NCBI GenBank assembly: GCA_947474645.1
Contig: CANJJD010000004.1
Location: 1 to 64,000 of the forward strand
DNA: 64,000 nucleotides
Direction: 5' to 3'
Origin: Alphaproteobacteria bacterium
GTDB lineage: Bacteria; Pseudomonadota; Alphaproteobacteria; Micropepsales; Micropepsaceae
Part shown: positions 1 to 64,000 of the stretch, one piece after another
How positions within the stretch are numbered: the first letter of the stretch is position 1
How the letters are laid out: each line of letters opens with the position of its first letter
Notes under the pieces: model-generated
Told to the model about the DNA's origin: nothing
Databases searched by the model: none
The model's input: the letters and a program-made list of their open reading frames with translations, nothing else
Program-made: the position numbers and the translations under genes

Positions 1-912
1 CGCGTGGCCGAGGAGATCGGCTATCCGGTGCTGATCAAGGCCACCGCCGGCGGCGGCGGCCGCGGCATGAAGGTTGCGAAGAATGCAGGCGAACTGTCCT
101 TCGCTTTGTCCCAGGCGCGCACCGAAGCCAAGGCCGCCTTCGGCAACGACACCGTCTATATGGAGAAATATCTCCAGAGGCCCCGTCATATCGAAATCCA
201 GATTCTGGCCGACAGTCATGGCCATGTCGTGCATCTGGGCGAGCGCGACTGCTCCTTGCAGCGCCGCCACCAGAAAGTGTGGGAAGAAGCCGGCAGCCCC
301 GCGCTGAACGCCCAGGAACGCGATGAGATCGGCGGCATCTGCACCAAGGCGCTTACCAAGCTGGGCTATCTGGGGGCAGGCACCATCGAGTTCCTGTACG
401 AGGATGGCCGCTTCTATTTCATCGAGATGAACACCCGTTTGCAGGTGGAGCATCCCGTCAGCGAAGCCATCACCGGCATCGACATCGTGCGCGAGCAGAT
501 CCGCATCGCCACCGGCGCGCCGCTGGCCATGACCCAGAAGGACATCACCTTCGAAGGCCATGCCATCGAATGCCGCATCAATGCGGAAAACCCCTTCACC
601 TTCCGCCCCTCGCCCGGCACCATCACCCAGTTCCACACGCCTGGCGGCCTGGGCGTGCGCTTCGATTCGGCGATCTATTCCGGCTACCGCATCCCGCCCT
701 TCTACGACAGCCTGGCGGGCAAGCTGGTGGTCCATGCCAAGAACCGCAACGAATGCCTGCTGCGCCTGCGCCGCGCCCTGGACGAGCTGGTGGTGGACGG
801 CATCGAGACCACCATCCCCCTCTTCCAGAAGCTGGTGCGCGAGCCCGACATCATCAATGGCGACTATTCCATCCATTGGCTGGAGAAGTACCTGGCCGGC
901 CTCGGCCACTAG
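1..912 (+). CDS. accC: Acetyl-CoA carboxylase, biotin carboxylase subunit (5' truncated by window)
   Basis: ATP-dependent carboxylation of biotin on the carrier protein AccB, the first step of malonyl-CoA and fatty acid synthesis in the cytoplasm. The reading frame is open at base 1. The visible part starts just before the ATP-grasp glycine loop GGGGRGM and contains the FIEMNTRLQVEHPV segment with the metal- and biotin-site residues, then the biotin carboxylase C-terminal domain. Judged against E. coli AccC, roughly 145-150 N-terminal residues lie outside the window; accB would be expected upstream. It ends in TAG without a clear terminator hairpin. Confidence 0.96.
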   Translation, partial: RVAEEIGYPVLIKATAGGGGRGMKVAKNAGELSFALSQARTEAKAAFGNDTVYMEKYLQRPRHIEIQILADSHGHVVHLGERDCSLQRRHQKVWEEAGSPALNAQERDEIGGICTKALTKLGYLGAGTIEFLYEDGRFYFIEMNTRLQVEHPVSEAITGIDIVREQIRIATGAPLAMTQKDITFEGHAIECRINAENPFTFRPSPGTITQFHTPGGLGVRFDSAIYSGYRIPPFYDSLAGKLVVHAKNRNECLLRLRRALDELVVDGIETTIPLFQKLVREPDIINGDYSIHWLEKYLAGLGH

Positions 913-969
913 GTAAGCTCCTTATTCTCCGCTAGGCTTCCCTCACAACAACAAGTGGGAGGACGTTCA

Positions 970-1344
970 ATGGGCTTTCTCGACCGTTACACCGCGCAAA
1001 TCCTGGGGCTGGTCCGCATCGTAAGCGGCCTGCTGTTCCTGGAGCATGGCACCATGAAACACCTGAATTTTCCGCCGGGCGACATGCATCCCCCGATTGC
1101 GTCCCTGGGCGGGGCCGCTGGTGTCATCGAAATCGTGGCCGGCACGCTGATCGTGCTGGGCTTCTACAGCCGCCCCGCGGCCTTCATCGCCTCGGGCACC
1201 ATGGCTTTCGCCTATTTCCTGGCGCACTTTCCGCGCAACATCTTCCCCGTCTCCAATGGCGGCGATGCGGCAATCCTGTTCTGCTTCATCTTCCTGTATC
1301 TCGCGGCTGCCGGTCCCGGCGCCTTCGCGTTGAACAGGAAGTAG
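970..1344 (+). CDS. DoxX family membrane protein
   Basis: A 124-residue protein with about four hydrophobic segments, and the RIVSGLLFLEHGTMKH and GFYSRPAAF stretches typical of the DoxX family of small integral membrane proteins. The exact role of the family is not settled; links to quinone and thiol oxidation and to detoxification have been proposed for relatives. The start is ATG 970 because GGGAGGA lies 6-7 bases upstream; a GTG at 955 in frame is less likely. It is followed by a strong terminator and looks like a single-gene unit. Confidence 0.88.
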   Translation: MGFLDRYTAQILGLVRIVSGLLFLEHGTMKHLNFPPGDMHPPIASLGGAAGVIEIVAGTLIVLGFYSRPAAFIASGTMAFAYFLAHFPRNIFPVSNGGDAAILFCFIFLYLAAAGPGAFALNRK

Positions 1345-1358
1345 GTTTTCGGATACGA

Positions 1359-1399
1359 AATAGCGCGCGACGGCCCGGCCGTCGCGCGCTATTGTTTTT
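1359..1399 (+). terminator. Rho-independent terminator after doxX, abutting the aat start
   Basis: The arms 1359-1375 and 1377-1393 are perfect inverted complements of 17 bases around a single base. In practice this gives a stem of about 15 pairs with a small loop, followed by GTTTTT at 1394-1399. It lies 14 bases behind the doxX stop codon. The T-run ends two bases before the ATG of aat, so the hairpin occupies the place where an aat leader and ribosome binding site would be. Confidence 0.9.
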
Positions 1400-1401
1400 C
1401 C

Positions 1402-2010
1402 ATGCATGGACCGTCAAGGCTCACGCCCGAAATCCTGCTGCGGGCTTATGCCGAAGGCCTGTTCCCGATGGCGGAGCGGCGGGGCGATCCCACGCTTTAT
1501 TGGGTATCGCCGGAAAAACGCGGCATCATTCCGCTGGACAGTTTCCATGTGCCGCACCGGTTGGCGCGCACGGTGCGCAGCGGTGCCTTCACCGTCGCCG
1601 CCGATACCGCTTTCCGCGACGTGATGGTGGCCTGCGCCGCGCCAGCGCCCGGCCGCGAGGAAAGCTGGATCAATGACGAGATCCTGCGGCTCTATACGGC
1701 GCTGCATGCCGGCGGCCATGCCCATTCCGTCGAGTGCTGGAAGGAGGGCGAATTGGTGGGCGGGCTTTACGGGGTGCGGCTGGGCGCGGCCTTTTTCGGC
1801 GAAAGCATGTTCTCGCGCCAACGAGACGCCAGCAAGGTGGCGCTGGTCCATCTGGTGGAGGGCCTCAAGCGCGGCGGCTTTGTGCTGCTGGACAGCCAGT
1901 TTCTCACCGCCCATCTGGCGCGCTTCGGCGCCGTGGAAATCCCGCGCGAGCAATATCTGATGAGATTGGCCTACGCTCTCAACCGTGAGGCGATCTGGCC
2001 GTTTTTCTAG
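1402..2010 (+). CDS. aat: Leucyl/phenylalanyl-tRNA--protein transferase
   Basis: Transfers Leu or Phe from aminoacyl-tRNA to the N-terminal Lys or Arg of proteins, creating a bacterial N-degron for ClpS/ClpAP. The 202-residue protein matches the compact alphaproteobacterial form: [14 protein letters not shown] near the N-terminus, [38 protein letters not shown] and [19 protein letters not shown] 1402 is the only standard start before the conserved N-terminus. No ribosome binding site is visible because the doxX terminator ends at 1399, so aat may be leaderless or depend on read-through. accC-aat-DUF2155-mlaD proximity is usual in alphaproteobacteria. Confidence 0.95.
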
Positions 2011-2049
2011 CTATAGGCGCGACGCACTCAGGACGCAAAAGACCCGCGC

Positions 2050-2652
2050 CTACTGCCCAGCGCCCTCAGGAAGGGCTTGAATGCCTTCCTTGTCGGACGA
2101 ATCCGGCGCCTTCACCTTCACCGGCGCGGTGGAGGTATTGGCCGCCACCGCGGCGGGCGGCGCGTTGTTGCAATTGATCACCCACACGTCATAGAGCGGA
2201 TGCTCCACCCCGTTCAGGCCGGGACTGGAGCCGTACATCCAGCCGGAGAAGACGCGGCGCGCCGGCTGGTCGGGACGGTGATCCTCAATCTGCACAAAGG
2301 CGGTGGTTTCCGGCGTCTCGCTGGCGGGGGTGGAATAGCAGAAGCGCGCCGTGATGGTCAGGGTGGCGAAGCGCACCGGCTTGCCGATGGGCGCGGGAAT
2401 GTTGGTGGGGCGGCCGGTGATCTTGTCCAGCCCGCGCAGGATCAATTCCGTACCGCCCTGGGGCGGGATGGGCGCGGCTGCGGGCGCATCGGCGGCCGGC
2501 GCGGCCGGAGCCGAAGGCGCGGCAAGCGCCGACCGTGCAGGCGGCGCGGCAGGCGCGGGACCCGTAACGGACGGCGGCGGATTGGGAATGTTCTGCGCCA
2601 GGGCCGCGGCAGCAACGCCGAGCGGCAACAGCGCGAGAAGAAGCTTCTTCAC
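2050..2652 (-). CDS. DUF2155 domain protein, exported
   Basis: A 200-residue protein with a signal peptide (residues 1-19, MKKLLL... ALAQ), a Pro/Ala-rich low-complexity stretch (about 20-65) and a C-terminal DUF2155 domain (about 66-160) with the signature FVQIEDHRPDQPARRVFSGWMYGSSPGLN and HPLYDVWVINC. The function is unknown. The gene overlaps the end of mlaD by 4 bases (start ATG 2652, mlaD stop at 2649), so the two are co-translated. Position and export suggest an envelope role; this is inference. Confidence 0.9.
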   Translation of the reverse strand: MKKLLLALLPLGVAAAALAQNIPNPPPSVTGPAPAAPPARSALAAPSAPAAPAADAPAAAPIPPQGGTELILRGLDKITGRPTNIPAPIGKPVRFATLTITARFCYSTPASETPETTAFVQIEDHRPDQPARRVFSGWMYGSSPGLNGVEHPLYDVWVINCNNAPPAAVAANTSTAPVKVKAPDSSDKEGIQALPEGAGQ

Positions 2653-3155
2653 GGACCGGCGCCCGGGGGCACGGCGGGCTTGGGCGGCTGGTTGGAGGTG
2701 GCGGCCCCGGTGGCGAAACGGCCCACCAGGTTCATCACGTCGATCGAGCCTTGGGCGCTTTGGAAGAAGGCGCCCGCGACCATCATCTTCTCGTCGCCGC
2801 CCGGCGTGATCGACAGATACTGGCCGCCCAGGAATCCGGCCTGGGTCACCAGCACCGAAGAGTCCACCGGCAGCTTGATGTCATCGCGGACATTCATGTG
2901 CACCGTGACCAGGTAATTCACGGGATCCAGGGTCAGCGCCGTCACGGTCCCGATCTTGATGCCTGACAGCCGCACATCGGTGCCCACCGAAAGCCCGTCC
3001 ACCTTGGGCATCTTGGCGTTGATCTCATAGCCCGACAGGGTCCCTGCCCCGGTGCGCAAATAGCCGAAGGCGAGGAACGCGATCGCCACCGCGACCACCG
3101 CGGCGCCGACAAGAGTTTCGGCGATATTGTTCTGCTGCATTCCGCGTGCGCTCAT
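2649..3155 (-). CDS. mlaD: MCE/MlaD-type phospholipid transport substrate-binding protein
   Basis: The 168-residue protein has one N-terminal transmembrane helix (about 13-32) and a single MCE domain (about 38-115) with VDGLSVGTDVRLSGIKIGTV and QAGFLGGQYLSITPGG. It is the periplasmic ring component that moves phospholipids between inner and outer membrane with MlaFEB. The permease and ATPase genes are not in this window. A second ATG five codons in (3140) is an alternative start. It sits between NDUFA12 (3 bases upstream) and DUF2155 (4-base overlap), one transcription unit. Confidence 0.92.
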   Translation of the reverse strand: MSARGMQQNNIAETLVGAAVVAVAIAFLAFGYLRTGAGTLSGYEINAKMPKVDGLSVGTDVRLSGIKIGTVTALTLDPVNYLVTVHMNVRDDIKLPVDSSVLVTQAGFLGGQYLSITPGGDEKMMVAGAFFQSAQGSIDVMNLVGRFATGAATSNQPPKPAVPPGAGP

Positions 3156-3158
3156 AAA

Positions 3159-3524
3159 TCAGTCCGGCTTCCAGGCCTGGTAATCGCCGGTCGCGGGCGG
3201 ACGCAAGCCCCCACGGCTCAGGCTCCCGCCCGGCTTGTAGGCCTCTTCAGTGCCGGTGAGGTTGGGCTGATGCGGCTGTTCGAAGGCATGCACCTTCAGC
3301 GGCGCCCGTGTGGGCGGCTCGGCATAGGTGTGGTGCATCCAGCCATGCCATTCGGGCGGCACGCGGCTGGCCTCGACGGTGCCGTTGTAGATCACCCAGC
3401 GGCGCGAACCGTCCTTGTTCTGGAAATAGCGGTTGCCGAAATCGTCGGTTCCCACGGCATTCCCGGACAGCTTGGTCTGAAGCCAGGTTCCAAGCGTCTG
3501 CGACTTCCACCACGAGAAAAGCAT
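3159..3524 (-). CDS. NADH:ubiquinone oxidoreductase accessory subunit, NDUFA12 family
   Basis: A 121-residue protein of the B17.2/NDUFA12 family, an accessory subunit of respiratory complex I on the cytoplasmic side in alphaproteobacteria and the matrix side in mitochondria. Characteristic stretches are [40 protein letters not shown] and the C-terminal YKPGGSL. It is the first gene of the minus-strand unit NDUFA12-mlaD-DUF2155, with 3 bases to mlaD. Its promoter must lie in the 3525-3940 region shared with nrdJ. Confidence 0.93.
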
Positions 3525-3940
3525 GCTGACCGTTTCGAGGATTCGCCCGGACTATAGGGCTGGGGCAGTGTTTTCGCCATTGCTGCGGTGCACGGGACTC
3601 AGGGATTTTCACTTATCCCCAAACCGCCCCAAGGCGCGCGTGACGCTGTGATGAAAAGGGACGAAAAATATTTCGGCGTCTTAATCAGAGGCCCGCTTGA
3701 CTCGCGGTTTTTTGGGCAGTTCCGGGCCTACTACATCTGGTGGTTAAGACCTTCGTAACCACTATTCGCTTGCGAGGCACCTCTCCTCGCGTCCATACTT
3801 TGGGCCAGTCACCTCTTTGACCACCATAACTGGCGACGCCTCCCGGCCGCGGAAAGATCCCCCGCGGGCGGGAAACTGTCCCCGAAATGGCGGCCCCTGA
3901 GGGGCTGGGGCCGTCCAACATCCTTTTCGGGGTACTCGCC
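3525..3940. promoter_or_regulatory. 416-bp divergent control region between NDUFA12 and nrdJ
   Basis: No credible gene lies here. Reading toward nrdJ there is TTGACT at 3697-3702 (possible -35), a candidate NrdR box at 3728-3743, a TTAA-N7-GTAAC element at 3744-3759 close to the CtrA recognition pattern, and a GC-rich leader. Toward NDUFA12 the minus strand carries TATAGT at 3551-3556, a possible -10. I looked for a cobalamin riboswitch, which often precedes nrdJ, and found no B12-box. Confidence 0.6.
3728..3743. promoter_or_regulatory. Candidate NrdR box
   Basis: The 16-mer CTACTACATCTGGTGG fits the published NrdR pattern acaCwAtATaTwGtgt in its left ACTA, central AT and right T-GTG positions, with mismatches at the edges and two inner positions. 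NrdR represses ribonucleotide reductase genes. NrdR boxes normally occur as tandem pairs about 31-32 bases apart; exactly 31 bases on (3759-3774) only the left half (CCACTAT) is recognisable. Assignment rests on pattern and location only. Confidence 0.55.
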
Positions 3941-6900
3941 ATGCGTATTCGCCGTCATTTCACGGTTGAGGGTCATTCGCCTTACGAAGGCATCGCGTTC
4001 AAGAGCGCCGCCAGCGAGATCCGCAACCCGGACGGCTCCATCGTCTTCAGCCAGACCGACATCGAGGTGCCGGAAAGCTGGAGCCAGGTGGCCGCCGACG
4101 TACTGGCCCAGAAGTATTTCCGCAAGGCCGGAGTGCCCAAGACCCTCAAGCCCGTCGCCGAGGAAGGCGTGCCGGAATTCCTGTGGAAGCGGGCCGGCGG
4201 CAAGGACGCCAAGGAAACCACCGGCGAGAAGTCCGCCAAGCAGGTGTTCGATCGCCTGGCCGGCACCTGGGCCTATTGGGGCTGGAAGGGCGGCTATTTC
4301 GACGGCGAGAGCGATGCCCAGGCCTTTTACGACGAACTCTGCCACATGCTGGCGTCGCAGAAATGCGCCCCTAACTCGCCGCAATGGTTCAATACCGGCC
4401 TGCATTGGGCCTATGGCATCGATGGCCCCGGCCAGGGCCATTACTATGTCGATCACAAGAGCGGCCGGCTGACCAAGTCGAGCTCGGCTTACGAACACCC
4501 CCAGCCCCATGCCTGCTTCATCCAGAGCGTCAAGGACGACCTGGTCAATGAAGGTGGCATCATGGACCTGTGGACCCGCGAGGCGCGGCTGTTCAAATAC
4601 GGTTCGGGCACCGGCACCAATTTCTCGCCCCTGCGCGGCGCGGAAGAAAAGCTGTCCGGCGGCGGCAAGTCGTCGGGACTGATGAGCTTCCTGAAGATCG
4701 GCGACCGCGCCGCCGGCGCCATCAAGTCGGGCGGCACCACCCGCCGCGCCGCCAAGATGGTGATCGTGGATATCGACCATCCCGATATCGAGGATTTCAT
4801 CGACTGGAAGGTGATCGAGGAACAGAAGGTCGCCGCCCTGGTGGCCGGTTCCAAGCTGGCCGAGCGGCACCTGAAGGCCGTGCTCAAGGCCTGCGTCAAT
4901 TGCGAAGGCTCGGGCGGCGATTGCTACGATCCCCAGAAGAACCCCGCCCTGCGCCGCGAGATCAAGGCCGCGCGCAAGAGCATGATCCCCGACAGCCTGG
5001 TGGAGCGCGTCATCAGCTATGCGCGCCAGGGCTTTAAGGAGATCGATTTCCGCACCTATGACACCGACTGGGACAGCGAGGCTTACACCTCGGTGGCGGG
5101 CCAGAATTCCAACAACACGGTGCGCGTCACCGACGCCTTCCTGAAGGCGGTGCTGGAAGACGGCGACTGGCACCTGACCAATCGCGGCACCGGCAAGATC
5201 GCCCGCACCGTCAAGGCGCGCGAATTGTGGGACAAGGTCTCTTACGCCGCCTGGGCCTGCGCCGATCCGGGCATCCAGTTCCACACCAGCATCAATGACT
5301 GGCACACCTGCCCGGCGGGCGGCGAAATCCGCGCCTCCAACCCCTGCAGCGAATACATGTTCCTGGACGACACCGCCTGCAACCTGGCGTCGCTCAACCT
5401 GATGCAGTTCCGCAAGGGCGACGGCATCAAGACCTTCGACGTGGAAGGTTTCGAGCATGGCGTGAGGCTCTGGACCATCGTGCTGGAAATCTCGGTGCTG
5501 ATGGCGCAGTTCCCCTCCAAGGAAATCGCGCAGCTTTCCTATGACTACCGCACCCTGGGCCTGGGCTATGCCAATATCGGCGGCTTGCTGATGTCGGCCG
5601 GCGTTCCCTATGACAGCCGCGAGGGCCGCGCTATCGCCGGCGCAATCGCCGCGCTGATGACGGGCGTTTCCTATGCCACCTCGGCCGAAATGGCCGGCGA
5701 GCTGGGCTCCTTCCCCGAATATGCCGCCAACAAGGACGCCATGCTGCGGGTGGTGCGCAATCACCGCCGCGCCGCCCATGGCGAAGCCGCCGGCTATGAG
5801 AAGCTGGCCACTCTGCCCGTGCCGCTGGACCACAAGGCCGTCGCCGACGGCCCGCTGGCCGAAGCCGCCAAGAAGGCGTGGGACGAAGCCTTGAAGCTGG
5901 GCAAGGAGCATGGCTTCCGCAATGCCCAGGCCACCGTGATCGCGCCCACCGGCACCATCGGGCTCGTCATGGACTGCGACACTACCGGCGTGGAGCCGGA
6001 CTTCGCCCTGGTCAAGTTCAAGACCCTGGCGGGCGGCGGCTATTTCAAGATCATCAACCGCTGCGTGCCCGAGGCGCTGGCCAACCTTGGCTATGGCCAG
6101 CAGGAGATCGACGCCATCGTCGCCTATGCCGTGGGCCACGGCACCCTGGAGGATTGCCAGGGCCGCATCAACTTCGACGCCCTGCGCGGCAAGGGTTTCG
6201 GCGAGGAACAGGTCGGCCAGATCGAGGCGGCGCTGGAAGCGACCTTCGACATCCGCTTTGTTTTCAACAAATACACCTTCGGCACCAAGTTCTGCACCCA
6301 GATCCTGAAGCTGGAGGCCGCCGCCCTGGATGCCCCCGACTTCGACATGCTCAAGAGCCTGGGCTTCACCCGCGCCGACATCGATGCCGCCAACATGCAT
6401 GTCTGCGGCGCCATGACCCTGGAAGGCGCGCCGTACTTGAAGGAACAGCACCTGCCGGTGTTCGACTGCGCCAATCCGTGTGGCCGCATCGGCAAGCGTT
6501 CGCTGAGCGTGGAAGCCCATATCCGCATGATGGCGGCGGTGCAGCCCTTCATCTCCGGCGCCATCTCCAAGACCATCAACATGGCCAATAGCGCCGCCGT
6601 CACCGAATGCGGCGAGGCTTATATGCTGAGCTGGAAGCTGGGCCTGAAGGCCAATGCGCTATACCGCGACGGCTCCAAGCTGTCACAGCCCCTGGCATCC
6701 CAGGTCTTCGCCTTTGCCGACGAGGAAGACGATGATGTGCTGCCCGAGGCGGCCCGCCCCGCCCAGCAGGTGGTCACCGAGCGTATCGTGGAACGCGTCA
6801 TCGAGAAGATCCGCAGCCATGAGCGCGAAAAATTGCCCCACCGCCGCAAGTCCTATACCCAGAAGGCGATTGTCGGCGGCCACAAGGTCTATCTGCACAC

Positions 6901-7636
6901 CGGCGAGTATGAAGATGGCCGGTTGGGCGAAATCTTCATCGACATGCACAAGGAAGGCGCCGCCTTCCGCAGCCTGATGAACAATTTCGCCATCGCCATT
7001 TCGGTCGGCCTGCAATATGGCGTGCCGCTGGAGGAATTCGTCGAGGCCTTCACCTTCACCCGCTTCGAGCCGGCGGGCCTGGTGATCGGCAACGACTCCA
7101 TCAAGAACGCCACCAGCGTGCTGGACTACATCTTCCGCGAGCTGGGCGTGTCCTATCTGGGCCGCACCGACTTGGCCCATGTGGTGCGCTCGGCCGACGA
7201 AGATCTGGGCAATGCCGGTGGTGGCGGCGGCACCCAGGAAGTGGCCATCGCCAAGCTGGCCTCCAGCGGTTACCTGCGCGGCCGCACCCAGATCGCCATG
7301 GTCAAGGGCGGCGCCGCCCCCAAGATGCTGGCGCATGAGGAGGAACATTTCCACGAGGAGATGTTCGCCCCCGACAATGACACCGAGCTGGACCTGTCGG
7401 AGATCCGCGCCGGCGTGGAAGCCACCCTCAACACCGTCAGCGCCCAGGTCGCGAGCCTGGAAGCGGCGATGGCCAGGCCGGCGGCGGCGCGCGACACCCG
7501 CGCGGCACGGGCGGCGGAAGCCAGGCTGAAAGGCTTTGAAGGCGACAATTGCGGCGCGTGCGGAAACTTCACCCTGGTGCGCAATGGCACCTGCATGAAG
7601 TGCAACACATGCGGTTCTACGTCCGGTTGTTCCTGA
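3941..7636 (+). CDS. nrdJ: Vitamin B12-dependent (class II) ribonucleoside-diphosphate reductase
   Basis: Reduces ribonucleotides to deoxyribonucleotides using adenosylcobalamin to generate the thiyl radical, so it works with or without oxygen. The 1231-residue protein has the usual large class II layout: an N-terminal region with [15 protein letters not shown], the redox cysteine in PHACFIQSV, the active-site segment [31 protein letters not shown] and a cysteine-rich zinc-ribbon-like C-terminus (C-x2-C ... C-x2-C-x2-C ... C). The start is ATG 3941 ([11 protein letters not shown]), matching relatives; an in-frame ATG at 3887 would add 18 residues unlike the family. Monocistronic, ended by the terminator at 7654-7690. 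Confidence 0.97.
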
Positions 7637-7653
7637 AATAACTGGCCGACAGT

Positions 7654-7690
7654 CGAAAAAGGGCGCGGGACCTTCCCGCGCCCTTTTTCG
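7654..7690 (+). terminator. Rho-independent terminator of nrdJ
   Basis: The arms 7654-7670 and 7674-7690 are perfect 17-base inverted complements with a 3-base loop; the lower stem is A5/T5, giving a T-run (TTTTT at 7684-7688) within the 3' arm. It lies 17 bases after the nrdJ stop codon. The symmetry means it could also stop transcription from the other direction. Confidence 0.92.
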
Positions 7691-7700
7691 TTACCATTCC

Positions 7701-7907
7701 ATGACCTATGTGCAATCCAGCGCGCTTGAGCAGGTGAGCTACGATCCCGACGCACACACCCTGATCGCCACCTTCCGCGACTCGGGGCGCACCTATGTCT
7801 ATGACGCGGTGCCGGTGGAAGTTTATGACGGCCTGCTGTTTGCGGATTCCCTTGGCGCCTATTTCAACGCCCATATCAGGGACCACTACTCCTACCGGGA
7901 AATCTAG
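7701..7907 (+). CDS. KTSC domain protein
   Basis: A 68-residue protein that is essentially one KTSC domain: an N-terminal SSALEQVSYDPDAHTLIATF strand region, TYVYDAVPVEVYDGLL, and a C-terminal SLGAYFNAHIRDHY helix. KTSC domains occur alone or joined to tRNA synthetase-like and other proteins; their role is not firmly known. It starts 10 bases after the nrdJ terminator at ATG 7701. Its end overlaps the stop of the convergent small gene by four bases. Confidence 0.85.
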   Translation: MTYVQSSALEQVSYDPDAHTLIATFRDSGRTYVYDAVPVEVYDGLLFADSLGAYFNAHIRDHYSYREI

Positions 7908-8095
7908 GACACCAGCTTCACATTGTTCCGGAACAGGATGCGGCATTCGGTGTCCAGGGCGGCCTCTTCCAGTTCGGAAGCCACGCGTTCGAACTGGCGG
8001 CGGAAATGTTCCACCGTCGTGTCCGCCGCATGGCCTCGCAACTGCGCCGCCAAAGCGCGCATCTTGAGGGCCGGATCGTGGTTGTAACACTGCAT
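7904..8095 (-). CDS. Small helical hypothetical protein (63 aa)
   Basis: The ATG at 8095 opens a 63-residue frame, MQCYNHDPALKMRALAAQLR..., predicted mostly alpha-helical and charged, with the EFRRxFExVASELEEAA-like pattern (HFRRQFERVASELEEAAL) seen in many short alphaproteobacterial proteins of unknown function. An open frame extends upstream to 8347, but that part runs antisense to the pentapeptide gene and is probably not translated. The stop overlaps the KTSC gene stop tail to tail by four bases. No function can be assigned. Confidence 0.55.
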   Translation of the reverse strand: MQCYNHDPALKMRALAAQLRGHAADTTVEHFRRQFERVASELEEAALDTECRILFRNNVKLVS

Positions 8096-8179
8096 AACGT
8101 ATAAACGCCCCCGGCCCAGCGGCCGTTCCCCGGTTCCAACTTCATCAATTGGTAACCCTGAAGGGCCGATCCTTCCGCC

Positions 8180-8623
8180 ATGCGGTCTGTCATTGCCCTG
8201 GCCTTGCTTGCGTTCGTCTCGTTGCCCGCGCGGGCCGCGGACCCCGCCGCCGTGGCCAGAATCCGGGGCGGCATCGTGGATTGCGTGGGCTGCAACCTGG
8301 CCGGGGCCGATCTTTCCAACACCTGCGTCAAGGACCATGACCTGCACGGGGCAGACTTCACCGGCACCAACGCCACCCTGATGTGCATGTCCTTCGCCAA
8401 TTTCACCGGCGTCAGCTTTCGCGGCGCCGAACTGTCGGGCGCCAATCTGGCGGGCGCCAAGATGGATGGCGCGGACCTGACCGGCGCGGGGACCTCAATC
8501 ACATCCTTCCTGGGCACCGACCTGCGGCGCGTGAAGGGCCTGACCCAGCAGCAACTGGACGTGGCCTGCGGCGATGCCGCGACCAAGCTGCCGCCGGGCC
8601 TGAAGGTCCATACCTGCCAGTAG
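8180..8623 (+). CDS. Exported pentapeptide-repeat protein
   Basis: A 147-residue protein with a signal peptide (about 1-19, ending ARA) followed by pentapeptide repeats of the A(D/N)LxG type: NLAGADLSNT, DLHGADFTGT, NFTGVSFRGAELSGANLAGAKMDGADLTGA (about 38-106). These form a right-handed quadrilateral beta-helix. Cysteines at both ends (CVGC and the C-terminal CGD...HTC) may be disulfide-bonded in the periplasm. The specific function is unknown. It stands alone, convergent with gcvPB across an intergenic repeat. Confidence 0.85.
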   Translation: MRSVIALALLAFVSLPARAADPAAVARIRGGIVDCVGCNLAGADLSNTCVKDHDLHGADFTGTNATLMCMSFANFTGVSFRGAELSGANLAGAKMDGADLTGAGTSITSFLGTDLRRVKGLTQQQLDVACGDAATKLPPGLKVHTCQ

Positions 8624-8644
8624 CGGCCGCTCGCCCAAGCTCGC

Positions 8645-8695
8645 GGCGTTCGCCCCTCTCGCATGTCCACTGGACATGCTCGCGCGCTATGCGCG
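8645..8695 (+). repeat. 51-bp three-hairpin dispersed repeat, copy A
   Basis: Three consecutive hairpins: GGCG-TT-CGCC (8645-8654), a 9-base palindrome around one base (8661-8669/8671-8679), and CGCGC-TAT-GCGCG (8683-8695). A second copy lies inverted at 41753-41803. The two align without gaps over 51 bases (40 identical by my count). Six of the eleven differences form three compensated pairs in the stems. It lies between two convergent genes and may also act as a terminator or mRNA end stabiliser. Confidence 0.8.
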
Positions 8696-8703
8696 CCGGG
8701 TTC

Positions 8704-10302
8704 TCACTCCGCTGCTTCCTGCAGCGGAGCGGGCTTCCAGCGCAGCACCGGCTTGCGGGCAGCGGCGGTCTCGTCCAGGCGGCGGCGCGGCGCCAGGTGC
8801 GGCGCCCCGGCAAAGCGGGCCGTCTTCTTGGCCACCGCTTCCTCGGCCAATGTGTGCAGCACATGGATGAAGCGGTCCAGCGACTCCTTGGATTCGGATT
8901 CGGTGGGTTCGATCAGCATGGCGCCATGCACCACCAGCGGGAAATACATGGTCATGGGGTGATAGCCCTCGTCGATCATCGCCTTGGCGAAGTCTAGGGT
9001 GGTGACGCCGGTCCCTTCCAGGAAACTGTCATCGAACAGCGCCTCGTGCATGCAGGGACCATCACCAAACGGCGCGCTCATCACGTCCTTCAGCGAGGCC
9101 AGGATATAGTTGGCCGACAGCACGGCATCTTCCGACGCCTGGCGTACGCCGTCGCGGCCATGAGACAGCATGTAGGTCAGGGCCCGGCTGAACATGCCCA
9201 TCTGGCCGTGGAAGGCACACATGCGGCCGAATGGCCTGGCGCCGTCCGGGGCCGCCGCCATGTCCTCGATCAGCTTGAGGCCCTTGCCGTCCGCCACCAG
9301 CAGCGGAATGGGAGCGTAAGCGGCCAGCCGCGCCGACAGCACCACGGGACCGGCACCGGGGCCGCCGCCGCCATGCGGGGTGGAAAAGGTCTTGTGCAAA
9401 TTGATGTGCATGGCGTCGATGCCCAGGTCACCGGGGCGCACCTTGCCGGCAATCGCATTAAAATTGGCGCCGTCGCAATAGAAATAGGCCCCCGCGTCAT
9501 GCACCGCCTTGGCGATGTCGATGATTTCGCCTTCGAACAGGCCGCAGGTGTTGGGATTGGTCAGCATGATGGCCGCCACGTCCGGACCCAGCTTGGCCTT
9601 GAGCGCCTCGGCATCGACATGGCCATTGGGCTTGGCGGGCACTTCATCCACCGTGAAGCCGGCGAAAGCGGCGGTGGCGGGGTTGGTGCCATGGGCCGAT
9701 TCCGGCACCAGGATGCGCTTGCGGTCTTCACCGCGCGCCGCGATGGCGGCGCGGATGGCCAATAGCCCGCACAGCTCGCCATGGGCGCCCGCCTTGGGCG
9801 ACATGGCCACCGCCGGCATGCCGGTCAGGGTGGTGAGCCAGTTCATCAATTGCGAGATCAGTTCCAGCGCGCCTTGCGTGGTGGAAGCCGGCGCCAGGGG
9901 ATGCAAATCGCCGAAGCCCGGCAGCCGCGCCATCTTCTCGTTCAGGCGCGGATTGTGCTTCATGGTGCAGGAGCCCAGCGGATAAAGACCGCTGTCGATG
10001 GCGTAGTTCTTGCGCGACAGCCGCACATAATGGCGGATCACTTCGGGCTCGCTGAGCCCCGGCAGGCCGATGCGGGCGTTGCGGCGCATGCCGCCCAGCT
10101 TGTCGTCGCCCACTTTCACGTCGGGCAGGTCGACGCCAACGGCGCCGTGATCCAGTTCGAAGATCAACGCTTCTTCATGGTCCAGGCCCCGGTCGCCGGA
10201 GACGGTTGCCAGTTCTTCCGGCGTGACGGTGCCGGGCGCGATAGGCTGGCGGCGATTGGGATCGCCGGCGCCGGTGGGACGGCCCTGGTTGTTCATGCTC
10301 AT
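8704..10302 (-). CDS. gcvPB: Glycine dehydrogenase (decarboxylating) subunit 2
   Basis: The C-terminal half of the split P-protein of the glycine cleavage system, a cytoplasmic PLP enzyme that decarboxylates glycine and loads the aminomethyl group onto lipoyl-GcvH. Length 532. The PLP lysine is K304 in HINLHKTFSTPHGGGGPGAG; GLYPLGSCTMKHNP (about 106-118) and AHGTNPATAAFAG are also family hallmarks. Its ATG shares one base with the stop of gcvPA (TGATG). It is last in the operon, ending about 80 bases before the pentapeptide gene on the opposite strand. Confidence 0.97.
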   Translation of the reverse strand: MSMNNQGRPTGAGDPNRRQPIAPGTVTPEELATVSGDRGLDHEEALIFELDHGAVGVDLPDVKVGDDKLGGMRRNARIGLPGLSEPEVIRHYVRLSRKNYAIDSGLYPLGSCTMKHNPRLNEKMARLPGFGDLHPLAPASTTQGALELISQLMNWLTTLTGMPAVAMSPKAGAHGELCGLLAIRAAIAARGEDRKRILVPESAHGTNPATAAFAGFTVDEVPAKPNGHVDAEALKAKLGPDVAAIMLTNPNTCGLFEGEIIDIAKAVHDAGAYFYCDGANFNAIAGKVRPGDLGIDAMHINLHKTFSTPHGGGGPGAGPVVLSARLAAYAPIPLLVADGKGLKLIEDMAAAPDGARPFGRMCAFHGQMGMFSRALTYMLSHGRDGVRQASEDAVLSANYILASLKDVMSAPFGDGPCMHEALFDDSFLEGTGVTTLDFAKAMIDEGYHPMTMYFPLVVHGAMLIEPTESESKESLDRFIHVLHTLAEEAVAKKTARFAGAPHLAPRRRLDETAAARKPVLRWKPAPLQEAAE

Positions 10303-11645
10303 CAGATTGCTCCCTTCAACGCGCCAACCAGCGCATCGAAATCGTCATCGGTATTGGTTTCGGTGGCCGCCAGGATCAGCAGGTTCTGGACAGAGGCATC
10401 GCGCGGCAACAGGCGCGACACCGGCACACCGGCGATCACGCCCTTGGCCGCCAGTGCCTCCACGATGGGCGCGGCAGGCTTGGGCAGCTTGACGGTGAAC
10501 TCATTGAAGAAGGCGGATGGCAGCACCTCCACGCCGGGCAGCGCCGCCAGCTTGGCGGCCAGGGCCACCGCCTTGGCATGGTTGATCCGCGCCAGCCGGG
10601 TCAGGCCTTCCTCCCCCAGCAGCGACAGGTGGATGGTAAAGGCCAGGCAGCACAGCCCGGAATTGGTGCAGATGTTGCTGGTCGCCTTTTCGCGGCGGAT
10701 ATGCTGCTCGCGGGTGGACAAGGTCAGCACATAGCCGCGGCGACCCTCCACATCCACCGTCTCGCCGCACAGGCGGCCCGGCATCTGGCGCAGGAATTTT
10801 TCACGGGTGGCGAACAGCCCGACATAGGGTCCGCCGAAATTCAGGCCATTGCCGATCGACTGGCCTTCCGCCGCCACGATGTCGGCGCCTTGCGCGCCCG
10901 GCGGTTCCAGCAAGCCCAGCGACACGATCTCGGTGACCACCGCGATCAGCAGCGCGCCCCTGGCATGGGCGGCATCGGCGATGGGGCGCAGGTTGCGAAT
11001 CAACCCGAACACGTCCGGCGACTGCACCACCACGCAAGCCGTCTCGTCGTCGATCAGGGCGATAATGTCTTCGGCGCTGCCAGGGGTGACGGCGGTGCGC
11101 TGCATGGTCCCGAACAGGCCGGCCACAGTTTCCACCGTTTCGGCGTAATGGGGATGCAGGCCGCCGGACAGGATGGCTTTGCCGCGCTTGGTGATGCGCT
11201 GGGCCATCAGCACCGCTTCGGCGGTGGCGGTCGAGCCGTCATAAAGCGAGGCATTGGCCACTTCCATGCCGGTCAGCAGCGCTACTTGCGTCTGGAATTC
11301 GAACAGATATTGCAGGGTGCCTTGGGCGATTTCCGGCTGGTACGGCGTGTAGCTGGTGAGGAACTCCGAACGCTGGATCAGATGATCCACCGCGCTGGGC
11401 ACGTGATGCTTGTAAGCGCCCGCGCCGCAGAAGAAAGGGGCCGCGCCCGCCGCGGTGTTCCTGGCCGCCAGCTTGGACATGTGCCGCTCCACTTCCAGCT
11501 CGCCTTGCGTATCCGGCAAGTCGAAGGTGGACAGCGAGGTCAGCGCCGATTTGGGCACGTCACGAAACAGCGCGTCCACATCGGGCGCGCCGATCCGGGC
11601 CAGCATGGCGCGGCGGTCATCGGTGGTGAGCGGCAGGTAACGCAT
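10302..11645 (-). CDS. gcvPA: Glycine dehydrogenase (decarboxylating) subunit 1
   Basis: The N-terminal half of the split glycine decarboxylase, forming an alpha2beta2 enzyme with GcvPB. The 447-residue protein starts [19 protein letters not shown] and carries [40 protein letters not shown] and [17 protein letters not shown], all characteristic. It overlaps gcvH by one base upstream and gcvPB by one base downstream, so translation of the three is coupled. The two-gene P-protein is common in alphaproteobacteria and Gram-positives; E. coli has a single long GcvP. Confidence 0.97.
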
Positions 11646-12019
11646 TACAGGCTCTCCACGAACTTCGCGTAAGCGGCGGCATCCATCAACTTGGTGAACT
11701 CGCCCTTGTCGCTGAGCTTGAGCTTGAAGAACCAGCCCTCGCCTTCCGGATCTTCGTTGACCTTGGAGGGTTCCTTTTCCAGGGCGCTGTTGGCGCTGGT
11801 GACGGTGCCGCCGGCGGGGGCGTAGATGTCGCTGGCCGCCTTGACGCTTTCCACCACTGCGGCCTCGCCGCCGGCCTTAACCGCCTTGCCGCTGGCGGGC
11901 AGTTCGACGAACACCACATCGCCCAGGCTTTCGGCGGCGAACTTGGTGATGCCGACCGTGGCTTCCTCGCCATCCAGGCGGATCCATTCATGCTGATCGG
12001 TGTAGCGGACTTCGGACAT
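11645..12019 (-). CDS. gcvH: Glycine cleavage system H protein
   Basis: The 124-residue lipoyl carrier that shuttles the aminomethyl group between the P, T and L proteins. The lipoylated lysine is K60 in [14 protein letters not shown]-terminal [12 protein letters not shown] and C-terminal [15 protein letters not shown] are standard. It is located 9 bases after gcvT and overlaps gcvPA by one base. The lipoamide dehydrogenase (L protein) gene is not in this window. Confidence 0.97.
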
Positions 12020-12028
12020 GGAAAACTC

Positions 12029-13126
12029 CTAGCGGCGGTAACGGTTGGGAACGAAAGGCATGGGGGCGATGCGGGCGGGCAAGGGCTTGCCCCGCACCAT
12101 CAGGTCAATTTCGGTGCCCGTGGTGGCGAAGGCGGTTTCGACATAGCCCATGGCGACGGGCGCATTCAGGCTGGGGCCGAAGCCGCCGGACGTGACCTTG
12201 CCGATGATGCGCCCAGATTTGTCCGCGATCTCCGCGCCTTCGCGCGCCGGGGCCCGGCCGTCCGGCAGGATGCCGACACGCTTGATGGTCTGAGCGCCCA
12301 TGGTCGTGGCAGCGCCGGGAAAATCCCCGGCTTCCTTGCGGCGCTTGCCGATGGACCACATCAGCGAGGCCTGCGCCGGATTGCGGCTTTCGTCTATGTC
12401 ATGGCCGTACAGGCAAAGCCCCGCTTCCAGGCGCAGGCTGTCGCGCGCGCCCAAGCCGATAGGCATCACATCCGGATCAGCAAGAAGCGCACGCGCCACT
12501 TTCTCGGCATCGGCGCCTTCCAGCGAAATCTCAAAGCCGTCCTCGCCGGTATAGCCGGTGCGGCTGATGATGGCCGGCGCGCCCGCCACGCTCGCGCGGC
12601 GCACCTGCATGAAGGTCATTTCGGAAATGCCGGGCGACAGTTTTTCCAGCGCGGCCGCGGCTGCGGGCCCTTGCAGCGCCAGCAGGGCGCGGTCGAAGCG
12701 CGGTGTCAGGCTGGCAGCGCCTTTGAGCTTTTCGCTGATGAAAGCGAAGTCGCCTTCCTTGGTGCCGGCATTGACCACCAGGTAGAGATCCGCCTCGCCC
12801 GCCAGGCGCGAGAACATGAAATCGTCCTTGATGGTGCCGCCGTCATTCAGCAGCAGGCCGTAGCGCTGCATGCCGTCCTTCAGGCCGGTGACATCGGCGG
12901 GTGTGACGCGCTCCAGCGCGGCCGTGTCGCCGGCCAGGAAGCCCTGGCCCATGTGCGAGACGTCGAACAGCCCCGCCTTTTCGCGGGTGTGCAGATGCTC
13001 TTTCAGGATACCGGCGGGATATTGCACCGGCATCTCATAGCCGGCGAAGGGCACCATCTTGCCGCCCAGCTCCAGATGCAGGGCGTAAAGCGGGGTACGG
13101 CGCAGTGTGTCGGCAGAGCTGGTCAT
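12029..13126 (-). CDS. gcvT: Glycine cleavage system aminomethyltransferase (T protein)
   Basis: Releases ammonia from aminomethyl-lipoyl-GcvH and passes the C1 unit to tetrahydrofolate as 5,10-methylene-THF. Length 365 from ATG 13126 (MTSSADTLRRTPLYALH). Motifs include FAGYEMPVQY, GLFDVSHMGQ, the folate-site SRTGYTGEDGFEIS and GLGARDSLRLEAGLCLYGHD. The ATG has GGGA six bases upstream; an in-frame TTG at 13138 is less likely. It is the first gene of gcvT-gcvH-gcvPA-gcvPB, downstream of the tandem glycine riboswitch, so expression should rise with glycine. Confidence 0.96.
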   Translation of the reverse strand: MTSSADTLRRTPLYALHLELGGKMVPFAGYEMPVQYPAGILKEHLHTREKAGLFDVSHMGQGFLAGDTAALERVTPADVTGLKDGMQRYGLLLNDGGTIKDDFMFSRLAGEADLYLVVNAGTKEGDFAFISEKLKGAASLTPRFDRALLALQGPAAAAALEKLSPGISEMTFMQVRRASVAGAPAIISRTGYTGEDGFEISLEGADAEKVARALLADPDVMPIGLGARDSLRLEAGLCLYGHDIDESRNPAQASLMWSIGKRRKEAGDFPGAATTMGAQTIKRVGILPDGRAPAREGAEIADKSGRIIGKVTSGGFGPSLNAPVAMGYVETAFATTGTEIDLMVRGKPLPARIAPMPFVPNRYRR

Positions 13127-13170
13127 GCATGGTCCCAATAGAAAGATGCGCGCCCGGATGGACGCGAACC

Positions 13171-13362
13171 CCTTCTGTCATGGGACCTGAGAGTTTTCCC
13201 CGGAACCATCTTCCATGGAAGACGGGCGAGTTACCCCTTCGGCGGAAACAGAAATTCCTGTTTCACTTTCCAGAAGTTCATCACCCGATCGCGGTCCGTT
13301 TGCCTGAGAGTTTCCGGGGTGGTTGCTCCTTCGGCGGCCTTCTTAAAGACGCTCTCCCGCGA
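13171..13362 (-). ncRNA. Tandem glycine riboswitch upstream of gcvT
   Basis: Two glycine aptamers in series on the minus strand. Aptamer 1 (about 13359-13290) has CGGGAGAG, the conserved GCCGCCGAAGGAGCAACC and AACTCTCAGGCAAACGGACC. Aptamer 2 (about 13277-13171) has CTTCTGGAAAGTGAAACAGG, GCCGAAGGGGTAACTC and AACTCTCAGGTCCCATGAC, closed by CTTCTG pairing with CAGAAG. These are the hallmark segments of the gcvT motif. The 44 bases between the aptamers and the ATG have no T-run, which argues for control of translation rather than a terminator. Confidence 0.95.
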
Positions 13363-13475
13363 GGGATCGTGTGCTGGCCACGCCTGCAACGCCATCCGGC
13401 GGACAGGAATGTTGCAGAGCATCATAAGGGGGGCCAAAGACGAGTCAACGAAACCGGCGAAAGCGCCGCAGTTAC

Positions 13476-15224
13476 TCACATTCTTTCGGGAACTTCGATG
13501 CCCAAAAGGCCCAAAACCCGGGTCAGGACGCCCAGGACCAGGGCGCACAGCCCCAGCCGGGCGGCCCGCAGGGCGGCGTCCGATTCCGACAGGATGTGAT
13601 GCTCGCCATAGAAGCGGCTGAAATTCTGCGCCAGCTCGAAAGCGTATTCGCACAGCATGTTCGGGGCGCGCTTGTCCTCGGCCCCCGCCAGCGTGTCGCT
13701 CAGCGATAGCAATTGCAGCACCAGCTTGCGCTCTTCCGGCGAATGGACGGCAGGAATGCCCACCGCCATGCCCTGGTCCTTCGCCTTGCGCAGGATGGAT
13801 TGGATGCGCACCGCCGCATATTGCAGGTACGGCCCGGTCTTGCCCTCGAATTTGGAAAAGCGCTCCAGATCGAAAATGTAATCGGTGGTGCGGTGATTGG
13901 AGAGGTCGGCGAACTTGATGGTGGCGATGCCCACCTTGCGCGCAATCTCGGCCCGTTCTTCGGCGCTGAAATCGGCGGCGATGCCCTGCTCGGCCAGGCG
14001 CTTCTCGGCTTCCGCCGTGGCCATCCCGATCAGGTCATGCAGCTTCATGGCGCCGCCGGCGCGGGTCTTGAACGGCTTGCCGTCCGGCCCGTTCATGGTG
14101 CCGTAGCCGACATGCTCCAGATGGGCCTTGCCCGACAGGCCGGCTTTCTCCGCGGCGCGAAACACCTGTTCGAAATGGCCGTGCTGGCGGTGATCCACCA
14201 CATAGAGGATCAGGTCTGGATTCTGCGCGCGCACGCGTTCGATCACGGTGGCCAGATCGGTGGTGCCATACAGCACGCCGCCCTCGGACTTGATCAGGAT
14301 CAGCGGCGGCAAAGGCTTCTTGTCATCGTCTTTTGCGACCGGCACCACCAGCGCACCTTCGCTGAGTTCGGCCAGGCCGCGCTTTTTCAGGTCCTCGATC
14401 ATGGGCGGGATCAGCGCATCCACGCTGGATTCGCCGTTCCACAGATCGAACGTCACGCCCAGCGCGCCGAACTCGCGGGCCAGACCCACTTCCGTCACCT
14501 TGACGAAATGCCGCCACAGCGCGCGATAGCCGGCGCGGCCGGCCTGCAGGTCCACCGTGGCGCGGCGCGCCGCTTCCAGCCGCGCCGGGTCGGCTTTGCA
14601 GGCGGCCGAAGCGCGCGGATATATGGTTTCCAGGTCGTCCATGCTGACCGGCGCCTCGTCCGGATAGGGACCGGTGACATTGGGATCGAAATAGACCGGC
14701 GCGATGCCCATGATCTCGATTTCGGAAATCAACTGTCCCATCTGCAGGCCCCAGTCGCCCAGATGCACGTCGCTGATCACGTTCCAGCCATTGGCGCGGT
14801 ACAGCCGCTGCAAACAGTCGCCGATGATGGAGGAGCGCAAGTGATGGACCGCCATCGGCTTGGCGATGTTGGGACCGCCGAAATCCAGCACCACCGTCTT
14901 GCCGTTGGGCACGGGCGCCTCGTCACCGATCCCGGCGGCGCGTTGGTTCAGCGCCGCATCGGTCAGGTCGAGATTGAGAAAGCCGGGTCCGGCGATCTCC
15001 ACCTTGGCGAACAAAGGATCGGACTTCAGGCGAGCGGCGATCTTTTCGGCGATGGCGCGGGGATTGGCCTTGGCGGCCTTGGCGGCCGCCAGCGCGCCAT
15101 TGCACTGGAACTGCGCCAGGTCGGGGCGGTCGGACGCCGTGACCTGGCCAAAATTTTCCGGAAGCCCTTCCGCGGCGAACGCCTGGCCGGCGATGCGCGA
15201 AAGTTCGGTGGCCAGCGACGTCAT
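13476..15224 (-). CDS. argS: Arginyl-tRNA synthetase
   Basis: A class I synthetase charging tRNA-Arg; 582 residues. An N-terminal tRNA-recognition domain is followed by the catalytic core with VVLDFGGPNIAKP, the QMGQLISEIE region, GVLYGTTDLA, YVVDHRQHGHFEQVF and the KMSKS-equivalent GKPFKTRAGGAMKLHDL, then the DALR anticodon domain (about 460-582, SRFYGEHHIL). The HIGH-motif position (125-128) reads AVHH rather than the usual HVGH; the DNA (ATGGCGGTCCATCACTTG on the coding strand) is unambiguous. Its ATG overlaps the stop of the upstream lipoprotein gene by 4 bases. Confidence 0.95.
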   Translation of the reverse strand: MTSLATELSRIAGQAFAAEGLPENFGQVTASDRPDLAQFQCNGALAAAKAAKANPRAIAEKIAARLKSDPLFAKVEIAGPGFLNLDLTDAALNQRAAGIGDEAPVPNGKTVVLDFGGPNIAKPMAVHHLRSSIIGDCLQRLYRANGWNVISDVHLGDWGLQMGQLISEIEIMGIAPVYFDPNVTGPYPDEAPVSMDDLETIYPRASAACKADPARLEAARRATVDLQAGRAGYRALWRHFVKVTEVGLAREFGALGVTFDLWNGESSVDALIPPMIEDLKKRGLAELSEGALVVPVAKDDDKKPLPPLILIKSEGGVLYGTTDLATVIERVRAQNPDLILYVVDHRQHGHFEQVFRAAEKAGLSGKAHLEHVGYGTMNGPDGKPFKTRAGGAMKLHDLIGMATAEAEKRLAEQGIAADFSAEERAEIARKVGIATIKFADLSNHRTTDYIFDLERFSKFEGKTGPYLQYAAVRIQSILRKAKDQGMAVGIPAVHSPEERKLVLQLLSLSDTLAGAEDKRAPNMLCEYAFELAQNFSRFYGEHHILSESDAALRAARLGLCALVLGVLTRVLGLLGIEVPERM

Positions 15225-15748
15225 GGGACGTAGCGGCCCCTGGTCTTGTTGTATTCGATCTGGGCCGGCGTCATCTGGAAGCCCGCCATCTCCTGATAAT
15301 TCCAGGGCAGCTTGCCGTTGGAGACACGCAGCGAAATCTCATCAGGTGACTGCTTGACGATCACCACCGTGGCGCCGGGCGCGAAGGTGAAGCGCAGCCT
15401 GTAGTTGCGCTTCTGGAAAATCTTGTCTTTCTCATGCACCACCACGAAATAGGGCACGGTGTAGGTCGCCGCCTCCTTGGTGGGTGTGCGGGTGGCGCGG
15501 AAGGTCAGCTCCAGCGAAGCATGCACCAGGCTGCTCTTGGTATTGAAGGTGCAGTCGCCTTCGGCGTTGATGATCGAGACGGTGTAGAGCTCATTGGCCA
15601 GGTCCGGCGTGGTGCCGGGGCGGAAGAAAGTCACGCTCTGGGTATCGGCCAGGATGGCGGGCACGGGGCAGACCGCGATTTTGGTGGAGCAGCCCATCAC
15701 CAGCAGCAGGGCAGCCAGGGGCGCAGTGCGAAACAGGCGGGCATTCAT
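15221..15748 (-). CDS. Small lipoprotein of unknown function
   Basis: 175 residues starting MNARLFRTAP with a hydrophobic stretch and the lipobox LVMGC (Cys20), so a likely lipid-anchored envelope protein. The rest is beta-rich (TYTVPYFVVVHEKD, RLRFTFAPGATVVIV, SPDEISLRVSNG). I do not recognise a named domain. The open frame extends far upstream, but ATG 15748 immediately before the signal peptide is the sensible start. It overlaps argS by 4 bases, an ATGA junction indicating co-translation, although no functional link is evident. Confidence 0.8.
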   Translation of the reverse strand: MNARLFRTAPLAALLLVMGCSTKIAVCPVPAILADTQSVTFFRPGTTPDLANELYTVSIINAEGDCTFNTKSSLVHASLELTFRATRTPTKEAATYTVPYFVVVHEKDKIFQKRNYRLRFTFAPGATVVIVKQSPDEISLRVSNGKLPWNYQEMAGFQMTPAQIEYNKTRGRYVP

Positions 15749-15964
15749 CAACGCAGATCTTTCCTTGGCCGCCCCAAAACCGGGGTGACTCTTGACTTTT
15801 ACCCCGCCCCGGCCTGACTTCTGGCAAGCCCGATTTGGGCGGGACCATAGCCAAGCAAGCCCTTGATGGAAAGCATTGAACCCGAAAAAAGCCAAGGAGC
15901 GTCCGCGCGAGCGGGAGCGACCCAACAATATGTCCTGCGATTTAGGGTCGGGGGCTGAGCCGCC

Positions 15965-16921
15965 ATGGCTGTTTACACCGAAGTCAGTTTCGAGGAGCTG
16001 GAGCGGTTCCTGGAGCAGTACGACATCGGCACCCCCCTGTCCTTCAAGGGCATCGCCGAGGGCATCGAGAACTCCAATTACTACCTGCAGACCGACCGGG
16101 GTGCCTTCATCATGACGCTCTACGAAAAGCGGGTGGCACCTTCGGACCTGCCCTTTTTCCTGGGGCTGATGGAGCACCTGGCGAATGCCGGCGTGCACTG
16201 CCCGCTGCCGGTCAAGACCAAGGATGGCCGCTCGGTGGTCAGCCTGAACGGGCGCAATGCCGCCATCGTCACTTTTCTCACCGGCATCGCCCTGCGCCGG
16301 CCCGATGTGGCGCATTGCGCCGCGGGCGGCGCGGCGCTGGCCGGGCTGCACAAAGCGGGCGAAGGCTTTGGCCTGACCCGCGTCAATGCGCTGGGGCCGC
16401 ACGGCTGGCGGCCGCTGGCGGAGGCAATTCATAACGCCGATAGCATCGAGGACGGGCTGGAGACGCTGATCAACGGCTCGCTGGAGGACATCACCGCCGC
16501 CTGGCCCAAGGATCTGCCCAGCGGCGTGATCCATGCCGACTTCTTCCCCGACAATATCCTGTTCATGGGCGATGCGGTTGGCGGGGTGATCGACTTCTAT
16601 TTCGCCTGCAACGATTTTTATGTCTATGACCTGGCCACCATGCTGAACAGTTGGTGCTTCGAGCTGGACGGCAGCTACAACATCACCAAGGGCCAGTCGG
16701 TGATCAACGCCTATCGTCAACAGCGGCCGCTGAGCGAGGCGGAGATCGCCGCCCTGCCCGTGCTGATGCGCGGCGCGGCGCTGCGTTTCCTGCTGACGCG
16801 CACCTATGACTGGCTGAACCCCGATCCCAACGCCCTGGTGCGCCCCAAGGACCCGCGCGAATATTCCAAGAAGCTGCGCTTCCACAACAAGGTGAAGCAC
16901 GCGCGGGAATACGGGCTTTGA
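15965..16921 (+). CDS. thrB: Homoserine kinase (ThrB, aminoglycoside phosphotransferase fold)
   Basis: Phosphorylates homoserine in threonine biosynthesis; its product is the substrate of ThrC encoded at 22722-24116. The 318-residue protein has the N-terminal [28 protein letters not shown] (nucleotide site), the catalytic-loop segment [13 protein letters not shown] and the metal-binding [11 protein letters not shown], as in the kinase-like ThrB found in alphaproteobacteria rather than the GHMP type of E. coli. It starts at ATG 15965 and overlaps rnhA by 4 bases. ispH, which often precedes this pair, is absent. Confidence 0.95.
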
Positions 16922-17343
16922 TCGACATTTTTACCGACGGCGCCTGTTCGGGAAATCCCGGCCCCGGCGGCTGGGGCGCCATCCTGCGCTCGAGCGGCCA
17001 TGAGAAAGAAATCAGCGGCGGCGAAGCAGCGACCACCAACAACCGCATGGAACTGATGGCGGTGATCGAAGGCTTGAAGGCGCTGAAAAACGCCAGCCCC
17101 GTCACCATCCATACCGACTCCCGCTATGTGATGGACGGGGCATCGAAATGGATTCTGAACTGGAAGAAAAAGGGCTGGAAGACCGCCGACAAGAAACCGG
17201 TCAAGAACGAAGACCTGTGGCGCATCCTGGACGATGAAATGGCGCTCCACCAAATCCGCTGGATCTGGGTGGCGGGCCATTCAGGCCATGCGGAGAATGA
17301 ACGGGCAGATCAGTTGGCGCGGGATGCGATCCCGCGCCCCTGA
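16918..17343 (+). CDS. rnhA: Ribonuclease HI
   Basis: Cleaves the RNA strand of RNA:DNA hybrids. The 141-residue protein has the DEDD catalytic residues in [16 protein letters not shown] (Asp), [13 protein letters not shown] (Glu), [11 protein letters not shown] (Asp) and [13 protein letters not shown] (Asp). The start is the TTG at 16918, overlapping the thrB stop as TTGA; no later start precedes the first catalytic Asp. Convergent with the peroxiredoxin gene, with 2 bases between stops. Confidence 0.94.
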
Positions 17344-17345
17344 TA

Positions 17346-17837
17346 TTACGTCAACTGGCCTGAGCTAAGCAGATATTCAGCGCTCGACACTTCATAGGCG
17401 CCCGGCTCTTCCACATTGACCGACTTCACCACCCCGTTGTCGACGATCATGGAATAGCGCTGACTGCGCTTGCCCATGCCGAACTTGCTGGCGTCAAATT
17501 CCAGGCCCAAAGCGCGGGTGAAATCGCCATTGCCGTCGGCGAGCATGTGCACCTTGTCGCCGGCATTCTGGTCCTTGCCCCAGGCGCCCATCACAAAAGC
17601 ATCATTGACGGAGACGCAGGCGACCGCGTCCACGCCCTTGGCCTTGAGGGCGCCGTGATTGTTGACAAAGCCCGGAACATGCTTGGCCGAGCAGGTCGGG
17701 GTGAAGGCGCCCGGCAGGGCGAACAGCGCCACCTTCTTGCCGCCGAAAAAGCTGTCGGTGCTGACGGGGGTGGGTTTGCCATCCTGCATCTCCATCAGGG
17801 TTGCCGAGGGGATCTTGTCGCCGACTTTGATAGCCAT
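17346..17837 (-). CDS. Peroxiredoxin, Prx5 family
   Basis: 163 residues; reduces hydrogen and alkyl peroxides with thiol or glutathione/glutaredoxin reductants in the cytoplasm. The peroxidatic cysteine lies in PGAFTPTCSAKHVPGF, the Prx5 signature, and the arginine motif lies in GMGKRSQRYSMIVDNG. No second resolving cysteine near the C-terminus is apparent, which fits 1-Cys or atypical 2-Cys types. It is 27 bases downstream of the EAL gene on the same strand, so it may be co-transcribed or have its own promoter. Confidence 0.93.
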   Translation of the reverse strand: MAIKVGDKIPSATLMEMQDGKPTPVSTDSFFGGKKVALFALPGAFTPTCSAKHVPGFVNNHGALKAKGVDAVACVSVNDAFVMGAWGKDQNAGDKVHMLADGNGDFTRALGLEFDASKFGMGKRSQRYSMIVDNGVVKSVNVEEPGAYEVSSAEYLLSSGQLT

Positions 17838-17864
17838 CTTTATTCTCCGTTGGTGTGAAAGGGT

Positions 17865-20792
17865 TCAGCCGACTTCCGGGGCGGCCGCGATGTTATAATG
17901 CCTGGCAATGTAATCCAGTGCCCCGGCGGCATCGAGCGCCGGAGAAAAATAATAGCCCTGGCCGAATTCGCAGCCGATCTTGGCCAATAGCTGGGCGTCC
18001 GCCTCGCTTTCCACGCCTTCGGCTACCACCGCGCGCTTGAGCTCATGGGCCATGGAGACGATACCCGACAGCACCACTTCGCCGTCGGTGTCGATGTCGG
18101 TACCGCCGTGCCGCGCCAGAAAGGCCTTGTCGATCTTGACCGTGTCCACCGGCAGGTTGCGGAACTCGCTGAGGGTGCTGGCGCCGGTGCCAAAATCGTC
18201 AATCGAAAGCCCGGCCCCGGCGGCCCGGATGCGCGCCATGATCTGGGGCATCTTTGTGTCGGCGGCGATGGCGCTTTCGGTGATTTCCAGGTTCAGCGTG
18301 CCTTCGGCGATGCCGCTGCCCGACAGGATGGTCTTGAGCAGCGCTTCGAAACCGGCGTCTTTCAATTGGCGGCGGGAGAAATTGACGCTGACGAACAAGG
18401 GTGGCTTGAGCGGAAAGTAACGCTGCCAATGCGCGAGATCGGTGGCGGCGCGCTCCAGCGCGAAACGGCCCAGTTCCACGATCAGCCCGGTTTCCTCGGA
18501 ATGGGCGATGAAATCGCCGGGCGAGACCAGCCCCTTGACCGGATGCTGCCAGCGCAGCAACGCCTCAAACCCCGCCACGCTGCGGTCGGCAAGCCGGATG
18601 ATGGGCTGATAGAAGACTTCGAGCTGGTCAGCGGTCAGGGCATGGCGCAACTCGCTCTCCAGCGCCACGCTGTCGCCGGGCGCCAGGGTTTCCAGTTCGA
18701 CGGAATAAACCCGGGCGCAAGCCCCGCCTTGCCGCTTGGCGGCGATCAACGCCAGTTCGGCATTCTTGATCAGGGCGAAGGGATCCTCGCTCTGCTGGCC
18801 GGTCGCCAGGCCCACGCTGCAAGGCGCGAAGACCTCGCGGCGGCCGACGCCATAGGGCTTGCCGCAAGCCTCTGCCAGCGCATTGCCGATGGGCTGGGGA
18901 GCGCGGCGCGGATTGGGAAACAGGAAGGCGAAACTGTCGCCGCCGACGCGGAAAATCTGCGCCGGTTCGCCCAGGCCGGCCAGTCGTTCGGCCACCAGCT
19001 TCAGAATGCTGTCGGCGCCGGCATCGCCCAGGCTGGCATGAATGGCCTTGAAGCGGTCGATATCCAGCAGCGCGAAAAGCGATTTTTCGAACCCTTCGCC
19101 CAGCGAGTCCAGCGCTTCCATCAACGCCACGCGGTTGCCGAGGCCCGTGAGTGTGTCGCGCGGCAGGGCGGCGTCGCGCTTGCGTTCGCTTTCCGCCGCA
19201 GCCCGCGCAAATTCCTCTTCCTTGCGCTGGGTGATGTCGGAAATCAGGCCCAGGCAATCGGACGGCACGTCCTGTTCGCTGACGATGGTGGCGCGCAGCT
19301 CCAGCCAGCGGTACGGACCGCTGCCGCCGCGGGCGCGGAATTCCAGCCGGAACGCCAGGCCTGGGCGCTGGCGATATTCCTCCAGCGCGTGGGAATAGAC
19401 TTGGCGGTCCTCGGGATGGACATGGCTTTCCCAATCGCCGTGCGACAGGGTGGTTTGGTGCACCGACAGCCCCACCATCTGGGCCGCTTCCGCCGACAGG
19501 GTGAGAAGCCCGGCGCGGAAATCCAGATCGAACACGCCCTGATGCGCCGCCCCGATGGCGGCACGCGCCAGACTGTTGAAGGGCGCGTTGATGTCGATGG
19601 TGGCGTCGTCCGGCGCCTGTTCTTCCAGCAGCTTTGCCGCGTAAGACCCATGCAGGAAAGGCAGCACGGCGATTTCTTCGCTGGCGATCACCGCCAGCGC
19701 GAGCAGGATCGCGCCTGCCGCCGCGAAGCCGCCGGTCGCCGCCGGGCCGGTAAGGTTTTCGCCCAGGCCCCCAACCGCCATCACAGCAGCCGCCAGAGCC
19801 ACCAAAGCAAAGGCGCCAGCGCTGGGGGCAATCACTTGCGCCGCCTTGTGGCCGCTGCGGCCGCAATAAATCAGATAGGCGGCAACCGCGATGGAGCCCA
19901 GCACGATGGCGATGTCCGTCAGCAAGGTGGCGCCCGGCAGGCCCAGATAGGCCGTCGCGCCCAGCACGATCAGGCCCCAGACGGTGCGGCGGAAATGCTT
20001 TTCATAGCGGGGCCACATTTCGCGCACCGGAATGATGGCGTTGGCCAGATGCGCGCCCGCCGCCAGCGCCAGCGCCGTGAGGAACGCCGACAGGCCATAG
20101 GGGCCGCCGATGCGGGTGGCCAGATTGCCGTCGAACATCCCGGTGCCCGACAACCAGGACAGCAGCAGCATCAAAAGTGTCAGCGCCACCCAGCGCGGCG
20201 CGGCATGGCCGATCAGCACGGCCAAGCCGCCGGTGATCAGGGCGGCGGCGGCGATCAGTGCGCCCACCGCGGTGATGAAGATGGCAAGCTGGCGGTTGTG
20301 CGAGGACAAAGCCGGCTCGGTCCAGGCCGACAGCGCGGGCGGGCTGTCGGCGGAACCGACGCGGATGGCCAGGCCCACGGTGGAGACCGGCGGCACGATC
20401 ACCCGCCAGGCGCGGCGGCCATAGGCGGATGCGGTTTCCACCACCGTGCCGGAATCCGAACTCGCCACCGCCAGGATCGCGGGCCGCGAGCGGCGCGGCA
20501 GCAGCGACAGAGCAGAGCGCGGCGGCTGACCCGCCAGCAGCACGCGGGTGGCCGGTCGCACCGAGTCATTGCTGACCTGAACGATGTACCAGCTCGAGCC
20601 ATCTTCTTCGGTGCCGCCGCCCGGCGCCTTGTAAGGCGACAGCGCGGACTTCAATTCCAGAACATTGTCGGTCTTGCCGAAATTCACTTGGGGCGCCTGT
20701 GGCGCCGGTGCCGCAGGCTTGTCCGCGGCCCATGCCGGCGCCGCCGCCAGCAGCGCGGCACAGACAAGGATCAGGCGGCGAAGTCTTTCCAT
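17865..20792 (-). CDS. Membrane PAS-GGDEF-EAL protein, probable c-di-GMP phosphodiesterase
   Basis: 975 residues from ATG 20792: signal peptide (1-22), an exported region (about 23-165), about six to eight hydrophobic helices (about 166-378), a PAS-like sensor (about 400-525), GGDEF (about 545-695) and EAL (about 710-965). The GGDEF signature is changed to GGDSF (617-621), so cyclase activity is unlikely. The EAL domain keeps E743-A-L, N804, E836, D865-D866, K886, E925 and Q945, so it should hydrolyse c-di-GMP. The changed GGDEF domain may bind GTP as a regulator. It lies 23 bases behind the GNAT gene. Confidence 0.93.
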   Translation of the reverse strand: MERLRRLILVCAALLAAAPAWAADKPAAPAPQAPQVNFGKTDNVLELKSALSPYKAPGGGTEEDGSSWYIVQVSNDSVRPATRVLLAGQPPRSALSLLPRRSRPAILAVASSDSGTVVETASAYGRRAWRVIVPPVSTVGLAIRVGSADSPPALSAWTEPALSSHNRQLAIFITAVGALIAAAALITGGLAVLIGHAAPRWVALTLLMLLLSWLSGTGMFDGNLATRIGGPYGLSAFLTALALAAGAHLANAIIPVREMWPRYEKHFRRTVWGLIVLGATAYLGLPGATLLTDIAIVLGSIAVAAYLIYCGRSGHKAAQVIAPSAGAFALVALAAAVMAVGGLGENLTGPAATGGFAAAGAILLALAVIASEEIAVLPFLHGSYAAKLLEEQAPDDATIDINAPFNSLARAAIGAAHQGVFDLDFRAGLLTLSAEAAQMVGLSVHQTTLSHGDWESHVHPEDRQVYSHALEEYRQRPGLAFRLEFRARGGSGPYRWLELRATIVSEQDVPSDCLGLISDITQRKEEEFARAAAESERKRDAALPRDTLTGLGNRVALMEALDSLGEGFEKSLFALLDIDRFKAIHASLGDAGADSILKLVAERLAGLGEPAQIFRVGGDSFAFLFPNPRRAPQPIGNALAEACGKPYGVGRREVFAPCSVGLATGQQSEDPFALIKNAELALIAAKRQGGACARVYSVELETLAPGDSVALESELRHALTADQLEVFYQPIIRLADRSVAGFEALLRWQHPVKGLVSPGDFIAHSEETGLIVELGRFALERAATDLAHWQRYFPLKPPLFVSVNFSRRQLKDAGFEALLKTILSGSGIAEGTLNLEITESAIAADTKMPQIMARIRAAGAGLSIDDFGTGASTLSEFRNLPVDTVKIDKAFLARHGGTDIDTDGEVVLSGIVSMAHELKRAVVAEGVESEADAQLLAKIGCEFGQGYYFSPALDAAGALDYIARHYNIAAAPEVG

Positions 20793-20815
20793 GAATCTTT
20801 GTTGCGGGGCGCGGC

Positions 20816-21442
20816 TCAACCTAGCTGCGCTTCTTCCTTGAGCAAAGCAAATAGCAGATGATCGGCCCATTCCCCGTTGATCAGCAGATAGCGGCGCGCG
20901 AGGCCCTCCTGGCGGAACCCGCTGCGGGCCAGCAGCTTCTGAGAGGCCTGGTTGCCGGTCAGGCAGGCGGCCTCGATCCGGTGCAGTCCCAGGGTGCGGA
21001 AGATGAACGGCACCAGCACCTTCACCGCCTTGGTCATATAGCCCTGGTTGGCGAATTTCGATCCGACCCAATAGCCCAGGGTGCAGCATTGGGTGACGCC
21101 GCGCCGTACATTGGACAGGGTGCAGCCGCCCACCAGCACATCGTCGCTTTCGCGCAGCACGAAGAAGACATAGGCCGAATCCAGGCGCGTCTCTTTCTGG
21201 TAGCGCTTGATACGGCGGCGGAAGGCGCCGCGCGTCAGCTCGTCATCGGCCCAGACCGGCTCCCAGGGGGTAAGAAAATCACGGCTTTCAGCGCGCAGCT
21301 TCGCCCACACCGGAAAATCGGCGATGCGCGGGTAGCGCAGATAGACGCCCTGCCCGCGGATCACCGGCTGCTGGCCGCCGGGGAAGGTGAGCCCGCGCAT
21401 GAAGGCGATAGGACTGGTCTTTGCGAAAGCGGCCTTGACCAT
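20816..21442 (-). CDS. GNAT N-acetyltransferase, RimJ/RimL type
   Basis: 208 residues with the acetyl-CoA-binding layout of the ribosomal protein N-acetyltransferase subgroup: VYLRYPRIADFPVWAKLR, LGYWVGSKFANQGYMTKAV (motif A) and GLHRIEAACLTGNQASQKLL. It probably acetylates an N-terminal amine on a ribosomal or other protein; the substrate is not predictable. Its ATG shares one base with the M16 peptidase stop (TAATG). thrC-M16-GNAT is a familiar alphaproteobacterial series. Confidence 0.9.
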   Translation of the reverse strand: MVKAAFAKTSPIAFMRGLTFPGGQQPVIRGQGVYLRYPRIADFPVWAKLRAESRDFLTPWEPVWADDELTRGAFRRRIKRYQKETRLDSAYVFFVLRESDDVLVGGCTLSNVRRGVTQCCTLGYWVGSKFANQGYMTKAVKVLVPFIFRTLGLHRIEAACLTGNQASQKLLARSGFRQEGLARRYLLINGEWADHLLFALLKEEAQLG

Positions 21443-22725
21443 TATTCCGCCGCGTTTGCCAAAATGCCGCCGAAGCGGCGCGAAAAGACCGAATGGGATT
21501 CCAGCTTCGCGATGGGACCGACACCGGCGATGGTGGGCGCGCCCATCTGCATCACCCGCGCGGCATAGCGTTTCACCGCCGCCACATCGATGGCGTCGAG
21601 TTGCGCCACGATTTCCGCCGACGACTGGATCTTGCCCAGGGCGAAGAGCTGACCGGCGATCTGTTCGGCGCGGGTGCCCGGCCGCTCCATGCCCATCAGC
21701 AGCGAGACTTTCAACTGGGCGCGGGCGCGGGCGACTTCCGCTTCGGTCAGGTCGCCGGCAATGGCGTCCATCTCACCGGCGATGACGGCGGAGATTTCGC
21801 CCGCCTCGTTTTCGCCGGTGCCGGCATAGATGCCGAGGAAGCCGCTGTCCTGGAAGCCGCTGGAGAAGGCATAGATGGAATAGCAAAGGCCGCGCTTCTC
21901 GCGCGCTTCCTGGAACAGGCGCGAAGAAGTGCCGCCGCCCAGCGCGGTGGCGTATATCTGGGCCACGAAATAATCCGGATCGGCATTCGCCAGGCCCGGA
22001 AAGGCGAACGCCACATGCGCCTGCTCCAGGTCCTGGATTTCGCGGAAATCGCCGCCGACATAATGCGACGGCGCGCAGACCGGCACCGCACCCTTGGTCA
22101 GGCCGCTGCACTTTTCTTCGGCCAGCGCCAAAATCTCTTCGTGCTTCACCGCGCCCGAGGCGATCAGGGTCATGCTGTCCAGGCGATAGTTCGAGGCCAT
22201 GTAGGACTTGAGCATGTCGCGGTTGAAAGCGTTGACCGTGGCCTCCTCGCCCAGGATCGGCCAGCCCAGCGGCTGGTCCTTGAAGATGGCCGATTGCAGA
22301 TGGTCGAACACGATATCGTCGGGCGTGTCGCGCGCCTGTCCCAGTTCCTGCAGCACCACCTGGCGCTCACGCTCCAGCTCGGCCGGCTCGAAGCTGGGGT
22401 TGGTGAGAATGTCGGCGATCATGTCCAGCGCCAGCGGCACATCGGCCTTCAGCACCCGGGCATGGAAGGCGGTCTGCTCGCGGCTGGTATAGGCGTTGAG
22501 CACGCCGCCGACCGCTTCGATTTCCTCGGCGATGGCGCGGGCGCTGCGGGTGGCGGTGCCCTTGAACGCCATATGCTCCAGCATGTGCGACACGCCCATT
22601 TCGGGGGCATCTTCGTTGCGGCTGCCGGTGTTCACCCAGATGCCAAGGGCGGCGCTTTCGAGCTGGGGCATCGGGTCGCTGACGACCGTCAAGCCATTGG
22701 AAAGTCTTGATATTTCCAAGGTCAT
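21442..22725 (-). CDS. M16 family zinc peptidase, mitochondrial processing peptidase-like
   Basis: A 427-residue protein with the inverted zinc motif HxxEH (H47-M-L-E50-H51) and the distal ligand E127 in VVLQELGQARD, so a catalytically competent half-clamshell peptidase like MPP-beta and bacterial PqqL/YmxG. The C-terminal lobe has ALGGGTSSRLFQEAREKRGLCYSIYAF, typical of the inactive domain. No signal peptide is seen, so it is cytoplasmic. It overlaps thrC by 4 bases and the acetyltransferase by 1 base. Confidence 0.94.
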   Translation of the reverse strand: MTLEISRLSNGLTVVSDPMPQLESAALGIWVNTGSRNEDAPEMGVSHMLEHMAFKGTATRSARAIAEEIEAVGGVLNAYTSREQTAFHARVLKADVPLALDMIADILTNPSFEPAELERERQVVLQELGQARDTPDDIVFDHLQSAIFKDQPLGWPILGEEATVNAFNRDMLKSYMASNYRLDSMTLIASGAVKHEEILALAEEKCSGLTKGAVPVCAPSHYVGGDFREIQDLEQAHVAFAFPGLANADPDYFVAQIYATALGGGTSSRLFQEAREKRGLCYSIYAFSSGFQDSGFLGIYAGTGENEAGEISAVIAGEMDAIAGDLTEAEVARARAQLKVSLLMGMERPGTRAEQIAGQLFALGKIQSSAEIVAQLDAIDVAAVKRYAARVMQMGAPTIAGVGPIAKLESHSVFSRRFGGILANAAE

Positions 22726-24116
22726 GGCGCCAGTCTATTGGAGATGAACTGGCGAAGCAAAGACAGGTCGTTGGGCAGGATGTCCAGCTTTTCAGGCAGG
22801 TCCATGACCTTCTTCAGGCCGTCCGGCATGCCCGGATCGCGGCCGATGGCGCGGGTCACCGCATCGGGGAATTTGGCGGCGTGCGCGGTGGAGAGAATAA
22901 CCATCGGTGTGGCCGAGGCAGGGATACGGCGTGCGGCATGCACGGCGACAGCGGTGTGGGGATCGATCACCTGTCCGGTTTCCGCTGCCACCGTCTTGAT
23001 CGTGGCGATGGTGTCGTCATCGTTGCAGGCATAGGCGCTGTAGCGGGCGCGCAAGGCCACCAGCACCGGCGCCGGCAGCACCAGCTTGCGGGTCTTGGCG
23101 AAGTCGGACATGGCGGCGGCAGTCCAGGCGCCGTCGCGGCCGGAGGCTTCGAATAGCGCGCGCTCGAAGTTGGAGGCCACCTGGATGTCCATGGAGGGGC
23201 TCAAGGTCGCGTGCGAGGCACCACTGGCATAGACACCGTCGTTCAGGGCGCGCGCCATGATGTCGTTGGCGTTGGTGGCGATTACCAGCCGGGGCACGTC
23301 CAGGCCCATGCGCATCGCCGCCTCACCGGCGAAGATGTCGCCGAAATTGCCGGTCGGCACGACAAACGTCGCGGGCTTGCCCAGCGCCGCCGTAGCGGTG
23401 AAGTAATAGACCGCCTGCGCCGCGATGCGGGCAAAGTTGATCGAATTGACCGCGGTAAGGCCGATCTGCTGCGCGAATTCGGTTTGCGCAAACAGATCCT
23501 TCACCAGGCCCTGCGCGTCGTCGAAGCTGCCCTCCAGCGCGACGTTGTGCACATTGGCGTGCGGACTGGTGGTCATCTGGCGGCGCTGCACTTCGCTGAC
23601 GCGGCCGCGTGGATGCAGCACAAACACTTCGATGTTGGGCAAGCCGCCCAGCGCCGCGATGGCGGCGGAGCCGGTATCGCCGCTGGTCGCAGCAACAATC
23701 GTAACCTTGCCGCCGCGCCTTGTCAGGGCGCGAGCAAACAGCCGCCCCAATATCTGCAGCGCAATGTCCTTGAAGGCGAAGGTAGGGCCGTGGAACAGCT
23801 CCAGGAGATACTGGCTGCCATTGGAAGACGGCGCGATCTGGCGCAGCGGCGCGATGGCGGGAGATTCAAAACCTGCATAGGCGGCCTGGATGTCGGCCTT
23901 CAATTCGTCCGCGGTGAAAGACTCGCCCGCAAAGCGCGACAGCACCTCATAGGCCACAACCTGGTAGGGCTTGCCCGCGAAAGCGGCGATTTCAGCGGCG
24001 CTAAACTGGGGCCAGCTTTCCGGCAGATAGAGGCCGCCGTCCGGCGCCAGGCCGGCCAGCAGGACATCGGAAAAGGAGGCGTGGGGAGCGCCTCCCCGGG
24101 TGGAAATGAACTGCAT
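22722..24116 (-). CDS. thrC: Threonine synthase
   Basis: PLP enzyme converting O-phosphohomoserine to threonine. It has 464 residues from ATG 24116 (MQFISTRGGAP); a GTG two codons earlier is possible. The PLP lysine is K116 in HGPTFAFKDIALQILG, with the phosphate-binding ATSGDTGSAAIAAL and NSINFARIAAQ segments of the long (fungal/proteobacterial) ThrC type. It works with ThrB at 15965-16921. Overlaps the M16 gene by 4 bases and follows SURF1 by 38 bases. Confidence 0.96.
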   Translation of the reverse strand: MQFISTRGGAPHASFSDVLLAGLAPDGGLYLPESWPQFSAAEIAAFAGKPYQVVAYEVLSRFAGESFTADELKADIQAAYAGFESPAIAPLRQIAPSSNGSQYLLELFHGPTFAFKDIALQILGRLFARALTRRGGKVTIVAATSGDTGSAAIAALGGLPNIEVFVLHPRGRVSEVQRRQMTTSPHANVHNVALEGSFDDAQGLVKDLFAQTEFAQQIGLTAVNSINFARIAAQAVYYFTATAALGKPATFVVPTGNFGDIFAGEAAMRMGLDVPRLVIATNANDIMARALNDGVYASGASHATLSPSMDIQVASNFERALFEASGRDGAWTAAAMSDFAKTRKLVLPAPVLVALRARYSAYACNDDDTIATIKTVAAETGQVIDPHTAVAVHAARRIPASATPMVILSTAHAAKFPDAVTRAIGRDPGMPDGLKKVMDLPEKLDILPNDLSLLRQFISNRLAP

Positions 24117-24154
24117 CGCCACGGGTTATAGGGCCGGATTCGCAGCCAAACCAC

Positions 24155-24865
24155 CTATTTGAACCCGATGCGGCCTTTGGAAATATGATAGGCAAACCAG
24201 ACACCTAGCAGGCAGATCGCCAGCCCGAACCAGGTCACGGCATAGGATAGATGCTGGTTGCGGAAGGCCACCACCGTCTGCCCGCCCCGGGGCCAGCCGC
24301 CGGGATTGGGGGTGCCGTCGGCCTCGATCACTACCGGCGCCGCCAGGGTCAGGTGGCCGGCGGCGGCGATGCCGGAAAGATCACGGGCATACCAGATGCG
24401 ATGCGCCGGATCGGGCGCCGGGGTGAAGTTGCCAGGCGCGTCCGGCACGCGCCACACGCCCGTCACCTGTACCGGGCCGGCAATGTTGCCGGCGGCGCGG
24501 ACGGCGGGATCGAGCTTTTCCTTGGGAACCTCGCCGCGATCCACCATCAGCACGCGGCCGTCCATGGTCATGAAGGGCGTTAGCACATGATAGACGGCGG
24601 CACCGGCATCGGTGGTGAAGACGTAAGCCTCATGGGCGTGATCGAAGCGGCCGTCCAGGGTGACGCGGCGATACTGCGCCTCCTCGGCGCTCAGCGCCTG
24701 TACTTCGTCCAGCCGCAGCGGCGCGGCGGCCATGTGGCTGTTCACCGTCGCGATCAGCGACTGCTTCCAGGAGAGCCGCTCCAACTGCCAGGCGCCCAGC
24801 CCGCACAACAGAGCAAACAGCAGCGCGCAGGCGATGGTCAGGCCGGGATAGGGGCGGAAGGTCAT
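24155..24865 (-). CDS. SURF1 family cytochrome oxidase assembly protein
   Basis: A 236-residue protein with a transmembrane helix at each end (about 8-27 and 206-226) and a large periplasmic loop between, the SURF1/Shy1 topology. Motifs are GAWQLERLSWKQ, RRVTLDGRFDH, VLMVDRGEVPKEK, and NQHLSYAVTWFGLA near the C-terminus. It helps heme a insertion into subunit I. It overlaps the DUF983 gene by 4 bases and sits in the oxidase cassette. Confidence 0.95.
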   Translation of the reverse strand: MTFRPYPGLTIACALLFALLCGLGAWQLERLSWKQSLIATVNSHMAAAPLRLDEVQALSAEEAQYRRVTLDGRFDHAHEAYVFTTDAGAAVYHVLTPFMTMDGRVLMVDRGEVPKEKLDPAVRAAGNIAGPVQVTGVWRVPDAPGNFTPAPDPAHRIWYARDLSGIAAAGHLTLAAPVVIEADGTPNPGGWPRGGQTVVAFRNQHLSYAVTWFGLAICLLGVWFAYHISKGRIGFK

Positions 24866-25245
24866 TCGCCGAGCCGGCCTTCACCCGCCTGGTGCTTGTA
24901 TTGCAGCACCAGCAGCGCCGACTTGGACAGGCGCAGGAAGATTCCGGTCAACAGGCAGATCAGCGGCAGCCACAGCGCGGCATGGACCCAGAACGGCGGC
25001 TGAAATGTGAACTCCACCCACAGCGCCGAGCCGCAAACGATGGCCCCCACGATCAGAATGCCGAACACCATCGGCCCGTCGCCCGTATCGAACATGGCGT
25101 AATCCAGGGCGCAGGCCGGGCACTCTTTCTTGAGCGCGATATAGCCGGAAAACAACGGCCCCTGCCCGCAACGCGGACAGAGGCCGAGGAAGATTGCCTT
25201 GGCGGTGTTGGGCGGGATCAGTGCGAAACCGGGCCCTCGCCCCAC
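24862..25245 (-). CDS. DUF983 membrane protein with two CxxC motifs
   Basis: 127 residues from GTG 25245, or 119 from a CTG at 25221 that overlaps the ctaE stop. The N-terminal zinc-ribbon-like part has [11 protein letters not shown] and [18 protein letters not shown], then two hydrophobic helices ([18 protein letters not shown] and [17 protein letters not shown]). DUF983 genes lie between coxC and surf1 in many alphaproteobacteria, suggesting an oxidase biogenesis role, but the function is not established. No ATG is available in frame, so the start is uncertain. Confidence 0.85.
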
Positions 25246-26120
25246 ACATAGATGCAGGCGAAGAGGAACAGCCACACCACGTCCACGAAGTGCCAGTACC
25301 AGGCCGCCGCCTCGAAGCCGAAGTGGCGGGTCGGGGTGAACTGGCCGGCGATGGCGCGGAACAGGCAGACCGCCAGGAAGATGGTGCCGATGATGACATG
25401 GAAGCCGTGGAACCCGGTCGCCATGAAGAAGGTCGAGCCATAGATCGCCTGGAAATTGCCTGCGCCCGCCGCCAGCAAGGCATGCGCCCCCTCGGTGAAG
25501 GGCACCAGCGCCAGGTTGTTGAAGCCGAAGGTGAAGGGCGCATGGGCATATTCATAAGCCTGCACCGCGGTGAAGGTCAGGCCCAGCAGCACGGTGATGA
25601 GCAGGCCCTGCACCGCGCCCTTCTTGTCGCCGGTCTGGATGGCATGATGCGCCCAGGTCACGGTGGTGCCCGAGGTCAGCAGGATCAGGGTGTTGAGCAG
25701 CGGGAAGTGCCACGGATCCAGGGTGATGATGCCAGCCGGCGGCCAGGACGAAACGCCCACGTCATTGTGGAAGAAGGCGGTGTTGAAATAGGCCCAGAAC
25801 CAGGCGACGAAGAACATCACTTCCGAAGCGATGAACAGCAGCATGCCGTAGCGCAGATGCAGCTTCACCACCGGAGTGTGGTTGCCCAGCACCACCGATT
25901 CCTTGATCACGTCGCGCCACCAGCCGGCCATGGTGTAGAGCACACCGGCCAGGCCGATCAGCGAGATCCAGGGCGAACCCGCCAGGAAGCCGAACGCGGC
26001 ATAATCCTTGTTCATCCAGAACACCGCGCCCATCAGCATGGTGAAGGCGAACACCGAGCCGACGATGGGCCAGGGGCTGGGGTCCACCAGGTGGTAATCG
26101 TGTTTCACATCGCTGCTCAT
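25218..26120 (-). CDS. ctaE: Cytochrome c oxidase subunit III
   Basis: A 300-residue, seven-helix subunit of the aa3-type heme-copper oxidase; stabilises subunit I and contacts lipids. Recognised by [74 protein letters not shown] and [19 protein letters not shown]. It follows the CoxF-like gene by 13 bases. The cox11/ctaG gene that usually lies just upstream is missing here. Confidence 0.97.
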
Positions 26121-26133
26121 GTGCGGTGCCTTT

Positions 26134-26262
26134 CTAGTGGCCGGTATGATCGCGCCATTGCACGATCGACATCAGATAAAACAGTAGGACCACACCGGCG
26201 AGCGTGAGCCCCAGTGCGATATTGCGTTTGCGACGGGCGCGGTTTGCATCGTCATCCCTCAC
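26134..26262 (-). CDS. CoxF-like small membrane protein (42 aa)
   Basis: A short frame starting GTG 26262 encodes 42 residues: a charged, Arg-rich N-terminus ([13 protein letters not shown]), one transmembrane helix ([20 protein letters not shown]) and a short tail. The GTG overlaps the ctaB TGA as GTGA, typical translational coupling. Size, topology and position between ctaB and the next cox gene match the tiny CoxF-type protein annotated in alphaproteobacterial oxidase operons. Too short for routine gene callers, and easily missed. Confidence 0.8.
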
Positions 26263-27188
26263 GACCCCAGGACCGATTGGAGTGACAAAGCGGGAAACCC
26301 GGCCAGCTTCTCAATGATGAGGCTGGCGAACAGCGCCGTCAGATATACCAGCGACACGCCGAACAGGCGGTGGGCCGCGGGCTCCTTGATCTCATTGGTC
26401 TCGCGATAGGTGGCGATGGCTTCCTTCAGGAACCACAGGCCGATACCGGCCGACGCCGCCAGGTACAGCGCGCCACCGATATGCAGGAAGGCCGGCAGGA
26501 TGCCCAGCGGCACCAGCGCCAGCGTATAGAGCAGGATCTGGAACCGGGTATGCGGCTTGCCGCTGACGACCGGCAGCATCGGCACGCCGGCGCGGGCATA
26601 GTCTTCCGACCGCCACAGCGACAGCGCCCAGAAATGCGGCGGCGTCCACATGAAGATGATCGCCACCAGCAGCAGCGGCGCCAGCGACAGGTCGCCGGTC
26701 ACCGCCGCCCAGCCGATGGCCGGCGGCAGCGCGCCGGAAAGGCCGCCGATCACGATGTTCTGCGGCGTGCGGCGCTTGAGCCAGAGGGTATAGACCACGA
26801 CATAGAAGAAGACGGTGAAGGCCAGCAGCCCCGCCGCCAGGAAATTGACGAACAGGCCCATGGTGGCGACCGCCGCCACCGACAGGGTCCAGCCAAAGGC
26901 CAGCGCGTCCTCGCGGGCGATGGCGCCCATGGGGATCGGGCGCTTGGCGGTGCGGGTCATCAAGCCGTCAATGTCGCTGTCATAGGCCATGTTCAGGCAG
27001 CCGCTGGCGCCCGCCGCCACCGCGATGCACAGCAGCGCGGTGAAAGCGGTGAGCGGATGCAAGGAACCCGGCGCCGCCACGATCCCGGCCAGGCCCGTGA
27101 ACACCACCAGCGACATGACGCGCGGCTTCAGCAGCGCGAGAAAATCGCCGACGGTGGTGACACGGGGATAGGCCAGGGAAAGCGACAT
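26259..27188 (-). CDS. ctaB: Heme O synthase (protoheme IX farnesyltransferase)
   Basis: A 309-residue polytopic membrane prenyltransferase of the UbiA superfamily that adds farnesyl to heme b, giving heme O, the precursor of heme a for the oxidase. The first Asp-rich motif NMAYDSDIDGLMTRTAKRPI and the second loop RSEDYARAGVPMLPVVSG are clear, with LLKPRVMSLVVFTGLAG at the N-terminus. It lies 3 bases behind ctaD and overlaps the CoxF-like gene by 4 bases. Confidence 0.96.
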   Translation of the reverse strand: MSLSLAYPRVTTVGDFLALLKPRVMSLVVFTGLAGIVAAPGSLHPLTAFTALLCIAVAAGASGCLNMAYDSDIDGLMTRTAKRPIPMGAIAREDALAFGWTLSVAAVATMGLFVNFLAAGLLAFTVFFYVVVYTLWLKRRTPQNIVIGGLSGALPPAIGWAAVTGDLSLAPLLLVAIIFMWTPPHFWALSLWRSEDYARAGVPMLPVVSGKPHTRFQILLYTLALVPLGILPAFLHIGGALYLAASAGIGLWFLKEAIATYRETNEIKEPAAHRLFGVSLVYLTALFASLIIEKLAGFPALSLQSVLGS

Positions 27189-27191
27189 GGA

Positions 27192-28808
27192 TTACTTGAT
27201 CCGGGGCAGCTCGTTGAACTGGTGGAAGGGCGGCGGCGACGACAGGGTCCATTCCAGGGTGGTGGCGCCCACGCCCCAGGGATTGTCCGCGGCCTTGCGC
27301 TTCTTCATGAAGGCTTCGATGCACATCACCAGGAAGACCAGCACGCCGAAGCCGGCGATGAAGGCGCCGATCGAGGCAATGTAGTTCCAGCCGGCATAGG
27401 CATCCGGATAGTCCGCATAACGGCGCGGCATACCGGCCAGGCCCAGGAAATGCATCGGGAAGAAGGCCAGGTTCACGCCCACAAAGGTGATCCAGAAGTG
27501 CAGCTTGCCCAAGAGCTCGTTGTACATGTAGCCGGTGAACTTCGGGAACCAGAAATAGAAGCCCGAGAAGATGGCGAACACCGCGCCCAGGCTCAGCACG
27601 TAATGGAAGTGGGCCACCACGTAATAGGTATCCTGCAGCACCACGTCGACGCCGGCATTGGCCAGCACCACGCCGGTCACGCCGCCCACGGTGAACAGGA
27701 AGACGAAACCGATCGCCCACAGCATCGGCGTGGCGAACTCGATAGAGCCGCCCCACATGGTGGCGATCCACGAGAACACCTTGATGCCGGTGGGCACCGC
27801 GATGACCATGGTGGCGAAGACGAAATAGGCCTTGGTGTCGACGGTCAGGCCCACCGTGTACATGTGGTGCGCCCAGACCAGGAAGCCGATGAAGCCGATG
27901 GCGACCATCGCATAGGCCATGCCGAGATAGCCGAAGATCGGACGCTTGGAGAAGGTGCCGATGACATGGCTGATCATGCCGAAGCCGGGCAGGATCAGGA
28001 TGTACACTTCGGGATGGCCGAAGAACCAGAACAGATGCTGGTACAGGATCGGATCGCCGCCGCCCGCCGCGTTGAAGAACGACGTGTTGAAGTGGCGGTC
28101 GGTCAGCAGCATGGTGATGGCGCCCGCCAGGACCGGCAACGACAGCAGCAGCAGGAACACCGTCACCAGGATCGACCACACGAACAGCGGCATCTTGTGC
28201 AGGGTCATGCCCGGCGCGCGCATGTTGAAGATGGTGGTGATGAAGTTGATCGCGCCCAGGATCGAGGAGGCGCCCGCGATGTGCAGCGAGAAGATCGCCA
28301 GATCCATGGCGGGGCCCGGCGAGCCGCTGGTGGATAGCGGCGCATAGATGGTCCAGCCGCCGCCCACGCCCATGCCGGCGCTGTCGCCCTCCACGAACAT
28401 GGAGAGCACCAGCAGCGCGAAGCTGAAGGGCAAGAGCCAGAAGGAAATGTTGTTCATGCGCGGAAAGGCCATGTCCGGCGCGCCGATCATCAGCGGCACC
28501 AGCCAGTTGCCGAAGCCTCCGATCATGGCGGGCATGATCATGAAGAACACCATGATAAGGCCGTGGCCGGTGACGAAGACGTTGAAGGTGTGCGGTTCGG
28601 CGAACACCTGCAGGCCCGGATACATCAGCTCGGCGCGCATCATCATGGAGAAGAAGCCGCCGATGCAGCCCGCCAACACCGCAAAGATCAGGTACATCGT
28701 CCCGATGTCCTTGTGGTTGGTCGAATAGACGAAGCGGCGCCAGCCGGTGGGATGGTGCGCGTGATCGCCGTGGGCGTCGTCGTGAGGGGCGTCGAAGGTG
28801 GTTGTCAT
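27192..28808 (-). CDS. ctaD: Cytochrome c oxidase subunit I (aa3 type)
   Basis: A 538-residue, twelve-helix catalytic subunit with heme a and the heme a3-CuB centre. The characteristic [17 protein letters not shown] contains the CuB histidine and the covalently linked Tyr of the K-channel; [20 protein letters not shown] and [15 protein letters not shown] carry other heme/copper ligands. The D-channel pattern [23 protein letters not shown] is intact, so it should pump protons. It follows ctaC by 11 bases and precedes ctaB by 3. Confidence 0.98.
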
Positions 28809-28819
28809 GACGGGTTTTC

Positions 28820-29650
28820 CTATTTCGACGCGAGGCGGGTGGCGCCATTCTCAAGCGCGGCATACTTGGTCTTGGACTCGGCCAGCCAGGCGGCATACTC
28901 CGCATCCGACACCACATGCAGCTCGATGGGCATATAGGCATGGCGCGCGCCGCACAGTTCCGAGCACTGGCCGTAGAACACGCCGGTATGGGTCGCCTTG
29001 AACCATGTGCTGTTCACGCGGCCGGGCACGGCATCCATCTTCACGCCCATCTGGGACATGGCCCAGCTATGGATCACGTCGGCGCCGATGGCGTCGATCT
29101 GGATCACCTTGTTCACCGGCACATACATGGCGTTGTCGGTGCCCAGCAGGCGCGGCTTGTTCGCCTTGGCGGCGTCCGCGTCCGACAGGCCCAGGGAGTC
29201 GAAAGTGAAGCCCGCGGCGGAACCGGGATACTCATAGGTCCAGAACCACTGCTTGCCGATCGCCTTGATGGTCACGTCGGGCTTGGGGATGTTCGCTTCG
29301 AAATACAGCAGGCGGAAGGACGGCACCGCGATGAACACCAGGATGATGACCGGGATCAGGGTCCAGGCCACCTCGAGCAGGGTGTTGTGATGCACCTTGG
29401 ACGGCACGGCATTGGCGCCGGCGCGGTAGCGGACGACGATCCACACCAGCAGCGCCAGCACGAACAGGCTGACCGCGGTGCAAATCCAGAACAGCAGGCG
29501 ATGGAAATCCTCGATCTGTTCCATCACCGGCGAGGCGGCGGGCTGGAAGCCCGTCTGGTAGTCCACCGGCAGGGCCATAACGGGCAACGCCATGACGATG
29601 GCCAGAAGGGCGGCTGTCGCCGCACCAATACCGGATTTCCGCAAAAACAT
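28820..29650 (-). CDS. ctaC: Cytochrome c oxidase subunit II
   Basis: 276 residues: a signal peptide (about 1-25), two transmembrane helices (about 50-72 and 92-115) and a periplasmic cupredoxin domain holding the dinuclear CuA centre, with ligands C229, E231, C233, H237 and M240 in [12 protein letters not shown] and an upstream His in VIHSWAM. The aromatic entry patch is [11 protein letters not shown]. It accepts electrons from cytochrome c. It is the first gene of the cox transcription unit, behind a leader with an inverted repeat. Confidence 0.97.
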
Positions 29651-29681
29651 GCTCGCGACCTCGCAGATAAGTCAGGCGGTG

Positions 29682-29719
29682 AAATCCCCGCCCTTTTTTC
29701 GGATTCTTGGCGGGGATTT
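29682..29719. promoter_or_regulatory. 11-bp inverted repeat in the cox operon leader
   Basis: AAATCCCCGCC at 29682-29692 and its exact complement GGCGGGGATTT at 29709-29719 flank a 16-base spacer, 31-69 bases before the ctaC start. It could be a hairpin in the ctaC leader or a dyad operator. Just beyond, TTAAGCCCTTAA at 29727-29738 is a second small dyad. The rest of the 252-base gap between ctaC and tldD shows no gene. Which promoter is used cannot be told. Confidence 0.45.
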
Positions 29720-29902
29720 AGAGGGGTTAAGCCCTTAAAGTCATTGCGACCTTATGGCACGTCCCTGTAGCGGGCCAAGGGGGGCGGGCGCGGCCTTCCC
29801 GGCCGGAACCCAGGCCCCGCTTGTCGAAGGGCCCCAAACCCCCGATATCTAGGGGCCAAACGTGCAATTCGCGGGCTTTTTGCCGCGCATCCGGAGACTG
29901 AC

Positions 29903-31324
29903 ATGGCCGATCCCGATCTTTTCTTCTCCCGTACCGGCATGGACCGGCAGCGGGTGCAGCAAACTGTGGATCAGGCGCTGAAAGGCGCCGATGACGGGGA
30001 ATTGTACCTGGAATACAGCCAATCCGAATCGTTCAGCTTCGACGATGGCCGGCTGAAAGCCGCCACTTTCGACACCAGCCAGGGCTTTGGCCTGCGGGCT
30101 GTGGCGGGGGAAGCCACCGGCTATGCCCATGCATCGGACATCTCCGAGGGCGCCATCGCCCGCGCCGCCGGCACGGTGCGCGCCGTGGCCAAGGGCTATT
30201 CGGGTGTGGCGTCGGGTGCGCCGGCCCGCAGCAACGTCAAGCTCTATACCGACATCGATCCCCTCCAGAGCGCGGGCTTTGAGAAGAAGGTCAAGCTGCT
30301 GGAAGAGATGAACGCCTATGCCCGCAGTGCGGACGCCCGCGTGCGCCAGGTCTCGGCCAGCCTGTCGGGCGAATGGCAGCGCATCGAAATCATCCGCGCT
30401 GGCGGCGAGACTTATACCGACATCCGCCCCCTGGTTCGCCTCAACGTTTCGGTGGTTGTGGAACAGGATGGCCGCCAGGAGTCCGGCAGCTTCGGCGGCG
30501 GCGGGCGCCAGGGTTATGAGACTTATCTCGATCCGGCTTACTGGCAGGGCGCCATCGACGAGGCGCTGCGCCAGGCGCTGGTCAACCTCACGTCGATCCC
30601 CGCTCCCGCCGGCGAGATGACGGTGGTGCTGGGACCGGGCTGGCCCGGCATCCTGCTGCACGAAGCCATTGGTCACGGCCTGGAAGGCGACTTCAACCGC
30701 AAGAAGACATCCGCCTTCGCCGGCCTGCTGGGCGAACGCGTCGCCGCCCCCGGCGTCACCGTGGTGGATGACGGCACGATTGACGGCCGCCGCGGCTCGC
30801 TTTCCATCGACGATGAAGGCACGCCGACCCACCGCACCGTGCTGATCGAGGACGGAATTTTGAAAGGCTATATGCAGGACCGGCAAAATGCCCGGCTGAT
30901 GGGCGTGGCGCCCACCGGCAATGGCCGGCGCCAGTCCTATGCCTCGCCGGTGATGCCGCGCATGACCAACACCACCATGCTGGGCGGCGACAAAGACCCG
31001 GCGGAAATCCTGTCCAGCGTGAAGAAGGGCATTTATGCCAGCAACTTCGGCGGCGGCCAGGTGGACATCACCAACGGCAAGTTCGTCTTCAGTTGCACCG
31101 AGGCTTACATCATCGAGGACGGCAAGCTGGGCGCTGCGATCAAGGGCGCGACCCTGATCGGCAGCGGTCCGGAATCCCTGACGCGCGTCTCGATGATCGG
31201 CAACGACATGAAGCTGGACACCGGGATCGGCACTTGCGGCAAGAACGGCCAGAGCGTGCCGGTGGGCGTGGGCCAGCCGACCTTGCGGCTGGATGGTCTC
31301 ACCGTCGGTGGCACCGCCGCCTGA
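29903..31324 (+). CDS. tldD: TldD metalloprotease subunit
   Basis: 473 residues; the catalytic partner of the TldD/TldE (PmbA) protease, which trims peptides such as microcin precursors and the CcdA antitoxin through a cleft between the two subunits. The zinc motif HExxxH is present as H253-E254-AIG-H258 in LLHEAIGHGLEGD, with the distal Cys region KFVFSCTEAYIIEDGKLG. The start is ATG 29903. The partner TldE is at 47338-48687. It overlaps the next small gene by one base (TGATG). Confidence 0.96.
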   Translation: MADPDLFFSRTGMDRQRVQQTVDQALKGADDGELYLEYSQSESFSFDDGRLKAATFDTSQGFGLRAVAGEATGYAHASDISEGAIARAAGTVRAVAKGYSGVASGAPARSNVKLYTDIDPLQSAGFEKKVKLLEEMNAYARSADARVRQVSASLSGEWQRIEIIRAGGETYTDIRPLVRLNVSVVVEQDGRQESGSFGGGGRQGYETYLDPAYWQGAIDEALRQALVNLTSIPAPAGEMTVVLGPGWPGILLHEAIGHGLEGDFNRKKTSAFAGLLGERVAAPGVTVVDDGTIDGRRGSLSIDDEGTPTHRTVLIEDGILKGYMQDRQNARLMGVAPTGNGRRQSYASPVMPRMTNTTMLGGDKDPAEILSSVKKGIYASNFGGGQVDITNGKFVFSCTEAYIIEDGKLGAAIKGATLIGSGPESLTRVSMIGNDMKLDTGIGTCGKNGQSVPVGVGQPTLRLDGLTVGGTAA

Positions 31325-31575
31325 TGTCTCGCTACTGGTTCCGGCAGAAGAGTTTCGGTTACGGCGCCACGCCCAACACCTGGCAGGGCTGGCTGTTGAC
31401 CATTGCCGGTTGCGCCGGCTTGTTCGGGGTTGTGCTGGTGGGGCCTGCCATCCGCGACAACATCATGCGGGCGCTCTGGCTGGTGCTGGGCGCCGCCGCG
31501 ATCGCCGTGCCATTCATCTTCGTCGCCTGGAAGAAGACCGAAGGCGGCTGGCGCTGGCGCAATGGCGAAGAGTGA
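31324..31575 (+). CDS. Small membrane protein coupled to tldD
   Basis: 83 residues from ATG 31324, which shares one base with the tldD stop. N-terminal YWFRQKSFGYGATPNTWQGW is followed by two hydrophobic helices (about 22-41 and 50-69) and a charged C-terminus KKTEGGWRWRNGEE. Similar short proteins beginning with a KxxGYGATP-like stretch are seen in other alphaproteobacteria; no function is known. Translational coupling to tldD suggests, but does not prove, a shared role. Confidence 0.8.
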   Translation: MSRYWFRQKSFGYGATPNTWQGWLLTIAGCAGLFGVVLVGPAIRDNIMRALWLVLGAAAIAVPFIFVAWKKTEGGWRWRNGEE

Positions 31576-31909
31576 CCTGATCTTCAAGATCGTGCCGCGC
31601 GCCGAATGGGAAGCGGAATCCGGCGACTATCACGGCTCGGCGCATGACCGCGCCGACGGCTTCCTGCATTTCTCAACGGCCGCGCAATTGCCGGAGACGT
31701 TGCGGCTTTATTATGCCGGGCAAGACGCGCTGATGCTGGTGGCGGCGGATGCCAAGGCGCTGGGTACGGCGCTGAAATGGGAACGCAGCGCCGCGCGCGG
31801 CGAGGATTTCCCACACCTTTACGGGACCCTGCCCTGTGACGCGATCAAATGGGCGCGGCCCATCACAAAAGATGCGGATGGAAGCTTCGCTCTTCCCGCG
31901 CTTATTTGA
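31562..31909 (+). CDS. DUF952 domain protein
   Basis: 115 residues from ATG 31562, overlapping the upstream gene by 14 bases. It carries the DUF952 pattern: IFKIVPRAEWEAESGDYHGSAHDRADGFLHFSTAAQLPETL, then LKWERSAARGEDFPHLYGTLP. The family is related in fold to glutathione-S-transferase-adjacent proteins and is of unknown function. The end overlaps the convergent MBL gene by eight bases. Confidence 0.9.
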   Translation: MAKSDLIFKIVPRAEWEAESGDYHGSAHDRADGFLHFSTAAQLPETLRLYYAGQDALMLVAADAKALGTALKWERSAARGEDFPHLYGTLPCDAIKWARPITKDADGSFALPALI

Positions 31910-33035
31910 CCTGATACGTCTTCGAGTACCCGTTGCGGTCGTTGGTCATGGTGATCTTGCCGTCGCGTGTGATCTCGGCATGGATGGCATGGCCCCGGTC
32001 CGGCGGGACGGTGAACAACTCCTTGGCATGGGCCGCTACCACCGCCGCCGGCGGATTGAGATTGGCGATCATCTGCTTGTCGCCGCTCCATTCCGGATGG
32101 GCGAAGCTTTCATGGGTCTGCCAGAACCCCATCAGCCCCGGCGAGGCTTTGATCACCTTGATGGGATCGGCGTCGCCGCCCTTCTTGCCGCCCATGCCCA
32201 TCAGGGCGATGTCGGGACGCATGTCGGCGATGTTGGCGGGATTGCTGGAGATGTTGGAGCCGTGCTGGGTGACGATCAGCAAATTGACATGGCCCAGCTT
32301 GCCGATGGGACAGGACAATTCGCGCTCCTTGTCCCAGGACAGGTCGCCGAACAGCGCGATGGAAACCTTGCCGAAACGCAGCACCGAGGCGACCGAGCGC
32401 CGGTTCTCCTCGCCGCCGACGTCCTTGGCGCTCTTGGCTTGCGCCGTGTTGCAGGCGGGATTGGGCGCGCCCGCGCCCGGCAGCGGCTTGGACAGGGTCT
32501 TGCCGTCGCTGGAGACGATAGTGGCCGTCATGGAGCCGATGGGGATCACCTGGCCCGGCGTGGCGACGATATGCTTGTGGCCTTTGATCACCGCCAGATA
32601 TTTCGGATAGAGGATGTCCGGCGCCCCGCCCGGCAGTTGCGGATCTTCCTTCTGCCCCGGCGGCAGATGCTCGACGTTGGGACCGTGGTCAATGAAGGTG
32701 TCCACCGGCATCTTCGCCACCAGCTCCGTCATGCCGCCGACATGGTCCATGTGGTAGTGGGTGGTGATCACATAATCGATTTTGGACAGGCCCAGCTTTT
32801 TCGCCGCCGCGACGATGCGATCGGCGCTGTTCTTGGCGCCGTCGGGCGATGCCAACAGTCCGTAACCGCCCGGCCAGCCGGTATCGATCAACAGCGACTT
32901 GCCTTCCGGCGTAACGAACAGGGTGCCGCCGCCGCCTTCCACGTCCACCGAAACGATCTTGAGCGTGCCGTCCGCGGCCAGCGCCGGAACGGTCAATGCG
33001 GTCGTCAGCAATGCCGCGGCGAGAATCTTGCGCAT
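31902..33035 (-). CDS. Secreted metallo-beta-lactamase-fold hydrolase, paralogue 1
   Basis: 377 residues from ATG 33035, with GGGGGC just upstream as ribosome binding site; an in-frame ATG at 33050 is less likely. A signal peptide (1-20) is followed by SVDVEGGGGTLFVTPEGKSLLIDTG and the metal motif H93-Y-H95-M-D97-H98 in TTHYHMDHVGG, then GDLSWDKE (metal-ligand Asp) and VTQHGS (His). This is the ComEC/Rec2 C-terminal type of MBL fold, here without the channel domain. About 40% similar by eye to the next gene; four bases separate them. The substrate is unknown. Confidence 0.88.
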   Translation of the reverse strand: MRKILAAALLTTALTVPALAADGTLKIVSVDVEGGGGTLFVTPEGKSLLIDTGWPGGYGLLASPDGAKNSADRIVAAAKKLGLSKIDYVITTHYHMDHVGGMTELVAKMPVDTFIDHGPNVEHLPPGQKEDPQLPGGAPDILYPKYLAVIKGHKHIVATPGQVIPIGSMTATIVSSDGKTLSKPLPGAGAPNPACNTAQAKSAKDVGGEENRRSVASVLRFGKVSIALFGDLSWDKERELSCPIGKLGHVNLLIVTQHGSNISSNPANIADMRPDIALMGMGGKKGGDADPIKVIKASPGLMGFWQTHESFAHPEWSGDKQMIANLNPPAAVVAAHAKELFTVPPDRGHAIHAEITRDGKITMTNDRNGYSKTYQVK

Positions 33036-33039
33036 GAAA

Positions 33040-34131
33040 TCAGCCCCCATAACTCTTGTTGTAACCGTTGCGTTCGTTGATCACCGTCACCTTGCCGCTC
33101 TTTTCGATGCGCAGGCGCAAGGCGTGGGCCTTGTCTTTCGCCTGGTCGGTGCTGTCATTGGCGATCATCTCAACCGGCCCATTGATGTCGGCGCTGACCG
33201 TGGTGGTGTGAAGCTGCCAGATGCCCTGGTTGCGCGGACTGTCCTTGATGGTCTGCATCCGCGCCTTGTCGGCGCCCTTGCGCGCCGAATTGCCCATGAT
33301 GGTCACGATGGGGGCCATGGCGTGGACCGAAGCGGGGCTGCCCGACAGGCCCGTGCCGTGATGCGTGGCCAGATACACATCCACCTTGCCGATCCGGTCG
33401 ATGGGGCAGAACAGGTCCTTCTCCCGGTCCCAGGTCAGGTCGCCAAAGGCGGCGATCCTGGCCTTGCCATAGCTGATCACCACGGCGGTTGAGCGGGCAT
33501 TTTCCTCGCCGCCATTGTTGGCCATGGCTTCCATGCCGGCGCAGGCGGGATTGGCCTCGCCCGCGCCCGGCAGCGGTTTCGCAATGGGAATGGCATCGGC
33601 CATCACGATGGTGACGGCCATGCCGCCGATACGGAACACATCGCCGGCCTTGGCGACGATGTGCGGCCGCTTGCCGATCAGCTCGATATACTTGTTATAG
33701 CCATAGGCGCTGGAACCGGGCGGCGGGTTCTTGAGATCAATCTCGGCCGCGCCCGGCTGGGTGGAGGCCTTGGTCTCGCGGTTGTCGCCATGGTCAATCA
33801 CCGTGCCGATGGGAATGCGCGCCAACAGACCTTCAAAGCCGCCGATATGGTCGCCGTGATAATGGGTGATCAGCAGGTAATCGATTTTCTTCAACCCCAG
33901 GGCATGGGCCGCCGCGGCGATGCGCGCCGAGCTGGGATTGTCGCCGGTGGCGCGGCTGGCTTCGGGATTGCCGGTGTCGATCAGCAGCGACTTGCCGTCG
34001 GGGGTGACAAACAGCGTGCCGCCGCCGCCTTCCACGTCAATGGACACCATCTGCAGGGCATTGTCCTTGGCCGTGGCCGGCCCCGCCAGCAACGCGGCAA
34101 AGCCGACCGATGTCAAAAACTTGCGCAGCAT
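33040..34131 (-). CDS. Secreted metallo-beta-lactamase-fold hydrolase, paralogue 2
   Basis: 363 residues with a signal peptide (1-21, ending ATA), the same SIDVEGGGGTLFVTPDGKSL opening, metal motif H90-Y-H92-G-D94-H95 in ITHYHGDHIGG, GDLTWDRE, ATHHGT and a C-terminal VTVINERNGYNKSY that matches paralogue 1. It is clearly a tandem duplicate. Both are exported, so the substrate is periplasmic or extracellular. First gene of the pair; divergent from pirin with 65 bases between, where the promoters of both must lie. Confidence 0.88.
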   Translation of the reverse strand: MLRKFLTSVGFAALLAGPATAKDNALQMVSIDVEGGGGTLFVTPDGKSLLIDTGNPEASRATGDNPSSARIAAAAHALGLKKIDYLLITHYHGDHIGGFEGLLARIPIGTVIDHGDNRETKASTQPGAAEIDLKNPPPGSSAYGYNKYIELIGKRPHIVAKAGDVFRIGGMAVTIVMADAIPIAKPLPGAGEANPACAGMEAMANNGGEENARSTAVVISYGKARIAAFGDLTWDREKDLFCPIDRIGKVDVYLATHHGTGLSGSPASVHAMAPIVTIMGNSARKGADKARMQTIKDSPRNQGIWQLHTTTVSADINGPVEMIANDSTDQAKDKAHALRLRIEKSGKVTVINERNGYNKSYGG

Positions 34132-34196
34132 GAACCCCTCCCAATTATTTTTCCGCAGACTAGAGCTTTTGCGCTGCAGCCGCTAGGCTTCACGCC

Positions 34197-35066
34197 ATGA
34201 TCCCCATCACTGGAAAAGCAAACGACCTGGGCGACGGATTTTTCGTCACCCGCCTCCTGCCGCAGGCATCGCGGCGCAGCATCGGACCCTTTGTATTTTT
34301 CGATTATTTCGGACCGGTGGATTTTGCGCCCGGCAAGGGCATCGATGTGCGGCCGCATCCGCATATTGGGCTCGCCACCATCACCTATCTGTTCGACGGC
34401 TCGCAGATGCACCGCGACACTCTGGGCACGGTGCAGGAGATCAAGCCGGGCGACGTCAACTGGATGACGGCGGGCCGCGGCATCGCCCATAGCGAACGCA
34501 CCGGTGCGGACGTGCGCGCAAGCGGCCATCGCATGCACGGCATCCAGAGCTGGATCGGCCTGACGGCGGCCGATGAAGAAGCGCCGCCCGCCTTCCAGCA
34601 TTTCGGCGTGGCCGACCTGCCCGAGCGCGAAGACAAAGGCGTCACCTTGCGCTTGATCGCCGGCGAGGCGTTCGGCCTCAAGTCGCCGGTCAAAACCTTT
34701 TCACCCATCTTCTATGCCGATGCCCGTTTTGCCGCCGGCGGCGCCTTGTCTCTGGATGCCGAACACCAAGAGCGCGCGTTCCTGGTGATCGAGGGCGAAG
34801 TGCACAGCAGCGATACCGACATGCACGGCCCCGGCGCCATGCTGGCGCTGGAGCCGGGCGAAGAGGTCACGCTCTATGCCGAGGCGCCGGCGCGGGTGAT
34901 GCTGCTGGGCGGAGCGCCGCTGGACGGAACGCGCCACATCTGGTGGAATTTCGTCTCCTCCTCCAAGGAGCGTATCGAGCGCGCCAAGCAGGACTGGAAA
35001 AGCGGCGCCTTCGGCCTGATCCCCGGCGACGACAAGGAATTCATCCCTCTCCCTGAACCCAAATAG
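34197..35066 (+). CDS. Pirin family protein
   Basis: A 289-residue bicupin. The N-terminal cupin holds the metal histidines in RPHPHIGLATITYLFDG and HRDTLG (about 43-68) and the GDVNWMTAGRGIAHSER motif; the C-terminal cupin has HQERAFLVIEGEV. Pirins bind iron; some act as quercetin dioxygenases or redox regulators, and the role here is unknown. It is followed by the aldo/keto reductase after eight bases, likely one unit. Confidence 0.94.
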   Translation: MIPITGKANDLGDGFFVTRLLPQASRRSIGPFVFFDYFGPVDFAPGKGIDVRPHPHIGLATITYLFDGSQMHRDTLGTVQEIKPGDVNWMTAGRGIAHSERTGADVRASGHRMHGIQSWIGLTAADEEAPPAFQHFGVADLPEREDKGVTLRLIAGEAFGLKSPVKTFSPIFYADARFAAGGALSLDAEHQERAFLVIEGEVHSSDTDMHGPGAMLALEPGEEVTLYAEAPARVMLLGGAPLDGTRHIWWNFVSSSKERIERAKQDWKSGAFGLIPGDDKEFIPLPEPK

Positions 35067-35074
35067 GTCACGCC

Positions 35075-36142
35075 ATGAAATTCAACCGCCTGGGCCGGAC
35101 CGGCCTTTATGTCTCCGAAATCTGCATGGGCACCTGGGGCTTTTCGGGGCGCAATTATTTCGGCGGCGCCATCGGCACCCTGGACCAGAAAACCGCCACC
35201 GGCTTCATCGGCCGGGCGCTGGAAGCCAAGGTCAATTTCATCGACACCGCCAATGTCTATTCCTTCGGCGATTCCGAGACCATGACCGGCCAGGCGCTGA
35301 AGGATGTCGGCGTCAAGCGCAGCGACGTGATACTTGCGACCAAGGTGTTCGGCCGCATGGGCCCCGGCGCCAACGACATGGGCGCAAGCCGCGGCCATAT
35401 CCTGGACAGCGTCAGCTTGAGCCTGGACCGGCTGCAGACCGATCACATCGATCTTTACCAGATCCATCACTCCGACCCCATCACGCCATTGGATGAGACC
35501 ATGCGCGCGCTGGACGATCTGGTGCGTCAGGGATTGGTGCGCTACGTCGGCGTTTCCAACTGGGAAGCCTGGAAGATCATGAAGGCCAACGGCATCGCCG
35601 AGCATCAAGGCCTGACGCGCATCGTCACCAACCAGGTCTATTACTCCTTGGCCGGCCGCGATATCGAGCAGGAGATGGTGCCGGTGATGCAGGACCAGAA
35701 TATCGGTTGCATGGTGTGGAGCCCGCTGTCCGGCGGCTACATGGCCGGCAAGTACACCGCCGGGGACGGCGTGACACCAGATCCGGGCCGCCGCGCCAAG
35801 TTCGACTTCCCGCCGGTGGACAAGGAAAAGGCCGACCGGACGGTGCTGGTGATGCGCGAGATCGGCAAGAAGCATGGCGTGTCGGTGGCGACGGTGGGCC
35901 TGACCTGGGTGCGGCAGAAGCCCTTCATCACCTCCACCATCATCGGCGCCACCACCATGGAGCAGCTCAACGACAATCTGAAGTCGGTGGATTTCACCTT
36001 GTCGGTGGAAGAAATGGCGCGGCTGGACGAGGTCAGCGCCGACAAATCGCAATATCCCTACTGGATGATCAGCCGCAACAACACGACCCGCATTCCCACC
36101 GGCGCACCGATCACCGTACCGGGTTCAGTGCCGCCGAAGTAA
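35075..36142 (+). CDS. Aldo/keto reductase, K+-channel beta-subunit-like
   Basis: A 355-residue NADP-dependent TIM-barrel oxidoreductase. The catalytic tetrad is visible as Asp and Tyr in FIDTANVYSFGDSE, Lys in ILATKVFG and His in LYQIHHSD. RYVGVSNWEAW, NQVYYSLAGRDIE and STIIGATTMEQLNDNL (cofactor site) are typical of the KCNAB/YghZ-like subgroup. It probably reduces aldehydes or ketones; the substrate is unknown. It is downstream of pirin and followed by a repeat pair. Confidence 0.93.
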   Translation: MKFNRLGRTGLYVSEICMGTWGFSGRNYFGGAIGTLDQKTATGFIGRALEAKVNFIDTANVYSFGDSETMTGQALKDVGVKRSDVILATKVFGRMGPGANDMGASRGHILDSVSLSLDRLQTDHIDLYQIHHSDPITPLDETMRALDDLVRQGLVRYVGVSNWEAWKIMKANGIAEHQGLTRIVTNQVYYSLAGRDIEQEMVPVMQDQNIGCMVWSPLSGGYMAGKYTAGDGVTPDPGRRAKFDFPPVDKEKADRTVLVMREIGKKHGVSVATVGLTWVRQKPFITSTIIGATTMEQLNDNLKSVDFTLSVEEMARLDEVSADKSQYPYWMISRNNTTRIPTGAPITVPGSVPPK

Positions 36143-36147
36143 TCACA

Positions 36148-36254
36148 ACTGTCATGGCCCACCGGAGTGTGGGCCATCCAGTTTAAGTTTCGATATTCCT
36201 GAAACAAAAGCGCTGGCGCCATCTGGATGGCCCGCATTTGCGGGCCATGACAGT
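36148..36254. repeat. Inverted pair of REP-like hairpins
   Basis: Two related units in opposite orientation: 36148-36181 (begins ACTGTCATGGCCCAC) and 36223-36254 (whose complement begins ACTGTCATGGCCCGC). Each is a hairpin with an ATGGCCC..GGGCCAT stem; one inner pair differs as A:T in one and G:C in the other, a compensated change. This resembles the short 'TGTCATGGCCCGG...CCGGGCCATCCA' extragenic repeats common in alphaproteobacteria. It lies between the convergent ends of the aldo/keto reductase and gshA genes. Confidence 0.8.
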
Positions 36255-36269
36255 CAGGTCTGATCAGCG

Positions 36270-37634
36270 CTAAAGAAAATTATACTCGGTGAATAGCGGG
36301 GTGAGATCCCTGCCCCACACGCCGTAATAATTCTTCAGCATTTCTTCCGACCGCGTGTAGCCGCGATTGACCAGCTCGCGCAGGGGATTGAGGAAGCCAT
36401 CCTCGCTCATGCCGGCGCCGTCCAGCGCGGCGCGGCGCTTCAGGCCGGCGGACGAAATTTCCAGCATGCGATGCGCCAGCTCATGCACCGTGGCCTTGCG
36501 GAACGGCACCTTGAAGGCCTGCTTGCCGACGCCGTCGCGCAGCGCCTGGCGTTCTTCCGCCGTCCAGTCCTTGACCAGGTCCCAGCAGGCATCCAGCGAC
36601 TGGCTGTCATAGAGAAGGCCGACCCACAGCGCCGGCATGCCGCAGATGCGCCGCCACATGCCGCCATCGGTGCCGCGCATCTCCAGGAAGCTCTTGAGCC
36701 GCACTTCCGGAAAGATGGTGGTGAGATGATCGGCCCAGTCGCTCATCATCGGTTCGATATGCGCGACTTCGGGGATTTCGCGGGCCAGGAACTTGCGGAA
36801 GCTCTTGCCCGCCATGTCGATATACTTGCCGTCGCGGTAGAGGAAATACATCGGCACATCCAGCGCGTAGTCCACATAGCGCTCGAACGACATGCCATCC
36901 TCGAACACCCAGGGCAGCATCCCGGCGCGGGCATTGTCGACGTCGGTCCACACTTGCGCGCGATAGGATAGAAAACCGCTGGGCCTGCCCTCGCGGAAGG
37001 GCGAGTTGGCGAACAGCGCGGTGGTGATGGGCTGCAGCGCCAGGCCGACGCGGAATTTCTTCACCATGTCGGCTTCGGAGTCGAAATCCAGGTTCACCTG
37101 CACGGTGCAAGTGCGGAACATCATGTCGAGCCCATAGGCGCCGACCTTGGGCATATATTCGCGCATGATCTTGTAGCGGCCCTTGGGCATCACCGGCACT
37201 TCATCCAGCCGCCAGGACGGCGCAAAGCCGAAGCCCAGCACGCCCACGCCGATCTCGCTGGCGACTTCGCGCGTCTGTTCCAGGTGCAGGTTGGTCTCGG
37301 CGCAGGTCTCGTGGATGGTCTTGACCGCAGCCCCTGACAATTCGAACTGCCCGCCCGGCTCCAGGCTCAGCGAGGCGCCGTTCTGGGTCAGGCCGATGAT
37401 ATGGTCGCCTTCCTTGAGCGGCGCCCAACCAAAACGCTGCATGCCTTCCAGCAACTGGCGGATGCCCGGCTTGCCGTCATAGGCGACCGGCTTGTGGGTT
37501 TTCAGGTCGTAGACGAATTTCTCATGCTCGGTGCCGATGGACCAGTCGGTCTTGGGACGGCAGCCCTTTGACAGGTGACGCACAAGGTCATCGCGGCTTT
37601 GGATCGGGCCGCTGGCGGACTGCGGGATGGACAT
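36270..37634 (-). CDS. gshA: Glutamate--cysteine ligase (plant/alphaproteobacterial type)
   Basis: The first step of glutathione synthesis, joining glutamate and cysteine with ATP. It has 454 residues from ATG 37634 (MSIPQSASGPIQSRDDLVRHL); an upstream frame to 37700 is not family-like. Motifs include IGTEHEKFVYD, QNGASLSLEPGGQFELSGA, TCTVQVNLDFDSEADMVKK, PITTALFANSPF and SFLEMRGTDGG. This is the GshA form shared with plants, not that of E. coli. No operon partner; gshB is not in the window. Confidence 0.95.
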   Translation of the reverse strand: MSIPQSASGPIQSRDDLVRHLSKGCRPKTDWSIGTEHEKFVYDLKTHKPVAYDGKPGIRQLLEGMQRFGWAPLKEGDHIIGLTQNGASLSLEPGGQFELSGAAVKTIHETCAETNLHLEQTREVASEIGVGVLGFGFAPSWRLDEVPVMPKGRYKIMREYMPKVGAYGLDMMFRTCTVQVNLDFDSEADMVKKFRVGLALQPITTALFANSPFREGRPSGFLSYRAQVWTDVDNARAGMLPWVFEDGMSFERYVDYALDVPMYFLYRDGKYIDMAGKSFRKFLAREIPEVAHIEPMMSDWADHLTTIFPEVRLKSFLEMRGTDGGMWRRICGMPALWVGLLYDSQSLDACWDLVKDWTAEERQALRDGVGKQAFKVPFRKATVHELAHRMLEISSAGLKRRAALDGAGMSEDGFLNPLRELVNRGYTRSEEMLKNYYGVWGRDLTPLFTEYNFL

Positions 37635-37717
37635 GAATGACGAACTCTTATCGCACCGGGCTTGGGGGTCGTACTTAGGCAGCAGGCAGGATGGGTGCAA
37701 GCTGCTTTAATTTCGTA

Positions 37718-37732
37718 TTGACTTAATTAAGT
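37718..37732 (+). promoter_or_regulatory. Putative promoter/operator of the arsR unit
   Basis: TTGACT at 37718-37723 could be a -35 element, and ACTTAATTAAGT at 37721-37732 is a perfect 12-base palindrome overlapping it, about 20 bases before the ArsR-family start codon. ArsR proteins commonly bind such AT-rich dyads to repress their own operon. No good -10 sequence was found at the standard spacing. Confidence 0.5.
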
Positions 37733-37752
37733 GTGTATGGAATCAATGGGGC

Positions 37753-38058
37753 ATGACAGCCTTACAGGCCCTTGCTGATCCCACCCGCCAACGCATCGTC
37801 GAGATGCTGGCGACCGGCGCCCTGTCCTCGGGCGAGATTGCGGGGCGGTTCGCGCTGTCACCCCCGGCCATTTCCCAGCACCTCAAGACCCTGAAGACGG
37901 CCAAGCTGGTGACGGTGCGGACCGACCGGCAGAAACGCATCTATTCCCTGGACCCCGAAGGCGTCGGCGAAGTGTCCGACTGGGTGGCGCGCATCACCGC
38001 CTTCTGGAATCCGCGCCTGGATGCGTTGGAAGCGGCGCTGAAGAAGGACAAGTCATGA
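37753..38058 (+). CDS. ArsR-family winged-helix repressor
   Basis: 101 residues: ALADPTRQRIVEMLATGALSSGEIAGRFALSPPAISQHLKTLKTAKLVTVRTDRQKRIYSLDPEG is a full ArsR winged helix-turn-helix with the recognition helix near PPAISQHLKTL. No metal-binding cysteine pair (ELCVCDL) is present, so it belongs to the SdpR-like non-metal group, which often regulates a co-encoded SRPBCC gene. It overlaps the next gene by 4 bases (ATGA). Confidence 0.93.
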   Translation: MTALQALADPTRQRIVEMLATGALSSGEIAGRFALSPPAISQHLKTLKTAKLVTVRTDRQKRIYSLDPEGVGEVSDWVARITAFWNPRLDALEAALKKDKS

Positions 38059-38558
38059 AGGGCGAAATCCTTGCCGAAAGCGCGGTGCGCTTTATCCGCC
38101 AGTTCGATGCGCCGGCGGACAAGATCTGGGCCTTCCTCACCGACAGCCGGAGATTGCCGGAATGGTATGGCGAAGGCGCGATTGAGCCGCGCGAAGGCGG
38201 CGCGGTGTCGCTGATGAGCGGCCATATCCGCGGCGTGGTCACCGGCTGGCGGCCGCAAACCTTCCTTGCCTATACCTGGAACGTGCTCTCGCCGGGCGAA
38301 AGCGTGTCGCGCTTTCCGATGTCCTATCTTGAGTTCACGCTGGAGGGGTCGAAGCTCACGCTAATCCACCGCCCCATCCCGCAAGCGATGCAGGGCCAGA
38401 CCATGATGGGCTGGCACACCATGCTGGACTTGGTCGAGGCCGGGCTCGCTGGCAGCTTTCCCAAACGCAGCGATCTTTTTCCCAAAAACGCCGAACGATA
38501 CGGCGTGGACATAACCAAACTGAACAGGAGCGTCGGCGAAAGCCGGAGCGACAATTAG
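38055..38558 (+). CDS. SRPBCC (AHSA1-like) protein 1
   Basis: 167 residues with the START-like helix-grip fold typical of AHSA1: VRFIRQFDAPADKIWAFLTDSRRLPEWYGEGAIEPREGG, and GVVTGWRPQTFLAYTWNV. These proteins bind small hydrophobic ligands; the ligand is unknown. It overlaps the ArsR gene by 4 bases and precedes a second SRPBCC gene by 14 bases, a standard ArsR-SRPBCC operon. Confidence 0.9.
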   Translation: MKGEILAESAVRFIRQFDAPADKIWAFLTDSRRLPEWYGEGAIEPREGGAVSLMSGHIRGVVTGWRPQTFLAYTWNVLSPGESVSRFPMSYLEFTLEGSKLTLIHRPIPQAMQGQTMMGWHTMLDLVEAGLAGSFPKRSDLFPKNAERYGVDITKLNRSVGESRSDN

Positions 38559-38572
38559 AAAAGGGTAATGCG

Positions 38573-39118
38573 ATGAGTGAGTTTGGCGTGCGCCTGGACG
38601 ATTCCACGGTCCAGTTCGAACGGATTCTGCCCGGTCCGATCGAAAAGGTCTGGGCTTACCTGGCCGACAGCGACAAGCGCGGCGAATGGTTCACCACCGG
38701 CGCCCTGCCCGCCAAGGTGGGCGAGACGTTTGAAATGACCTTCCATCACGCCGATTACTCGCCGCACAAATCGCCACCGCCGCCGGGCTATGAAAATGTC
38801 GACCGCGAGCCCCAGGTCATGACCAGCACCTTGCTGGCGGTGGAACCGCCGCACCGCCTGGCCTTTACGTTCGGAAAACCGATCGCGGACGGCCAGTATA
38901 CGGAAGTGGAGTTCCGCCTGACGCCGCAGCCGGACGGCAAGATCAAGCTGACCCTGACCCATTCCAGGCTGCCCGACCGCAAATACGCGCTCAATATCTC
39001 CGGCGGCTGGCACAGCCACCTGGCGATGCTGCAAGACAAGGCTGAGGGCAAGGTGCCGCCGTCCATCTGGGATGTCTGGCGCCAGGTCGATGGCGTTTAC
39101 GACAAGCGCTATTCCTGA
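38573..39118 (+). CDS. SRPBCC (AHSA1-like) protein 2
   Basis: 181 residues; the same fold as the previous gene, with VQFERILPGPIEKVWAYLADSDKRGEWFTTGALPAKVGETFEM and EVEFRLTPQPDGKIKLTLTHSRL. It is divergent in sequence from SRPBCC protein 1, so the duplication is old. The gene starts at ATG 38573 after AAAAGGGT. Probably co-transcribed with the ArsR repressor; ligand unknown. Confidence 0.9.
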   Translation: MSEFGVRLDDSTVQFERILPGPIEKVWAYLADSDKRGEWFTTGALPAKVGETFEMTFHHADYSPHKSPPPPGYENVDREPQVMTSTLLAVEPPHRLAFTFGKPIADGQYTEVEFRLTPQPDGKIKLTLTHSRLPDRKYALNISGGWHSHLAMLQDKAEGKVPPSIWDVWRQVDGVYDKRYS

Positions 39119-39161
39119 CGCACATCTCTGCTATCCTGCCTTCGGGTTCGCGGAGCAGGAC

Positions 39162-40049
39162 ATGAAGAAAATTCCCGTCGGCGCGACCATCGTGCATGGC
39201 TATCGTTACACCTTCACCAATGCCCCGGCCTTGCTCAAGACCATATGGCTGCCGATGGTGCTTTATCTTGGGCTTGGCATTCCGACGCTGCATCGCATTG
39301 GCCAGCTCCTGACCGCTGCAACGGCGCGCGATCCCTCCATGGTCAACCTGATGGGACCGCTGCTATTTCTGTTCCCGGTCCTGATCATCCTCTCCATGGT
39401 TCAGGTCACAGCCGCCACGGAACTGGCGCTGGGCATGCCGATCGGATCGCGCTTCTACTTTCCCTTCGGCAAGAAGCTGTGGCGGCTGATCGGCGGCTAT
39501 CTCCTGGCCGTGGTGGCGATCATCGCGCTGGCACTGCTGCTCTTCTTCGTCGGTCTCCTGGTCTCCCTCGTCCTCAAAGGCCAATCGGCAACCGTCCTGT
39601 CCTTGTTCGCCGTCGCCGTCATTCTGATCGCCTATGGTGGCGTGATATTCATGGCCGTCCGCTTCCTCTTTCTCCTTGCTCCCGCCAGCATCACCGAGCA
39701 GCGCCTGGGCGTGGCGCGCTCCTGGTCGCTGACGCGGGGCAATTTCTGGCGGGCCTTCCTGGTCTCGCTGGCGGTCTTCATCCCGGTCATGATTATCCAG
39801 TATGCGCTGCAATTCTCATTGGCCGGCTTCCCGCCCATGTCCCCCGGCGCGAGCGCGGAAGTTGCCAAGGCGGCCCGCACAGCCTGGAACATCAAGATGC
39901 TCGATGCCCTGGCGGCGAACTGGTTCATCACCCTGCCGGCCTTCGTGCTTGTTCTTCTGGTTTATTTCGGCGTGGGCTGCGGCGTGCAGGCTTACGCCTG
40001 GCGCAAGCTGACCGAGGACGAAGGACTAGCTCCAATCGCCGGCGATTGA
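39162..40049 (+). CDS. Polytopic membrane protein of unknown function
   Basis: 295 residues from ATG 39162, preceded by GGAGCAGGA. There are about six hydrophobic helices: LLKTIWLPMVLYLGLGIP, LMGPLLFLFPVLIILSMV, LIGGYLLAVVAIIALALLL, VLSLFAVAVILIAYGGVIF, FLVSLAVFIPVMIIQYALQ and LPAFVLVLLVYFGVGCGVQA. The RSWSLTRGNFWRAF loop is like that of glycerophosphoryl-diester-type or DUF-class membrane proteins, but I cannot name the family. The end overlaps rsmE tail to tail by 24 bases. Confidence 0.8.
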   Translation: MKKIPVGATIVHGYRYTFTNAPALLKTIWLPMVLYLGLGIPTLHRIGQLLTAATARDPSMVNLMGPLLFLFPVLIILSMVQVTAATELALGMPIGSRFYFPFGKKLWRLIGGYLLAVVAIIALALLLFFVGLLVSLVLKGQSATVLSLFAVAVILIAYGGVIFMAVRFLFLLAPASITEQRLGVARSWSLTRGNFWRAFLVSLAVFIPVMIIQYALQFSLAGFPPMSPGASAEVAKAARTAWNIKMLDALAANWFITLPAFVLVLLVYFGVGCGVQAYAWRKLTEDEGLAPIAGD

Positions 40050-40790
40050 CTGCCAGATCGCCAGCGCCGCCAGCGCCGCGGTGTCGGCCCGCAAAATGCG
40101 CGGACCCAAACTCACCGGCACCACGAACGACAGGGCGCGCAAGGCGGCGCGTTCGGCAGGATCGAAACCGCCCTCCGGGCCGGTAAGAATGCCACAAGGC
40201 CCGCCGCGGCTTTCGCGCGCCGCTTGCGTCATCGCCTTGGCGTCGCCACCCTCGTCGCAGAACAACAGGCGCCGTTCAGTGGGCCAGGACGCCAGCAGCT
40301 TGTCGAAGCTGAAGCCGCTGCGGATTTCCGGCACGCTCAACCGGCCGGACTGTTCCGCCGCTTCGATCGCATTGGCCGCCATGCGTTCTTCATTGATGCG
40401 CGCCACGATGGTGCGGCGGGTAAAGACCGGCTGCAGCACCGACACGCCCAGCTCCACCGCCTTCTGCACCAGGTAATCCGATGGGGTCTTTTTCACCGGC
40501 GCGAAGGCCAGCCAGATATCCGGCGTGCCATGCTGGCCTGACACCTGTTTGCGGCAGGTTGCCGTCACGCCGCGCTTGCCCGCCTCGGTAATCTCCGCCA
40601 GCCATTCGCCGTCACGGCCATTGAACAGCGACACCAGGTTCCCGGGTTTGGCCCGCAGCACATGCAGCAGGTAATGCGTCTGCCCCTCGTCCAGGGTCAC
40701 CGCCATACCGCCGCCCAGATCGCCGGTCACATAAAGTCGGGTTTTGCCGCCGGCTTCCGCCAGTTCTGTTTTATTAAGTTCCTCGCTCAT
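40026..40790 (-). CDS. rsmE: 16S rRNA (uracil1498-N3)-methyltransferase
   Basis: 254 residues from ATG 40790 (MSEELNKTELAEAGG). It methylates U1498 of 16S rRNA using S-adenosylmethionine. It is a SPOUT-fold enzyme: an N-terminal PUA-like domain (HYLLHVLRAKPGN, NGRDGEWLAEI), then KKTPSDYLVQKAVELGV, RRTIVARINEERM, EAAEQSGRLSVPE and the knot GGPCGILTGPEGGFDPAE and SLGPRILRADTAALAAL. Start codons of rsmE and ubiA are 16 bases apart on opposite strands. Confidence 0.95.
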   Translation of the reverse strand: MSEELNKTELAEAGGKTRLYVTGDLGGGMAVTLDEGQTHYLLHVLRAKPGNLVSLFNGRDGEWLAEITEAGKRGVTATCRKQVSGQHGTPDIWLAFAPVKKTPSDYLVQKAVELGVSVLQPVFTRRTIVARINEERMAANAIEAAEQSGRLSVPEIRSGFSFDKLLASWPTERRLLFCDEGGDAKAMTQAARESRGGPCGILTGPEGGFDPAERAALRALSFVVPVSLGPRILRADTAALAALAIWQSIAGDWS

Positions 40791-40806
40791 GCCACAATTG
40801 AACGTG

Positions 40807-41745
40807 ATGACCGCCAAATCGCAAGCCATACCGTTGGATGCCGTACCCGCAAGCTGGGTGGAGCATGCGCCGCCGCGCCTCCAGCCTTGGCTGCGGCTAG
40901 CGCGGCTGGACCGGCCGATCGGCACCTGGCTGCTGTTCTGGCCCTGTGTCTTCGGGTTGATCCTGGGCGCCGCCGCCGATGAGCGCCGCTTCCTGGAATG
41001 GCGCGACGTCTATTATGTCGCCCTGTTCGCCATCGGCGCCCTGGTGATGCGCGGCGCCGGCTGCACCTTCAACGACATCATTGACCGCGACATTGATGCC
41101 TCGGTGGCGCGCACCGCCGGCCGGCCCATCCCGTCGGGCGCCATTACGGTGCGCCAGGCGGCGCTGTTCCTGGTGGCGCAATGCCTGGTGGGACTTGTGA
41201 TCCTGTTGCAGTTCAACTGGTTCGCGGTGGCGCTGGGCGCCGCTTCGCTGCTGCTGGTCGCCGCCTATCCCTTCATGAAGCGCATCACCTGGTGGCCACA
41301 GGCCTGGCTGGGCCTGACCTTCAACTGGGGCGCGCTGCTGGGCTTTGCCGCCCAGACCGGCCGCCTCGATATCGGCGATGCGATGCTGTATGTGGGCCTG
41401 ATCTTCTGGACCCTGGGCTATGACACCATCTATGCCCACCAGGACAAGGAAGATGACGAACTGATCGGCGTCAAATCCACCGCCCGCCTGTTCGGCAATG
41501 ACACGCGCAAATGGGTGCTGCGCTTTTATGCCATTGCCTTCACCCTGATCCTGGCAGCGGGCTTCACCGAGCATACTGGCTGGGCGTTCGGCTTCATCAT
41601 GCTGGCCGCGGGCGCGCATCTGCTGTGGCAGGTCAAGCGGCTCGACATAAACAGCCCGACCAACTGCCTGGCCGTGTTCCGCTCCAACCGTGAAACCGGC
41701 GCGCTGATCGCGCTGGCCTTCCTGCTGGCGAGCTGGCTGGGGTGA
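40807..41745 (+). CDS. ubiA: 4-hydroxybenzoate polyprenyltransferase
   Basis: A 312-residue integral membrane prenyltransferase of ubiquinone synthesis, joining the polyprenyl chain to 4-hydroxybenzoate. RLDRPIGTWLLFWPCVFGL, the first Asp-rich motif GAGCTFNDIIDRDIDASVARTAGRP, and the second TLGYDTIYAHQDKEDDELIG are diagnostic. The start is ATG 40807. A UbiD-type decarboxylase, a later step of the same pathway, is encoded at 44776-46299. Confidence 0.96.
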   Translation: MTAKSQAIPLDAVPASWVEHAPPRLQPWLRLARLDRPIGTWLLFWPCVFGLILGAAADERRFLEWRDVYYVALFAIGALVMRGAGCTFNDIIDRDIDASVARTAGRPIPSGAITVRQAALFLVAQCLVGLVILLQFNWFAVALGAASLLLVAAYPFMKRITWWPQAWLGLTFNWGALLGFAAQTGRLDIGDAMLYVGLIFWTLGYDTIYAHQDKEDDELIGVKSTARLFGNDTRKWVLRFYAIAFTLILAAGFTEHTGWAFGFIMLAAGAHLLWQVKRLDINSPTNCLAVFRSNRETGALIALAFLLASWLG

Positions 41746-41752
41746 GCCGCGT

Positions 41753-41803
41753 CATGCGAAGCATGTGAGCAGGTCCAGTGGACCTGCGAAAGCGGCGAAC
41801 GCC
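41753..41803 (-). repeat. 51-bp three-hairpin dispersed repeat, copy B
   Basis: The inverse-orientation copy of the element at 8645-8695: hairpin 1 at 41794-41803 (GGCG-TT-CGCC on the minus strand), the palindrome at 41769-41777/41779-41787, and hairpin 3 at 41753-41765 (CATGC-GAA-GCATG). The spacing between the hairpins is identical to copy A. It lies between ubiA and the LysE gene, in the 147-base gap that holds no other gene. Confidence 0.8.
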
Positions 41804-41892
41804 GCAGCGTCTGAGCGAAGCGAAGGCGCGAGGCCGGGACGATGCAATCGGCGCTCTTGCCAATGCGGGCACCACCGCCCAAGTTCACGCGT

Positions 41893-42516
41893 ATGACATC
41901 CTTGTCCATCCTGACGATGCACGGCCTGTTGCTGTTCATTGCCGCCGAACTGGTCTTCTCGCTCACTCCTGGCCCCACCGTGATGCTGATCAGCGCCTAT
42001 GGCTTCAAGGGCGGTTTTCGCGATGCGCTGGCGGCTATTGCCGGCACCCAGACCGGCAACACGCTGTGGTACGTGATCTGCGTGACGGGGCTGGGCGCCT
42101 TGGTGACCGCCTCGCCACTTTTGTTCCACGCCATCAAGATCGCCGGCGCCGCCTATCTGGTCTGGCTGGGCCTGTCGGCCTTATGGAAAAGCAGGCATGC
42201 CCAGCCCGAAGCGATGGGGCCGAAGCTGAAAGGCAAGCCATACCTTCAAGCCACCCTCACCCAGATGGGCAATCCCAAGGCCATCCTGTTCTTCGGCGCT
42301 TTCGTGCCGCAGTTCCTAGACACAACCGCGCCGCTGCTGCCGCAATATCTCATCATGTTCGCCGTCACCTTCATCGGCGAAAGCATCATCCTGACCGGCT
42401 ATGGCGCCCTGGCGGCGGCGGGCGGCAAGATGACGGGCCTCAAGCACGTCGTCTGGCGCGAGCGCATCAGCGGCGTGGTGCTGCTGGCGCTGGGCATCAT
42501 GGCCGCCCTGGCATGA
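41893..42516 (+). CDS. LysE/RhtB family amino acid exporter
   Basis: 207 residues with about six transmembrane helices and the family signature FSLTPGPTVMLISAYGFKGGFRDALAAIAGTQTGN at the N-terminus, then FHAIKIAGAAYLVWLGLSAL and MGNPKAILFFGAFVPQF. It exports an amino acid or derivative such as homoserine, threonine or lysine; the substrate cannot be predicted. ATG 41893 fits relatives better than 41842. It overlaps the methyltransferase gene by 4 bases. Confidence 0.92.
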   Translation: MTSLSILTMHGLLLFIAAELVFSLTPGPTVMLISAYGFKGGFRDALAAIAGTQTGNTLWYVICVTGLGALVTASPLLFHAIKIAGAAYLVWLGLSALWKSRHAQPEAMGPKLKGKPYLQATLTQMGNPKAILFFGAFVPQFLDTTAPLLPQYLIMFAVTFIGESIILTGYGALAAAGGKMTGLKHVVWRERISGVVLLALGIMAALA

Positions 42517-43151
42517 CACCCGAACACTTCATCACCACCAATGCCGCCTTGATCGCGCCACCTTTGGTGCCGGAAATCCAATTGTATCTGGCCACCGAAG
42601 TGGTGCCGCTGTGGCGCGCCACCGAGGACGAACTTGAAAAGATCGGCGTGCCGCCCCCCTATTGGGCCTTTGCCTGGGCCGGCGGCCAGGCACTGGCGCG
42701 CTACATTCTGGACAATCCCGATCTCGTGCGCGGCAAACAGGTGCTGGATATCGGGTCCGGTTCCGGACTGGTAGGCATCGCCGCCGCCAAAGCCGGCGCC
42801 GCCCATGTGCTGGCGGCGGACATTGACGGTCATGCCATCGCCGCCATCCGCCTCAACGCCGCCGCCAATGACTGCGCCATCGCAGTGACGCAAGACGATG
42901 TGATCGGATTGCCCGGTGCGTGGGACATTATTCTGGTGGGCGACCTGTTCTATGAGCGGCCGCTGGCGGAGCGCTTGCTGGCCTGGCTGGAGCCGATGGC
43001 GGTTCCCGCGCTGCTGGGCGATCCGGGGCGGAATTATTTTCCAAAAGACAAAGTGGAAAAACTTGCCAGCTACGAGGTCCAGACCACGCGCGATCTGGAG
43101 GACCGGGAAATCCGCCAAACCGGCGTTTACCGGCTGATGCGCGGGGACTAG
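42513..43151 (+). CDS. Class I SAM-dependent methyltransferase, ETFB-lysine/nicotinamide type
   Basis: 212 residues. VLDIGSGSGLVGIAAAKAGAAHVLAADID is the SAM-binding motif I/II; VPPPYWAFAWAGGQALARYILDNP before it and DIILVGDLFYERPLAERLLAWL after it match the METTL20-like protein lysine methyltransferases, whose alphaproteobacterial members modify electron transfer flavoprotein beta. That substrate is inferred from similarity only. Coupled to the LysE gene by ATGA. Confidence 0.88.
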   Translation: MTPEHFITTNAALIAPPLVPEIQLYLATEVVPLWRATEDELEKIGVPPPYWAFAWAGGQALARYILDNPDLVRGKQVLDIGSGSGLVGIAAAKAGAAHVLAADIDGHAIAAIRLNAAANDCAIAVTQDDVIGLPGAWDIILVGDLFYERPLAERLLAWLEPMAVPALLGDPGRNYFPKDKVEKLASYEVQTTRDLEDREIRQTGVYRLMRGD

Positions 43152-43202
43152 GCGGCGGGGGCACCCTCTGTCACAGTGACCTTGCAAGCGCCGGGGTGCA
43201 CC

Positions 43203-44768
43203 ATGTTCCTGTTAGACCGCGTCAAATCGCTGGACGCCATCATGGCGACCGCCGAGAAAAAGGGCCTGCATCGTTCCCTGGGGCCCTTCCAGCTGACCTT
43301 GCTGGGCATCGGTGCGGTGATCGGCACCGGCATCTTCGTGCTGACCTCCGAGGCGGCGCAAAAAGCCGGCCCCGGCATGATCCTGTCCTTCGTCGTGGCA
43401 GGCTTTGTCTGCGCCGTCGCGGCGCTGTGTTATTCGGAACTCGCCTCCATGGTGCCGGTCGCCGGCTCTGCCTACACCTATACCTATGCCGTGGTCGGCG
43501 AGATGATGGCCTGGATGGTCGGCTGGGCGCTGATCCTGGAATATGGCGTGGGCGCCAGCGCCGTCGCGGTCGGCTGGTCCAATCATGCCACTGGCTTGCT
43601 GCACGGGCTGGGATGGGACATTCCAGTCTCCATCCGCAATGCCGACGCACTGATGGCCCAAGTCGAGCTGCTGTTCGGCGCCACCCCCTCGGCGGAGATC
43701 ACCAAGGCGCTGCAGGTCGGCGGCTGGATCAATGTACCCGCCATGCTGGTGGCCTCGGCGGCAACATGGCTGCTGGTGCTGGGCACCACAGAAAGCGCGC
43801 GGGTCAATGCCGTGCTGGTGCTGGTCAAGATCGCGGCCCTGACCCTGTTCATCGCCCTGACATGGCCGGTGATGCAGGCCGAGAATTTCACGCCCTTCGC
43901 GCCCACCGGCGCGACGGGTGTGTTCGGCGCCGCCGCCTCGATCTTCTTCGCCTATGTCGGCTTTGACGCGGTCTCCACCGCCGCCGAGGAGACCAAAAAT
44001 CCCCAGCGTAACGTTCCCATCGGCCTGATTGGCGCCTTAGGGATCTGCACCCTGTTCTATTTGCTGGTCGCCGGCGGCGCGGTCGGCGCCCTGGGCGCGC
44101 AGCCCCTGATGGAAGCCGGCCATGTCCTGGCGCCGGGTTCGGCCGAGATGACGGGCCGCTGCGCCTTGATGGGCGCAGGCGCGACCCAGCCACTGGTCTG
44201 CTCCAAGGAAGCCCTGGTGCATGTGCTGGACACCATCGGCTATCCCGCACTGGGCCGGCTGGTGGGCCTGGCGGCGGTGATCGCGTTGCCGTCGGTGGTG
44301 CTGATGATGATGTTCGGCCAGACGCGCGTCTTTTTCACCATGGCGCGCGACGGGTTATTGCCCGACAAGCTGGCCTCGGTGCATCCGCGCTACCGCACGC
44401 CCCATGTCGTGACCATCATCACCGGCATCGGCGCCACCATCGCCGCCGCCGTGCTGCCGGTGGGCAAGCTGGCGGACTATTCCAACTCCGGCACGCTGTT
44501 CGCCTTTTTCATGGTGGCGATCGCCGTGATGGTGCTGCGCAAGACCGATCCCGGCCGCCGGCGTCCGTTCCGCACGCCGGGTCTCTGGATAATCGCGCCG
44601 GCGGCCATCATCGGCTGCCTGGTACTGTATTTCTCGCTGCCGCTGACCGCCATACTGGTGCTGCCGATCTGGGGCGGAATTGGCCTTCTGTTCTATTTCC
44701 TCTATAGCCGCTCGCGCAGCCATGTCGGGCGCGGCATCATTGACGGCCCGCCCAGCGTCAAGATGTAG
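43203..44768 (+). CDS. APC-family amino acid permease
   Basis: 521 residues with about twelve to fourteen helices, of the cationic amino acid transporter (CAT/YfnA-like) subgroup: [87 protein letters not shown] and [23 protein letters not shown]. The start is ATG 43203; an in-frame CTG/TTG-type extension to 43176 is less likely. The long loop after helix 8 ([13 protein letters not shown]...[11 protein letters not shown]) is larger than usual. It probably imports basic or broad amino acids. Not clearly co-transcribed. Confidence 0.93.
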
Positions 44769-44775
44769 TTATCGC

Positions 44776-46299
44776 ATGTCCTACAAATCCCTCCGGGATT
44801 TCCTGGCCCGTCTCGAGAAAGACGGCGAGCTGGTGCGCGTAAGCGAGCCGGTCTCCACCGTGCTGGAGATGACGGAGATCCAAACCCGCCTGATCGCCGA
44901 GGGCGGGCCGGCGGTAATTTTCGAGAACGCCATCAGGGCCGACGGCGCCAGAAGCGCCATGCCGGTGCTGGTCAACCTGTTCGGCACGGTGAAACGCGTT
45001 GCCATGGGCGTCACCATGGGCGGCAAGCCGCGCACCACCGGCGCGGACCTGCGCGAAGTGGGCGAGCTGCTCGCCCAGTTGCGCCAACCCCAGCCGCCAC
45101 GCAGCCTGGGTGAAGTGGGCGAGCTGCTGCCGCTGGTGAAAACCATCCTGGCGATGAAACCCAAGACGGTGGGCAAGCCTGCCTGCCAGGAGATCGTGCT
45201 GCGGGGCGACGATATCGATTTGTCCAAGCTGCCGGTGCAGACCTGCTGGCCGGGCGAGCCGGCGCCGCTGATCACCTGGCCGCTGGTGGTGACAAAAGGC
45301 CCCACCGATGCGCGCGAGGACAATTACAATCTGGGCATCTACCGCATGCAGGTGCTGAACAGGAACCAGACCATCATGCGCTGGCTCAAGCATCGCGGCG
45401 GAGCGCAGCATCACCAGCGCTGGGGGGCGGAAAAGACCGCGCCGCTGCCCGCCGCCTGCGTGATCGGCGCCGATCCGGGAATCATCCTGGCGGCGGTGAC
45501 GCCGGTGCCCGAGACTTTATCGGAATATCAGTTCGCCGGCCTGCTGCGCGGGAGCCGCGTCGAGCTGGCCGATTGCGTCAGCCAGCCGCTGAAGGTGCCG
45601 GCGGAAGCCGAAATCGTGATCGAGGGTGAAGTGTCGCTGTCGGACTATCGCGACGAAGGCCCCTATGGCGATCACACCGGCTATTACAATTCGGTGGAAC
45701 AGTTCCCGGTCTTCACCGTCACCGCGATTACGATGCGGAAAGACCCGATCTATCTGTCGACCTATACCGCGCGGCCGCCGGACGAGCCGTCCGTCCTGGG
45801 CGAAGCGCTGAACGAAGTTTTCATTCCGCTGATCAAGCAGCAATTCCCCGAGATCGTGGATTTCTGGCTGCCGCCGGAAGGCTGCTCCTATCGCATCGCC
45901 GTGGTCAGCATGAAGAAGGCCTATCCCGGACATGCCAAGCGCGTGATGATGGCGGTGTGGTCGTACCTGCGCCAGTTCATGTACACCAAATGGGTGATCG
46001 TGGTGGATGACGACATCAATGCGCGCGACTGGAAAGACGTGATGTGGGCCGTGTCCACCCGCATGGACCCGGCGCGCGACGTCACCATCATCGAGCACAC
46101 GCCGATCGACTACCTGGATTTCGCCTCGCCGCAGAGCGGGCTGGGCTCCAAGATCGGGCTGGACGCCACCAACAAGCTGCCCCCGGAAACCAGCCGCGAA
46201 TGGGGCAAGAAGATTGCCATGGACCCGGATGTGATCCGCAAGGTGACCGAGAAATGGTCGAAACTTGGCTTGCCGGGCAGTGGCAGAGCCATCTGGTGA
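44776..46299 (+). CDS. ubiD: UbiD family decarboxylase (3-octaprenyl-4-hydroxybenzoate carboxy-lyase)
   Basis: 507 residues from ATG 44776 ([22 protein letters not shown]). It decarboxylates the ring in ubiquinone synthesis using prenylated FMN made by UbiX. Family segments include [21 protein letters not shown] (prFMN/metal site), [33 protein letters not shown] with the catalytic Glu, and [22 protein letters not shown]. It follows the permease by 7 bases. ubiX is not visible in the window. Confidence 0.95.
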
Positions 46300-46328
46300 T
46301 CTTGCTCCGACACGTGTAGGTTGGCTGC

Positions 46329-47306
46329 ATGCGCCACATCCTGCTTCCCATCCTGCTGCTCACCGCCGCCACCGCGCGCGCGCAGGATTGCACCCCGGCC
46401 AAGCTGCTGGCCACCGTGCCGATGCACAGCGCCGAGCCGGACAGCAACATCCGCACCGTGCCGGTCACGCTCAACGGCGTCACCCGCCAGATGGTGCTGG
46501 ATACCGGCGGCGCCATTACCCAGATCTCCCACGGCATGATCGAGGAATTGAAGCTGCCCCTGCGCAACGGCACCGCGCGGGTCTATGACATCAATGGGCG
46601 GGTTTCGCGTCACTTCGCCGTGGTCAAGGATTTCACCTTCGGCCATCTGCAACGCCAGGACGCCGCGCTGATGGTGTGGCCTGAGCCCAAGCGCCCCTAT
46701 GCCGGCGAACTGGCGCAGGACATGCTGCAGCCCTATGACGTGGACGTGGATTTCGGCGCCGGCGTCCTCAAGATGTACGCCAAGGCGGACCATTGCCCCG
46801 GACCGGTAGGCTGGACACCCACGGTGCGCACACCGATGCGCAACAAGGGCTGGCACCTGCACATTCCCGTCACCCTGGACGGCCACACCTATGACGCCAT
46901 TTTCGATACCGGCTCGCGCCACACCATCATGCGGCTGCCGGCGGCGCAACGCGATTTCGGCCTGGGAATCGACTCCCCCGGCATGACGCCCTATCGCGCC
47001 ATCAATGGCGACACCTTCCTCGACGGGTATTTGCGCAATTTCTTCAAACTGTCCTTCGGCGGCATGACGGTGGACCATCCGGAAGTCATGGTGGTGCCCG
47101 ACATCATGAGCCGCAATGCCGACAGGAGCCCCATGGCGCGCAGCCGGGCCTATCGCCACAATGCCGACCTGAAACTGCCGGAACTGTCGCTGGGCATGGA
47201 CATCCTCAAGCACTTGCATCTTTTCATGGCGTTCAGCGAAGAAGCGCTCTACATCGCCCCCGACATCGCCGTGCCCGGCACACCGCCGCACCTCGTCAAA
47301 CCTTGA
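46329..47306 (+). CDS. Exported two-lobed aspartyl protease (retropepsin-like)
   Basis: 325 residues: signal peptide (1-18, ending ARA), then two half-domains. The first active-site motif is MVLDTGG (D58-T-G-G) and the second is AIFDTGS (D193-T-G-S). Each is followed by a hydrophobic segment (LKLP, VDVDFGAGVLKMY; DFGLGIDSPG, LGMDILKHLHLF). A single chain carrying both catalytic aspartates resembles eukaryotic pepsins in layout, whereas viral retropepsins dimerise. The substrate is unknown; the product should be periplasmic. It lies 29 bases after ubiD and 31 bases before tldE. Confidence 0.88.
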   Translation: MRHILLPILLLTAATARAQDCTPAKLLATVPMHSAEPDSNIRTVPVTLNGVTRQMVLDTGGAITQISHGMIEELKLPLRNGTARVYDINGRVSRHFAVVKDFTFGHLQRQDAALMVWPEPKRPYAGELAQDMLQPYDVDVDFGAGVLKMYAKADHCPGPVGWTPTVRTPMRNKGWHLHIPVTLDGHTYDAIFDTGSRHTIMRLPAAQRDFGLGIDSPGMTPYRAINGDTFLDGYLRNFFKLSFGGMTVDHPEVMVVPDIMSRNADRSPMARSRAYRHNADLKLPELSLGMDILKHLHLFMAFSEEALYIAPDIAVPGTPPHLVKP

Positions 47307-47337
47307 CGCGCTGACTTAAGTGCGGCATCGGGTGGGC

Positions 47338-48687
47338 ATGACCACTCCCGCCAGGCGCGATCCCCAAGCCATCCTGAGTTCCCTGCTCGAAGCCGCCAAA
47401 AAATGCGGCGCCGATGCGGCCGACGCCTTGTTCGTCGAAGGCGTCTCCTCCAGCGTGTCCTACCGCCTGGGCAAGCTGGAAGATGTGGAGCGGGCGGAGA
47501 ATTACGATGTGGGCCTGCGGGTCTTTGTCGGCCAGAAGATCGCCTTCATCTCCTCCACCGATCTTTCGCCTGAGGCGCTGGAGGCCCTGCCGGGCCGCGC
47601 CGTCACCATGGCCAGGCTGGCGCCGGAGGACAAGTTCGCCGGCTTGGCGCCCAGCGACCGGCTGGCCAAGTCCATCCCCGCGCTCGACCTGGAAGACGCG
47701 GGCGAACCCAGCGCCGATCTTCTGATCGAACGCGCCCGCGCCGTGGAAGCCGCCGCCCTGGCGGTGAAGGGCGTGACCAATTCCGAAGGCGGCGGCGCCT
47801 CCTTCTCGCGCAGCGCCGTGGCGCTGGCGACCTCCACCGGCTTTTACGGCCGCTATGCCGCCACCAGCCACAGTATCGGCGTGGCGGTGCTGGCGGGTGA
47901 AGGCACCGGCATGGAGCGCGACTATGACCAGGCCAGCGCCCGCCATGCCGCGGATTTGCGCGGCCCCGAAGATATCGGCCGCACCGCAGGGGAAAAGGCC
48001 GTCAAGCGGCTGAACCCGCGCAGCATGAAATCCCAAAGCGTGCCGGTGGTGTTTCATCCCGACGAAGCCGGCGGATTGCTGGGTCATTTCGCCGGCGCCA
48101 TTTCCGGCGCCGCCATCGCCCGTGGCGTTTCCTTCCTGAAGGATCGCATGGACACCGCGATCTTTGCCCCCGGCATCAACATCATTGACGATCCCCACCG
48201 GGTGCGGGGCCTGCGCTCCAAGCCGTTCGATGGAGAAGGCGTCGCCAATGCCCGCCGCGCCCTGATTGACGGCGGCAGGCTGACAAGCTGGCTGCTGGAC
48301 TGCGCCAGCGCCCGGCAGCTCGGCCTGGAAACCACCGGCCATGCCGCGCGCGGCACCGGCGGGCCGCCCAGCCCCTCCTCCACCAACCTCTATCTGGAAG
48401 CGGGCAAGCTCAGCGTCAAAGACCTTATTGCCGACATAAAACAGGGCTTCTATGTCACCGAACTGATGGGCATGGGAGTCAATGGCGTGACCGGCGATTA
48501 CTCCAGAGGCGCGGCGGGGTTCTGGATCGAGAATGGCCAGATCGCTTTTCCCGTTTCCGAAGTCACCATCGCGGGCAACCTGAAAGACATGTTCGCCAGC
48601 CTTGTTCCCGCCAGTGACCTGGAATTCCGCCACGGCGTCAACGCGCCCACCGTGCGCATCGAGGGCATGACTCTTGCCGGCGCGTGA
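47338..48687 (+). CDS. tldE: TldE/PmbA metalloprotease subunit
   Basis: 449 residues from ATG 47338; the non-zinc-binding partner of TldD (29903-31324). N-terminal AADALFVEGVSSSVSYRLGKLEDVERAE, PVVFHPDEAGGLLGHFAGAISGAAIARG, and C-terminal GPPSPSSTNLYLEAGK and YVTELMGMGVNGVTGDYSRGAAGFWIENG are typical of PmbA. No HExxxH motif, as expected. It overlaps cysQ by 14 bases. TldE-cysQ adjacency is common in alphaproteobacteria. Confidence 0.95.
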   Translation: MTTPARRDPQAILSSLLEAAKKCGADAADALFVEGVSSSVSYRLGKLEDVERAENYDVGLRVFVGQKIAFISSTDLSPEALEALPGRAVTMARLAPEDKFAGLAPSDRLAKSIPALDLEDAGEPSADLLIERARAVEAAALAVKGVTNSEGGGASFSRSAVALATSTGFYGRYAATSHSIGVAVLAGEGTGMERDYDQASARHAADLRGPEDIGRTAGEKAVKRLNPRSMKSQSVPVVFHPDEAGGLLGHFAGAISGAAIARGVSFLKDRMDTAIFAPGINIIDDPHRVRGLRSKPFDGEGVANARRALIDGGRLTSWLLDCASARQLGLETTGHAARGTGGPPSPSSTNLYLEAGKLSVKDLIADIKQGFYVTELMGMGVNGVTGDYSRGAAGFWIENGQIAFPVSEVTIAGNLKDMFASLVPASDLEFRHGVNAPTVRIEGMTLAGA

Positions 48688-49438
48688 GGATCTCGCGCTG
48701 CTGGAAGACACGGTCCGCGAGGCCGGCCATATCGCGCGCAGCTTCTATGGCGGCGACTATAAGCAGTGGAACAAGGAAGGCGGCAGCCCCGTCACCGAAG
48801 CCGACCTGGCGGTCAACAAGTATCTCTGCGACCACCTGATGGCGGCGCGGCCCGATTATGGCTGGCTGTCGGAAGAGACCACCGACGATCCGGCCCGGCT
48901 GGACCGCCGCACCGTCTTCATCATCGATCCGATTGACGGCACCGTCGCCTTTCTCAAGAACCGGCCGCACTTCACCATCTGCGCCGGCATTGTGACCGAT
49001 GGGCGTCCCGTCTGCGGCGTGGTCTACAACCCCGTCAGCGACGAGCTTTATTCCGCACGCATCGGCGCCGGCGCCCATCGCAACGGCACGCCTATTCATG
49101 TCGTCGCGAACCATCTGCTTCAGGATTGCGCCATGCTGGGCGACCGCACCCAGCTTGGCTGCGCGCCCTTCCCGGCCATGCATGTGCAGAACCGCAACTC
49201 GGTGGCGTACCGGGTGGTGCTGGTGGCCGATGGCAGCGCCGATGCCAGCGTCAGCCTTACCCCCAAGCGCGACTGGGACCTGGCGGCGGCCGACATCATC
49301 CTGCACGAAGCCGGCGGACGGCTGACCGATACGAGCGGCGCCGTGCTGACCTACAACCGGCCGGTGACCAAGCAGGCCAGCCTGGTCGCTGCCAATCCAC
49401 AACTGAACGCCGAAATAGTCTCGCTGCTGCGACAATAA
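48674..49438 (+). CDS. cysQ: Inositol monophosphatase family, 3'(2'),5'-bisphosphate nucleotidase-like
   Basis: 254 residues. The lithium-sensitive metal motif is DPIDGTVAFL, with the upstream LSEETTDD and the C-terminal KRDWDLAAADIILHEAGG. The CysQ form removes the 3' phosphate from PAP in sulfate assimilation; a substrate such as inositol or fructose bisphosphate cannot be excluded. The best start is TTG 48674 inside the end of tldE; no ATG in frame precedes the conserved N-terminus. The alternative is that some residues are missing. Confidence 0.9.
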   Translation: MPAREDLALLEDTVREAGHIARSFYGGDYKQWNKEGGSPVTEADLAVNKYLCDHLMAARPDYGWLSEETTDDPARLDRRTVFIIDPIDGTVAFLKNRPHFTICAGIVTDGRPVCGVVYNPVSDELYSARIGAGAHRNGTPIHVVANHLLQDCAMLGDRTQLGCAPFPAMHVQNRNSVAYRVVLVADGSADASVSLTPKRDWDLAAADIILHEAGGRLTDTSGAVLTYNRPVTKQASLVAANPQLNAEIVSLLRQ

Positions 49439-49500
49439 GAAAATTGAGCAAGGTGGCCCGGTTGGGCTTCAATGCGGCGTCCCCGGTGAAAGCGAACCCC

Positions 49501-49737
49501 ATGCCCGAATCCAAGCAGCTTCTGCACTTTGTGTTCGGCGGGGAGCTCCAACACACCCAGGAGGTCGAGTTCAAGGACCTCAGCAAGCTGGACTTTGTCG
49601 GCATGTATCCCAACTTCACCGAGGCCAAGAAGGCCTGGCGCGCCAAGGCCCAGGCCACGGTGGACAATGCCCAGATGCGCTATTTCGTCGTCCATATGCA
49701 CCGGCTGATGGAACCGGATGATGGGGATCATCACTAA
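49501..49737 (+). CDS. DUF4170 domain protein
   Basis: 78 residues beginning MPESKQLLHFVFGGELQHTQ, with VEFKDLSKLDFVGMYPNFTEAKKAWRAKAQATVDNAQMRYFVVHMHRL, the DUF4170 consensus found in alphaproteobacteria next to cysQ and the LPS genes. The function is unknown. It is 62 bases behind cysQ and 59 bases before msbA; a short leader between could hold separate promoters. Confidence 0.92.
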   Translation: MPESKQLLHFVFGGELQHTQEVEFKDLSKLDFVGMYPNFTEAKKAWRAKAQATVDNAQMRYFVVHMHRLMEPDDGDHH

Positions 49738-49796
49738 CCATCTGGCCTGACAAGGCTTTTTGCCTCCACCGCGCCCGCATGCTACAGCACGGGCGC

Positions 49797-51556
<1,760 letters not shown>

Positions 51557-51560
<4 letters not shown>

Positions 51561-52822
51561 GCCTTCCTCTTGGCTTGCGCGCCTGGCGCATATTGACCGG
51601 CATGGCCTCGCCCTTCGCGCGGCTGCTGCTGCGCCGGCGCGCCACCCGCGACAAGGAAGACTGGACCCGGCTGAACGAGCGGCTGGGCATGGCGGGGCTG
51701 GCGCGGCCCAAAGGTCCGCTGGTCTGGATCCATGGCGCCAGCGTGGGCGAAAGCCTGTCGGCGCTACCGCTGATCGAAAAACTGCTGCAGCATGCCAGCG
51801 TGCTGGTGACCAGCGGCACGGTCACCAGCGCCGCCATGATGCGCCAGCGCCTTCCCAAAGGCGCGCTGCACCAGTTCGTGCCACTAGACATACCGGGCGC
51901 AGTGGACCGTTTCCTGGATCACTGGAAGCCGGATGCCGGCCTGTTCATCGAATCCGACCTGTGGCCCAACCTGATCCTGGGCGCCTCCTCGCGCGGGGTG
52001 AAGCTGGCGCTGGTCAATGCCCGCATCTCGGCGCGCTCCGCCGAACGCTGGGGCTGGGCGCGCAAAAGCGTGGCGAGGCTGCTGGAGGCGTTTGACCTGG
52101 TGCTGGCCCAGGATGAAGAGGGCGCGGAGCGGCTGCGCGAGTTGGGCGCGCTAACCGTGCAAGTGGCCGGCAGCCTGAAAGCCGATGCGCCGCCGCTGGC
52201 CTGCGACGAAGGCGCCCTGGCCGAATTGCGCGGCCAGATCGGCAACCGCCCCGTGCTGCTGGCGGCCCAGACCCACCCCGGCGAGGACGAAACCATTCTT
52301 CCGGCGCATGACCTGCTGCGCGGACGTTTCCCCGATCTTCTGACCATATTGGTGCCGCGCCATACCGCGCGCGGCGCCGACCTGGAAATGCTGTGCGGTA
52401 CCCGCGCTTGGAAGCGCCGCTCCACCGGCGGCAAGATTTCCCTCCAGACCGCCGTCTATATCGCCGACACCATGGGCGAGCTGGGGCTGTTCTATCGCCT
52501 CAGCCGCTTCTGCTTCCTGGGCGGCACCCTGGTGCCGCTAGGCGGACATAATGTGCTGGAGCCGGCGGCGCTGCATTGCGCCGTGCTGGCCGGACCCAAT
52601 ATCGCCAGCGCGACACGCGCATATGAAGCGGTGCTGGGCGCCCAGCAATTCGGGCTGGTCACCAGCAGCGCCGATATCGCCCGCGAGGCCGGGCGCCTGT
52701 TGGAAAATCCCGCCATGGCGATGGCGGCGGGAGACGCGGCGGCGCGCGGCGCGGCAACCCAGTCCGGCGCCGTGGCGCGCATAGCGGCGGCGCTGGCCGT
52801 CCTGCTCGATGCGCGCGCCTGA
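51557..52822 (+). CDS. waaA: 3-deoxy-D-manno-octulosonic acid transferase
   Basis: 421 residues, adding Kdo to the lipid IVA precursor at the inner membrane. The N-terminal hydrophobic anchor (RAWRILTGMASPFARLLL) is followed by GRTN-type KRLGMAGL...VWIHGASVGESLSALPL, FIESDLWPNLI, NARISARSAERWGW, and the C-terminal glycosyltransferase segment LGGTLVPLGGHNVLEPAAL. The ATGA overlap with msbA and 14-base overlap with lpxK show one operon. Confidence 0.95.
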
Positions 52823-53759
52823 CTTTTGGCAGAGACGAGGTTTCCCGGCCGCGCTCCTCGCGCCGCTGGGCCGGCTCCATGGCGCCAGCGTGGCGTTCAA
52901 GGCGCGCACCGTCAGGCCTTTTGATCCCGGCTTGCCGGTCATCTGTGTCGGCAATCTCACCGCCGGCGGCAGCGGCAAGACCCCCATCGCCATCGCCATT
53001 GCCGAAATGCTGCGCGCACGCGGCCACAAGCCGTACTTCCTCACCCGCGGCTATGGCGGTAGTGAGCGCGGCCCGGCGCTTGCCACGCGCGGTCACAGCG
53101 CCGCGGTGATGGGCGATGAGGCACTGTTGTTGGCGCGCGCCGCGCCCACCATCGTGGCGCGCGATCGCGCCGCCGGGGCACGGCTGGCAAAGGAAAAGGG
53201 CGCCACGGTCATCGTCATGGATGACGGCCACCAGAATTTCTCCTTGCGCAAAACTTTGTCGCTGGTGGTGGCGGATGCCGAAACCGGCTTCGGCAACGGC
53301 TACCAGATTCCGGCGGGCCCGTTGCGCGAGCCGGTGGCGCAGGGGCTGGCCCGTGCCGATGCGGTCATTTTCGTTGGCGATGGCGAGGCCGACCTGGGCG
53401 GATACAAAGGTCCCGTGCTGCGCGCCCATCTCAAAGCCGAGGGCGACAGCTTCGCCGGGCAGAATGTCTTTGCCTTTGCCGGCATCGGGCGGCCGGAGAA
53501 ATTCGCCGCCTCGCTGGAAGACGGCGGCGCCCATGTCACCGGCAACTGTTTCTTCCCCGATCACCATCCATACACCGAGGACGAACTCATCCAGCTTCGC
53601 GCCGTGGCGGGCGAGGACATGCTGGTCACCACGGAAAAGGATTTCGTGCGCCTGTCCACCGCCCAGCGAGAGGGCATCCGAATGCTGAAGGTCGCCGCCG
53701 TCTTTGAGGACGCTGGTGCAATAGAGCGCTTGCTTGACAGCATCGCCCCCAAAGCCTAG
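52809..53759 (+). CDS. lpxK: Tetraacyldisaccharide 4'-kinase
   Basis: 316 residues; phosphorylates the 4' position of the lipid A disaccharide. The P-loop is GNLTAGGSGKTP (about 48-59), with ILSRGYGGS-like FLTRGYGGSE, MGDEALLLAR, VIVMDDGHQNFSLRK and DHHPYTEDEL all as in LpxK. The start ATG 52809 lies inside the waaA end. It precedes the acyltransferase by ten bases. Confidence 0.95.
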   Translation: MRAPDFWQRRGFPAALLAPLGRLHGASVAFKARTVRPFDPGLPVICVGNLTAGGSGKTPIAIAIAEMLRARGHKPYFLTRGYGGSERGPALATRGHSAAVMGDEALLLARAAPTIVARDRAAGARLAKEKGATVIVMDDGHQNFSLRKTLSLVVADAETGFGNGYQIPAGPLREPVAQGLARADAVIFVGDGEADLGGYKGPVLRAHLKAEGDSFAGQNVFAFAGIGRPEKFAASLEDGGAHVTGNCFFPDHHPYTEDELIQLRAVAGEDMLVTTEKDFVRLSTAQREGIRMLKVAAVFEDAGAIERLLDSIAPKA

Positions 53760-53769
53760 CCAAAATCCC

Positions 53770-54699
53770 ATGACGGAGTCCCCCTCATCCCTGGGCCGCA
53801 AGCTGCGCTATGCCGCGGAGGCAGGCATCTTCCTGTCCTTCATGGCGCTGTTCCGGGTGCTGGGGTTGGAGACGGCCTCGCGCGTGGGCGGCTGGATCGG
53901 GCGCAATATTTTCTCGCTGCTGCCGCCCGACCGGGTGGCGCGCGCCAACCTGGCCGCCGCCTTTCCGGAAAAAACGTTAGCCGAGCGCAACCAGATCCGC
54001 CGCAGCATGTGGGACAATCTGGGCCGGGTGGTAGGCGAGTATCCGCACCTGGCGCGCTTCTCGCCCAAGGGCGAGGACCCGCGCATTACCTACAGCCTTC
54101 CCGCCGGCATGAGCCTGGAAACCCTGAAACAGCAGCCGCTGATCTTCCTGTCGGCGCATCTGGGCAATTGGGAAGCCCTGCCGATCCTGGCCAGCCAGCT
54201 CGGCTTTGACGGCGCCGCGGTGATACGGCCGCCGAACAATCCTTATGTGGCGGACTGGGTGGCGCGCCAGCGCCGCATCAACGGGCCCGACACCATGATC
54301 GCCAAGCACAATGCGGCGCGGCCCATGCTGACCCAGCTCAAGGCCGGCAAGATGCTGTGCATGCTGGTGGACCAGAAATTGCGCGAAGGCATCCCTGCGC
54401 CCTTTTTCGGCCGCGACGCCATGACCACGCCCGCCCCCGCCGTGCTGGCGCTGCGGACCGGCGCGCATATCCTGATGGCCGCCAACCGCCGCGTAGGCGG
54501 CCCGCGCTTTCACGTCACGGTGCAGCCGGAGCTGGAATTTTCCGCCAGCGGCGATGAGCCGGCCGATATCGCCCGCCTTACCGCCGCCATCACCGCGCGG
54601 ATCGAGGAAATGGTACGCGCCGATCCTGGCCAGTGGCTGTGGATACACAATCGCTGGCCCACGCCGCGCGACATTGCTTTAATGCAGGCCATCCCATGA
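53770..54699 (+). CDS. Lysophospholipid acyltransferase, LpxL/HtrB family
   Basis: 309 residues with an N-terminal hydrophobic anchor (about 15-35) and the acyltransferase motif H130-LGNWE135. ADPGQWLWIHNRWP near the C-terminus and LVDQKLREGIPAPFFGRDA are typical of late lipid A acyltransferases. It should add a secondary acyl chain to Kdo2-lipid IVA, as expected from lpxK upstream. Which acyl chain or position (LpxL or LpxM) cannot be determined. It overlaps the next gene by 4 bases. Confidence 0.92.
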   Translation: MTESPSSLGRKLRYAAEAGIFLSFMALFRVLGLETASRVGGWIGRNIFSLLPPDRVARANLAAAFPEKTLAERNQIRRSMWDNLGRVVGEYPHLARFSPKGEDPRITYSLPAGMSLETLKQQPLIFLSAHLGNWEALPILASQLGFDGAAVIRPPNNPYVADWVARQRRINGPDTMIAKHNAARPMLTQLKAGKMLCMLVDQKLREGIPAPFFGRDAMTTPAPAVLALRTGAHILMAANRRVGGPRFHVTVQPELEFSASGDEPADIARLTAAITARIEEMVRADPGQWLWIHNRWPTPRDIALMQAIP

Positions 54700-55376
54700 G
54701 CACACGCCAACGTCTTCTGGATCAATTGTTCTTCGGCCGCGACCCGCTGAAGGATTTTCCCGCCGGCAAATATCCCACCGACCTGCAGGGCTGGCATTCC
54801 CAGCATCCCTATCTGGCGCGCGCCATCCATCAGGCGAGCCCCGGCATCGTGGTGGAAGTCGGCGTGTGGAAAGGCGCCTCCGTCGTCACCCTGGCCAAAG
54901 AGCTTCAACGGCTGAAGCGGGACGCGGTGGTGATCGCCATCGATACCTGGCTGGGCTCGTCCGAACATTATTTGTGGGAAAAGTTCATCCCCGACCTGGA
55001 TTTCGAATTCGGCTATCCGCGCCTCTATCACAAGTTCGCCGCCAACATCGTCAATGAAGGCCTGCAGGATTTCGTGGTGCCGCTGCCGCTGGATTCCATC
55101 AATGCCTTCCAGCTTCTGAAGGAAAAGGGCATCCGCCCCGATGTGCTGCACATCGATGCCGGGCACGATTATCATTCGGTGATGGCCGACCTCAAAGCCT
55201 GGTGGCCGCAATTGAAAGACGGCGGCGTACTGGTGGGCGATGATTATTTCAGCAAGCCCATCATCGGCCAGGGCAAGTGGCCGGAAGTGCGCCAAGCCTT
55301 TGACGAGTTTTTCGCCGCTAATGCCCATACCGTGTTCGAGAACACGGACGGCAAATGTTACGTCGGTAAACCCTAA
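54696..55376 (+). CDS. Putative SAM-dependent methyltransferase in the LPS operon
   Basis: 226 residues from ATG 54696, coupled to the acyltransferase by ATGA. IVVEVGVWKGASVVTLAKEL is a SAM-binding GxG loop, followed by AVVIAIDTWLGSSEHYLW and VLHIDAGHDYHSVMADLKAWWPQLKDGGVLVGDDY; this is the Methyltransf_24/CmcI-like class that includes sugar O-methyltransferases. Its place suggests a role in LPS or O-antigen methylation; this is inference. Its end overlaps the M23 peptidase by 4 bases tail to tail. Confidence 0.8.
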   Translation: MSTRQRLLDQLFFGRDPLKDFPAGKYPTDLQGWHSQHPYLARAIHQASPGIVVEVGVWKGASVVTLAKELQRLKRDAVVIAIDTWLGSSEHYLWEKFIPDLDFEFGYPRLYHKFAANIVNEGLQDFVVPLPLDSINAFQLLKEKGIRPDVLHIDAGHDYHSVMADLKAWWPQLKDGGVLVGDDYFSKPIIGQGKWPEVRQAFDEFFAANAHTVFENTDGKCYVGKP

Positions 55377-56206
55377 AGCGGGTCCGGCTTGGGCTTGCGC
55401 GTGGATAGCGACGGGTCCAGCCGTACCTGGAACCAGTTCATCGCCCAATGCAGATGCGGGCCTGTGGCGCGGCCGGTTGCGCCGACCAGCCCGATGCGCT
55501 GGCCGCGCTTGACCGTATCGCCCGGCTTCACCAGCCGCTTGCTTTGATGCAGGTATGAGGTGGAGACCCCCTGGCCGTGGTCGATCAGGGTGAAGCCGCC
55601 ACTCAGGTAATAATCGTCGCTGAGGCTGACCACCCCATCAGCGGGCGCGCGGATCGGCGTGCCGGCGGGCGCGGCCATGTCCACGCCGTAATGCGGCGAC
55701 ATCGGCGTGCCGTTATCAATGCGCTGGCTGCCGAAGATACCGCTTTCGCGGCCCGGCGCCGGCCAATCCAGGCCGGAAAGAAAATCGCTGCCGCTGCTGT
55801 CGGCCAGCCGCGCCAGATAGATCATCTCCGCCTCATGGGCGATGCGTTCCTTCACTTCCGGCGGCGGCGTCACCGTGTGCTGCGGCAAGCCGTTCACATG
55901 CTGGACGTCGTAGGTGCGCAGCGTAGGCGTGAAGCTGCGGCTGTCGCCGCCGCCATCGGGATAGCGCACCGTCACCAGCACCGGCTTGGTCTGGTCGGGG
56001 GCGAAGCCGAAGGCAAAACGCCCGTCTTGTGTGATCCGCAGGGGACGCCCATCCAGCGCCGCAGTTGAGCCGGGCGGGGCGCTGCCCATGGCGAGGCTGC
56101 CCTGGCTCATCGCGCCGGTGATGGAAAAGCGCACCGGCTTTTGCGCCCAGGCGGGCAAAGTAACAGAAGACAGGCAGGCGCCAACAAACAGGCGGCGGCG
56201 CATCAT
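55373..56206 (-). CDS. M23 family murein metallopeptidase
   Basis: 277 residues: signal peptide (1-21, MMRRRLFVGACLSSVTLPAWA, with an Arg-rich start), an N-terminal beta domain (about 25-115), and a C-terminal LytM domain (about 158-270). The zinc ligands are H172 and D176 in PHYGVDMAAP and H253 in GPHLHW; H220 and H251 complete the site. So it should be an active endopeptidase on the cell-wall peptide bridges. The start overlaps the DUF2093 stop by 4 bases. Confidence 0.93.
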   Translation of the reverse strand: MMRRRLFVGACLSSVTLPAWAQKPVRFSITGAMSQGSLAMGSAPPGSTAALDGRPLRITQDGRFAFGFAPDQTKPVLVTVRYPDGGGDSRSFTPTLRTYDVQHVNGLPQHTVTPPPEVKERIAHEAEMIYLARLADSSGSDFLSGLDWPAPGRESGIFGSQRIDNGTPMSPHYGVDMAAPAGTPIRAPADGVVSLSDDYYLSGGFTLIDHGQGVSTSYLHQSKRLVKPGDTVKRGQRIGLVGATGRATGPHLHWAMNWFQVRLDPSLSTRKPKPDPL

Positions 56207-56421
56207 TTAGGGGCGAGGCCTTTTTCCTGCGCCCGCGCCGTGGCGATGTCCGGGCTGGCATAGGCTTCCTGCAGGTCCACGCTCCAATAGCGCAGCGCGT
56301 CCAGCGGAATATGCGCGCCGGTCACGGCGCAGGCAACATAGCCGCCCGGCGTGACGATCTCATATTCGCCGTCGAGAAAGTGAAGCCTGGCCTCACCCTG
56401 GTCGCGTTCCATGACGTTCAT
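56203..56421 (-). CDS. DUF2093 domain protein
   Basis: 72 residues: MERDQGEARLHFLDGEYEIVTPGGYVACAVTGAHIPLDALRYWSVDLQEAYASPDIA matches the DUF2093 family found in alphaproteobacteria next to LPS genes. The function is unknown. It starts at ATG 56421; the second ATG three codons later (56412) is possible. Lies between xseA and the M23 gene, co-directional. Confidence 0.92.
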   Translation of the reverse strand: MNVMERDQGEARLHFLDGEYEIVTPGGYVACAVTGAHIPLDALRYWSVDLQEAYASPDIATARAQEKGLAPK

Positions 56422-56480
56422 GCACCGTCCTCAAGTAGCGAAGCGATAGGACATAAAAAAAGATTGTATCCAATTCACCG

Positions 56481-57875
56481 TCAGAAAAGCGAGCCTTGAT
56501 CGACGGGCTTTTTGCCCTTGGGCCGGGCGGTGCCGCCCTCCGCCACCGCCTGCTTGTCGCCATCGGCGAAGGTCAGGGTCAGCCCCTCGCCCGGTTTCAC
56601 CGCACTCGCGCGGCGGCGCACCTTGCCGTCCTCGCCCCGCACCAGGGCGAAGCCCCGCTCCAGCACCGATTTGTGCGACACGCTGTCCAGCACCCGCGCC
56701 AGCCCGTCCAGGTGCCTCCGGGTATGCGTCAGACGTGTGCGCTGCGCCCGCTCCGAGCGTTCGCCCAGCGCCTTCAACCGCTCGCCGCACACCGTCATGC
56801 GGTCCTTGAGCATGCGGTCGCGCAGTTGCGCCTCGGCCTTGGCGAACTGCACGCGATGGACCTGCAAATTCTTGCGCAAGCTCTGGCCCAGCCTGTCGCC
56901 GGCCAGATCCAGGCGCTGGCGCGGGCCGGCGAACAGGCTTTCGGCGCGCGGCAGAACCCGCGCCAGTTGCGCCAGGTGCCGCTGGCGGTCTTTCAGCCCC
57001 TTGCTGAAACAGCCCAGCATGCGGCGTTCGAAATCCAGAATCTGGGCCAAGAGCTCGGTGCGGACCGGCACCGCCAGTTCGGCGGCGGCGGTGGGCGTGG
57101 GCGCCCGCATGTCGGAAACAAAGTCGATCAGGGTGGTGTCGGTCTCATGCCCCACCGCCGAGATCAGGGGAATGGTCCCGGCCGCCACGGCCCGTACCAC
57201 CGCCTCATCATTGAAGGCCATCAGGTCTTCCACCGAACCGCCGCCCCGCGCCACGATGATCAGATCGGGCCTGGGCAGATGCGCGCCGAAGGCATTGAAG
57301 CCGGTGATGGCGGCGGCGATTTCGGCAGCGGCCTTCTCGCCCTGCACCGCCACCGGCCAGAGAAGCACCCGGCGGGGAAAGCGCGCTTGGAGCCGGTGCA
57401 TGATATCGCGGATCACAGCGCCGGTGGGCGAGGTCACCACCCCGATCACTTCGGGCAGGAACGGCAACTTCTTCTTGCGGTCTGCATCGAACAGGCCCTC
57501 GGCGGCCAGCCGCTTGCGCCGTTCTTCCAGCAGCGCCATCAGCGCCCCCAGCCCGGCCAATTCCACCTGCTCGACGATGATCTGGTAGCGCGACGACCCG
57601 GCATAGGTGGAAAGCTTGCCGGTGCAGATCACTTCCATCCCGGCCTCGGGGCGGATTTTCAGCCGCGCCGTGTTGCCGCGCCAGATCACCGCGTTCAAGA
57701 CCGCCTTGTCGTCCTTGAGGTCGAAATAGACATGGCCGGAGGAATGGAATTTCAGGCCCGAAATCTCGCCCCGCACCCGGACCATGGCGAACTGGTCCTC
57801 CACCGTGCGCTTCAGGGCGGCGGACAATGTTGTGACTGTAAATTCGGGCAGGTTGGAAACTGGTGTGTCGGGCAT
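56481..57875 (-). CDS. xseA: Exodeoxyribonuclease VII large subunit
   Basis: 464 residues from ATG 57875 (MPDTPVSNLPEFTVTTLS); ATG 57884 is an alternative three codons earlier. It degrades single-stranded DNA with XseB. N-terminal OB fold with VRVRGEISGLKFHSSGHVYFDLKDD, then the catalytic region GVVTSPTGAVIRDIMHRL, IIVARGGGSVEDLMAFNDE and SAVGHETDTTLIDFVSDMRAPTPTAAAE, and a coiled-coil C-terminal part with SVLERGFALV. Starts back to back with purD, 44 bases apart. xseB is not in the window. Confidence 0.95.
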   Translation of the reverse strand: MPDTPVSNLPEFTVTTLSAALKRTVEDQFAMVRVRGEISGLKFHSSGHVYFDLKDDKAVLNAVIWRGNTARLKIRPEAGMEVICTGKLSTYAGSSRYQIIVEQVELAGLGALMALLEERRKRLAAEGLFDADRKKKLPFLPEVIGVVTSPTGAVIRDIMHRLQARFPRRVLLWPVAVQGEKAAAEIAAAITGFNAFGAHLPRPDLIIVARGGGSVEDLMAFNDEAVVRAVAAGTIPLISAVGHETDTTLIDFVSDMRAPTPTAAAELAVPVRTELLAQILDFERRMLGCFSKGLKDRQRHLAQLARVLPRAESLFAGPRQRLDLAGDRLGQSLRKNLQVHRVQFAKAEAQLRDRMLKDRMTVCGERLKALGERSERAQRTRLTHTRRHLDGLARVLDSVSHKSVLERGFALVRGEDGKVRRRASAVKPGEGLTLTFADGDKQAVAEGGTARPKGKKPVDQGSLF

Positions 57876-57919
57876 GGCTCCCATGATACAGGGTGGCGGC
57901 ACACAAAGGCGAGGTTGGC

Positions 57920-59182
57920 GTGAAGGTCTTGTTGGTGGGTTCCGGGGGGCGTGAGCATGCGCTGGCCTGGGCGCTGTCCAAAAGCCCGCTCCTGACAAAG
58001 CTCTATTGCGCCCCCGGCAATGCCGGGATCGCCGGCGTGGCCGAATGCGTCCCCATCCCCGCCACCGACTTTGCCGGTCTGGCCAAGTTCGCCGCCGACA
58101 CCCGAATCGATTTTGCCGTCATCGCCGCCGACGCCCAGTTGGTGGGCGGGCTGTGGGACGTGCTGGAAGCGGCCGGCATCCGCAGCCTGGGGCCATCGAA
58201 AGCCGCCGCGGTGCTGGAAGGCTCCAAGGGCTTTGTCAAAGAGCTTTGCGACGAAATGGGCATTCCCACCGCCGCCTACAAACGCTTCACCGCGCCGGAC
58301 GCGGCCAAGAGCTTCGCCGACAGCCTGGGTTACCCGGTGGTGATCAAGGCCGATGGGCTGGCGGCCGGCAAGGGCGTGATCATCGCTGGCGACAAAAGTG
58401 AAAGCCACAAGGCGATCGACTTCATGTTCGAAGGCGGCTTTGGGATGAGCGGCCATGCCATCGTGATCGAGGAATTCATGGAGGGCGAAGAGGCCAGCTT
58501 CTTCGCCCTCAGCGACGGCACCAATGTCGTGCCGCTGGCCGGCGCCCAGGACCACAAGCGCGTCGGCGATGGCGATACCGGCCCCAACACCGGCGGCATG
58601 GGCGCTTATTCACCGGCGCCGGTTTTGACTCCCGCGCTGGAACAGGTGGCGATGGAGCAATTCATCAAGCCGACCGTCGCCGCCATGAAGGCCAAGGGCA
58701 TGCCCTATATGGGCGTGCTCTATCTGGGGCTGATGATCACCAGGAGCGGCCCCAAGCTGGTGGAATACAATGCCCGCTTCGGCGATCCGGAATGCCAAGT
58801 GCTGATGCCGCGCCTGAAAAGCGACCTGCTGACTGCCCTGGTGGCGGCGCGCGACGGCAAGCTGGCGCCGCTGGAATGGCGCGGCGACGTGGCGCTGACG
58901 GTGGTGATGGCCTCCAAGGGCTATCCCGGTTCGTACGAAAAGGGGCACATCATCACCGGGCTGGAAGACGCCGCCCAACTGCCCGGCATCACCGTCTTCC
59001 ATGCCGGAACCGAACGGCGCGGCAAGGAAATCGCGGCGGTGGGCGGCCGGGTGCTGAATGTCACCGCCTTGGGCAAGGACGTGGCCGAAGCCCAGGCCCG
59101 CGCCTATGAGGCGGTCAAGCGGATTCACTGGGACGGCGCTTTCTGCCGCACGGACATCGGCTGGCGCGCATTAAGTCGATAA
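57920..59182 (+). CDS. purD: Phosphoribosylamine--glycine ligase
   Basis: 420 residues; the second step of purine synthesis, an ATP-grasp ligase. The start is GTG 57920 (VKVLLVGSGGREHALAW) with GAGG six bases upstream; a GTG at 57893 is less likely. Motifs include GPSKAAAVLEGSKGFVKELC, KADGLAAGKGVIIA, DHKRVGDGDTGPNTGGMGAYSPAP and EYNARFGDPECQ. The PAP2 gene follows after 3 bases. Confidence 0.96.
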   Translation: MKVLLVGSGGREHALAWALSKSPLLTKLYCAPGNAGIAGVAECVPIPATDFAGLAKFAADTRIDFAVIAADAQLVGGLWDVLEAAGIRSLGPSKAAAVLEGSKGFVKELCDEMGIPTAAYKRFTAPDAAKSFADSLGYPVVIKADGLAAGKGVIIAGDKSESHKAIDFMFEGGFGMSGHAIVIEEFMEGEEASFFALSDGTNVVPLAGAQDHKRVGDGDTGPNTGGMGAYSPAPVLTPALEQVAMEQFIKPTVAAMKAKGMPYMGVLYLGLMITRSGPKLVEYNARFGDPECQVLMPRLKSDLLTALVAARDGKLAPLEWRGDVALTVVMASKGYPGSYEKGHIITGLEDAAQLPGITVFHAGTERRGKEIAAVGGRVLNVTALGKDVAEAQARAYEAVKRIHWDGAFCRTDIGWRALSR

Positions 59183-59185
59183 ATT

Positions 59186-59863
59186 GTGCGCTTGCGCGCA
59201 CGGGGCGTTGACAGCAGCGGAGCGGCAAGGCACCCAATAGCCATGTTGTTGTGGGCGGGCTTTCTATCCATCCTGGTCGGGTGCGCGGCGCTGTTGATTG
59301 ACCGCGCCCTGGCGCATTTCATCTACGATCATGTCAACGCCCGGGCGCACAAGGCGCTGGACGGCATCACCCATTACGCCAAGGCCGGCCATTGGCTGGC
59401 CGCCGCCATCCTCGCCCTGATCGTGGCGGCGGGCATGCGCCACTTCGATGTGCTGGAAGAAGACGTCACCCTGCTGATCAATTACTCCCTGGCCTTCATC
59501 GCCAGCCTGACTCTCGGCAGCGGCATTTTGCATGTCATCAAGCTGGTGCTGGGCCGCCGCCGGCCGCGCGACGACATGGAGATGGGCCTGTACGGCTTTA
59601 TGCCTTTGGCCTTCAATCCCGATTACAACAGCTTTCCATCCGGCCATGCTTTGACCATCTGCTGCGTGGCGGTGATCTTTACGTGCGTGTGGCCGATGGC
59701 CTGGCCGATCTGGTTCGGCATCGCCGCACTGCTGGCGGTGACCCGCGCTTTGCTGACAGCGCATTTTCTCAGCGATGTGCTGATCGGCGCCGGCATCGGG
59801 TTGATCGCGGCGCGCGAAGTTCTGCAACTGGGCTTTCCCGGTTTCTCGCCCGCCTGGTTTTAG
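59186..59863 (+). CDS. PAP2-family membrane phosphatase
   Basis: 225 residues from GTG 59186, or 206 from ATG 59243, which lies just at the first helix; neither start has a strong ribosome site. Five or six helices and the three phosphatase motifs: KLVLGRRRPRDD, the PSGH motif in SFPSGHALTICC, and RALLTAHFLSDVLIG. It could act on undecaprenyl pyrophosphate, phosphatidylglycerol phosphate or lipid A phosphates (LpxE-like); the substrate is not determinable from sequence. Confidence 0.85.
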   Translation: MRLRARGVDSSGAARHPIAMLLWAGFLSILVGCAALLIDRALAHFIYDHVNARAHKALDGITHYAKAGHWLAAAILALIVAAGMRHFDVLEEDVTLLINYSLAFIASLTLGSGILHVIKLVLGRRRPRDDMEMGLYGFMPLAFNPDYNSFPSGHALTICCVAVIFTCVWPMAWPIWFGIAALLAVTRALLTAHFLSDVLIGAGIGLIAAREVLQLGFPGFSPAWF

Positions 59864-59867
59864 GCTT

Positions 59868-59934
59868 TCACCCTTCGACAGGCTCAGGGTGAGGATTCAC
59901 CCAACTCCTCATGCTGAGCTTGTCGAAGCATGAG
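59868..59934. repeat. Inverted pair of CTTCGACA hairpin repeats
   Basis: Unit 1 (59868-59892) is TCACCCTTCGACAGGCTCAGGGTGA in structure: arms TCACCCT/AGGGTGA. Unit 2 (59908-59934) is its inverse, arms CTCATGC/GCATGAG around GAGCTTGTCGAAG. The inner sequence CTTCGACA(A/G)GCTCAG is shared with one difference, and the outer stems differ between the units but stay paired. This resembles the common alphaproteobacterial 'TTCGACAAGCTCAGCATGAG' extragenic repeat. It lies between the convergent ends of PAP2 and tadA. Confidence 0.8.
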
Positions 59935-59943
59935 AGAAGCGAT

Positions 59944-60399
59944 TTAACCCCGTCGCGCCCTAAAAAATTCCCGCAAAATTTCGCCGGCTTCCAGCGCATG
60001 CGGCTCGGTCTGCGTCACCGCCGGGCGATGATGACAGGTGGGCTGCTCGAAAAAACGCGGCCCGTGCAGCACCGCTCCGCCCTTGGGATCGCAGGCCGCG
60101 AATACCAGCCGGCCGATGCGCGCCATCGCCATGGCGCCGGCGCACATGGCGCAAGGCTCCAGGCTGACATAGAGCGTCGATCCGATCAGCCGTTCATTGC
60201 CCAGTGCCTGCGCCCCGGCGCGCATCACCAGTATCTCGGCATGGGCAGTGGGGTCCTTGCGCTCCAGGATGCGGTTGCCGTCCCGCGCCAGCAGCGCGCC
60301 ATCGGCGCCCAGCAGCACCGCGCCCACCGGCACTTCGCCCCGCAAAGCGGCGGATTTCGCTTCTTCCAGCGCCAATGCTATGGCTTCGCCGTCCGTCAT
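59944..60399 (-). CDS. tadA: tRNA-specific adenosine deaminase
   Basis: 151 residues from ATG 60399 (MTDGEAIALALEEAKSAA); ATG 60417 would add six. It deaminates A34 of tRNA-Arg(ACG) to inosine. The zinc deaminase motif is H53-A-E55 in PTAHAEILVM with C83-AM-C86 in SLEPCAMCAGAM; the substrate-shaping FFEQPTCHHRP and GGAVLHG segments fit TadA. The start region overlaps the 5' end of rluB on the other strand. Confidence 0.93.
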   Translation of the reverse strand: MTDGEAIALALEEAKSAALRGEVPVGAVLLGADGALLARDGNRILERKDPTAHAEILVMRAGAQALGNERLIGSTLYVSLEPCAMCAGAMAMARIGRLVFAACDPKGGAVLHGPRFFEQPTCHHRPAVTQTEPHALEAGEILREFFRARRG

Positions 60400-60416
60400 G
60401 GGTTCAGGAGTTAGCA

Positions 60417-61178
60417 TTGCCCCCCTCTGAAAAGCTAGCCGGCGACCGCATAGCAAAAGTCATCGCCCGGGCCGGGATCTGTTCGCGCCGGGACGCCGAA
60501 AAGCTGATCCTGGAAGGCCGGGTCAAGCTGGACGGGGTGGTGGTGACCTCGCCCGCCGTCAATGTCACCGCCGCCAATGTGGTGCAGGTGGACGAGAAGC
60601 CGCTGGCCGAGCCGGAAGGCGCGCGGCTGTGGCGCTATCACAAGCCCAACGGGTTGGTGACCACCCACAAGGACGAGAAGGGCCGCGCCACCGTGTTCGC
60701 CAACCTGCCCAAGCATCTGGGCCGCGTGGTGTCGGTGGGCCGGCTGGATTTCAATACCGAAGGGTTGCTGCTGCTCACCAATGACGGCGAGATCGCGCGG
60801 CGCATGGAGCTGCCGGCCTCGGGCTGGACCCGCGTCTATCGCGTGCGCCTGTTCGGCAAGGTGACGCAAGCCGAACTGGACAAGCTGGCCAGCGGCATGA
60901 CCATCGATGGCGTCAAATACGGTCCCATCATCGCCGATCTCGAGCGCAACAAGGGCCTGAACAGCTGGGCCACCGTCAGCCTGAAGGAAGGCAAGAACCG
61001 CGAGATCAAGCGGGTGATGGAACGGCTGGGCCTGAAAGTCTCCCGCCTGATCCGCACCGCTTACGGGCCGTTCCCGCTTGGCCAGCTTGCCGAAGGCCAG
61101 GTCGAGGAAATCCCCGCCCGGCTGTGGCGGGAAAAGCTGGGAATCGGCCGCAAAAAACGTGCTGACCGTGAAGAGTAA
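60417..61178 (+). CDS. rluB: 23S rRNA pseudouridine synthase (RluB-like)
   Basis: 253 residues from TTG 60417, chosen because AGGAG at 60406-60410 is spaced six bases from it and no other start precedes the S4 domain. An N-terminal S4 RNA-binding domain (RIAKVIARAGICSRRDAEKLILEGRVKLDG) is followed by the RsuA-type catalytic domain with D111 in VGRLDFNTEGLLLLTNDG, then EGKNREIKRVMERLGL and GPFPLGQLAEGQ. RluB modifies U2605, and an RluE/RsuA target cannot be excluded. Its start codon shares base 60417 with an alternative tadA start. Confidence 0.92.
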   Translation: MPPSEKLAGDRIAKVIARAGICSRRDAEKLILEGRVKLDGVVVTSPAVNVTAANVVQVDEKPLAEPEGARLWRYHKPNGLVTTHKDEKGRATVFANLPKHLGRVVSVGRLDFNTEGLLLLTNDGEIARRMELPASGWTRVYRVRLFGKVTQAELDKLASGMTIDGVKYGPIIADLERNKGLNSWATVSLKEGKNREIKRVMERLGLKVSRLIRTAYGPFPLGQLAEGQVEEIPARLWREKLGIGRKKRADREE

Positions 61179-61213
61179 GCCTGCTAGAAGCCGCGTCTAA
61201 TCGGGAGACGGCC

Positions 61214-61447
61214 ATGGGAAGCATGAAGGACAAGCGCAAGAACCTGCTTCAGCCGCCCTATGCCGCCGAGACCAGGGATGTGCGCTTCGCCGGGACCTTT
61301 GAAGTGCTGGTGCCGGTGCCCGAGCGCAACAAGCCGCAGAAAGTGCCGCTGCAATTTCCCACCATGGCCGCCGCGGAAGGCTGGATGCACAGCCCCGACG
61401 GCAAGGACATGATCTCCGACATCCTGGAAGAGGCCAAGAAGGGCTGA
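61214..61447 (+). CDS. Small protein of unknown function (77 aa)
   Basis: 77 residues starting MGSMKDKRKNLLQPPYAAETRDVRFAGTFEVLVPVPERNKPQKVPLQFPTMAAAEGWMHSPDG. It is soluble, basic at the N-terminus and mildly acidic at the C-terminus; no named domain is recognised. ATG 61214 follows GGGAGACGG, a plausible ribosome binding site. Codon use is like its neighbours. It lies 35 bases behind rluB. Confidence 0.65.
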   Translation: MGSMKDKRKNLLQPPYAAETRDVRFAGTFEVLVPVPERNKPQKVPLQFPTMAAAEGWMHSPDGKDMISDILEEAKKG

Positions 61448-61589
61448 CGCCTTTCATCCGTTTAGCCGCAAGATCCCGCGTTAACCACGGAAAATGGCGG
61501 ATTTTTTGGACCTGAGTTCCCCGCTTGGTAAGCGGATGTTCACTTTTTGGGTGTTAATTCTCCATTCCGATCATGGTTGGAGACACCAA

Positions 61590-62183
61590 ATGCGTAAGTT
61601 GATCATCCTTGCCGCCGTGCTTGCCTTTGGCAGCATCGCCGCTTCCGCCGAACCTCTTCAGGACGGCGCCCGCTATTTCCAGCGCGCGGACTATAACCGC
61701 GCCCTAGCCTCCTGGCGCCCGTTGGCGGTCCAGGGCAATCCGGTGGCCCAGAACAATCTGGGCATCATGTACCTGGATGGCAAAGGCGTTCCGCAGAACA
61801 CCTCCGAAGCGGTGCGTTACCTGTCGCTGTCCGCGGCGGCCGGCTCCTCGCTGGGCCAGAACAACCTGGGCGGCCTCTACCGCGACGGCAAGGGCGTTCC
61901 GCGTGACTTTGTCCGGGCGGCCCAGTGGTTCTCCGCCAGCGCCGCGCAGGGCAATTCCGCCGGCATGTACAATCTCGGCCTGATGTATGAAATGGGCCAG
62001 GGCATCAAGGCCGAACCCTTCCATGCTTACATGTGGTACGCGCTGGCCGCCGACATGGGCAACATGCCCAATGCCAACGCTCATCGTGACTCTCTGTGGC
62101 GCCGCATGACACCGGCCGCGCAGAACCAGGCCCGCCAGTTGGCCATCGCCTGCAAGCGCGCCAACTATCGCAACTGCCGCTAA
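61590..62183 (+). CDS. Exported Sel1-like repeat protein
   Basis: 197 residues from ATG 61590, preceded by TTGGAGACACC. Signal peptide (1-20, ending ASA), then Sel1-like (TPR-related) repeats: YFQRADYNRALASWRPLAVQGNPVAQNNLGIMYLDGKGV, VRYLSLSAAAGSSLGQNNLGGLYRDGKGV and AAQWFSASAAQGNSAGMYNLGLMYEMGQGI. Such repeats bind protein partners, often in the periplasm. A distinct C-terminal segment (AACKRANYRNCR) has two cysteines. The preceding 142 bases contain no gene; a TTAACC at 61481-61486 is noted but not interpretable. Confidence 0.9.
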   Translation: MRKLIILAAVLAFGSIAASAEPLQDGARYFQRADYNRALASWRPLAVQGNPVAQNNLGIMYLDGKGVPQNTSEAVRYLSLSAAAGSSLGQNNLGGLYRDGKGVPRDFVRAAQWFSASAAQGNSAGMYNLGLMYEMGQGIKAEPFHAYMWYALAADMGNMPNANAHRDSLWRRMTPAAQNQARQLAIACKRANYRNCR

Positions 62184-62203
62184 AAGCAGTCAGCGCAAAC
62201 AAA

Positions 62204-62240
62204 CAAAAGCGGCCCGGTTTCCCGGGCCGCTTTTTTGTTG
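62204..62240. terminator. Bidirectional terminator between Sel1 and DUF3309-like genes
   Basis: Arms 62205-62217 and 62222-62234 form a 13-pair hairpin with a 4-base loop; TTTTTT follows on the plus strand at 62231-62236. On the minus strand the opposite arm ends in TTTTG, so transcription of the convergent DUF3309-like gene should also stop here. Confidence 0.88.
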
Positions 62241-62256
62241 CCTGATCGGCAGCCGC

Positions 62257-62406
62257 CTAGTGCAGCATGCCCAGCAGGTACAGGATCAGGATGATGATCA
62301 GGATGGTGCCGACGGCGCCGCCGCCGCCCACCGCGCCATAACGGCTGAAGCCGAAGCCGCCGCCGGCCAGGAGCAGAACCAGAAGGATGATGAGCAAAAG
62401 GGACAT
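62257..62406 (-). CDS. DUF3309-like small hydrophobic protein (49 aa)
   Basis: A frame from ATG 62406, with GCGAGGT upstream, encodes 49 residues: MSLLLIILLVLLLAGGGFGF, SRYGAVGGGGAVGT and ILIIILILYLLGMLH. Two hydrophobic stretches with a Gly-rich turn between match the small DUF3309/YqaE-like membrane peptides found widely in proteobacteria and often stress-induced. The function is unknown. Confidence 0.75.
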   Translation of the reverse strand: MSLLLIILLVLLLAGGGFGFSRYGAVGGGGAVGTILIIILILYLLGMLH

Positions 62407-62457
62407 GAAATTACCTCGCTATATTGGGAGATAATGTTGTCGGCGGTCTAAAGTTCC

Positions 62458-63111
62458 CTACTTGCCGAACTCGACCAGGTATCCCGCCGCACCCTCCTGC
62501 GGCTCGCCATTGCCCAGCGAGGTGCTGAACAGGCGGCGGCGATAGGAAAAGATGGTGACGCAGCAGACCTTTTTCACGTCCCACATGCCGCCATGCTGGA
62601 AGGCGCTGAAATTCCACGTGGCGAAATGGCCCCCCTCGACATGGCCGCTTTCAAAACCAGTCCAGAACAGGGTGCCCTTGCCGCCATCGGCAGCGGCTTC
62701 CGGCCCTGTCACCCAGCGCCATTCCCCGCGCGCGGTCTGGCGCCCGCCCAGGAAGGTGGTGTCGGTGTCGCCGCCATTGGGAAACACCTTGGCCATGATG
62801 AAATCGAACTCGGCCTTGTCCACGATGGTGGCCAGATAGCCGTTCTGGCCCTCATAGACATACTTCGACGCTGCGGCGCGCGCCGCCGCCCAGGTGATGT
62901 TCGGGGCCACCACATATTTGTAGGCATGGCCGGTGGGCGCCTTGACCACTTCGCTGCTTTCCAGGGCGGGGAAGGTTTCCTGGCCCGGGTCAGGGGCGCT
63001 TTCAAACAGCAGCCGCCAGGTGACCGCCACCACCAGCACCGCCGCGGCGCCCCACAGGCCCCAGACGATGCCGCGCATGATTTGCGGTGTAAGACGAAAC
63101 GCCATGACCAT
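62458..63111 (-). CDS. Membrane-anchored C-type lectin-fold protein
   Basis: 217 residues with one transmembrane helix near the N-terminus (about 15-36). The outer part has the layout of the bacterial C-type lectin-like fold: GHAYKYVVAPNITWAAARAAASKYVYEGQNGYLATIVDKAEFDFI, FLGGRQTARGEWRWVTGPE, FWTGFESGHVEGGHFATWNFS and a final GYLVEF strand. In relatives this fold binds ligands such as carbohydrate or protein. It carries extra loops, with CC at about 183 (KVCCVTIF). Ligand and role are unknown. M1 or M3 may be the start. Confidence 0.78.
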   Translation of the reverse strand: MVMAFRLTPQIMRGIVWGLWGAAAVLVVAVTWRLLFESAPDPGQETFPALESSEVVKAPTGHAYKYVVAPNITWAAARAAASKYVYEGQNGYLATIVDKAEFDFIMAKVFPNGGDTDTTFLGGRQTARGEWRWVTGPEAAADGGKGTLFWTGFESGHVEGGHFATWNFSAFQHGGMWDVKKVCCVTIFSYRRRLFSTSLGNGEPQEGAAGYLVEFGK

Positions 63112-63173
63112 CCCCTGCCCCGGCGGGGATCATAATGAGGACCGCGCGGAAATCTACGGTTGCAGGCGTACCG

Positions 63174-64000
63174 TTATGGCAGGATGCGAAAGCGACGCAA
63201 CAACCCCCAGCCGGACAGCACCAAAAGAAAGCAGAATCCCACCGCCGCCCAGAAGCCCTCGGGACTTTGCGCCCAGGGGATGCCTCCCACATTCATGCCG
63301 AAGGCCCCCACCACAAAGGTCGCCGGCAGCAGCAGGGTGGAGATCACGGTCAAGGCTGACAGCGCCCGGTTGCTGCGGTCGGCCAGGCGGCTGCCGATCT
63401 CTTCGTACAAAAGCCGGGACCGTTCCGACAGGGCGGCGGCATCGCGCTCGAAATCTTCGGCTTCCTGCAACAAGAGGGGCAACTGCTCCAGCAAGGGCCC
63501 GCCCTGGACGACATAGCGGGCCGACATGGCGCGGTGGATCGCCCCGCGCAGGGCGGAGAATTCGCGGGCATAGCGCGACAGTTCGCGGCGAAGCGGCCCC
63601 AGCACATCGCGCCCGATATGATCGCGGTCGGCCAGCACCTCGTCCTCGATCCGGCCAAGCTCGCTGCCCAGCGCCACCAACCGCTGCTCCACCAGGCCGA
63701 CAAATTCCTCCTGCAGCCGCACCAGCGCCATCACCGGCGCCGCCAGGGTGCCGCCGCCAGCCACGGCCTGGCGCACATGCTCCACCCCGCGCATGGCATG
63801 CAGGCGCGTGGTCACCAGATGGCCGGCATCGAACCAGAAGGCCAGCCGTCCTGTCCCCAGGGAATGGTCGGCAAAGTCGCGCTCGATGTCGGGCAGCACG
63901 CCATAGGCGCCGGTGGCGGTGAGATGAAACTGGATGCGCTCCTCGCGCGGCGCCAGCAGCAGCCCTCGCGCCGGGGCGGGCAGAAGATCGAGACCCTCGA
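63174..64000 (-). CDS. CorA/ZntB family metal ion transporter (5' end beyond the window)
   Basis: The frame is open to base 64000, so the N-terminus is missing; the visible part reads inward from EGLDLLPAPARGLLLAPREE. A long charged helix region (about 170 residues) leads to two transmembrane helices, with the pore motif GMN in VGAFGMNVGGIPWAQSPEGFW and a basic C-terminus RRFRILP. The NVGGIP context and the ATG-containing MARYVVQ region fit ZntB (zinc) as well as CorA (magnesium); the two cannot be separated here. Confidence 0.9.
   Translation of the reverse strand, partial: EGLDLLPAPARGLLLAPREERIQFHLTATGAYGVLPDIERDFADHSLGTGRLAFWFDAGHLVTTRLHAMRGVEHVRQAVAGGGTLAAPVMALVRLQEEFVGLVEQRLVALGSELGRIEDEVLADRDHIGRDVLGPLRRELSRYAREFSALRGAIHRAMSARYVVQGGPLLEQLPLLLQEAEDFERDAAALSERSRLLYEEIGSRLADRSNRALSALTVISTLLLPATFVVGAFGMNVGGIPWAQSPEGFWAAVGFCFLLVLSGWGLLRRFRILP

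Follow-up and report, generated by a model that had tools for sequence, protein, structure and literature searches.

A REP-like palindromic element family of Alphaproteobacteria, probably mobile and inserted at stop codons

Why does one stretch of alphaproteobacterial DNA carry the same hairpin-rich sequence twice, on opposite strands and each time against the end of a gene? We analysed the whole 64,000-nucleotide stretch that holds both copies (the window), its host genome (2.64 Mb in 54 contigs, 99.6% complete) and related genomes. We think it probable that the two copies belong to a non-autonomous, REP-like family of palindromic mobile elements of Alphaproteobacteria, which would be inserted at stop codons and form a structured 3' RNA of the genes that they end.

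The window copies are composites of four helices

An earlier note on this DNA had described a 51-bp unit of three hairpins at 8645-8695 (+) and 41753-41803 (-). As it had said, the two sequences form an ungapped alignment when one is reverse-complemented, and our count agrees with it: 11 differences, six of which form three compensated pairs, one in its hairpin 2 (T-A to G-C) and two in its hairpin 3 (G-C to A-T and C-G to T-A). The 51-bp core is real, and hairpins 2 and 3 (here B and C) stand. The full element, however, is about 85 bases long and has four helices, two of which, a hairpin (A) and a closing stem (P1), the note had missed. Its hairpin 1 (GGCG-TT-CGCC) has to be given up as a conserved hairpin: none of its pairs changed on both sides, it did not exceed shuffled controls, and its bases are divided between A (3' strand) and P1 (5' strand). 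In the orientation used by the note, the element reads hairpin A, GTTC, 5' side of P1, hairpin B, hairpin C, 3' side of P1, CTCACC, with hairpin A itself built of a five-pair stem, TC, GC, a four-base loop, GC, TC and the stem again. The core GTCCACTGGAC occurs at just two places in the window (four hits, on both strands of the palindrome, against 0.6 expected).

We searched for further copies with two covariance models, R1, made from an alignment of 67 copies (A2), and R2, made from A3, an alignment of 36 copies that covers the full structure. Because the source copies of R1 had been chosen by a single hairpin-B sequence, conservation of B in that model is not evidence; A3 was made from R1 hits instead, and still leans somewhat on R1. 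The features of the two window copies are as follows.

8624-8707, + strand (orientation of the earlier note): copy 1, whole element; R1 match 8617-8707, 91.8 bits; empty orthologous sites
8626-8647, + strand: hairpin A of copy 1, GCCGC-TC-GC-CCAA-GC-TC-GCGGC, with a TC:TC tandem mismatch; fold, and pair covariation of columns 10-14 with 28-32
8652-8701, + strand: closing stem P1 of copy 1, GCCC (8652-8655) with GGGT (8698-8701), around hairpins B and C; fold and covariation (helix 3)
8661-8679, + strand: hairpin B of copy 1, GCATGTCC-ACT-GGACATGC (hairpin 2 of the earlier note); copy comparison, covariation and fold
8682-8696, + strand: hairpin C of copy 1, GCGCGC-TAT-GCGCGC (hairpin 3 of the earlier note); copy comparison, covariation and fold
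8704-8706, - strand: TGA stop of gcvPB, from the CTCAC end of the element (8703-8707); TAG in relatives with empty sites; empty and filled sites compared
8621-8623, + strand: TAG stop of a convergent pentapeptide-repeat gene (8180-8623), abutting the other end of copy 1; sequence and Pfam PF00805
41742-41838, - strand, far boundary near 41838 approximate: copy 2, complete element, flanked by ubiA and a lysE-type gene (both +); R1 match 41741-41832, 86.7 bits; empty orthologous sites
41807-41829, - strand: hairpin A of copy 2, of a different sequence type from that of copy 1; fold of the + strand
41746-41796, - strand: closing stem P1 of copy 2, GCCGC (41796-41792) with GCGGC (41750-41746); comparison of copies (helix 3)
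41769-41787, - strand: hairpin B of copy 2, GCAGGTCC-ACT-GGACCTGC; copy comparison, covariation and fold
41753-41765, - strand: hairpin C of copy 2, CATGC-TTC-GCATG; copy comparison, covariation and fold
41743-41745, + strand: TGA stop of ubiA, inside the GTGAG end of the element (41742-41746); empty and filled sites compared, UbiA PF01040

Both copies fold 2.4-2.9 standard deviations better than shuffled sequences on either strand. For copy 2 alone, the minimum-energy fold favours over P1 a competing hairpin akin to hairpin 1 of the earlier note, so an alternative fold is possible.

Across the 36 copies of A3, 89.0% of the pair cells were paired, against 70.1% in shuffled alignments and 32-42% in controls slid by 1-3 columns. 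Two-sided change was seen in 20 of the 28 pairs, and cells with a double change numbered 197, as opposed to 64 in shuffled and 20-35 in slid controls. Related sequences can inflate shuffle tests, and we therefore give more weight to the slid controls.

P1 was fully paired in 13 of the 36 copies; its usual form of incomplete pairing (15/36) places TC opposite TC beside GC pairs, and the two sides of this mismatch are associated (Fisher p 2e-6, with copies that are not independent). The same TC:TC module, TCGC...GCTC, is found in hairpin A of 27 of the 36 copies and in one hairpin-B subfamily (10/36). Its recurrence suggests that TCGC...GCTC is likely to be a recognition module, and makes it a concrete, testable candidate for a recognition signal.

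The element supplies the stop codon of the preceding gene

Read in the orientation of the gene, the element starts with GTGAG, and the TGA within it is a replacement stop, a feature absent from the earlier note. Whether or not the element is present, UbiA and GcvPB homologues terminate at the same residue in most of the species examined. At ubiA, sites without the element read GGC|TGATG, with the stop overlapping the start of the next gene, and sites with it read GGG|TGAG; the element here parts two genes that overlap in relatives. At gcvPB, where copy 1 sits between two convergent genes, the empty site GAG|TAG|GCTACTGG corresponds to GAG|TGA|GAACC...GCGGCC|GCTACTGG in the window.

Searching 13 sister genomes with concatenated flanks gave usable empty sites at seven more loci (L146, L149, L152, L159, L161, L162 and L172), after the alignments for L157 and two for L152 had been left out as too gappy. 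At five of these seven the native stop has given way to the TGA of the element, and at seven of nine once ubiA and gcvPB are included; L159 and L161 retain their native stop, with the element directly behind it. Among the 30 host copies found with R1, 19 have an ORF of at least 100 codons ending at offset -4 to +2 of the element end, compared with 1.5% of positions in a control that takes in every position of these loci and is not restricted to gene ends (binomial P about 1e-27). Some host copies have no long ORF end at the element boundary. In a second set, 15 of 35 copies have such an ORF end within four bases either side; annotated Rhizobium CDS ends also fall inside the element, and two copies (L157 and L305) carry TAA instead of TGA at the element end.

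This placement could reflect selection against other insertions alone, with no site preference of the machinery. Insertions within genes or promoters would be harmful, and GTAG-REPs likewise accumulate downstream of genes (PMC3733652). However, the junctions fall within a few bases of the stop and are not spread along the 3' spacer, and the element's own TGA replaces the native stop at seven of nine compared sites. We regard this explanation as quite conceivable, while leaning somewhat against it.

The family is patchily distributed and differs from described repeats

The exact hairpin-B pattern CGCANGTCCNNNGGACNTGC occurs at 12 places in the host genome, where R1 found 30 copies at E<1e-5 and R2 found 39 at E<=0.01 (with 23 in G024 and 27 in G060 at the same threshold). 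Since some of these 39, a few in number, are overlapping matches on opposite strands, 30-39 is a fair range. Many host copies have different hairpin B sequences about the same centre, and copies at different loci of the genome are up to 94% alike.

A tighter core was present in 26 of 69 genomes of the same genus, the host included. Outside the genus the element is patchy and restricted to Alphaproteobacteria in the genomes sampled: 18 of 398 genomes in a sample of the phylum matched R1 and 10 of 385 in a sample of the class matched R2, each count including the host. Relatives of the element are located on Rhizobium plasmids, and the exact core occurs in a collection of named genomes almost only in uncultured Alphaproteobacteria. 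BLAST with a close form of the element gave no match in the plasmid or phage collection, nor did one GAAATGG/GGTCC-type pattern match in viral contigs. Two matches in rumen Bacteroidota (L066 and L116) shared only the short core in a different context and were treated as chance. Two further loci (L127 and L141) have the B-C-P1 core within quite different flanks (TAAAGTCC, with CTCACCC further out) and are possibly part of a larger repeat. In a 1.9-Mb genome of the same class (G795), R2 gave ten matches that are weaker (41-48 bits) and shorter (70-86 bases) and may represent a related subfamily.

The earlier note had placed its layout in no named family. No named family matches as far as we tested, in comparisons with published descriptions of REP families and with Rfam. 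A search of the window against Rfam returned no family above gathering score at the element, the only match being a glycine riboswitch. That aptamer (RF00504, 66.5 bits) lies at 13282-13369 (-), near the gcv genes.

GTAG-REPs are found downstream of genes and between convergent genes, and their termini often give the flanking ORF its TAG stop (Di Nocera and colleagues, PMC3733652). The element shares with GTAG-REPs and REPINs the position at gene 3' ends and a terminus that supplies the stop, although its codon is TGA and theirs TAG. It differs in that it ends in GTGAG and a GGCCGG-like sequence, with no terminal unpaired GTAG, and in being a composite of four helices where theirs is one hairpin or a pair. 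CGTC-REPs are palindromic repeats that are common in Alphaproteobacteria near gene ends, have no dedicated transposase known, and consist of one 8-9-pair hairpin whose first two stem positions are A-T, with a loop of 4-5, a CCA tail and the CGTC tag (PMC3733652). The element is likewise an alphaproteobacterial palindromic repeat near gene ends, but it comprises the four helices A, P1, B and C and lacks a CCA tail; compared by description, the copies of A3 lack the CGTC-REP features. The element thus acts like a GTAG-REP at gene ends and is set apart from both GTAG-REPs and CGTC-REPs by the descriptions of their defining features. With MITEs (such as NEMIS, ERIC and RUP) it has in common that it is short, non-autonomous, palindromic and near genes, but its two termini (GTGAG... 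and ...GGCCGGG) do not form an inverted repeat. Target-site duplications, which would be the other MITE-like feature, were not clear at the compared sites; only L159 has CTAG on both sides.

The element might instead be a RIME or an A/B/C-type palindrome of Rhizobiaceae, here outside that family. RIMEs and A/B/C palindromes are annotated in S. meliloti and are repeated intergenic elements of rhizobia that share sequence and secondary structure (PMC2573895). The relatives on Rhizobium plasmids would fit such an origin, but at the sensitivity of our R2 search neither S. meliloti megaplasmid (pSymA, pSymB) gave a match. RIMEs (Rhizobium-specific intergenic mosaic elements) were reportedly first described at the chvI/chvG locus, and at this locus we saw no match in any of ten genomes from the family richest in R1 matches, a set without the S. 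meliloti and NGR234 chromosomes. Both tests are indirect, and we judge this identity unlikely.

Empty sites argue for insertion, and a proposed enzyme would act in trans

An alternative is a functional RNA at the 3' end of genes, regulatory or terminator-like, that selection maintains and that is passed on chiefly by descent. Such an RNA would also lie directly behind stops and between convergent genes, conserve its structure and fold stably. However, close relatives have empty sites at most loci examined, the neighbour genes are unrelated, near-identical copies lie at separate loci, and the signature of an intrinsic terminator (a G+C-rich hairpin followed by a T run) is absent from both window copies. 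We consider this alternative improbable. That two similar hairpins arose by chance with coincidental compensated differences would suit a window with just two copies, and can be dismissed in view of 30-39 copies in the genome and covariation far above shuffled and slid controls.

The empty sites, the dispersed near-alike copies, the unrelated neighbour genes and the fixed orientation argue for insertion, and a mobile, REP-like element remains the probable reading. The earlier note had favoured selection for structure or a structure-based spread, and had proposed a genome search and a covariation check; the many copies at gene ends, the strong covariation and the empty sites in relatives bear it out.

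GTAG-REPs and REPINs are mobilised by RAYTs. A Y1/RAYT transposase (PF01797) gave no match in the 99.6% complete host genome, where controls matched, and RAYT-type mobilisation from the host genome was rejected on this ground. Some REP hosts have lost their RAYT, and a missing Y1 transposase is by itself a weak point of difference.

We propose that an enzyme acting in trans would recognise the folded strand, likely through the TCGC...GCTC modules, and would insert the element at or beside stop-codon-like sites. Insertions elsewhere would be removed by selection, and those at stop codons would be silent, as they leave the last residue of the protein unchanged. The mRNA of the host gene would thereby gain a strong multi-hairpin 3' end; by analogy with REP elements, its hairpins may block 3' decay and protect the message, or may damp read-through. 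The strictest version, in which the insertion machinery itself directs the element to stop codons, its own TGA replaces the stop, and an enzyme unrelated to RAYT recognises the TC:TC hairpin module, seems to us doubtful, a speculative model more than an expectation.

After GTAG-REPs, the family offers another example of palindromic elements that bring a stop codon to the genes they terminate. Close relatives supply both empty and filled sites, from which its insertion specificity is directly readable, and being searchable with covariance models the family could help to find the machinery behind the movement of short palindromic repeats in those Alphaproteobacteria that lack RAYT.

The position behind ubiA holds element-like units with different hairpins in several species. 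Either the site could have been reused or modules could have been exchanged in place, and descent with in-place change could also give this pattern. Other sequences were seen at the same two genes. Just past the gcvPB stop, G060 (L226) carries another palindrome, GTCATTCCCGCGAAAGCGGGAATCCA, similar to a CGTC-type REP. Past the ubiA stop, the insertion in G019 (L195) occupies the same position and is a longer composite with several additional hairpins, and G010 and G068 (L186 and L193) have a second palindrome, GTCGCTAGCGTCAGCGTAGCGCGAC, in the loop of hairpin B.
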